DNA of 28,653 bases. Source: a virus. The notes below the pieces were generated by a model that saw nothing but the letters and a program-made list of their open reading frames with translations, made no database searches and had not been told where the DNA came from. The position numbers and the translations under genes are program-made. Below, one piece after another: positions 1 through 28,653 of this stretch. The DNA lies in IMG/VR virus record IMGVR_UViG_3300018476_000033, positions 1 to 28,653 of that record; one strand, written 5' to 3'. The stretch's first letter is position 1. Every line of letters begins with the position of its first letter.

Positions 1-123
1 CACAGAAGTACAGCACTGCGATACCTACTGCCACGATGAGCAGGCCTGTGCTGAGGAAGCCTGCGATGGCCCAGCTGTCCGTTCCTGTGGTGGGTAGCAC
101 TGATGGCGACACTGACACGCTGG
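1..123. repeat. terminal direct repeat, left copy
   Basis: These 123 bases are identical to the final 123 bases of the window. A minus-strand gene reads without interruption across the join. The simplest reading is that a circular molecule was written out with one overlap-length of duplication, so the true length is about 28,530 bp. Confidence 0.97.
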
Positions 124-235
124 CTGTGGTTGCTGGTGCTGGCTGTGTCGGAGCAATGCTGGGTGGCCCGTGTGGTGCCACTGTCGGGACGATGATGGCA
201 GTGGGACTGATCGTGGGTACTGGCTCATGGTTCAT
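1..235 (-). CDS. LPTTG-type small membrane protein (5' part; continues at 28653-28508)
   Basis: This gene crosses the window join: it starts with ATG at 235 and ends with TAA at 28510-28508, giving 85 residues on the circular map. The ATG has a good ribosome site (GGAAGGA, about 8 nt upstream). The first ~50 residues are rich in Pro, Thr, Ser, Ala and Val and almost uncharged. Next comes LPTTG, a ~22-residue hydrophobic segment and a short tail ending RTHRSH. That is the layout of a sortase cell-wall sorting signal. There is no signal peptide, and an in-frame stop at 313-311 rules out a longer upstream form except through GTG at 307. With a positive tail and an uncharged N-terminus, an N-out/C-in topology is plausible. 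The stop overlaps the next ATG (TAATG), so the downstream peptidase-like gene is probably translationally coupled. Function is unknown; holin-like, host-surface or exclusion roles are possible. Confidence 0.8.
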   Translation of the reverse strand, partial: MNHEPVPTISPTAIIVPTVAPHGPPSIAPTQPAPATTASVSVSPSVLPTTGTDSWAIAGFLSTGLLIVAVGIAVLYFC

Positions 236-309
236 GGTGTTGTTCCTTCCTGGTGTTCCTCTATGGGTGCAGTGCAGGGGACTTCTCCATGTTGGAGGGT
301 CGGGCACAT
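232..309 (-). CDS. possible 25-residue leader ORF
   Basis: A short ORF starts with ATG at 309 and ends in a TGA that overlaps the ATG of the LPTTG gene (ATGA). An AGGGGA about 11 nt upstream could serve as a ribosome site. The peptide (begins MCPTLQHG) has no recognisable domain and no hydrophobic segment, so it does not supply the missing signal peptide. The only support is the tight overlap with the next gene. It may be a coupling leader or chance. Confidence 0.25.
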   Translation of the reverse strand: MCPTLQHGEVPCTAPIEEHQEGTTP

Positions 310-360
310 GTCACGGATGGTCCCCTGCACTGCTGTAGGGACTCGCCTTGTGTCCCCACT

Positions 361-413
361 GTGACCAACCATGGTCGGTGACTATGGCAGATGCGCTTCG
401 CATGGTTGGTCAC
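361..413. repeat. 13-bp perfect inverted repeat, possible terminator or protein site
   Basis: GTGACCAACCATG at 361-373 is the exact reverse complement of 401-413, separated by 27 nt that contain a small nested hairpin (ATGCG/CGCAT around a 3-nt loop, 391-403, which competes with the outer arm). It lies just past the stop of the 419-913 gene in the 110-bp gap before the LPTTG gene. No T-run follows on the minus strand, so it is not a textbook Rho-independent terminator. An RNA end, processing signal or dimer binding site would all fit. Confidence 0.6.
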
Positions 414-418
414 GTCTT

Positions 419-913
419 CTATTCTCTCGGACGGGCGAACCTCGGCATGCCGTTGTCCTGGTTCCACAACAGAGCCTCTGTGCCTGTGTGTGCGTTATGG
501 AGGTTGAACGTCTTGATGGTGTAGGCCAGGATCTCATGGTCGGGGTACTTGTTCTGTCTGATGGCATTGGTCCTCATGATGCGTCGCAGTGAGGTACGTG
601 GGTCTTCGTCTTCGAGCTGCTCGCAGCACAGGCTCTTCATGAACGCTTCTATCGAGTCCCATGTGTGTCCATGGTCGGTGGCGAGGTAGCAGAACGCTGC
701 GACAGGGGACACGGGCATGCGTCCGCAGTGGAACGCTTCTATGCCGAGTTTGATGGCTCTGAGGGTCCGTTTGGAGTGCTCGTAGTAGTGCTTCGCTATG
801 GCTGCTGGGTCAACGGTGGCATCAGGCCAGTTCTTCGGCTGGACCCTACGTCGGTAGAGCAGTACGAGTCTGATGACCCTGTTGGCGAGTTGTCTGTGTG
901 TGGTGCTCTGCAT
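419..913 (-). CDS. hypothetical protein, last gene of the replication block
   Basis: A 164-residue protein of unknown function, basic at the N-terminus (RLVLLYRRR) and well charged throughout. I recognise no domain. The C-terminal third (around RRIMRTNAIRQNK through TIKTFNLHN to LLWNQDN) looks like a conserved block rather than random sequence. ATG at 913 is preceded by GGAA 6-8 nt upstream. It follows the small 951-1118 ORF after a 37-nt gap and is followed by the inverted repeat at 361-413. Position suggests an early or accessory role, but no motif supports a specific function. Confidence 0.8.
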   Translation of the reverse strand: MQSTTHRQLANRVIRLVLLYRRRVQPKNWPDATVDPAAIAKHYYEHSKRTLRAIKLGIEAFHCGRMPVSPVAAFCYLATDHGHTWDSIEAFMKSLCCEQLEDEDPRTSLRRIMRTNAIRQNKYPDHEILAYTIKTFNLHNAHTGTEALLWNQDNGMPRFARPRE

Positions 914-950
914 CGTGGTTCCGTGGCTTCCTGGCTGTGTGCGTCACCTG

Positions 951-1118
951 CTACGAGGGGTCACCGTTACCAGTAACGAACAATTGGCTCCGATGGTGAT
1001 GGGGAACAATGTCGAAGTTTGTGGATAACCATCGTAGGTTGTACCGGGTCCTCGGGGATGTGGGAATCATCTTCATGTACTGCATGCTGTTGGCTCTGTT
1101 CTGCGCTGGTGTGCTCAT
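951..1118 (-). CDS. small hypothetical protein
   Basis: A 55-residue ORF whose ATG (1118) overlaps the TGA of the resolvase-like gene as ATGA, the coupling pattern used across this operon. Composition is polar, with several His and Met and no recognisable motif. Without the overlap I would not call it; the reading frame is short and the C-terminus is unremarkable. Confidence 0.4.
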   Translation of the reverse strand: MSTPAQNRANSMQYMKMIPTSPRTRYNLRWLSTNFDIVPHHHRSQLFVTGNGDPS

Positions 1119-1474
1119 GGGTCTGCGATTGCTCTGCGGATGACATAAGCCTTGACCAATGGCATGACCATCTCCACGGTGGTAGTGGCGTACCACTGTC
1201 CGGGGTCACCTTTGCGGGGTCTCTTGTGGAGCAGCAGACCTGTCCCCCATGCCGATCGCTGTTTGGCCATGTCCTGCATCTCGTCCACTGCTGTTGCCAG
1301 TGCGATACGTGCATGGTTCTTGATGGACAGCACCATGGGTAGCCCTATGAGGTCCCCGAGGTCTGCGCTCTTCCTGCTCGTGGTCCGTGGTCGCCAGACT
1401 ATGAAACCCTGGTCGTTGATGTACTGCTCTAGTGCGTGCTCTGCTGCGTACCCTTTGACAGACTCGTAGCTCAT
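1115..1474 (-). CDS. Holliday-junction-resolvase-like PD-(D/E)XK nuclease
   Basis: A 119-residue protein with the layout of small archaeal Hjc-type and actinophage junction resolvases. It has an N-terminal helix with a conserved-position Glu (E12 in YAAEHALEQ), then GDLIG (D41), then a beta strand ending SIKN (K52), then a helical segment with WGTG and KRPRKG. Such enzymes cleave four-way junctions during recombination and before packaging. The usual acidic residue two before the catalytic Lys is Ser here (S50-I51-K52), so activity is uncertain. The gene starts with ATG overlapping the preceding stop (ATGA) and sits beside a methylase, fitting a DNA-processing block. Family call is by pattern only. 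Confidence 0.6.
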   Translation of the reverse strand: MSYESVKGYAAEHALEQYINDQGFIVWRPRTTSRKSADLGDLIGLPMVLSIKNHARIALATAVDEMQDMAKQRSAWGTGLLLHKRPRKGDPGQWYATTTVEMVMPLVKAYVIRRAIADP

Positions 1475-1701
1475 GAGCAGACCACAGCTTTCATGAGTGC
1501 AGTGGATGCCTTGACGTAGAGGGACAGCTCCAGCATGGCCACGACAGGCCCCTTCTCTGTGCGTATGAGTAGTGCCACGGAGGATGGTTGGTCGCCGGTC
1601 ATCTTGACCAGTCCTAGTCTCTCCACTGTCCCAAAGGGAGGGTCAACAACGTCCGTCCATGGTTCCTCCAGCAGGTCAGTGGTCACTGTCACTCTGTCCA
1701 T
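1471..1701 (-). CDS. small hypothetical protein between methylase and resolvase
   Basis: A 76-residue protein with no recognised domain; the central part (VERLGLVKMTG to VVAMLELSLYV) alternates like beta strands. ATG at 1701 overlaps the methylase end by 13 nt. An in-frame GTG at 1692 would give a GTGA overlap instead, and neither has a strong ribosome site. Its stop overlaps the next start as ATGA. Position suggests an accessory role in DNA metabolism, but nothing in the sequence shows it. Confidence 0.6.
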   Translation of the reverse strand: MDRVTVTTDLLEEPWTDVVDPPFGTVERLGLVKMTGDQPSSVALLIRTEKGPVVAMLELSLYVKASTALMKAVVCS

Positions 1702-2552
1702 TGTGTGTCGTCCTCTTCGTCGATGGGGAACAGTGTCTGTTGTCCTGCTGGTTGGCGGTTGAGCCAGAGCATCTCCATACGGGGTTGTCTGGTCCCATTG
1801 CCTTGTACCGTCCAATAGGGGAGCTTGACTGTCCACCAGTCCTTGTACAGATCGCTGTAGAGCGGGCCAGGGTAGCCAGACAGGACGATGACTGACTGTG
1901 CCTTGTGTGCTGCCTCTGCTAGCTCTGTGTGGTCTGCGTCTGACATCTCATGGGCGTAGTAGTCCTTTGTGGAACTGGTGCGTGTGCCATGGACGTATGG
2001 CGGGTCCATGTATATGAGGATGTCGTCGTGGCGACCATAGGTCTGGATGACCTCCAGTGCTGGTTTGTGTTCCACGTAGACGTTGCAGAGTCTCTCCGCT
2101 GCGGCGTACATGCGGTTAGTGAACTCTGTCATCTCCCCGGAGTGGGAGCGATCGGTGTTCATGGGGTGTCGCCAGGTCCCACGTCTGCCTGATGGTCTGG
2201 CCATGCGACCCTGTGCGAGTCGGACGAAGAACCTGCGTGCCCTCTCCACATCAGACAGAGCGTCTATTGGTTCCCATGACTCGTAGAACTCCGTCCTGCT
2301 GTAGGGGGTCAGTCGACAGGCCTGTATCAGTTCCTGTGGTCTGTCCCGGAGCACTCGCCAAAAGTTGACCACGTTGCCGTCCAGGTCGTTGACTGTCTCC
2401 ACTGAGGATGGCCGTTTGGCGAACAGCAGTGACAACCCTCCGGCGAACGCTTCCACGTAGTGCGTGTGTGGTGGCAGGTACGAGGCTATCTGTGGCGAGA
2501 GGTTGACTTTCGACCCGAAGTAGGGGATGGGTGGCAAAACTCTCTCAGTCAT
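1689..2552 (-). CDS. D12-class (Dam-type) adenine-N6 DNA methyltransferase
   Basis: A 287-residue protein that transfers a methyl group from SAM to adenine in DNA. The N-terminal PIPYFGSKVNL is the FxGxK-type SAM/target element. YVEAFAGGLSLLF is motif I (FxGxG-like, SAM binding) and DPPYVHGTR is catalytic motif IV (DPPY). The length matches Dam/DpnIIA-type enzymes. The start is ATG at 2552, overlapping the stop of the small membrane protein gene as ATGA; a much longer upstream reading has no support. No restriction endonuclease is recognisable nearby, so this is probably an orphan methylase for host-restriction evasion or regulation. Target specificity cannot be read from the sequence. Confidence 0.9.
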   Translation of the reverse strand: MTERVLPPIPYFGSKVNLSPQIASYLPPHTHYVEAFAGGLSLLFAKRPSSVETVNDLDGNVVNFWRVLRDRPQELIQACRLTPYSRTEFYESWEPIDALSDVERARRFFVRLAQGRMARPSGRRGTWRHPMNTDRSHSGEMTEFTNRMYAAAERLCNVYVEHKPALEVIQTYGRHDDILIYMDPPYVHGTRTSSTKDYYAHEMSDADHTELAEAAHKAQSVIVLSGYPGPLYSDLYKDWWTVKLPYWTVQGNGTRQPRMEMLWLNRQPAGQQTLFPIDEEDDTQWTE

Positions 2553-2773
2553 CGGAACTGTGCTAACAGGATGATGAACAGGATGACTGCGATCAGGATG
2601 GATGCAATGACACTCATGACCAGTGATGTGTTCACTCTGTCTGCGAGGTCGTAGGTGTCGGCGTGGATGGCATTGAGTTTGTTCTCTGCCTGTTCCGTCC
2701 AGTCCAGCAGGTTCTGCACCAGTGCTAGACATGTGTCGATGGTCTCTGGTTGCTGGTCCACTGGTGTGGCCAT
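2549..2773 (-). CDS. tail-anchored small membrane protein
   Basis: A 74-residue protein. The first ~50 residues are helical and charged with heptad-like spacing (TCLALVQNLLDWTEQAENKLNA). The C-terminus is one strong membrane helix (LVMSVIASILIAVILFIILL) ending in AQFR. ATG at 2773 has GGGGGA 5 nt upstream. The upstream ATG at 2794 would overlap the previous stop (ATGA) but lacks a ribosome site. It is coupled by ATGA to the methylase gene. The coiled coil plus C-terminal anchor could be a small holin or spanin-like protein, or a membrane tether for the replication complex; no motif decides. Confidence 0.75.
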   Translation of the reverse strand: MATPVDQQPETIDTCLALVQNLLDWTEQAENKLNAIHADTYDLADRVNTSLVMSVIASILIAVILFIILLAQFR

Positions 2774-2790
2774 AGTGGTCCCCCGTTGTC

Positions 2791-3198
2791 TCATGTGGCT
2801 GGTGATGCGCAGGTGTCGCAGAGTGGTCTGCCTTGTGGCCCGTACCTGCGGATGGCAGTGCCACATCCTGCGCATCGTCCGACGAAATCACTCCCCAGAT
2901 GGCCTAGGAACCTCTGGACTGCTCCACTGCATACCCACTTGAGGGTTACGGTGGCTGACCTGTCTGCGAGGCTCTGGGGCTGTTCTTCGATGACATCAAC
3001 AGGTCCGAGTGCCCTGACCACTGCTCTGAGTGCGGTGCCGTAGTCCTGTTCTCCGTCACGCTCGTAGATGTCCCTGGCATGGTCGAGACATATACCTTTG
3101 TCTGTCCATAATTGACTCTCCAATGACCACAGTGACCATTCCCCGCACCTTTTGCATTTGCGTGGAGAGTGCAACAAGACTAGGTAGTCAGTGGCCAT
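2791..3198 (-). CDS. double zinc-ribbon hypothetical protein
   Basis: A 135-residue protein with two apparent zinc sites: CKRCGEW with CLDH about 25 residues on, and a C-terminal ribbon CAGCG to CDTC. The middle is helical and acidic. ATG at 3198 overlaps the end of the primase-helicase gene by 11 nt; an alternative ATG is at 3210. Zinc ribbons of this size commonly bind nucleic acid or partner proteins. Its place just after the primase-helicase suggests an accessory replication or transcription role, which is inference. Confidence 0.7.
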   Translation of the reverse strand: MATDYLVLLHSPRKCKRCGEWSLWSLESQLWTDKGICLDHARDIYERDGEQDYGTALRAVVRALGPVDVIEEQPQSLADRSATVTLKWVCSGAVQRFLGHLGSDFVGRCAGCGTAIRRYGPQGRPLCDTCASPAT

Positions 3199-5206
3199 TG
3201 TCTGCACCATAGGAACGTGGGTCGTGTGCAATGCAGCGATAGACCCACCATGGCTTGTGGAATCCAAGAACGTCAGTGGTTGTGCCGCAGACAGAGCATG
3301 TGCGTGGACACTGTTCGAGTGCCTCAGAACGTTCCTGGTCGGTAAGGGTAGCCTCACTGTCCAAAGTGCCACTTGCCCCACTTGACCATTTGCCCTCGCC
3401 ACTTGTGGCCCTATCTAGGGGGTCATCTACTGTGGGCAAATGGTCAAGTGGCAGTTCTGGCTCCTCTGGAGCAGTTGAGAACTCTTCACGTAGTGCCCAT
3501 TGGACAGACCTCAGACCATCGGACCCTGTGACTTTCTTGAGCCCCGCATCCGCTCTGGCCCGACGTAGGGAGTGCTCCGTGAAACCGTCCTCTTTGCCTG
3601 TCCTGACTATCTCTTTCCACGCCATTGGACCCTCTACCAACAGGTCACGCAAGAAGTCAATCTCGTACTGTCGGACACGACTATTCGAATTGTCATCCTC
3701 GTCCATTTCGGAGAAGAACTTCCGTGGTCCGTCGAGTGCCTGTTGAGCAGTGGTCTCCGTGGCTCCCCTCCACATGAGGTATGGCACTTCGTCCTCTGTC
3801 GACTCGATGGAGTAGCGCAGGCTGGGTGGCATGTGGGACAGGTTGGTCTTGACGCATGCCAGGACTCTGACCTGTGGCTCCTCCGGGTCCTTCGCCACGA
3901 CGAAACCAGCCCTGGCAGCTCCACCGAAAGCTATCGATCCGTTGCCTCGGTAGATGGCTTTGGTGCCTTGTGAGCCCTTGTTCAGGTGTCTGACAGCCAC
4001 CACAGCACTCCTGGTGCGTACTGCCAGGCTCTTGAGTGGGTAGAGTGCCTGTCTGACCTGCATGTCGTTGTGCGTGTCCACGGAGGACGACAGGAACGCT
4101 GCCAGAGGGTCGAAGATGATGATCCTGGCTCCTACCTCCAGTGCCCTTCTCTCCAGTGCTGCCAGGTCTGCGGCGAACGTGAATGGCTGGTCTGGTGTGG
4201 ACCCATGTGGGAACAACGTCACATAGTCGAGCTTCGCTCCCGCAGCGATCAGTCTGGGAACGATGGTGTCCTCCGGGTCGTCCTCTGCTGACACCATGAA
4301 CACAGGCCATGGACCCTCATGGTTGAATCCGTCTGGCATGGGTGCACCTGATGACCACCTGGCTGCCAGGTCCACAGTGAGCACCGACTTACCATCACCA
4401 GGGTCACCCTCCACGATGGAGAGCTTCCCTATAGCCATGTAGTTGTGCCACGCCCACTCCACTCTGCGTGTCCGGACGTTCGATGCCACGTACGCTGCCA
4501 GGTCATCGGTCTCTGACAATGGGTCCAGATGGTCCAGTGTGTACCCAGCATCAAGCAGGTCTGAGACATCCTTCCCATGCCTCGGCACACACAGGTTCAC
4601 AGTCAACGCATACGGTTTCAGCGTGGATGCCACATGCCTGGCATGCATCCGTCCAGGAACGTCGTTGTCCGCGATGATGACACTGTGGACCCCGTGGAGC
4701 TGCTCCGCATAGTGGGCCAGCCATGACCCTGCACCAGACACGTTGGTGGTGGCTATGAGTCCCATGGATATGAGTCTGTCTGCGCACTTCTCACCTTCGA
4801 CCACGTAGACAGTGGCACCAGCAGAGCGGGCCCAATCGAGTGCGGGTAGTTGGTAGAGGACTCGCTCTGCTGGTACCGGTAACTGGCCACGGACCCGGAA
4901 CGTCTTCGGGTTGGTCCAACGCTCCACTTCGTACGCTGTCGACCCATCGGCGTGCACGTACCTATAGACAGCGACGACCTTCGGTTTACCCATCAGGTCC
5001 GTAGTGGACAGTCCTAGTGCTGTGAGGACGGATGATGTCTCACATCCTGCATGGCAGTGGACGACGATGGGCTGGTTCTTGCCTGCATTGACCATGAGAC
5101 TTGACACGTGGTCACTGTGTGCCGGACACCTGGCAGAGAAACCACTAGGGAGACTCTTGACTGACTCCAGCCTGTTGAGGAAGTCTTGCAGGTCCATCAT
5201 CGCCAC
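3188..5206 (-). CDS. primase-helicase fusion (CHC2/TOPRIM plus RecA-like ATPase)
   Basis: A 672-residue replication protein. Residues 27-55 form a zinc-binding primase region (CPAH then HCHAGC). Residues 133-182 are a TOPRIM domain (VVEGEK, then IADND), the nucleotidyl-transfer core. Residues 262-440 are a RecA/RepA-like helicase ATPase with Walker A GDPGDGKS (267-274), Walker B IIIFDP (362-367) and a downstream VRHLNKG sensor-like stretch. Residues about 500-580 look like a winged helix, and the C-terminus has a zinc ribbon (CPRTCSVCG to CIAHD). It would unwind DNA and prime lagging-strand synthesis. No polymerase gene is present, so host polymerase is presumably recruited. The start is GTG at 5206 with AGGA 5 nt upstream; ATG at 5200 is the alternative. 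Confidence 0.92.
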   Translation of the reverse strand: MAMMDLQDFLNRLESVKSLPSGFSARCPAHSDHVSSLMVNAGKNQPIVVHCHAGCETSSVLTALGLSTTDLMGKPKVVAVYRYVHADGSTAYEVERWTNPKTFRVRGQLPVPAERVLYQLPALDWARSAGATVYVVEGEKCADRLISMGLIATTNVSGAGSWLAHYAEQLHGVHSVIIADNDVPGRMHARHVASTLKPYALTVNLCVPRHGKDVSDLLDAGYTLDHLDPLSETDDLAAYVASNVRTRRVEWAWHNYMAIGKLSIVEGDPGDGKSVLTVDLAARWSSGAPMPDGFNHEGPWPVFMVSAEDDPEDTIVPRLIAAGAKLDYVTLFPHGSTPDQPFTFAADLAALERRALEVGARIIIFDPLAAFLSSSVDTHNDMQVRQALYPLKSLAVRTRSAVVAVRHLNKGSQGTKAIYRGNGSIAFGGAARAGFVVAKDPEEPQVRVLACVKTNLSHMPPSLRYSIESTEDEVPYLMWRGATETTAQQALDGPRKFFSEMDEDDNSNSRVRQYEIDFLRDLLVEGPMAWKEIVRTGKEDGFTEHSLRRARADAGLKKVTGSDGLRSVQWALREEFSTAPEEPELPLDHLPTVDDPLDRATSGEGKWSSGASGTLDSEATLTDQERSEALEQCPRTCSVCGTTTDVLGFHKPWWVYRCIAHDPRSYGADNGH

Positions 5207-5213
5207 ATCCGTC

Positions 5214-5789
5214 CTAGCTGGTGTAGACGTCTGCGATCAGGTCTGCGATGGCCCTCGTCCTGCTCTTCGTGGTGCCTCTCTGGAGTATCTGCGCTGATGC
5301 GAGTAGGCCTCTGGTGCCGTTACGGATGGACGACAGAGCCTCTGACAGTTCCTGTGTGTCCACAGTGTCGCCGTACTGCATGAGGAACAGCGCTGTACCT
5401 TCGATGATGTCCCCACGCAGGTTGGCTGGTGTCCTGCCCCATGCGTTGGTGACTGTCTCCAGTGTGCGTTGCAACAGTTTCGGGGACATGGCCCAGATCC
5501 TGTCCAGTGTGCTCACACAGGTGATCGAGCCATCTTGTTTGTCGTTGCGCACTTCAAGTCCGTAGCAGGCGCATATCTCTGCGACCATGACTGCCACGGG
5601 GTCTCTCTGTTCCACTCGTTTCTGGAACACAGTGGTGGCTGACTCTGTGATCCTGGCCTCTGGTGGTACTGGTGTGGACTGGTGCAATAGGTTCTGCTCT
5701 GATGCGTAGTTGAACAGGTGGTCAGCCAGTTCCGCTGCGAGCCTCTCTAGTTCTTTCGCTGTGCGGATGAGGTCTTCTAGTGTGGACAT
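5214..5789 (-). CDS. hypothetical replication-block protein
   Basis: A 191-residue, mostly helical protein. It begins with a coiled-coil-like segment (TAKELERLAAELADHLF). Its second half (LDRIWAMSPKLLQRTLE through LRGDIIEGTALFL to SSIRNGTRGLLASAQ) weakly recalls the C-terminal part of actinobacterial ParB-related DUF6551 proteins. The ParB-like N-terminal domain of those proteins is absent. Located directly between the putative ssDNA-binding protein and the primase-helicase, it could be a helicase loader or partner, but that is positional inference only. Confidence 0.7.
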   Translation of the reverse strand: MSTLEDLIRTAKELERLAAELADHLFNYASEQNLLHQSTPVPPEARITESATTVFQKRVEQRDPVAVMVAEICACYGLEVRNDKQDGSITCVSTLDRIWAMSPKLLQRTLETVTNAWGRTPANLRGDIIEGTALFLMQYGDTVDTQELSEALSSIRNGTRGLLASAQILQRGTTKSRTRAIADLIADVYTS

Positions 5790-5790
5790 G

Positions 5791-6348
5791 TCAGTACCCT
5801 GCCTCTTCCTCGGTGGCTGGTTCTGCGGGGTCAGTCAGGGTCTGCATGGTGGCATTGGGTTTGGCCGGTTCCTCTTTGGGTGGTGTCCACTGTGGCGATG
5901 CCTGTGGTGCTGGTGACTGCCTGATGCCCTGTTGTGCCAGGTCTGCGCATGCCCGGTTGAAGTGTTTGACGGCATCCATGCGTAGCTGGTCGAAACGCAG
6001 TGCGTTGGCTGCTATCCAGTTGTTCGCCAGTTCCGCGTCATAGCTGGACCCTGGTTCGAAGGTGTACGCATTGCCGTTCTTGGTGATCCTGCACAGCACT
6101 GCGGAGCCTGGCTGTTTGTCTTGGAACTGTGAGGTCTGTCGCTGTCCCCAGAGGATTGCATCCTCGTAGACCTTCCCTGCTGTGCGTCCGGTCAGCATGA
6201 CCACAGTGACCCGTGCTGCTGGACTGGTGAACTTCTCTGTGGCGAGGGTCTCGTGGTAGCCGCCAATGAGGAATATGGCCACGTCCCCGATGAACTCTGC
6301 GACCTTGAACACTGCTGGTGGGTCTGGCTGCTGGAGTGGGTAGCTCAT
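5791..6348 (-). CDS. putative single-stranded-DNA-binding (OB-like) protein
   Basis: A 185-residue protein. The first ~110 residues alternate like a beta barrel (VAIFLIGGYHE, ARVTVVMLTG, AVLCRITKNG), a pattern seen in actinophage proteins that occupy the SSB position. The C-terminal third is Pro/Gln/Lys-rich and ends in an acidic tip (PATEEEAGY), as SSB tails do. ATG at 6348 overlaps the Cas4-like stop (ATGA) and has GGGGAAGGA about 6 nt upstream, so longer upstream readings are rejected. The neighbours are nuclease and primase-helicase. It probably coats ssDNA during replication or recombination; the fold call is inference. Confidence 0.6.
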   Translation of the reverse strand: MSYPLQQPDPPAVFKVAEFIGDVAIFLIGGYHETLATEKFTSPAARVTVVMLTGRTAGKVYEDAILWGQRQTSQFQDKQPGSAVLCRITKNGNAYTFEPGSSYDAELANNWIAANALRFDQLRMDAVKHFNRACADLAQQGIRQSPAPQASPQWTPPKEEPAKPNATMQTLTDPAEPATEEEAGY

Positions 6349-7121
6349 GTGTGGTCCTTCCCCGGACATGCGTGGTCCAGTTCTGTGGATTGTGGGTTGT
6401 GGTATGCGCAGTAGGCACACAGCGCTGATGGTGTGGCCTGCACTTCGTGTGGTGCCTTGAGTCGCATCTGTGCGAGCTTCTCTATGGCTGTGTCCGCTGC
6501 CTGTTGTTCGTATGTGGACAGCCATACGTAGATGTCTTCTAGCGTCGAGTCGACAGGTAGGTACACGAGTGCCACTTTGCGGACTGTCTCACCTTGTGTG
6601 ACCAGTGCTGCTGCGTAGGCCTGCAACTGGATGATGTATGAGCCTGGTGGCCCGTGGTAACGGATCTGTGTGATCTTCGCTTTGGTGGTGGACTTCCAAT
6701 CGATGAGAGTGCCAGAGAACCTGTCCAACAGGTCCAACGTCCCTGGTGTGCCTCTGTAGGCAACGTCTGTCTCTACCAGGAAACGTCCAGCGCCTGCGTC
6801 CAACCGTCTGAACAGCTCCGCCAGTGCCAGGTGCAGGCCTGTCCCCACCAGTGCTCTCAGAGGGTCTGTGAGGTTGCTGGGACAGGTTGCGTTCTCCCTG
6901 TAGGACAGCTCCCTGTCACAGGTCCCACCTAGCTGTGAGATACCGATGGTGGTCTGCCTGCTCCTGCGTGACGTGGTTGCACCCAGTTGGATGAGTGAGG
7001 CCAGTGTGATTTGCAGTGCGTAGGCCTCTGCGTCCAATGGCTTCGCATGTGGTTGGTCTGGTTCCTGCAACACAGGTGTGGTCACTGTGTCGATGGTGCG
7101 CAGGTTGAGGTTCTTGCTCAT
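6345..7121 (-). CDS. Cas4/RecB-like PD-(D/E)XK exonuclease with Fe-S cysteines
   Basis: A 258-residue nuclease. Motifs in order: Cys68 in GGTCDRELSYR, His97 (GTGLHLAL), Asp130 (GTLDLLD), the catalytic D141-W-K143 strand (LIDWKS), QLQAY (165-169), and a C-terminal CAYC (235, 238) plus Cys252. Four cysteines bracketing the nuclease core are the Cas4-family iron-sulfur arrangement. Phage Cas4-like enzymes resect DNA ends for recombination. There is no CRISPR array or other cas gene in the window, so a recombination or replication role is more likely than adaptation. It is coupled by ATGA overlaps to the putative SSB downstream and to the gene upstream. Confidence 0.85.
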   Translation of the reverse strand: MSKNLNLRTIDTVTTPVLQEPDQPHAKPLDAEAYALQITLASLIQLGATTSRRSRQTTIGISQLGGTCDRELSYRENATCPSNLTDPLRALVGTGLHLALAELFRRLDAGAGRFLVETDVAYRGTPGTLDLLDRFSGTLIDWKSTTKAKITQIRYHGPPGSYIIQLQAYAAALVTQGETVRKVALVYLPVDSTLEDIYVWLSTYEQQAADTAIEKLAQMRLKAPHEVQATPSALCAYCAYHNPQSTELDHACPGKDHT

Positions 7122-7363
7122 GTGTCTGACATGCAGCGATGGCGGCGGTACTTGTCCACTGGCAGTGTCCCCACAACGTCCTCCAGCACCAACCCATCCT
7201 CTGTCTCGTAGTAGTAGCTACCTCGGATAGTGGGGTTGGCATCGAGCATGACCGTTACCTCAGTGACGATGTACGCCTTACGGGTCAGTGCGTCGCATCG
7301 CAGGCATGGCTGTGCACCAGTGGGTTGGATGCGCTTACGACCATCAGTGAGGTAGGGATTCAT
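7118..7363 (-). CDS. small zinc-site hypothetical protein
   Basis: An 81-residue protein with CLRC at residues 20-23 and a C-terminal HRC, which together could hold one zinc ion. The middle is predicted beta (AYIVTEVTVML, GSYYYETEDGLVLED). ATG at 7363 overlaps the preceding stop (ATGA), and its own stop overlaps the Cas4-like start the same way. The family is not recognised. Its place in front of the nuclease gene suggests an early DNA-metabolism accessory. Confidence 0.7.
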   Translation of the reverse strand: MNPYLTDGRKRIQPTGAQPCLRCDALTRKAYIVTEVTVMLDANPTIRGSYYYETEDGLVLEDVVGTLPVDKYRRHRCMSDT

Positions 7364-7659
7364 GGTTTTACCTCCCGGATGTAGTACGCAGTCGACAGGC
7401 GTAGGAACCTCCGGTAGAGGAATGGCTCCTCATGTCTGATGCGTTCCGTGTCAATGATCTCCCTGTCGGACACCACGAGTCGACAGACAGGTTTGTCGTC
7501 CACAGTCCCTGTGTCTGCGTCATGGAGTCGGAAGAAAGCCAGTAGTTCGTCGCGCGCTTTCCTGCGTGTGGCTTTGGCTTCCAGCTCTGCCTGTGAGGCC
7601 TCTAGGTACGTGGTGAGTGCCTGTTGCGCATAGTCGTCCAACGGTATGAGTGTCCCCAT
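7360..7659 (-). CDS. first gene of the leftward operon, hypothetical
   Basis: A 99-residue protein with a long central helix (QAELEAKATRRKARDELLAFFRLHD) and a basic, beta-rich C-terminus. ATG at 7659 is chosen because GGGGAG lies 6 nt upstream; an earlier in-frame ATG at 7695 lacks a ribosome site. It opens the coupled replication operon and faces the divergent lysogeny genes across the control region. Early position would suit a regulator or recombination accessory, but no helix-turn-helix or nuclease motif is visible. Confidence 0.7.
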   Translation of the reverse strand: MGTLIPLDDYAQQALTTYLEASQAELEAKATRRKARDELLAFFRLHDADTGTVDDKPVCRLVVSDREIIDTERIRHEEPFLYRRFLRLSTAYYIREVKP

Positions 7660-8104
7660 GTCTTTCTCCCCGTGTGGTGCGTTGGTCAGGGACATGGGTT
7701 TACCCGCTGCTGTGTGGCTATGCAACGCTCATGTTTGTGACAGGCAATAGCCATTGGTGCTGGTGTCTATTGGTGTGACAGAGCCTGCTGTTGCGAGTTG
7801 TTCGCACATTCTTCCGGGAGCCTTTTGGCTTCAACCGTAGAGGGTCTGTCCACATCAGACTGGAGCGATGCGGCATGGATGGTCATCGCATCGACGAAGT
7901 TTAGGAACGGTGGGACCTCAGTACGCCAGACTGACCACGGAGCTGAGCCATCGATGGAAGGTGACCCCATCGGGGGACGCGGTTGGTCCCACCGTTCGCT
8001 CTGCATAACGAGAAGGTCACGGCCAGGACTCGCCAGTGTCACGGGAACGCTTCGACCTGACAACGATTCAGGGAGGTTCTGTCCGTGTCTGTCCCTGTAT
8101 AGCG
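7660..8104. promoter_or_regulatory. divergent control region without convincing genes
   Basis: About 445 bp separate the leftward replication operon from the palindrome ahead of the rightward lysogeny operon. ORFs here lack ribosome sites or run into the palindrome. The region is dense in short repeats: TGTGACAG at 7736-7743 and 7774-7781; ATTGGTG at 7753-7759 and 7769-7775; GTCACGG at 8016-8022 and 8038-8044 (two helical turns apart); plus the inverted repeat listed separately. Both divergent promoters and their operators should lie here. I could not pick convincing -35/-10 pairs. Confidence 0.6.
7905..7997. ncRNA. candidate structured RNA or long inverted repeat
   Basis: GAACGGTGGGACC at 7905-7917 is the exact reverse complement of 7985-7997. 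Directly against the outer stem is a 5-bp hairpin, TCAGT (7918-7922) with ACTGA (7930-7934), around a 7-nt loop. A second, 6-bp hairpin pairs CGATGG (7952-7957) with CCATCG (7967-7972) around 9 nt. The result is a compact three-way-junction-like fold of 93 nt. The transcribed strand is unknown. Alternatives are paired operator half-sites or part of a replication origin. Confidence 0.4.
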
Positions 8105-8156
8105 TGTACTGCCTAAGTCCTAGTTTCCGTTCGAACCATAGGATCTAGGCAGTACA
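8105..8156. other. imperfect ~50-bp palindrome, candidate attP or operator
   Basis: TGTACTGCCTA at 8105-8115 matches TAGGCAGTACA at 8146-8156 as an 11-bp inverted repeat. A second 5-bp arm pair lies inside (TCCTA 8118-8122 with TAGGA 8139-8143). The symmetry centre is the dinucleotide TT at 8130-8131. Size, imperfect dyad symmetry and a central dinucleotide resemble attachment sites of large serine integrases. It lies about 800 bp upstream of the integrase gene and 27 bp before the first lysogeny-operon gene, so a repressor operator or leader hairpin is an equal alternative. Confidence 0.45.
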
Positions 8157-8183
8157 GGAACCACACACAGGAAGCAGGCACAC

Positions 8184-8435
8184 ATGGACCCACTGGAGCA
8201 GTACCTAACACTGGTCAACAGCACATGGAGCACCAGGGACCTGGCAGCTATGGCTCTGGTCTGGTTCGACAGGCAGACAGGTCGCATTCCTATCTGGCAG
8301 TGCATCGCTGGCACTGAGGAACTGGCCAGGGACTTCTACGCCAACCAGCCAGAGGCTCTGGTGAGGGAACTTGCTGCTGATGCTCTGGTGTCTGCTGGTT
8401 GGACCCTGGCACATATCAATGCGAAGAGGAGTTGA
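8184..8435 (+). CDS. first gene of lysogeny operon, hypothetical
   Basis: An 83-residue helical protein. ATG at 8184 has AGGAAG nine bases upstream. The family is not recognised. The composition (LEQYLTLVNSTWSTRDLAAMALVWFD, then acidic helices) suits a small protein-interaction or regulatory domain, but I see no clear helix-turn-helix. As the first gene after the control region, and transcribed away from the lytic genes, it is one candidate for lysogeny control. Confidence 0.75.
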   Translation: MDPLEQYLTLVNSTWSTRDLAAMALVWFDRQTGRIPIWQCIAGTEELARDFYANQPEALVRELAADALVSAGWTLAHINAKRS

Positions 8436-8443
8436 GTCGAGAA

Positions 8444-8692
8444 GTGAAGGAATTTACCGTCCGTGACGGTCTGGCCTGGCTCGGCATCACCATGGCCGAC
8501 TACGAGAAGTCCATGGAGATCCTCAGAGGCAGACATGGCAACCCCATCAACTCCGCACTACTGGACGCGCGCAAAGCGCAGGGAACTGACACCACTGCTG
8601 CGCAGGTACTGGCCCGTTATGGCATCGACCCCACTGACCCACTCGCAGCGGTACGCACATTCGACAAGTCACGTTCCAGTTTCGACAGCTAG
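8444..8692 (+). CDS. second gene of lysogeny operon, hypothetical
   Basis: An 82-residue protein started here at GTG 8444, 12 nt after GAGGAG; TTG starts at 8432 or 8399 are possible and would overlap the preceding gene. A helical segment (GLAWLGITMADYEKSMEILRG) and a later one (TAAQVLARYGIDPTDPLAAVRT) are the only visible features. The second has the length and rhythm of a small DNA-binding helix pair, but this is weak. The location between control region and integrase suggests regulation. Confidence 0.6.
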   Translation: MKEFTVRDGLAWLGITMADYEKSMEILRGRHGNPINSALLDARKAQGTDTTAAQVLARYGIDPTDPLAAVRTFDKSRSSFDS

Positions 8693-8717
8693 ACCATTGA
8701 CCACACAGGAGTTGAGC

Positions 8718-8948
8718 ATGACCCAACCAGAACCTCAGAAGTCATGGCTGACAGAGGCCTGTGTCATTGCAGGCATAGCCATGTTCGTCATCTTCCTGGT
8801 CGTCCGCAGCATCGTCCCTACGCCAGGTTGCGACCAGTGGCAGCGAAGGTATGACGCAGCACTCATCAACATGGCCATCTCCACGGACAGCCAGACCACC
8901 ACAGCAGTGGAACAACTCCAGAACTCTCGTCCGGAAGGTTGCCACTGA
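8718..8948 (+). CDS. small single-pass membrane protein
   Basis: A 76-residue protein; ATG at 8718 has AGGAG 6 nt upstream. Residues 12-34 form one membrane helix (CVIAGIAMFVIFLVVRSIV). The C-terminal ~40 residues are polar, with a Cys at each end (PGCDQW and PEGCH), which could form a disulphide if outside. It is read with the integrase. Membrane proteins expressed from prophages near int often alter the host surface or exclude superinfecting phage; that role is inferred from position only. Confidence 0.75.
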   Translation: MTQPEPQKSWLTEACVIAGIAMFVIFLVVRSIVPTPGCDQWQRRYDAALINMAISTDSQTTTAVEQLQNSRPEGCH

Positions 8949-8950
8949 CC

Positions 8951-10507
8951 ATGGCCAAACCACCTCGTCCCTCTGATGACATCGACTATGGGTCAGAGAT
9001 ACAGCAACTGGTCGCAGCGTTGCGCCTGCGTGATGCTGACCCTGCGTTTGCGGATGCACCTGTCATCGACGTCTACGCCCGTATATCCAAAGTCACGGAC
9101 GCACATGACTCGGAGAAGGTCCCCCGCCAGTTGGTGGAATGCCTACGCAACCTCATGGGACGCACAGCCAGACTCGGAGAGATGTTCTCTGACGCAGGTA
9201 AGTCAGCGTGGAAGATCGAAGGTAAGAGGCCGGAGTTTGACAGACTCATGACCCGTATCGCCAAAGGCAGGAACAATGGTGTCCTCTGCTGGCACATCGA
9301 CAGGTTGTCCCGTCAACCATGGGACATGGAGCAGATGATCCGTCTGGTGGAGTTGCGTAAGGCCACGACGAATGACAGGTACGTGTTCGCCAGTTGCCAT
9401 GGTGACCACCTGCTCTCCAACCTGCTAGAGCTACGCATCAAGATGGCTTTCTCTGCGGAGGAGTCACGCAGGAAGTCAGAGCGGATCCGCAACCTGAACG
9501 CTCACCGACGTGCTGCTGGCATCGTCAAAGGTGGCCCCAGTCCTTTTGGTCACAGGTACGTGGACGACACACACATCAGCGACGCGCAACTGGACGCGGA
9601 ACGCATGGCTATCAAATGGGGCATCGAGACCATCAGCGCTGGACGTTCGCTGGGTGCAGTCGCTAGGGAGTGGGAACGGAGAGCACTCACCACGAGGGCA
9701 GGTAAGACGTTCAACGCTCTCAACGTCCGGGCAGTCCTGATGCATGCACGTCATGGTGGCCTGTTGGAACATGATGGGAAGATCCTTCGTTCCATGTCGA
9801 ACGTCGATGCCATCGTGAGTGAGGAGACTTACAGGCTGATGCGGAAAGTGTTCGAGGGTCGTAAGCGAGGTAGGCAACCTGCTGAGGCTGTGCACTACCT
9901 GTCCGGCTGGGTCCACTGTGACGAATGTGGTGGGCCCATGGTCGGGTCAACCTCGCCAGGGACGTACTCCGATGGCACACAGCGCAGGCAGTACCGGTGC
10001 ACCCCTCGTGGTTGTTCGAACGTGTCCGTGGATGCCAGAGCAGCGGAGCACTACGCAGCACTGCATGTGGTCAAGGAACTGTCGGACCCCCGGAACACTG
10101 TCCTGATCGCTGCTCGTTCCTCCGCTCTGGCAGAGATGGACAGGAGGATCTCCCAGTTGGAGCGGATCCGTTCGACCCTCCACGACAAGGCCATGGCCAA
10201 CATCGACTCGTATGACTTCTACGCGGAGAAGGTGGAGGAGACAGAGAAGATGCTGGCCCCACTCTGGCAGGAGCGCAGGGAGTTGGCTCTGGCTGGTGCC
10301 ATGCAGTCATCGACTGTTCAGGATGTGGAGTCCGTGGCGCAGAACTGGAGCGACGCGGACCCTGCACAGCGGAGGGTCATGGTGGAGCAGGCCATGCCTG
10401 ATGGTTTCTGGGTGGCGAAGGTGGGTCGCACTCGCAGGCTCCGTGGAGATGACATCCTGGTGCGCTTCGGGAGGACAAGAGGTGAGGCCACGTCGCGTCT
10501 GTGCTGA
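8951..10507 (+). CDS. int: large serine integrase
   Basis: A 518-residue serine recombinase that would integrate and excise the phage genome. The catalytic motif VYARIS places Ser46 as nucleophile after an unusually long ~38-residue N-terminal extension. The resolvase core continues through GKRPEFDRLM, WHIDRLSR and a helix at EESRRKSERIRN. The recombinase domain follows. A zinc ribbon (HCDECGGPM to YRCTPRGCSN) lies near residues 315-355, and a coiled coil (RISQLERIRSTLHDKA to YAEKVEETEKML) completes the standard large-serine layout. ATG at 8951 is used; TTG at 8939 is not supported. It ends two turns before a strong hairpin terminator. An excision factor was not recognised. Confidence 0.95.
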   Translation: MAKPPRPSDDIDYGSEIQQLVAALRLRDADPAFADAPVIDVYARISKVTDAHDSEKVPRQLVECLRNLMGRTARLGEMFSDAGKSAWKIEGKRPEFDRLMTRIAKGRNNGVLCWHIDRLSRQPWDMEQMIRLVELRKATTNDRYVFASCHGDHLLSNLLELRIKMAFSAEESRRKSERIRNLNAHRRAAGIVKGGPSPFGHRYVDDTHISDAQLDAERMAIKWGIETISAGRSLGAVAREWERRALTTRAGKTFNALNVRAVLMHARHGGLLEHDGKILRSMSNVDAIVSEETYRLMRKVFEGRKRGRQPAEAVHYLSGWVHCDECGGPMVGSTSPGTYSDGTQRRQYRCTPRGCSNVSVDARAAEHYAALHVVKELSDPRNTVLIAARSSALAEMDRRISQLERIRSTLHDKAMANIDSYDFYAEKVEETEKMLAPLWQERRELALAGAMQSSTVQDVESVAQNWSDADPAQRRVMVEQAMPDGFWVAKVGRTRRLRGDDILVRFGRTRGEATSRLC

Positions 10508-10521
10508 CTAGGCTGGCTGGT

Positions 10522-10560
10522 GGAGCGGATGAGTCTATGAGGGGTGGACTCATCCGCTCC
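10522..10560 (+). terminator. hairpin terminator after the integrase
   Basis: GGAGCGGATGAGTC (10522-10535) and GACTCATCCGCTCC (10547-10560) form a perfect 14-bp GC-rich stem with an 11-nt loop, starting 15 bases after the integrase stop. The following TTCATGTCTG is only weakly T-rich. Position and stability make a transcription terminator the best call. Confidence 0.8.
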
Positions 10561-10657
10561 TTCATGTCTGGGTGGCCTCGGAAACCCTCCCCAGATCCAC
10601 GGAGAGCGCACAGAATGGCTTGTGGGTAGTTGGGGAAGGGTCCGGTGGGTTGTGTGC

Positions 10658-10828
10658 GTGGAGACAGGGAGACTGGACGCTGGCGACATGATCAGGATCA
10701 GGGAGTTGATGACTGAGGAGCCTGCCCGTGAGCTGTCTGACAGACAGGCCACGGCTATAGCAACAGTGTTCGATGAACTGGCATACCGGAGGAGTCGCAC
10801 AACCAGTCCGATGCGCAGGGCTGCGTAG
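10658..10828 (+). CDS. small hypothetical protein after the integrase
   Basis: A 56-residue ORF from GTG 10658 (or 46 residues from ATG 10688), ending in TAG at 10828. The core (MIRIRELMTEEPARELSDRQATAIATVFDELAYRRSRT) is a charged helical segment typical of real small phage genes, but neither start has a good ribosome site. It lies beyond the integrase terminator, so it needs its own promoter or readthrough. The 100 bp before it contain an imperfect pair CCCTCCCCA (10585-10593) and TGGGGAAGGG (10631-10640). Excisionase or regulator is possible, unproven. Confidence 0.4.
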   Translation: METGRLDAGDMIRIRELMTEEPARELSDRQATAIATVFDELAYRRSRTTSPMRRAA

Positions 10829-10847
10829 CCACTAGCGTCCACACACA

Positions 10848-10909
10848 GAAGAACCACAGTGGTGCCAGTCCTTTGGTCGAGGGATGGACAAGGCCTACTG
10901 TGGTTCTTC
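10848..10909. terminator. bidirectional terminator between convergent operons
   Basis: GAAGAACCACAGT (10848-10860) is the exact reverse complement of 10897-10909. The 13-bp stem lies between the stop of the plus-strand gene (10828) and the stop of the last minus-strand tail gene (10918). Short T/A-containing ends flank it on both sides. Its place exactly between converging transcripts supports a shared terminator. Confidence 0.75.
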
Positions 10910-10917
10910 GTATGTGC

Positions 10918-11265
10918 TCACTTCGATGGTTTACGTACCTCCAGCACAGGGGCATGCCCGGCGACCCATGCACTACCCGACCAGTACGAGTCCAGTCCGT
11001 CCGCAGTGGTCACGTAGGTCCCGACTGGCCAGATGGTTGTCGGGGTGGCTGTGATGCCTGTGAGTGCTGCCCGGTTGGCTGGTGTCTGTGCGCCTGCTGG
11101 TGTGAAGGTCCCTGGTGTGCCCACGCTGGCCCCAGTGGCAGGGATCAAATCGTCATAGCCACCGTTCACTGTGTCCGCGACCTGTCTGGGTCTGGCTGTC
11201 TGTTGTGCTGCTGTGCCTGCTCCTGCGAGCAAGTGTTGCGGGTCTGGTGAGAACGTGACTCCCAT
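10918..11265 (-). CDS. virion-associated protein with C-terminal Ig-like/decoration domain
   Basis: A 115-residue protein, last gene of the tail operon. ATG at 11265 has AGGAGA 5 nt upstream. The C-terminal half (RAALTGITATPTTIWPVGTYV to YWSGSAWVAGHAP) matches the C-terminal half of the major tail protein of this same genome in spacing and key residues (ALxTG, W, YWSG/NWSG, AW, AG). That domain type decorates actinophage tail proteins and may bind surface sugars. Likely a small tail-tip or fibre accessory; the terminal hairpin follows immediately. Confidence 0.7.
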   Translation of the reverse strand: MGVTFSPDPQHLLAGAGTAAQQTARPRQVADTVNGGYDDLIPATGASVGTPGTFTPAGAQTPANRAALTGITATPTTIWPVGTYVTTADGLDSYWSGSAWVAGHAPVLEVRKPSK

Positions 11266-11294
11266 GACTGTCTCCTATGTCCTCGTGGGTCCAC

Positions 11295-11978
11295 TTAGCT
11301 GGGTCCGCTGTACGTGATCATCCAGCGGGACGAGTCGCTGTCGAGGTTCACCGGGGCGCCGCTGTTCTGGTAGGCGACCACCTGCACGTTGTCCGTGGTG
11401 CCGTTCATGGGAGCGACCACCTGGCAGGTGACCGTGGAAGGGGCTGCGGCGCTGCCCAGGGTGAACGGCTGCATGCCGTAGTAGGCCCCGTTCATCATGT
11501 GCGCGATGCAGCGGCCCCCGCCAGCGGCACCGCCCCAGTGCCCGTAGAGGACACTCGTGTAGAGGCCCGGGACCTTGGGGTTGTATTGCATCCGGTTGGC
11601 GTTCATCGCCGCCAGTCGGTCCTTGATGGTGGTCTGCCAGCTCACTCCGATGAACGAGGCGTTGGCGATGGACAGGACCGCGTTCATCTTGAAGTCGGCG
11701 ACCACCGAACCTGGCAGCGGGGCCCAGCCAGACCATGCACCAATAGTGATGTACTGCTCTGTGTAGTCAGTGTCAGCGGCATACGCCATCATCCCCGGTA
11801 CTGGTGCCAACGCTCCGACCAGTGTGGAGTCACGAACAGATTTCGTCGCGAACCGCATCACACCAGAAGTGAGGATAGAAGTGTCCGCTGCCTGTGCCAG
11901 CGCTTTGATGTCCTTCGCGACGTCGACGTCCGCACCAGGTTCGGGGTACGGAAGAGCATTGTAGGTAGTTGTCCCCAT
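11295..11978 (-). CDS. tail fibre/receptor-binding protein
   Basis: A 227-residue protein. The N-terminal ~35 residues (YNALPYPEPGADVDVAKDIKALAQAAD) are the short attachment helix common on actinophage tail-tip proteins. The C-terminal ~140 residues alternate as beta strands (SFIGVSWQTTIKDRL, STVTCQVVAPMNG, VQVVAYQNSG, SRWMITYSG), like a C1q/TNF-like trimeric head. This C-terminal region is visibly richer in G+C and uses more GCC/GGC/CGG codons than its neighbours, suggesting recent exchange of the receptor-binding domain. ATG at 11978 has GGGGAC 4 nt upstream. It probably decides host range. Confidence 0.75.
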   Translation of the reverse strand: MGTTTYNALPYPEPGADVDVAKDIKALAQAADTSILTSGVMRFATKSVRDSTLVGALAPVPGMMAYAADTDYTEQYITIGAWSGWAPLPGSVVADFKMNAVLSIANASFIGVSWQTTIKDRLAAMNANRMQYNPKVPGLYTSVLYGHWGGAAGGGRCIAHMMNGAYYGMQPFTLGSAAAPSTVTCQVVAPMNGTTDNVQVVAYQNSGAPVNLDSDSSRWMITYSGPS

Positions 11979-11992
11979 AGCTGTCCCCGTTC

Positions 11993-12229
11993 CTACTTCA
12001 CAAGTCCGATAGCGAGTGCAGTCTTGCTGTCCAACAACAGTGCGACCCTGGCACCAACAGTGGTGGTCACAGATGTCAGGAACATGACGTTGGTGACCTG
12101 TCCACCAGGGACGTTCACAGTCAACCTGGTCCCGTCACCAGACACGGATGCGATGGTGCCCGTTCGCCAGATGGCTGCTTTCAGGTTCCGGTCATAGGGG
12201 TAGTCGTCCTGAGGTCTGTCACTCACCAT
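11993..12229 (-). CDS. small minor tail protein
   Basis: A 78-residue protein started at ATG 12229, which has GGAGG 5 nt upstream and overlaps the previous gene by 7 nt. After a charged N-terminus (DRPQDDYPYDRNLK) it is a run of short beta strands (TIASVSGDGTRLTVNVPGG, GARVALLLDSKTALAIGLV) suggesting an OB-like or small beta-barrel fold. Position between the hub-like protein and the fibre suggests a tail-tip component. Confidence 0.7.
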   Translation of the reverse strand: MVSDRPQDDYPYDRNLKAAIWRTGTIASVSGDGTRLTVNVPGGQVTNVMFLTSVTTTVGARVALLLDSKTALAIGLVK

Positions 12230-13284
12230 GGGATCCTCCGCAGCGTCACAGACGTGGCCAACGATGGTAGGTCCACAGTGACAGCACGCAGACCATAGGA
12301 CTTCGAACGCAGGTCCACCACGTCCGCTCCAGCCTCCAACCACGGGGAAGGGAGGATAGGCAGACTCTCGAACGAGTCCAGCTCTGCCAGTTTCGAGATG
12401 AGCAACCCTTTGGCCAGACTGTCCGCTGTGGCCTGCGTCGTCGTGGAGTCACCCTGCTGCGTGTCCGTGATGACGTATGGCGGGTACCAGGCTGGTGTGG
12501 CTGTCCCTGTCACCTGGTCAGCAGTGCACACACCTATCAGGCCGATGGTGTCTCCTCTGTCCACAAGGACTTTGGCCATGCTGGGCCACCGTAACCTGTG
12601 GAGTGCGCCTGCTGTCTCGATCAGTTCCACGATGCACGCTGGAGCAGGGTAGGGACCTTCCCGGTAGCGTCCCACCACATCACCATCATCGGTGAACCTC
12701 AGTGCCACACCCAGCGAGTCAGCGATGTCGAGGCAGGTGTCCCATCGTCCTGCGCCGAACTCCGCTACGGACTCTTTGGGGATGGTGATGTTCGGTACGC
12801 CAGACACATCAGTGGTCCTTGTCAGGACTGTGCATGCCGAGGCTACGAGTGTCCTCAGTGTCCCGGACAGGCTGGTGTCCGTCTCGTATGGACGGGTGTT
12901 GAGTACCTCGCCAGGGTCCTTCCCTGTGATGGTCCCCAGTTGCGAGTCACTCGGCTGCACATCCACATCCGTGATGATCGTGGTCGGTAACCTATAGATG
13001 ACGTTCTGGACCATCTGCACCCCGATAGTCGGACGCATCCACATCCCCGGTTCGAGCCATGTAGGCAGCTTCGCTATGTCCACGGTCATCATCCTGGCTG
13101 GAGCCTGTGCAGAGTCATCCTCAAGAGTCCCTCGTACCGTGGAGAGAGTCCCTAGAGGAGTGGTTCCGTCTGCACCTGGTGTGCCTGGCTGTTGACGGTA
13201 GATTTCCACATCGAACGACACAGCAGCACTGGTGATCCTCTGTGGACGCATCCCTGTGGGTAGTGCGTTGATGGGTTGTCTCAT
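12223..13284 (-). CDS. minor tail protein, hub-like
   Basis: A 353-residue protein following the distal-tail candidate in the normal siphovirus order. The N-terminal ~110 residues are beta-rich (AAVSFDVEIYR, MMTVDIAKLPTWLEPG). The middle contains RWDTCLDIADSLGVALRFTDDGDVVG, a pattern seen in baseplate hub proteins of the gp27/DUF5047 type in actinophages. ATG at 13284 overlaps the preceding stop (ATGA). It probably links the tail tube end to fibres. Fold assignment is inferred from order and local pattern. Confidence 0.65.
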   Translation of the reverse strand: MRQPINALPTGMRPQRITSAAVSFDVEIYRQQPGTPGADGTTPLGTLSTVRGTLEDDSAQAPARMMTVDIAKLPTWLEPGMWMRPTIGVQMVQNVIYRLPTTIITDVDVQPSDSQLGTITGKDPGEVLNTRPYETDTSLSGTLRTLVASACTVLTRTTDVSGVPNITIPKESVAEFGAGRWDTCLDIADSLGVALRFTDDGDVVGRYREGPYPAPACIVELIETAGALHRLRWPSMAKVLVDRGDTIGLIGVCTADQVTGTATPAWYPPYVITDTQQGDSTTTQATADSLAKGLLISKLAELDSFESLPILPSPWLEAGADVVDLRSKSYGLRAVTVDLPSLATSVTLRRIPW

Positions 13285-14102
13285 GGCTTGATGCCCGTGG
13301 GTGACAGGTACATGTCCCGGTAGGTCTTACCCACGAAGTTGAGTGCGAGTCCTGATGGTGCAGGGAGCAGCGAACCATACTTGAGTCCTGCTGCGGCAGC
13401 GTTGGCTTTCTGGACTGCGTAGGACACTGGTCGGAACGTGCCTACCTCGGAGAGCTGGACCTCCACGAAGTCCACTGTGAGCACACAGGCACCAGCGACA
13501 CCAACCCTCGTTTCTTGCACGTCCAGTGGTGTGAACGTCATCTCGTCCACGATGACCTGACATGCTTTCGGGATCCTCATGAGGCATGGGTTGCCCGTGG
13601 AGATGGCGTACAGCACTGCGTCCCTGTCGGCGTGTGAGACACAGTAGAGGGACAGTGTGCCTGTGGACCCGGAACGTACGTCCCCCGTGGTGATGGCGTA
13701 TGGCTGTGCCACCACTCCGTACTGGTTGACCCTGGCTGCACGTGTCCTGTCTGTGACGTCGATGATCCGCACAGAGGAGTAACGCAGTGCAGGGAAGACA
13801 ACATCCCTGATCCATGGGATGCCTTGTGACGGGACAGCAGGTGTCGCAGTGGACTGACCCAACAGTGTCGTAGCAGTGGTGTCATAGACCAGGTAAATGA
13901 TGGGTGTGTCGAACGGGTAGAGGTAGTCAGGTTGACTGATGGTGCCTGTCCCGTCCGCTGTGAACACCCCAGCTACCCGTTCCACAGTGCCTGCATAGGA
14001 ACGCATGAAAACGACCTGTTGGCCTGCTGTGAGTCCTGTGACAGTGACGGCGTTGGGACGGGACGCATCCGTGGCAGCAACGACAGTGACAGCGATGGCC
14101 AT
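13281..14102 (-). CDS. minor tail protein, distal-tail candidate
   Basis: A 273-residue beta-rich protein directly after the tape measure, where distal tail (Dit) proteins normally sit. The first ~100 residues resemble an Ig-like fold (NAVTVTGLTAGQQVVFMRS, YLYPFDTPIIYLVYD). The central part (SVRIIDVTDRTRAARVNQYGVVAQP to GTLSLYCVSHADRDAVLYAIS) has the form of phage tail-tip beta-sandwiches. ATG 14102 lies just past the tape-measure stop; an upstream GTG is less likely. Role inferred from order. Confidence 0.7.
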   Translation of the reverse strand: MAIAVTVVAATDASRPNAVTVTGLTAGQQVVFMRSYAGTVERVAGVFTADGTGTISQPDYLYPFDTPIIYLVYDTTATTLLGQSTATPAVPSQGIPWIRDVVFPALRYSSVRIIDVTDRTRAARVNQYGVVAQPYAITTGDVRSGSTGTLSLYCVSHADRDAVLYAISTGNPCLMRIPKACQVIVDEMTFTPLDVQETRVGVAGACVLTVDFVEVQLSEVGTFRPVSYAVQKANAAAAGLKYGSLLPAPSGLALNFVGKTYRDMYLSPTGIKP

Positions 14103-14104
14103 GG

Positions 14105-15976
14105 TTACCACAACCGTCCACGTTTGCGGGTCGCTGACACGCTGGTTGACACAGCTGCTTGTACGTCTGATCGCAGTGCGTACCTGATGGGTCTGGAGTC
14201 GAGGTAGAGGCGGGGTTGGAACACTGTGGACGATGGGATGACCACGCTACTGGTGTTGGTGGAAATGTTCGGCACACCTGACAGTCCACTGCGTACGCCA
14301 CGAGTGATGTCCTGCGTGATCTTGTCCACCTTGATAATGACATCTGTGTAGATCTTCGCAGTCCTGTCCTTCGCCACGTCGTTCAACTCTGTCTTTGCCT
14401 CTTTGGCACCAGTGACCTCTATCGCAGTGGACAGTTCCTCTGGTGTCTTGAGTAGCTGGTCAACGTAGTTCTTCGCTTCTGTGGTGTTGCCACCCAGCTT
14501 TGTCGCTGTCTTGTCAAGGTCAGTGCGCTGCTTCTGGTAGTCGGCCAGGATGGCATCTGTTGACTCGCCAGTGGTCTCTGCGTCCTTGAGTCTGGCCTGT
14601 GTCAGGTCTTCGATGCTCTTCGCCTGGTCACGGATCAGCTTGTCGTTCTCCCTGCCAGCCTCTTTCGACAGGTCCAGTGTGTGCTTGTTCTCTGACAGTG
14701 CGGCAGCGAGGTCATCCACACCCTTCTCATAGGTGGCCTGCGCTTCCCTGCTGTTGGCGAACTGACCGTTAAGGATGCCCAGACTGTCTATGATCTTGTC
14801 CACTGTGGTCTGTGCCTCGGACAGTGCGGAGTCATACCTCTGCCACGACCCTGTGCTGATGTCCACGGACCCTGACAGGTTCTCTGTCTCGTCCGCCACG
14901 TCACCAATGGCACTCTCCACCAGACGTTGTGCCTCTGCTGTGGCCACATTGGTCTTTATCAGCTCGTTGAACTTGTCTTTCATGCCACTGGCTGCCGCAC
15001 CATAGCCAGGCAGTGTGATCTGGGTGGCCCGTTCGAACGCTGCATTGACCCGCTGTTGTGCATCCAAATCGCCGAGCAGCGCAGAGGTCATGTCCTTGAT
15101 GGATATACCCATGTTCTGCGCCGACTGCAACAGGTCCCCATCTTGGAGCATCTTCGCTGCTGCTGCTCTGTTGCCACGGTCGAACGCACCAGCCTGGTAG
15201 TCGATGGAGTCGGACAGTGCCTGCACAGCGGAGTCAGCCTCACCAATGTTGTCAGCGAACAACGACAGGAGCCCTACGCCTGCGGCAATGGCCAACCCCC
15301 ATGGTCCAGCAATGAAGGACGTCACTGCACCTATGCGTTTGCCGAGTCCAGTGGTGGCTTTCCCAGTTGCCTCGTTCTTCTCCCTCATACCAACCAGTGC
15401 CTCATCGAGGTCAGCAACAGCAGGCAGGATGGCGGCCATCACCAGAGGGATACCGGACAACCCATTGGAGAGTCCCTGCAACGAACTGGTGGTCTCGTTC
15501 ACACCTTCCCGCAGCGACTCCACACCCTGAATACCTCCATGGGTGTCAACCTCCACGTCGACAGTCACAGGCTTGTCACTGATGCGTTTGAGTGACCCTT
15601 GTAGCGTGGTCAGTTCCCTGGTGGCAGCTCTCGTGTCCAGACCCATCACGATGTTCTCAGCAATGGTGTCCTTCAACGTGTTGATGTCCTGCTGTGCCTT
15701 CTCGATGGCCTGCGTCCGGACGTCTATCTCCACGTCAGTGTCGTCCACTTTGCCCAGTGCGGTCTTCGCGTCCTTCGCTGCCTGCTCCAGTGTGTCCAGT
15801 GCAGACGCATCCGCAGTGGGTGTCACCTTCATGTCGGACAGGCTCTGGAGTTTCTTCTCCGCATCGTCTGCGTCTGTCTCCATGTCGTCCAGAGCTGTCG
15901 ACAGTGGTTTCAGGCCATTAGCCACCGTGGAGGTGTCAGCGGATATCTTGAGTACGAGGTCATCGCCACGGGCCAT
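14105..15976 (-). CDS. tape measure protein
   Basis: A 623-residue protein, the second longest in the genome. The N-terminal 170 residues are alpha-helical and charged. Two hydrophobic stretches follow (IPLVMAAILPAVADL near 180 and GPWGLAIAAGVGLLSLF near 225). A long Ala/Gln/Lys/Glu-rich helical region completes most of the rest, ending in a basic C-terminus (SATRKRGRLW). This is the usual make-up of siphovirus tape measures, which set tail length and may cross the host membrane on infection. At ~0.15 nm per residue the tail would be about 90 nm, a rough family-based estimate. The ATG shares its A with the upstream TGA. Confidence 0.9.
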   Translation of the reverse strand: MARGDDLVLKISADTSTVANGLKPLSTALDDMETDADDAEKKLQSLSDMKVTPTADASALDTLEQAAKDAKTALGKVDDTDVEIDVRTQAIEKAQQDINTLKDTIAENIVMGLDTRAATRELTTLQGSLKRISDKPVTVDVEVDTHGGIQGVESLREGVNETTSSLQGLSNGLSGIPLVMAAILPAVADLDEALVGMREKNEATGKATTGLGKRIGAVTSFIAGPWGLAIAAGVGLLSLFADNIGEADSAVQALSDSIDYQAGAFDRGNRAAAAKMLQDGDLLQSAQNMGISIKDMTSALLGDLDAQQRVNAAFERATQITLPGYGAAASGMKDKFNELIKTNVATAEAQRLVESAIGDVADETENLSGSVDISTGSWQRYDSALSEAQTTVDKIIDSLGILNGQFANSREAQATYEKGVDDLAAALSENKHTLDLSKEAGRENDKLIRDQAKSIEDLTQARLKDAETTGESTDAILADYQKQRTDLDKTATKLGGNTTEAKNYVDQLLKTPEELSTAIEVTGAKEAKTELNDVAKDRTAKIYTDVIIKVDKITQDITRGVRSGLSGVPNISTNTSSVVIPSSTVFQPRLYLDSRPIRYALRSDVQAAVSTSVSATRKRGRLW

Positions 15977-16440
15977 CAGGACACCACCTGTGACAGGACA
16001 GCAGCAACCCTCTTGTTGATGCCCTTGAGGTCCTTACGAGCAGTCGGCCAGAACCAATAGCCCCTGTTACCCAGATGAGGTTTGAACTGTTGCGTGGTCC
16101 TACGCCTGACGATGTACCCACGACCACGCTTCGACTTGTTCACGTAGGCACGCTTGGGTCTCTTCCGTCCTCCGTACTCAGCTCCGGACACCAGCACACC
16201 AGCCAGACCCGACCCTCCAATGCGTACCTGCATACCGGTAGACGTGGAGGAGGCATTGGTGGTCCTACCCACAAGCCTGGCTGCCCCACCGATCATGGAG
16301 GAACGCTGTTTCATGTGGACCACCATCGGCTGGACCTCTTGCAGGATCTGCCTCTGCACTGCGTCATCGACACTGTTCGGCCAGGTCCTGATGCGTCCAC
16401 GGAGGTCATCCATGCCTGTGATGCTGACCTGTGCAGTCAT
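15976..16440 (-). CDS. HK97 gp10-like head-tail/tail completion protein
   Basis: A 154-residue basic protein. It opens with a helix around GMDDLRGRIRTWPNSVDDAVQRQIL and has a central block ending GVLVSGAEYGG. The C-terminus reads GNRGYWFWPTARKDLKGINKRV, the pattern of gp10-like proteins with a terminal aromatic/Pro segment. These proteins join head and tail or finish the tail. Here it sits between the tail chaperones and the tape measure rather than before the major tail protein. ATG at 16440 overlaps the TGA of the frameshifted chaperone product (ATGA), which supports both calls. Confidence 0.65.
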   Translation of the reverse strand: MTAQVSITGMDDLRGRIRTWPNSVDDAVQRQILQEVQPMVVHMKQRSSMIGGAARLVGRTTNASSTSTGMQVRIGGSGLAGVLVSGAEYGGRKRPKRAYVNKSKRGRGYIVRRRTTQQFKPHLGNRGYWFWPTARKDLKGINKRVAAVLSQVVS

Positions 16441-16876
16441 GCCATCATCTCCGCAGGCCACTCGTCCTCAATGGATGGTTCCTTCGGGTGTGGGTTGAGG
16501 ACGTCCAACAGTGTGGCTATCACTTCGGGACCTTCTGCTTCGAGCTGGGCCGGCGTGGAGTGGAGCCTGATGGCGAGAGTGCAGAGGAGCCGGCCGTACG
16601 ACCCCTCTGGGTAGGGTTTGCCACTAGCTCCGTGTCCCTGACCCCTCTGGCATCCACACAGTGTGCGTCGAAGTCCTCATAGGACGGGTACTTCCCGTTG
16701 AGGACACCAGTACGCTTCCCTGCCAGGTAGGCCACCTGTGCGACCACAGTGAACGACAGTGGCGTGCGGAACAGCGACTTGTCCTGGTCTGCTTCCCAAG
16801 CCCTGATGTCCCTGCCATCGGACTCTATGAGGATCTTCTCCCCATCATCCATCTCTATCTCATAAGCCTGGTACAT
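16437..16876 (-). CDS. tail assembly chaperone, -1 frameshift fusion (G-T type)
   Basis: Reading to 16613 in the first frame and then in the -1 frame gives a 146-residue protein. The first 88 residues are shared with the short form. The 58-residue extension starts YPEGSYGRLL and ends WPAEMMA, and is helical and acidic. The -1 frame is open across the whole stretch and its stop overlaps the next start as ATGA. Lambda-like phages make a G and a G-T chaperone in this way to coat the tape measure during tail assembly. Position between major tail protein and tape measure fits exactly. Confidence 0.85.
16520..16876 (-). CDS. tail assembly chaperone, short form (G type)
   Basis: The unshifted product is 118 residues. 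After an N-terminal beta segment (AYEIEMDDGEKILIES) comes a helical core (TVVAQVAYLAG to YPSYEDFDAH). Past the slip site the zero-frame tail is low-complexity Ser/Pro/Arg/Lys (SGSTPRRPSSKQKVPK), as expected for sequence constrained by the overlapping -1 frame. ATG at 16876 follows AGGGAGGG by 3-5 nt. That ribosome site is part of a pseudoknot-type arrangement in the 75-nt leader. Confidence 0.85.
   Translation of the reverse strand: MYQAYEIEMDDGEKILIESDGRDIRAWEADQDKSLFRTPLSFTVVAQVAYLAGKRTGVLNGKYPSYEDFDAHCVDARGVRDTELVANPTQRGRTAGSSALSPSGSTPRRPSSKQKVPK
16613..16619 (-). other. programmed -1 ribosomal frameshift site AAACCCT
   Basis: On the coding strand the frame reads GCA AAC CCT ACC, giving the canonical X XXY YYZ heptamer A AAC CCT. 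Both tRNAs can re-pair on AAA and CCC after slipping back one base. Three bases downstream, CCTCTG/CAGAGG (plus-strand 16604-16609 and 16582-16587) can form a 6-bp stem that might stimulate slipping. The spacer is shorter than the usual 5-9 nt. Confidence 0.85.
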
Positions 16877-16879
16877 CGT

Positions 16880-16947
16880 CCCTCCCTTGTGGATGGCATG
16901 GATGGCAGGAGACTCCGGGAGGGAGCAGTACGCCCACCATCCATGCC
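16880..16947 (-). promoter_or_regulatory. pseudoknot-type leader structure over the chaperone ribosome site
   Basis: The leader between the major tail gene stop (16952) and the chaperone ATG (16876) holds two perfect helices in pseudoknot order. Helix 1 pairs 16937-16947 with 16895-16905 (11 bp, GGCATGGATGG type). Helix 2 pairs 16917-16923 with 16880-16886 (7 bp, CCCTCCC with GGGAGGG). The helix-2 3' strand is the ribosome binding site itself. Translation of the chaperone could be held low relative to the major tail protein. Helix 1 alone could also act as an attenuating terminator. Confidence 0.6.
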
Positions 16948-16951
16948 GGTC

Positions 16952-17650
16952 TCACTTGTCCTTCGTGGATGCAGCGAGAGCATGTGCACCAGCGGCCCAC
17001 GCAGTCCCACTCCAGTTGAAGTCGAAGCCATTCACTGTGATCTTCTGACCTGTGGTCCACGGGGTCTGCGGTTCAGCGACGTAACCCAGACCAGTCAGCA
17101 GCGCTGCATTGGGTGCATCGGACGCAGTGATGGTCCCTTCGTTGGGGAACGTGTCACCAGGCTTCGCTGCACCTTTGACACCAATCGGTGCACCTGTCTC
17201 GTCCACCATGGAGTACTTCCCTTTGAGAGGCAGGTTCGCGGTGAACGTGGCGAACGTCGATGATGCAGCATTACCCACATTGTCCGGAGGAGCCAGAGTC
17301 ACCAGTCCTGTGAAGCCACGTCCCACAGGTGCACCAGTCTTGTCAGTCTTCGGGTAGTAGAGGAACGTGGCCTCTTCGCCATCATGCTCCAGCAGGAACA
17401 TCTGGAAGGACTCCGCAGACTCCACGTCCTGCACACCAATGACTGTGAAGTTCCATGCCCGTTCGCCAGCCTCGGAGAAACTCCCCTCAGGACACAGAGT
17501 GTTCAGTGACACTGCATCGCCACCAGTGGAGGTCAGACCAGCCTGTGTGACAGAGCACTGGAAGGTGTGCGTGACGTTGTTCTTGTCTTCGATCTCTAGT
17601 TTGACCCACCGAACGAACAGTGGTTTCACACCAGTAGGAGCAGTCATTGT
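16952..17650 (-). CDS. major tail protein
   Basis: A 232-residue protein that would polymerise into the tail tube. The N-terminal ~150 residues are beta-rich (FVRWVKLEIEDK, HTFQCSVTQAGLTS, WNFTVIGVQD, EATFLYYPKTD), as in siphovirus tube proteins. The C-terminal ~60 residues form an added domain ending in W, FNWSGTAWAAG, closely related to the end of the 10918-11265 protein. ATG at 17650 has GGGGA 8 nt upstream; an in-frame upstream start would overlap the previous gene and lacks support. Position between connector genes and tail chaperones is canonical. Confidence 0.85.
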   Translation of the reverse strand, partial: TMTAPTGVKPLFVRWVKLEIEDKNNVTHTFQCSVTQAGLTSTGGDAVSLNTLCPEGSFSEAGERAWNFTVIGVQDVESAESFQMFLLEHDGEEATFLYYPKTDKTGAPVGRGFTGLVTLAPPDNVGNAASSTFATFTANLPLKGKYSMVDETGAPIGVKGAAKPGDTFPNEGTITASDAPNAALLTGLGYVAEPQTPWTTGQKITVNGFDFNWSGTAWAAGAHALAASTKDK

Positions 17651-17663
17651 CCATGTCCCCGTT

Positions 17664-18017
17664 TCAACAGATAGCAGGTCCACAGGAGAGGCTGACGACG
17701 TAGGCCGGATAGGTCAGCTCTGCCACTACTGCGGTTGCTGGCTCTATACGGTCCACAGCCAGGTCCGGGCCTGCGAGCATGTGCGCCACTTCTGACGTGG
17801 TGTCGTCTAGTTCCATCTGTGCGTCCTCAGTGCCATCCCTACGGCCAATGACGATGACTGCCATGGTGACTGTCTTGAGTTGCACGTTGACATCGATGGT
17901 TGGCCTGTCCACCACCACGCAGGGGACCTCACCAACGTCGTCAGGTTTGTACGAGTGGACAGGCAGTGTGCATCCGTCCAGTTGGGACGCAACGAAGTGG
18001 CGTAGTTGACTGATCAT
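17664..18017 (-). CDS. tail terminator-like / head-tail joining protein
   Basis: A 117-residue protein with an N-terminal helix (ISQLRHFVASQL) then beta strands (GEVPCVVVDRPTIDVNVQLKTVTMAVIVIGRR) and further helices, the layout of tail terminators that cap the tube and join it to the neck. ATG 18017 overlaps the adaptor stop (ATGA), and the major tail gene follows after 13 nt. A separate head-tail stopper is not evident, so this protein or the gp10-like protein may fill that place. Confidence 0.65.
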   Translation of the reverse strand: MISQLRHFVASQLDGCTLPVHSYKPDDVGEVPCVVVDRPTIDVNVQLKTVTMAVIVIGRRDGTEDAQMELDDTTSEVAHMLAGPDLAVDRIEPATAVVAELTYPAYVVSLSCGPAIC

Positions 18018-18334
18018 GCGATGCCCCAGACCTTACCTGCGCCCACATGCTGCTCAATCAACCTGTCGATGTCCGGGTCCCTGGCCACCACTCTGACTGC
18101 ACCCATGTCCTCCCAACCAGCGACACCTTCTGGGGACAACCGTCGTTTGTAGAGCCTGGCTGCCAACAGCAACACTGCCTGCACCACTTCTGACCTACGC
18201 ACAGTGTCAGGGCGGACCCGGTCGTAAACCCAGTCGCCAGCAGCTTCGAGGCACTGTGCGAGTACCTTGTCCCCCTCAGTGGACTTCGCTCCGATCATCG
18301 CTCTGAGTGCGTCCAGATCCGCCTTGACAGCCAT
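18014..18334 (-). CDS. head-tail adaptor (HK97 gp6-like)
   Basis: A 106-residue, largely helical protein immediately after the major capsid. The order KADLDALRAMIG, LAQCLEAAGDWVYDRV, SEVVQAVLLLAARLYKRR, then a C-terminal DPDIDRLIEQH matches gp6/gp15-type adaptors that dock on the portal. ATG 18334 starts 2 nt after the capsid stop; longer readings overlap the capsid gene and are rejected. Coupled to the next gene by ATGA. Confidence 0.8.
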   Translation of the reverse strand: MAVKADLDALRAMIGAKSTEGDKVLAQCLEAAGDWVYDRVRPDTVRRSEVVQAVLLLAARLYKRRLSPEGVAGWEDMGAVRVVARDPDIDRLIEQHVGAGKVWGIA

Positions 18335-18336
18335 GG

Positions 18337-19548
18337 CTATGGCGCAATCAGGACTGCACCATTGGCGGCGGGCCGGTAGTAACCGACATATCCGGAATAA
18401 CTGACTTGGATGCCCAAAACGGATGGCTCCACAACGGACAGTTGTCCATTGACCTGCTCGTATATCTCCAGCGCAAGTCCATTGAGTACCCACATCGACT
18501 CGTCCGTGATCGCAGGTGTCACCACGAGTCGCAGACCCACCGGGTTACCTTCGAACGTGTTGGCACCAGACATCGAACCAATCGCGTTGTTAGGGGCCAG
18601 CAGTGGGAACGTCGGGACACCTGTGGTCGATGACAGGCCACCCATCCTGGCCCAACCATTGGGTCCAGCAGCGAGGATGGTAGGCAGCTGGTTGGTCTGT
18701 GCGAACACCAGTGCAGCGGCATCGTAGACAGCGGCCAGGACTTCAGCACTGGTGGCAGTGGACGCTAGTGGGACCTTCGACGTTGACTTAGCCAGCTCCG
18801 CGATAGCCATGCGTTCCGTGGCATACGAGTAGCGTCCAGCCAACTGGTTTACCACAGTGTCCATTGAGGCAATGCCCCAATCTAGGACTTGTCGGGCCAC
18901 ATTGACATACCCGCCCAAAGTGGACAGATCCACGTTCTCACTGGACAGAGTGAAAGCCTTTGATACCAGCTCGTCCTTCTCATTGGCCTGCACACCCATA
19001 CCAGTGGCAACGTCAGGGTCGTTCAACCGAGGCCTACGGAACGATGGTCCAGCAGGGACAGGAGTCGTCCCCAGTGCACTCACCAATGGTCGAGAAGTGT
19101 TGATGAGACTGATGACTGTCCCGACAATAGGGTCCGGGAACACTCCAGTGAAGTTGCCTGTGGTCACATGAGCTGCGGCCCGGTGGTACCTGCGGAGCCT
19201 GTCCTCAGCTTTGGTCCTGCTCTCACCTTCGCCAATCAGCGTGGAGATATAGTCAGTCAGGTACTGGCCCGCAGTGCGGTACTCCACAGGGGATGCCGCA
19301 GAACCAATGGCCGCACCAGCGAGCTTCGCCAGTTTGTTCTGGGACTCCTCGTCCAGCGTGGACTCACGAGTGAGGACGACGAGCTGTTTGTCGATCTCCT
19401 CAACGCGGTCCTTCGTGCGAGTGATGATCTCCAGCTCATTGGTGGACAGGTCCCTGTTCTCTGATGCTGCGGTGTTGGCCAGATCCTCTGCGAACTTGAG
19501 TTTGGCTTCCCTGTCTTCTCGCAGCTTGACCAGCATGATATCGCCCAT
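18337..19548 (-). CDS. major capsid protein, HK97 fold
   Basis: A 403-residue shell protein. Residues ~9-75 form a charged coiled coil (LREDREAKLKFAEDLAN to DRVEEIDKQLVVL), the delta/scaffold domain that the phage protease would remove. Then come the N-arm and HK97-like core: FPDPIVGTVISLINTSRPLVSALG, a hinge through ENVDLSTLGGYVNVARQVLDWG, and a C-terminal P/A-domain pattern (WARMGGLSS to NPVGLRLVVTPAITDESMWVLN). ATG 19548 has AAGGTAGG about 10 nt upstream inside a hairpin; ATG 19536 is an unlikely alternative. The 128-bp gap before it sets it apart from the fibre module. Confidence 0.92.
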   Translation of the reverse strand: MGDIMLVKLREDREAKLKFAEDLANTAASENRDLSTNELEIITRTKDRVEEIDKQLVVLTRESTLDEESQNKLAKLAGAAIGSAASPVEYRTAGQYLTDYISTLIGEGESRTKAEDRLRRYHRAAAHVTTGNFTGVFPDPIVGTVISLINTSRPLVSALGTTPVPAGPSFRRPRLNDPDVATGMGVQANEKDELVSKAFTLSSENVDLSTLGGYVNVARQVLDWGIASMDTVVNQLAGRYSYATERMAIAELAKSTSKVPLASTATSAEVLAAVYDAAALVFAQTNQLPTILAAGPNGWARMGGLSSTTGVPTFPLLAPNNAIGSMSGANTFEGNPVGLRLVVTPAITDESMWVLNGLALEIYEQVNGQLSVVEPSVLGIQVSYSGYVGYYRPAANGAVLIAP

Positions 19549-19561
19549 GATGGTTGTGCCT

Positions 19562-19609
19562 ACCTTCCATTGTCTTGCGCCTGTCTTGCTGCGCAGAGAG
19601 TTGGAAGGT
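19562..19609 (-). promoter_or_regulatory. leader hairpin covering the capsid ribosome binding region
   Basis: In the capsid leader, 19602-19609 pairs perfectly with 19562-19569 (8 bp, ACCTTCCA with TGGAAGGT). Inside, a symmetric 6x6 internal loop leads to a 5-bp stem (TGCGC with GCGCA, 19591-19595 and 19576-19580) and a 10-nt loop. The 3' strand overlaps the AAGG of the ribosome site. The rest of the 19610-19676 gap shows only weak short stems (AGCGC/GCGCT). Confidence 0.5.
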
Positions 19610-19676
19610 GTCCGGGGATGGTGGTCCAGATAGGACGTAGGTCCCCTAGCGCTGTTTTGCCTACTGCGCTTGTGTC

Positions 19677-20399
19677 TTACTGGTTAATGGGCAATCGTAG
19701 CAACTCCGGTAGTACCTCTCCGTAGAAAGCGAAAATGCTAGCGACGTAACTTGATGCCAGTGCACTGTCTGGCAGGTCTGCTGTGGAGTTGAGGTACGCC
19801 GCTGTCCGTGGTGGTGTCGAAGCCAGCGCTTGCGTGTTGCCACCCATGGAGTTGATGGGTCCGTTAGGGAGTGTCCCTGTGGACACCACGAGCTGTGCCA
19901 GTGCGTACCTGTCACCTTTCGTCACAGCAGTGGTGGTGATGACTGGTCGGACGAACCTGGTCGCTGCGGTGTTGAACAACGTGGTGTCATTGTCAGTAGC
20001 GGCTACCAGTGTGATGTCATCGTTCAGGTCCACTGAGTAGAGTCCGAGTCTCGCCAGAGTGGTCCCTGTTGCTGCTGTTGCTGCTGTGTACGCAGCGAGG
20101 TTGGCGACCAGCAGGTCCTTCGTAGCAGTGAAGAAACTGAGGAACGTCCTACCGGACACGAGTGGGGTTGCGGAGTTGACCCTGTTCCTGCCCCAGATCG
20201 ACATACCCTCGTACAGCTCATGTTCGTTGACAGTGCCGTCTACGCCTGGCTGTCCATCCACGCCATCCACGCCATTGGCACCAGGGTCACCTTTGGGACC
20301 TTTGGATGGCATACCCACGAGCAGAGTGGACTCCTCCGCAACAGGCACCAGCACTGTCTCTTCAATGAGGACACGCAACCTGTCATCGTTACTGGTCAT
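19677..20399 (-). CDS. collagen-like fibre protein
   Basis: A 240-residue protein. Residues ~33-56 are eight Gly-X-Y triplets (GPK GDP GAN GVD GVD GQP GVD GTV), a collagen-like trimerising stalk. The C-terminal ~180 residues alternate strands and loops (LARLGLYSVDLNDDITLVAATDND to SYVASIFAFYGE), like a carbohydrate-binding or fibre head. Such proteins are usually receptor-binding fibres at the tail tip; here the gene lies between protease and major capsid, so a head fibre is equally possible. ATG overlaps the preceding stop (ATGA). Confidence 0.75.
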   Translation of the reverse strand: MTSNDDRLRVLIEETVLVPVAEESTLLVGMPSKGPKGDPGANGVDGVDGQPGVDGTVNEHELYEGMSIWGRNRVNSATPLVSGRTFLSFFTATKDLLVANLAAYTAATAATGTTLARLGLYSVDLNDDITLVAATDNDTTLFNTAATRFVRPVITTTAVTKGDRYALAQLVVSTGTLPNGPINSMGGNTQALASTPPRTAAYLNSTADLPDSALASSYVASIFAFYGEVLPELLRLPINQ

Positions 20400-20911
20400 C
20401 GCGTGTCACCATCCAACACTGTCATGGTCCCTTCAAGGACTCGTTGCCAGTCCCACTCTGCTGTGCGTAGGTAGCAGTCCCACGAGTGGGCACCGACATA
20501 GGGCTCATACGATGCGGATGTCTGGGCATCAATGGTGAGTGTCGCAGTGAGACTGTCAACGGAAATGGTCGCATCGATCTCGATGGTGTCCGGTGGCGTG
20601 TCTGTGTCCACATGGAACGCTGCCTCTGCTTCCACGATAGGGACTGGTTTGGATGGCACCACACGAGCAGTCGCAGTGACTTTCAAGGATGGGTCCGTGT
20701 AGAGACCCTCATTGAACATAATGGTGGTCTGTCCATTAGTGGTGGTCACGGAGTAGACCTTCATCGGGTAACCATCCACGAACACTCTCTGACCCGCTGT
20801 GACAGCCTGTGCCTCAATAGGAGTGTCCGGCTGGAGACACTGCACGTCCCTGGTCCACAGTGCTCCGGTGGGTACCACAATGTCGAACCTGCCAGCCCTC
20901 ACCGGACCCAC
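20396..20911 (-). CDS. fibre-associated virion protein with BppU-like C-terminal pattern
   Basis: A 171-residue beta-rich protein. The C-terminal ~70 residues (IEIDATISVDSLTATLTIDAQTS through HSWDCYLRTAEWDWQRVLEGTMTVL) follow the pattern of BppU-like adaptor domains that attach fibres to phage particles (YxWDxxL then a strand ending GxxTVxxDxTR). GTG 20911 is taken as start, overlapping the protease end; GTG 20902 would give a GTGA overlap. It is coupled to the collagen-like gene, and the two look like an adaptor-plus-fibre pair. Start and role are uncertain. Confidence 0.6.
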   Translation of the reverse strand: MGPVRAGRFDIVVPTGALWTRDVQCLQPDTPIEAQAVTAGQRVFVDGYPMKVYSVTTTNGQTTIMFNEGLYTDPSLKVTATARVVPSKPVPIVEAEAAFHVDTDTPPDTIEIDATISVDSLTATLTIDAQTSASYEPYVGAHSWDCYLRTAEWDWQRVLEGTMTVLDGDTR

Positions 20912-21486
20912 ATCCCACGGAGCTTCGCCAGGTCTCCCAACACTGCGTCAAGATGAGGAGTCTCCGTGTCCATGATGGAACGCTCCCGTAGTGCCAGCAC
21001 TTCAGCGCTCTTGTACGCAGGGTCGTTGGTGATCCCCACTCTGCGGACGTGGACACGCTTACGGAGGATGACGTTGTTGCGATCTGTCTCCTCCAGACCC
21101 TTTGGTTCGAACTCCAACGACAGACCATCGTACGTGTTGGTCATCATCTCCCTGGCCTTCGACGCATCAGCCTCGTACAACTTGAACGTGGCATAGGCAC
21201 CATCGTCCAACTCCTGCAACTGACGTCCATAGCCAATGGTGTTCGTGAAACCATCGTCATGTTGGAACGACAGAGCCACTCGTGACCATGCTCCTGGTGG
21301 TGTCTGTCGTGCGAGTGCTCCCTTGAGGAACATCTCCTGTTTGACTCTGTTGTTGTCGTACTGGTCCACGAAGGACACAGGCTCATTGAACGGCACCACT
21401 CGTCCATACACTGTGCGTCCGTCGCCATCGTCAGTGAAGTCACGCAACTCGAAACCTGTGTCGAACCTCCGCAGGTACACAGACAT
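20899..21486 (-). CDS. prohead maturation protease (HK97 family)
   Basis: A 195-residue serine protease of the S78 type that trims the capsid precursor. Visible blocks are YGRVVPFNEP, EMFLKGAL, ALSFQHDD (likely active-site His region), YDGLSLEFEP (nucleophile Ser region) and RRVGITNDPAYKSAEVLALR. Order and length fit the family. ATG 21486 has AAGGGG 7 nt upstream. It directly follows the portal gene, as usual, but the capsid gene is two genes further on. Confidence 0.88.
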   Translation of the reverse strand: MSVYLRRFDTGFELRDFTDDGDGRTVYGRVVPFNEPVSFVDQYDNNRVKQEMFLKGALARQTPPGAWSRVALSFQHDDGFTNTIGYGRQLQELDDGAYATFKLYEADASKAREMMTNTYDGLSLEFEPKGLEETDRNNVILRKRVHVRRVGITNDPAYKSAEVLALRERSIMDTETPHLDAVLGDLAKLRGMWVR

Positions 21487-21488
21487 GA

Positions 21489-22871
21489 TCAGACCCCTTC
21501 GTTCCTGATGGATGCCACTAGGTCTGTACCTTCCTGCGGGACAGGTGGCAGGTGTTCCATGATGCGTGCCTCTTCGACAGTGATGACACCAGAGCGGATA
21601 AGCGTCTCGTAGATGCCTGCCCGTTCCGCAATGGACGGTTCAATGAGCTGTTCTGATGCGAAACGCAGGTAGGAGCCACGGGCCAGTGCCCAGCCGGACA
21701 AGGCACATGCGATGTTGTACGCCAATGGCCTCAAAGTGGCCCGCCAGAAGAAGTCGAAAGTGTCCTCTACCGTGGAGTAGGTAAGGCCATCGTTGACAGG
21801 CAGACCCACCAACCACAGTGGTACGCCAAAGGTGGACGCTATCCGCTGCTCATCGAACGCACGCAGGTCGAGTAGTCCCACTTCTGCGGGGTTGAGGTTC
21901 AGCGGTGTGTAGGTCAACCCTCCAGACAGGACAGCAGGCAGAGCACCACGGGACATGGTGGCCTCAGCCCATGACTGTTTGACCTCACCAGCCTGCACCT
22001 TCGAGAGCTTCGCATCTGACTGGAGCACCGCAGTAGGGATGCCATTGGACACAGCCAGTTCAGTCCCATACTTCTCCATGGCATTGGCTGCCACGAGGTT
22101 GCGCCAACACGCTTCCAGTGGTCCTACTCCATGGACGTTGCCCGGCCACACCTGGTACCGGATGTGCAGGATCTCCGTACGGGCTATGTCCATGCCACCA
22201 ATGGAGTACACAGGCAGACCACCAGCACTGGCCTCCACGTCCACATAGTCAGGGTTGAGCACCACCCAACGGGCCACCATCCCATCCGCATACCTCGCCG
22301 TGGGGATGACGAAAGCCTCTCCCCTGTGGAGCATCGAGTTGACCAGTGACTGCATCGCATCAACGATCGACGTGTATATGACAGGTTCGGGGTTGTCTAC
22401 CCACGCTGGTGGTTCCTGTGGAGCGTTGTCCTTCATGACACGCAGACCCATGGTCGCCAGGCTTCGGGAGATCAGGTCAGTGCATGCGAACACTGTGGAG
22501 ACTCGTCCCTCTAGCAGTGCACCCCCGAGGAACCTGCCAGGGTAGTCACCTGCATAGCCAGTGCTCCTGGCGAAGAACGGTGGTTCCCATGACCCTGGCC
22601 AACCTGGCCACCTGGTGGCATGTGGGAATCCGAGGTCACCTTCTGCGGGACCCCAGACGTGGGAACCTTCGGGGAAGTCACCTTCCCTGCCAACCTCCAC
22701 AATGGGAGCGAGGCCCCTTGATGACCCGACGAAGGTCCGTGGTCCGCCACCCCATCCGTACCCTCCACCTGGTCCGACTTTCGTGGTCTGTGTGGACTGG
22801 AACACCATGGACAGTGGTTGTGGGTCTGGTGGCACTGTGGAGCCTGACGTCTTTCGTGTGAACAGCTTCAT
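21489..22871 (-). CDS. portal protein (HK97 type)
   Basis: A 460-residue protein that forms the DNA entry ring at one capsid vertex. The core from about residue 125 (VFACTDLISRSLATMGLRVMKD to MLHRGEAFVIPTAR, then HIRYQVWPGNVHGVGPLEACWRNL) and the C-terminal RIASTFGVPLWLVGL block are typical HK97 portals. The first ~110 residues are unusually rich in Gly, Pro and Trp (GGGYGWGGGPR, PGWPGSWEPPFF) and look like an added flexible segment. ATG 22871 is chosen for GGGGG 5 nt upstream over GTG 22877. Confidence 0.9.
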   Translation of the reverse strand: MKLFTRKTSGSTVPPDPQPLSMVFQSTQTTKVGPGGGYGWGGGPRTFVGSSRGLAPIVEVGREGDFPEGSHVWGPAEGDLGFPHATRWPGWPGSWEPPFFARSTGYAGDYPGRFLGGALLEGRVSTVFACTDLISRSLATMGLRVMKDNAPQEPPAWVDNPEPVIYTSIVDAMQSLVNSMLHRGEAFVIPTARYADGMVARWVVLNPDYVDVEASAGGLPVYSIGGMDIARTEILHIRYQVWPGNVHGVGPLEACWRNLVAANAMEKYGTELAVSNGIPTAVLQSDAKLSKVQAGEVKQSWAEATMSRGALPAVLSGGLTYTPLNLNPAEVGLLDLRAFDEQRIASTFGVPLWLVGLPVNDGLTYSTVEDTFDFFWRATLRPLAYNIACALSGWALARGSYLRFASEQLIEPSIAERAGIYETLIRSGVITVEEARIMEHLPPVPQEGTDLVASIRNEGV

Positions 22872-22891
22872 ACCCACCCCCGTGGATTGGT

Positions 22892-24286
22892 TCAGTAGAC
22901 AGCGACACCACTACCACTGTCGTTGTGCTCCAGAGCGTCCAGAGCGCAGGTGGCAGCGATCAGCGCAGTGGGAGGAGTGGTGGACTTCCGCGAGAACACC
23001 CAACCATTGCTGGTGGTCACAGCAGTGGCACCAGTGAAGTCGGAGATGAGCATGGGAGCCCGCCCTATCCGGACAGAGCCATCAGCAACCCTCTGTGCGA
23101 GGTTGGCGCATGCGGCGGGGTAGTCGGAATACCTCAGTGGACGGAGCCTGGTGTCATGCTCCCTCTCGCAGCGTTCCGCCAGGTCTGTCACTCCACCACG
23201 GGCATCAAAGGTCAACTGGTCTATGTCATAGCGCTGGTGCAACTCACCGATACGTTCCGGTAGCCACCCTGCTCCAGCCCTGGCATCGACCAACACCAAC
23301 TCCGCGGGGCCATCGTCAGAGTGGAACGCTGCCGCTATGCAGGCACCACTGCGGTCCCACGCTGCGTCCATGCCCCAACCGACAGGCCTACCGTCCACAG
23401 GAGCTGGAGAGGGGTCCACTGTGAGTGCAGCGATGTCTTCCTCTGTGAAGACTGTCTCGACTGCGGTCTCCGACCAGATACCCAACCGTTCTCGTAGGAA
23501 CGCCCTTCGGGGCATCGACTCCAGTTCCCTACCCACTGCCTCTGCTGTCAGCCTGCGTCCATATGCGGGGTTGGCTTTGGCGTGGATGGCAGGGTCCCGG
23601 TAGTCGTCTGTCTCGTCCGCATGCCATTCCCAGTACGCGAACTTGCTGGTGTGCCCGGAGTGACCCCTCCTGCGTAGTCCCAACAGGACTTCCGACTCCC
23701 ATGTGCCAGCCGAGGAGAGGTACCAGACCTGTGGGTTGGGTCGGGCAGCGACAGATGGCAGGAGTGTCGCCATGACCTCTGCACTGAGTGCGAACGACTC
23801 ATCGAGGAGCAGGCAGTCAGGCGAGAAGCCACGTCCCGATGTACGAGTCCTGGCGATCATCTTGAAACGTGCACCATTGGTGAACTCGATGACCTCACCA
23901 CCAGCCATGGTGCGTACCCGTCTGATGTGCGGGGCTATCAGGTCTGACTCACAGATGTCACGCATCAACCGCCATGTCTCCTGCGCAGTCCGGTACTCAT
24001 GAGCGGAGTAGAGAATGAGCTTCTCCCCGTAGAGGAGCGCACCAGCCAACGCTCTGATGGGTACGAGGTAGCTCTTACCATTCTGGCGAGGGACGATGGC
24101 AGTCACTTCGAACGCTGACCACTTGGAGCCAGTAGTCCTGGCCGACTCTGTGACCACCTCCTCCTGCCATGGGTCCATGGGTAGACCCACGTGGCGGGCG
24201 AGCTGCACCGCGTCCGTGTCGAAGCGTCCCTTAGGCAGGATCCGAGTGGTGGCACGTTGGCTACCCAGCAGGTCACAGGTGGCCAT
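22892..24286 (-). CDS. terL: terminase large subunit
   Basis: A 464-residue packaging motor. The ATPase has Walker A VPRQNGKS (65-72) and Walker B LLLDE (159-163). The coupling motif SSAG (191-194) follows. The RNase H-like nuclease shows GMDAAWD (Asp307), TFDARG (Asp361) and ISDFTG (near 424). Length and motif order match the HK97-like group. The start overlaps the small subunit by 14 nt. Whether packaging uses cos ends or headful cutting cannot be read directly; circular permutation in the assembly fits headful but a circularised cos genome would look the same. Confidence 0.94.
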   Translation of the reverse strand: MATCDLLGSQRATTRILPKGRFDTDAVQLARHVGLPMDPWQEEVVTESARTTGSKWSAFEVTAIVPRQNGKSYLVPIRALAGALLYGEKLILYSAHEYRTAQETWRLMRDICESDLIAPHIRRVRTMAGGEVIEFTNGARFKMIARTRTSGRGFSPDCLLLDESFALSAEVMATLLPSVAARPNPQVWYLSSAGTWESEVLLGLRRRGHSGHTSKFAYWEWHADETDDYRDPAIHAKANPAYGRRLTAEAVGRELESMPRRAFLRERLGIWSETAVETVFTEEDIAALTVDPSPAPVDGRPVGWGMDAAWDRSGACIAAAFHSDDGPAELVLVDARAGAGWLPERIGELHQRYDIDQLTFDARGGVTDLAERCEREHDTRLRPLRYSDYPAACANLAQRVADGSVRIGRAPMLISDFTGATAVTTSNGWVFSRKSTTPPTALIAATCALDALEHNDSGSGVAVY

Positions 24287-24566
24287 AGCGTCTCGCTCGT
24301 CTGGTCAACAACTCGTCCACAGGATTCGAGGGCCTCAGAGGCTCACCAGAGGCAGAACGGGCCTCATCCCTGACTCTCCTGTAGGCCTGCGCTTCCAATG
24401 TCTCCAGCGCGCTCACAGAGGCCAGGAAAGCCCTCACCAGTGGGAGCCTGTCCCTGGCAGTGGTGCAGGAGTCGATCTGTGAGGCCAGTTGTGCGCAGAG
24501 CAGCTCCAGCGCTGTCCTGTTGCCATCCTTCAACGCATCAGAGATGGTCGAACGCTTCGCTACCAT
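24273..24566 (-). CDS. terS: terminase small subunit
   Basis: A 97-residue helical protein between HNH and large terminase. It opens with MVAKRSTISDALKDGNRTALELLCAQLASQID and has a coiled central helix, a basic end and the P27-like proportions of small terminases, which bind the packaging start site. ATG 24566 begins just before the HNH stop (ATG-G-TAG); a TTG at 24581 is less likely. Identity rests on order plus composition. Confidence 0.75.
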   Translation of the reverse strand: MVAKRSTISDALKDGNRTALELLCAQLASQIDSCTTARDRLPLVRAFLASVSALETLEAQAYRRVRDEARSASGEPLRPSNPVDELLTRRARRYGHL

Positions 24567-24823
24567 CCGTCTGCACACCAACGGTCAGACAGAGGCGAGT
24601 CACCACGTCTGGAGTTGCATGACAAGTGAGCAGGCCTGGCATTGGAGATGTCCCACCACAGAGAAGGGTCCACAGACGTAGGGATGAGATGGTCCACAGT
24701 GCCTGCACCCGGACGACCACACAGGTGACACACACGACCGTACTCAGAGAAGACAGCATCAGCGAAAGCCGCGATGTTGCGACCATTCACCGGCCTACCA
24801 GAAGGTCTTACCGTCCTCGCCAT
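24560..24823 (-). CDS. HNH endonuclease
   Basis: An 87-residue HNH nuclease. Motifs: CHLC (32-35), TVDHLIP (Asp44-His45), N61, H66 and CNSRRG (69-74). Small HNH proteins next to terminases are widely conserved and help the terminase cut DNA for packaging. ATG 24823 lacks a clear ribosome site. It is the first gene after the 247-bp gap, so it probably opens the packaging and head operon. Confidence 0.9.
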   Translation of the reverse strand: MARTVRPSGRPVNGRNIAAFADAVFSEYGRVCHLCGRPGAGTVDHLIPTSVDPSLWWDISNARPAHLSCNSRRGDSPLSDRWCADGW

Positions 24824-25070
24824 ACATCAATGGTATTCCGAGGACTAGTCACAAACGGAGGATGACCTACCCCCGTCCAGATAGGCCATCCTCACCACCA
24901 CACAGCGAGCAGGAACGCTCAACCAACACTAACCAACAGCGGACCATCCTCCATGGACTGTACCAGCACACAAACATTGACTCCGATCGACAGTGATACA
25001 GAGGAATGGGGTCGGGAAAAATGTCTCAGGTACACAGCGGTTGCCAGTGGTTCCCTCCCCAAAGAACGAG
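24824..25070. promoter_or_regulatory. intergenic region before the packaging operon
   Basis: No gene is visible. 24860-24869 and 24882-24891 form a hairpin that is 9/10 complementary on the plus strand and fully paired with one G-U on the minus transcript. It fits an attenuator or terminator before HNH. AACCAACA is repeated at 24921-24928 and 24931-24938, exactly one helical turn apart, a possible activator site. Late promoter elements could not be pinned down. Confidence 0.5.
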
Positions 25071-25571
25071 TCATGTCCCATAGTTGTCTGTCCATTCTTT
25101 GAGGATGCGTCGCAGTGACTGTGGCACCCGGTAGTACGCACCAATCAGACTCTCTTTGTTGCACATCTCTTCGTCTGGCATGGACTCGTAGACTGGCTTC
25201 CCACTACGGACCCTCAAGACCTGGTGCTGTGTGCCCATGGTGTCTATCGCAGTGATGTTGCGTACCTCGACACTCCTGCTGTTGCGTGTGATGTCACCAG
25301 GTTTGTACGTCGCTGTGTACGCTTTCACATCCGCTAGTGAACCAGCGTCGAGTGCATAAGCCTCAGCGAGGTAGGCCACTGCCATGATGGTCCACACTGG
25401 TCTGCCTGTCGCTTCGATGTGGACATGTGCCAGGTGTTGGGTGTTCTCGATGGACCATGACTGGAGTTGTAGCTGTGTGCCGATGACGATGAGTCTGGCT
25501 GGTCTGTCCCATCCTCGTGAGTGGGCCTCTGCTTCGATGCGCAGGAGTAGACGTTGCAGTGCGTCAGACAT
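25071..25571 (-). CDS. hypothetical protein, end of the accessory block
   Basis: A 166-residue protein of unknown family. The first half is helical with SRGWDRPARLIVIG. The second half alternates strands and turns (HVHIEATGRPVWTIMAVAYLAEA, EVRNITAIDTMGTQHQVLRVRSG). ATG 25571 follows the preceding stop directly. No catalytic pattern is seen. Confidence 0.75.
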   Translation of the reverse strand: MSDALQRLLLRIEAEAHSRGWDRPARLIVIGTQLQLQSWSIENTQHLAHVHIEATGRPVWTIMAVAYLAEAYALDAGSLADVKAYTATYKPGDITRNSRSVEVRNITAIDTMGTQHQVLRVRSGKPVYESMPDEEMCNKESLIGAYYRVPQSLRRILKEWTDNYGT

Positions 25572-25793
25572 TCATACGTCCGTGATGATGGTATGGAACT
25601 CGAACACCGTCCGTCCATCATGGCCATGCACTCGTATCGCAGACTCCATGCTGTCCCATACCACTGTGGACTTGTGGTCTCCTCTCCATCTGATGACTGT
25701 GGTGCCATCATCGAACTCCACGCCATCGGCGACTATGCCTGTGCCGCTGAAACCTGTGACATCCTCTGACCTGACCATCGAGAAGGTACGCAT
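25572..25793 (-). CDS. small beta-rich conserved actinophage-type protein
   Basis: A 73-residue protein. The order DVTGFSGTGIVADGVEFDDGTTVIRWRGDHKSTVVWDSMESAIRVHGHDG matches a short protein often present in actinophage early/accessory regions, of unknown function. ATG 25793 has AAGGA 5 nt upstream; the longer reading upstream overlaps two better-supported genes and is rejected. Confidence 0.8.
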   Translation of the reverse strand: MRTFSMVRSEDVTGFSGTGIVADGVEFDDGTTVIRWRGDHKSTVVWDSMESAIRVHGHDGRTVFEFHTIITDV

Positions 25794-25801
25794 GCTGGTC
25801 C

Positions 25802-25948
25802 TTATGAGTAGTCGTCCTGTCGTTTGTGGATACGGACTGTCTCTCTCTGTGTGGCATGCATGGTCTGTTGGATACGCATCAGCTTCCCGATCATGATGGT
25901 GTTCCACGCAGTGATGCCAGTGAGCATGACCAGTAGCAGGTCTGTCAT
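25802..25948 (-). CDS. 48-residue single-pass membrane protein
   Basis: A short gene. Residues 1-21 are one hydrophobic helix (LLLVMLTGITAWNTIMIG), followed by a basic, Gln-rich tail that ends KRQDDYS. ATG 25948 has AAGGA 7 nt upstream and overlaps the preceding stop (ATGA). Size and topology fit a mini-holin or membrane regulator; no sequence motif proves it. Confidence 0.7.
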   Translation of the reverse strand: MTDLLLVMLTGITAWNTIMIGKLMRIQQTMHATQRETVRIHKRQDDYS

Positions 25949-26049
25949 GTCCCGTCCTTTGGTTTGGGTGTACGACATTGGCAGTCACACCAGGTTGTGT
26001 GTGCGTTGCAGTGGTCACCTTCTGCGCATGACCTACAGACGAATGTCAT
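25945..26049 (-). CDS. 34-residue Cys-rich zinc-knuckle-like protein
   Basis: A very short gene with Cys at 5, 8, 14, 21, 23 and 25 plus several His. This is the pattern of tiny Cys-rich proteins common in actinophages. ATG 26049 has AGGAG 6 nt upstream. Its TGA overlaps the next start (ATGA). The strong ribosome site and the coupling make it credible despite its size. Confidence 0.7.
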   Translation of the reverse strand: MTFVCRSCAEGDHCNAHTTWCDCQCRTPKPKDGT

Positions 26050-26058
26050 GGGTTGCTC

Positions 26059-26406
26059 CTAGTTCGACTCTGCTGCGGCCATCCTGGCGAAGTACTGTGC
26101 TGCTTCTGGTGGGTCGATGTAGATGTGCTTACCCATGAGCACCAGCTCTGTCGGGTCATCCATGGCTGATGGGTCTGTGCCGTACCTGGCATACCTGGCC
26201 ATCGGTGGACCATCAGGGTCATGTATCTCGAAGTACCACAGGTCGTTGTCTGCTTCTGCCGTGAAGCTGATGTGTGCCATGGACCTGATGATTCGGTCTA
26301 GTTGTTCTGCTCCCTCTGTGTGGCACCACCATCGTTCGAAGTAGTTGGCCTGTGCGACGTAGACACGGAAGCGGCAGTGTTTGAGCTGGTCGAAGTTGCG
26401 CATCAT
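26059..26406 (-). CDS. hypothetical protein
   Basis: A 115-residue protein, mixed alpha/beta, with no recognised motif (NFDQLKHCRFRVYVAQANYFERWW at the start; a central ISFTAEADNDLWYFEIHDPDG). The start is ATG 26406 or the adjacent ATG 26403, with AGGAA 8 nt upstream, overlapping the previous stop. Longer upstream readings run through another gene. Confidence 0.75.
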   Translation of the reverse strand: MMRNFDQLKHCRFRVYVAQANYFERWWCHTEGAEQLDRIIRSMAHISFTAEADNDLWYFEIHDPDGPPMARYARYGTDPSAMDDPTELVLMGKHIYIDPPEAAQYFARMAAAESN

Positions 26407-26612
26407 GATGGTGGTTCCTGCCGTTGCTGTGCGAGTATGGCTGCTGCTTCGTCGTTGAGTGGTTGTACCTCTATGGACTCCACGACCCTGCGGTTGTGCC
26501 TGATGTTCACTTTCGCTGCGAAGCATGCCGCACTAGGTGACACAGCGTTGACGTTGGTGTCATAGGTGTAGGTGACTGCCCACAGTGGTTCTTGTTCTTC
26601 ATTGTTGGGCAT
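26403..26612 (-). CDS. small hypothetical protein
   Basis: A 69-residue protein with beta segments (PLWAVTYTYDTNVNAV, AKVNIRHNRRVVESIEV) and a helical C-terminus. ATG 26612 has AAGGAA 7 nt upstream and overlaps the zinc-finger gene by 14 nt. Family not recognised. Confidence 0.7.
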   Translation of the reverse strand: MPNNEEQEPLWAVTYTYDTNVNAVSPSAACFAAKVNIRHNRRVVESIEVQPLNDEAAAILAQQRQEPPS

Positions 26613-27120
26613 GGCCAGTTTCCTTCCCCGCTGCGTCCATCATGATCTGTCGGATGGTGTAGCCATGCGCTTTGTAACGGTGTTGGGTCATCGAGTGCGG
26701 GAAACCTGACTTGTTGTGGTAGTTGCAGTCAGGACACTGTTCGGGTTGCGCGGGGTGCGGGATCCCATGGATAGACATGAGATGATTGACCATTGACGAA
26801 CCCAGTAGTGAGTAGTTACACAGTGGACACTCCACATAGTCGCTGGCTTTCTTGTTCCTGCCTGGTCGACGTTCCTTGACTGGTGCGTCTTTGCGTGGTG
26901 GTTCAGTGACTAGTGCCTTGATGTCACGGAGCATCAACTCCAGTTGGTGCAGTGGTTCTGCGTGTGAGTCGCACACATCGAGCTGGCGTGGTTTGCTACG
27001 TAGCCAAGTTGCTTCGTCTATGGCTATGGTGAATGTGCTGGTGGCTGGTTCGTCGTCAGAGATGTGCTGGTCTATACATACGTCGCAGTACGTATTGGTG
27101 ACAATTGTTGTCTGTCGCAA
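26599..27120 (-). CDS. Lsr2-like N-domain plus two C2H2 zinc fingers
   Basis: A 173-residue putative DNA-binding protein. Residues 1-66 resemble the dimerising N-domain of Lsr2-like nucleoid proteins (TFTIAIDEATW) with added cysteines (C12, C15, C50, H53). A basic linker (PVKERRPGRNKKASD) leads to finger 1 (C98, C101, H113, H118) and finger 2 (C129, C132, H147, H152). The C-terminal helix is YTIRQIMMDA. Start codon is TTG 27120 with AGGGA 8 nt upstream; no other start keeps the N-domain. It could silence or bridge DNA, or control phage genes. The Lsr2 link is inference; the finger spacing is seen. Confidence 0.65.
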   Translation of the reverse strand: MRQTTIVTNTYCDVCIDQHISDDEPATSTFTIAIDEATWLRSKPRQLDVCDSHAEPLHQLELMLRDIKALVTEPPRKDAPVKERRPGRNKKASDYVECPLCNYSLLGSSMVNHLMSIHGIPHPAQPEQCPDCNYHNKSGFPHSMTQHRYKAHGYTIRQIMMDAAGKETGHAQQ

Positions 27121-27123
27121 CTC

Positions 27124-27438
27124 TCACGTCCCTAGGGTGTCCATGATGGATGCTATGCGGAACTGTCCTTTGTCCTCGGTGGTGAGCCTTCCTACGCCGG
27201 GCATCTTGTAGTCCGCTGCGTACTTGTAGCTCTTCGTGAGGATGTCCCCGTACCTGCTGAGAGTGCGTCTGCGGATGGTGGTGCACCGTTCACACTTCAG
27301 CTCCTGTAGGAATCCCTGCTTACGTGGTAGTGCTTCTGCCCAGAACGGTTTCCATGAGTGTCCATAGTCCCTACAGTGGATGGTCTGTGGGTTTGCGTTC
27401 TGGATGGCCGCTGCTAGTTGCCTGTCTCGTTCTGTCAC
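27124..27438 (-). CDS. small zinc-binding actinophage-type protein
   Basis: A 104-residue basic protein. C22 and H27 (HCRDYGHSW) with C49 and C52 (KCERC) make one zinc site. The rest (RRRTLSRYGDIL, YKYAADYKMPGVGRLTTEDKGQFR) matches a small protein frequent in actinophages with no fixed function. Start is GTG 27438, overlapping the preceding TGA as GTGA. Confidence 0.75.
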   Translation of the reverse strand: MTERDRQLAAAIQNANPQTIHCRDYGHSWKPFWAEALPRKQGFLQELKCERCTTIRRRTLSRYGDILTKSYKYAADYKMPGVGRLTTEDKGQFRIASIMDTLGT

Positions 27439-28508
27439 TGTCTGCTAGCGCTCCATCCCACGGGGTACTGTCCATACACCTTGTCCATTGATCCCCATCC
27501 TGACTTCTGGCCGGACCTGCCGAGGAAGTAGCTCCAGAAGTTCCCACAGTCAATTGGACAGGATGGGTCTGCTGGTGCTCCTAGGCCTGACACGTAGATA
27601 CCTGACTCGTCGTGGGCCCATGTGGCTGTGAGAGTGCCTGGCACGATGGTCCCTGCGAGGTTCTCTTGTTTGATACCGGTAGCGCTCCACAGTGCACCTA
27701 TGTCTGCGACCGTGGGCCACCAGGTGTGCCAGACCTGTCCGTTGCTGGCGACGTAGAGCATGTCCAGCCTGTCACTGTCGTACGGGCATTTGAGTAGCAC
27801 AGCTCCATCCCCTCCACTCGTCTGTGGGTTGGCTGGTTCTCCCCTGAGGACAGACAGGAGGAGGTTCTTGTTGTCATAGCTGCCTGACTTGTCCCTGTCC
27901 TCTGACCCGTGGATGTGCCAGTTGTGTGAGTCGTCCGATGTGACATCACAGTCATAGCGACAGTCATAACCCTCTACGTACCCGTCTGTGTCGTCCTGGC
28001 CGTAGAACTCTCGCCAGCCATCAAGCCTGTGGTCGTTGGGGTCCTTCGCCGACTTGAGGATCCTGTCTGTGTAGATGGATATCCGGGAGTAGTCGCCTCT
28101 CTGCGCTTCTGGGAACGTCCAGTCGAACGCTGCGGCTACTGTGGACAGACCCCCATCGTCGGGTGGTGAGTCCTCCACGGAGTAGTCATAGGGACTGTTC
28201 TGGCTGCGACTGTTGTGGTAACCAGGCTTGTTCGCATAGACCCCTCCAATCTGTGAGGTTGGCTCCAGCTTCAGCAGCTCGTCTATCAGGTAGTAGTAAG
28301 CGTCTGTGATGTAGCTGGAGCCATAGGGGGTTGGTGTGTTAGGTGTGCATCCTCTGTGTCTACGGATGGGTTTGGTCGTCAAACGTTTGCGTCGGTAGTC
28401 CTTCCACAGCCACCACAGAACGGGGATGAGGATGGCCAACAGCAGCAGTTTGACGACCACTGTCACAATGAGTGCGACAGTCCCCATGTCCATGTCGGAC
28501 AGGTCCAT
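27435..28508 (-). CDS. membrane-anchored peptidase-like protein with propeller-like C-terminus
   Basis: A 357-residue protein. Residues 9-33 are one long hydrophobic helix followed by KDYRRKR; acidic residues precede it. Residues ~75-215 contain GYHNSR, DYSVED, AAAFDWTFPEAQRGDYSRI, REFYGQDDTDGYVEGYDC and SHNWHIHGSEDRD. This arrangement resembles degenerate M15-like peptidases of actinophages; the first zinc His is not obvious. Residues ~245-350 (LDMLYVASNGQVWHTWW to SYFLGRSGQKSGW) look like a lectin-type propeller repeat. It may be the cell-wall-active lysis or virion protein; no other endolysin is recognisable. The positive charges after the helix predict C-in topology, which conflicts with that role unless the protein flips. 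ATG overlaps the LPTTG gene stop (TAATG). Confidence 0.65.
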   Translation of the reverse strand: MDLSDMDMGTVALIVTVVVKLLLLAILIPVLWWLWKDYRRKRLTTKPIRRHRGCTPNTPTPYGSSYITDAYYYLIDELLKLEPTSQIGGVYANKPGYHNSRSQNSPYDYSVEDSPPDDGGLSTVAAAFDWTFPEAQRGDYSRISIYTDRILKSAKDPNDHRLDGWREFYGQDDTDGYVEGYDCRYDCDVTSDDSHNWHIHGSEDRDKSGSYDNKNLLLSVLRGEPANPQTSGGDGAVLLKCPYDSDRLDMLYVASNGQVWHTWWPTVADIGALWSATGIKQENLAGTIVPGTLTATWAHDESGIYVSGLGAPADPSCPIDCGNFWSYFLGRSGQKSGWGSMDKVYGQYPVGWSASRQ

Positions 28509-28653
28509 TAGTGGCTCCGGTGTGTCCGACCACAGAAGTACAGCACTGCGATACCTACTGCCACGATGAGCAGGCCTGTGCTGAGGAAGCCTGCGATGGC
28601 CCAGCTGTCCGTTCCTGTGGTGGGTAGCACTGATGGCGACACTGACACGCTGG
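28508..28653 (-). CDS. LPTTG membrane protein, 3' part (continues from position 1)
   Basis: This is the C-terminal section of the gene described at 1-235, visible again here because of the terminal repeat: Ser/Val-rich linker, LPTTG, membrane helix, CGRTHRSH and TAA at 28510-28508. The 20 bases at 28511-28530 connect it to the repeat and show that the frame is intact across the join. Confidence 0.8.
   Translation of the reverse strand, partial: SVSVSPSVLPTTGTDSWAIAGFLSTGLLIVAVGIAVLYFCGRTHRSH
28531..28653. repeat. terminal direct repeat, right copy
   Basis: Identical over all 123 bases to the left end. It should be removed once before treating the sequence as a circle of about 28,530 bp. Confidence 0.97.

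Follow-up and report, generated by a model that had tools for sequence, protein, structure and literature searches.

A small gene with a sortase-type signal spans the ends of a circular phage genome

The DNA analysed here (the window) is a whole viral record of 28,653 bp whose start and end are exact copies of each other over 123 bp, so that the record represents a circle of 28,530 bp. The genome is that of a siphovirus-like temperate phage, with genes for terminase, portal, major head protein, tape measure and a serine integrase. Across the junction of the record ends lies a minus-strand gene for a protein of 85 residues, which in the order of transcription follows the replication genes and precedes the terminase. 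The features of this gene and of the repeat are as follows.

complement(join(28508..28530,1..235)), minus strand: coding sequence of the LPTTG gene, 85 aa, with homologues in six other viral records
1..235, minus strand: codons 1-78 and the first base of codon 79 of the LPTTG gene
28508..28530, minus strand: last codons and stop of the LPTTG gene, with a TAATG overlap with the endolysin start
83..97, minus strand: LPTTG sortase-type motif, residues 47-51, with L, P, T and G the same in seven of seven proteins
11..67, minus strand: hydrophobic helix, residues 57-75, followed by the basic tail CGRTHRSH (from hydropathy and charge difference)
244..251, minus strand: Shine-Dalgarno sequence AGGAAGGA of the LPTTG gene, with an SD-like sequence in all six relatives
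1..123, no strand: terminal direct repeat, left copy, an exact repeat of 28531-28653
28531..28653, no strand: terminal direct repeat, right copy

An earlier note had described an 85-residue protein that ends in LPTTG, a membrane helix and a basic tail, and this observation is confirmed for a real protein, MNHEPVPTISPTAIIVPTVAPHGPPSIAPTQPAPATTASVSVSPSVLPTTGTDSWAIAGFLSTGLLIVAVGIAVLYFCGRTHRSH. The note had placed it at positions 1-235, which holds for residues 1-78 and not for the whole gene, since the coding sequence continues to 28508 beyond the junction. The join across the record ends is not an artefact, because the relatives have the same gene order in mid-contig. The stop codon overlaps the ATG of the endolysin gene (TAATG), an arrangement of translational coupling.

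We further note two features of the surrounding DNA. Positions 236-418, 5' of the LPTTG gene, make up a strongly structured RNA leader as judged from folding (z about -5), with two perfect inverted repeats of 13-14 bp (269-282/320-333 and 361-373/401-413) and a third stem; this leader is confined to the window and not found in the six relatives, and was rejected as part of the system. The replication operon also encodes, at 2549-2767 on the minus strand, a 72-aa protein with a C-terminal helix and homologues in two related records (G003 and G013), which is an alternative holin candidate.

The coupled gene encodes a putative membrane-tethered endolysin

The neighbouring product, which the earlier note had called a membrane-anchored cell-wall-type protein, is more specifically a putative endolysin that bears a helix at its N-terminus and a lectin-like domain. 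Its parts are listed below.

27435..28508, minus strand: putative endolysin, 357 aa, membrane-tethered, with catalytic-domain relatives fused to PG_binding_1 and a conserved gene order
28404..28478, minus strand: N-terminal transmembrane helix, about residues 11-35, with DLSDMD outside and KDYRRKR inside
27831..28325, minus strand: catalytic domain, about residues 62-226, with 13 invariant columns in 60 sequences and a model pLDDT of about 90-98 over most of its length
27459..27830, minus strand: lectin-like C-terminal domain, residues 227-350, with two predicted propeller blades and Foldseek matches to PLL-type lectins

The window endolysin has no Pfam match, and its matches in PHROGs and NCBIfam are insignificant. 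The assignment as a putative endolysin draws on the fusion of its catalytic domain to PG_binding_1 in other phages (L010, L024, L026 and others), in bacterial genomes and in a plasmid. One relative matches the endolysin family phrog_1493. Among the invariant columns of the catalytic domain are an H, a D and an HxWHxH cluster. Sequence searches of Pfam and PDB gave no match for this domain, and fold searches, which were dominated by the lectin part, gave no family, so that its relation to M15-type peptidases is one of resemblance only. The domain (KPGYHN...DWTF...SHLWHIH) occurs widely in phages of actinobacteria and in proteins that Micromonosporaceae secrete, and represents an undescribed putative wall-hydrolase family. 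The C-terminal part of the window protein is modelled as eight strands, which we read as two propeller blades, and it matches PLL-type lectins with a Foldseek probability of 1.00 and E values of 9e-3 to 3e-2. The alignment used for the structure model excluded the plasmid row.

Many endolysins of this family (L016-L022, L013, L019, L023 and L025) carry a C-terminal membrane helix, some of them together with an N-terminal one, and membrane-tethered endolysins thus seem frequent in the family.

The LPxTG motif is conserved among divergent relatives

Immediately 5' of the endolysin gene, six further viral records (G001, G003, G005, G009, G013 and G015; loci L011, L013, L015, L019, L023 and L025) have a small ORF with LPxTG. 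The encoded proteins are of 71-86 aa and begin with an N-tail rich in Pro, Ser and Thr, which is followed by LPxTG, a helix and a basic tail. A further locus (L012), nearly the same as L011, ends before the position of the gene. The earlier note had asked whether gene order is conserved, and had held that homologues with the helix and without LPXTG would make the motif incidental. The pair of LPXTG gene and endolysin is kept in all seven records and LPxTG in all seven proteins; no homologue with the helix and without the motif was found.

Within the motif, L, P, T and G are invariant, and X is T in three of the seven proteins, V in two, and I and K in one each. Outside it, identity averages 32% and only three of the 56 other ungapped columns are invariant (start Met excluded); the corresponding Fisher value of 7e-5 is a guide and not a probability, as the rows are related. 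Six-frame translation of 1.30 Mb of DNA from related viruses gives 11,154 ORFs with a length of 40 aa or more; a rule that asks for LPxTG, a helix and at least two K/R selects only the ORFs 5' of the endolysin, in six distinct records, and a slightly different rule applied across all viral loci returns the same six records. When the regions before the helix are shuffled, the motif falls in place at 3e-4 to 2e-3 per protein.

The window protein scores 12.8 bits against TIGR01167, the NCBI LPXTG-anchor model (cut-off 15.9), and 10.7 bits against PF00746 (cut-off 20), and the claim therefore rests on conservation across relatives, the window protein alone being a sub-threshold match. All seven proteins match TIGR01167 at E<=1, three relatives score above its cut-off (G005 20.3, G015 27.2 and G009 23.2), and PF00746 matches six of the seven. 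Conversely, a profile built from the phage LPXTG proteins alone retrieves the sorting signals of bacterial surface proteins in seven of seven Micromonosporaceae genomes (best E 2.4e-8). These genomes have two to ten sortase matches each; no sortase match was found in the phage records searched. At the level of sequence, a conserved phage gene with a sortase-type signal can be regarded as established, and we consider it very likely that the LPxTG signal is real and selected.

A small protein of 55 aa with LPVTG, a helix and a short tail is encoded next to a glycosyltransferase gene in a Micromonosporaceae MAG (L162, 2025-2192, minus strand). It is too short for a signal peptide and is a possible bacterial counterpart.

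The LPXTG gene accompanies the lectin-like domain across lineages

Searches for the 357-aa protein were seeded from Micromonosporaceae genomes and a Micromonospora plasmid, and an alignment of the catalytic domain found 80 viral loci (81 counting the window). Single-sequence pattern scans of viral contigs for both proteins had returned nothing where the alignment-based scan succeeded. A profile of the lectin-like domain matches eight of the 81 viral loci, namely the window endolysin and seven others, and has no match in the remaining 73 or in seven bacterial loci. The LPXTG gene is present in seven of these eight loci, the eighth ending at the contig end before the gene position, and was seen in none of the 73 viral loci that lack the lectin-like domain, some of which end near the enzyme. 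A second scan with a full-length endolysin alignment gave no further LPXTG-linked member, and a tblastn search of isolate phages with the LPXTG protein and the endolysin as queries produced no credible hit.

The terminase large subunits (TerL) of three of these records (G003, G013 and G015) are 68-71% identical to that of the window and that of G005 about 25%, and the endolysins of all four are 53-54% identical to the window endolysin. With G005 at 54% in the endolysin despite its distant TerL, the LPXTG-endolysin pair behaves as one cassette across phage lineages. Together, the two genes very probably form a lysis cassette. The co-occurrence with the lectin-like domain may stem from common descent of a single module rather than from interaction.

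Another small protein of the window (25572-25880, minus strand) has matches of up to 71% identity at varied positions in six of ten related records, and in two related records its homologues lie directly beside the endolysin.

Predicted topology of both proteins

The earlier note had stressed the missing signal peptide and suggested N-out insertion as the route to the membrane. Inspection of the sequences revealed no signal peptide in any of the seven proteins, the starts of which are supported by Shine-Dalgarno sequences; an upstream extension of the window gene from the GTG at 307 adds MPDPPTWRSPLHCTHRGTPGRNNT, again with no signal peptide. As to orientation, the charges favour N-out/C-in in all seven: the N-tails are 33-48 aa long with zero to two K/R, and the C-tails are basic, although that of the window protein (two R and two H) is less so than those of its relatives, which have more K/R. 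By the charge rule, the LPXTG proteins are thus predicted to lie N-out/C-in. The same rule predicts N-out/C-in for the N-terminal helix of the endolysin in six of seven cases, the exception being G013, whose endolysin has a C-terminal helix in place of the N-terminal one. With its helix so oriented, the endolysin is predicted to stay inside, tethered, until the membrane opens.

To our knowledge, no protein that inserts by its N-tail has been proven to be a sortase substrate. Sortase substrates of actinobacteria are described as entering through Sec or Tat signal peptides (PMC10924467). Class E sortases of these bacteria prefer LAXTG (PMC5148588), and a class F or other enzyme may therefore be needed for LPTTG.

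Relatives of the catalytic domain point to Micromonosporaceae as a putative host family

The phages of this group are uncultured and probably infect soil actinobacteria. Relatives of the catalytic domain point to Micromonosporaceae as the putative host family. A TerL search at E<=1e-80 brought up no close prophage among 395 genomes of the class, and 201 Micromonosporaceae genomes gave matches to the catalytic domain only, with no LPXTG partner within 2.3-3.6 kb around each. PMT-family enzymes occur in six of the seven Micromonosporaceae genomes, and the Pro/Ser/Thr-rich stalks are plausible candidate targets of O-mannosylation. The G+C content of the window is about 58%, against 67-69% in close relatives (68-73% TerL identity), which perhaps reflects a recent host shift.

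A possible role in lysis and its alternatives

Phage lysis is usually described in terms of a holin, an endolysin and sometimes a spanin or LysB. Our literature search, which covered open-licence papers, found no precedent for sortase signals in phage lysis genes. The LPXTG protein probably acts in lysis. The reading that we favour, and to which we give a little less than an even chance, is that of a phage lysis-module protein with a genuine host-type sortase signal that is joined to the wall and serves the coupled endolysin. The protein, which lacks a signal peptide, would insert with its N-tail outside and its basic tail inside, and host sortase would cut between T and G. The stalk of about 50 residues would then be joined to lipid II, and thereby to the wall, while the helix would stay behind in the membrane. 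During lysis this anchored stalk, which the host might have O-glycosylated, would serve the coupled endolysin, in the likeliest case by offering its lectin-like domain a docking handle. Taken by itself, docking of the endolysin on the stalk is somewhat unlikely. That the phage co-opts host sortase in one of two ways, planting the stalk on the peptidoglycan as the receptor to which its own membrane-tethered endolysin binds through the lectin-like domain, or freeing the helix by cleavage as a timed hole-former, is possible but doubtful.

The chief rival holds that the protein is a holin or part of a holin system, in which a single N-out/C-in helix opens the membrane to let the endolysin through. 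It ranks first among the alternatives because no other small membrane gene adjoins the endolysin in all seven records, and because actinobacteriophages commonly have lysis proteins with one N-out/C-in helix (PMC13056207, PMC9671378). A variant of this proposal lets the sortase signal, if used, remove the outer stalk and so time or activate the hole-forming helix. Searches of Pfam and PHROGs gave no holin family match, however, and the known one-helix lysis proteins have the opposite layout, their outer part being short and their inner domain long and charged. In two relatives, a further ORF with two predicted helices lies just upstream of the LPXTG gene (L011 2879-3136 and L023 7071-7517), possibly a separate holin in each, and a holin role alone would leave the strict conservation of LPxTG and the link to the lectin domain unexplained. 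On balance, we judge the holin proposal unlikely.

Display at the surface is inherent in any sortase-anchored stalk, and phage-encoded envelope proteins that block adsorption, such as Llp of T5, are known. The stalk might thus label the infected cell by covering it, excluding other phages or stopping progeny from sticking to debris. This is improbable, in that the stalk is short and variable in sequence and the gene is coupled to the endolysin and tracks the lectin domain, not an immunity or receptor-binding gene. The label on the lysogen that the earlier note had proposed is weakened likewise, since the gene is coupled to that of an endolysin and to no gene for immunity or lysogeny. Alternatively, a short substrate produced in bulk could occupy sortase, or cap lipid II with peptides unfit for cross-linking, and so weaken the wall ahead of lysis. 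Such a decoy would require a conserved sorting signal only, and would account for the featureless, variable stalk and for the adjacency to the endolysin; but it would be needed in large amounts, it leaves the lectin link unexplained, and sortases are non-essential in the laboratory actinomycetes studied, with sortase mutants of A. missouriensis having been made (PMC13251363). We regard it as decidedly improbable. Least probable is that LPTTG is a by-product of a Pro/Thr-rich stalk before an ordinary helix. Stalks of this composition do increase the chance of LPTTG, and the window protein alone lies below the curated cut-offs, but the conservation of L, P, T and G in seven of seven proteins with X free, against the 32%-identical background, and the three relatives above the TIGR01167 cut-off led us to reject this proposal as largely refuted.

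Should the favoured reading of a wall-joined stalk that serves the endolysin be true, N-tail insertion would bring a phage protein that lacks a signal peptide into the sortase pathway, and the rule for possible sortase substrates would be widened. Because the gene is strictly paired with one for a lectin-bearing endolysin, its function is open to direct test with two small genes.

Comparison with known systems

Among lysis proteins, the phage LPXTG protein resembles LysF1b (PMC13056207) and the one-TM proteins of Gordonia phages (PMC9671378) in being small, having one helix with a predicted N-out/C-in orientation and belonging to a lysis cassette. In F1 mycobacteriophages, LysF1b has the behaviour of a holin (PMC13056207), and the LysF1b type is defined by an N-out/C-in orientation and a long charged cytoplasmic domain (PMC13056207), whereas the phage LPXTG protein has a long outer part and an inner tail of about ten residues. 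DumpTruck gp33, a Gordonia phage protein with a signal and one TM, was rejected as an analogue, as it has no LPXTG.

The partner enzyme is related to phage endolysins with PG_binding_1 (L010, L024 and L026), the catalytic domains being 48-59% identical; the LPXTG-linked endolysins carry the lectin-like domain in place of PG_binding_1, and one or two membrane helices. This lectin-like domain in turn resembles the PLL-type propeller lectins of Photorhabdus (PHL, PLL2 and PLL3) in blade fold, with an rmsd of 2.4-2.9 Å over 106-112 columns, but has two blades only and matches them at Foldseek E values above 0.001.

With the actinobacterial LPXTG cell-wall-anchored proteins (TIGR01167, PF00746), the phage protein shares LPxTG, helix and basic tail in this order, together with a Pro/Ser/Thr-rich stalk. 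It differs from them in having neither a Sec or Tat signal peptide nor a folded domain, in its length of fewer than 90 residues, and in being encoded by a phage, next to an endolysin.
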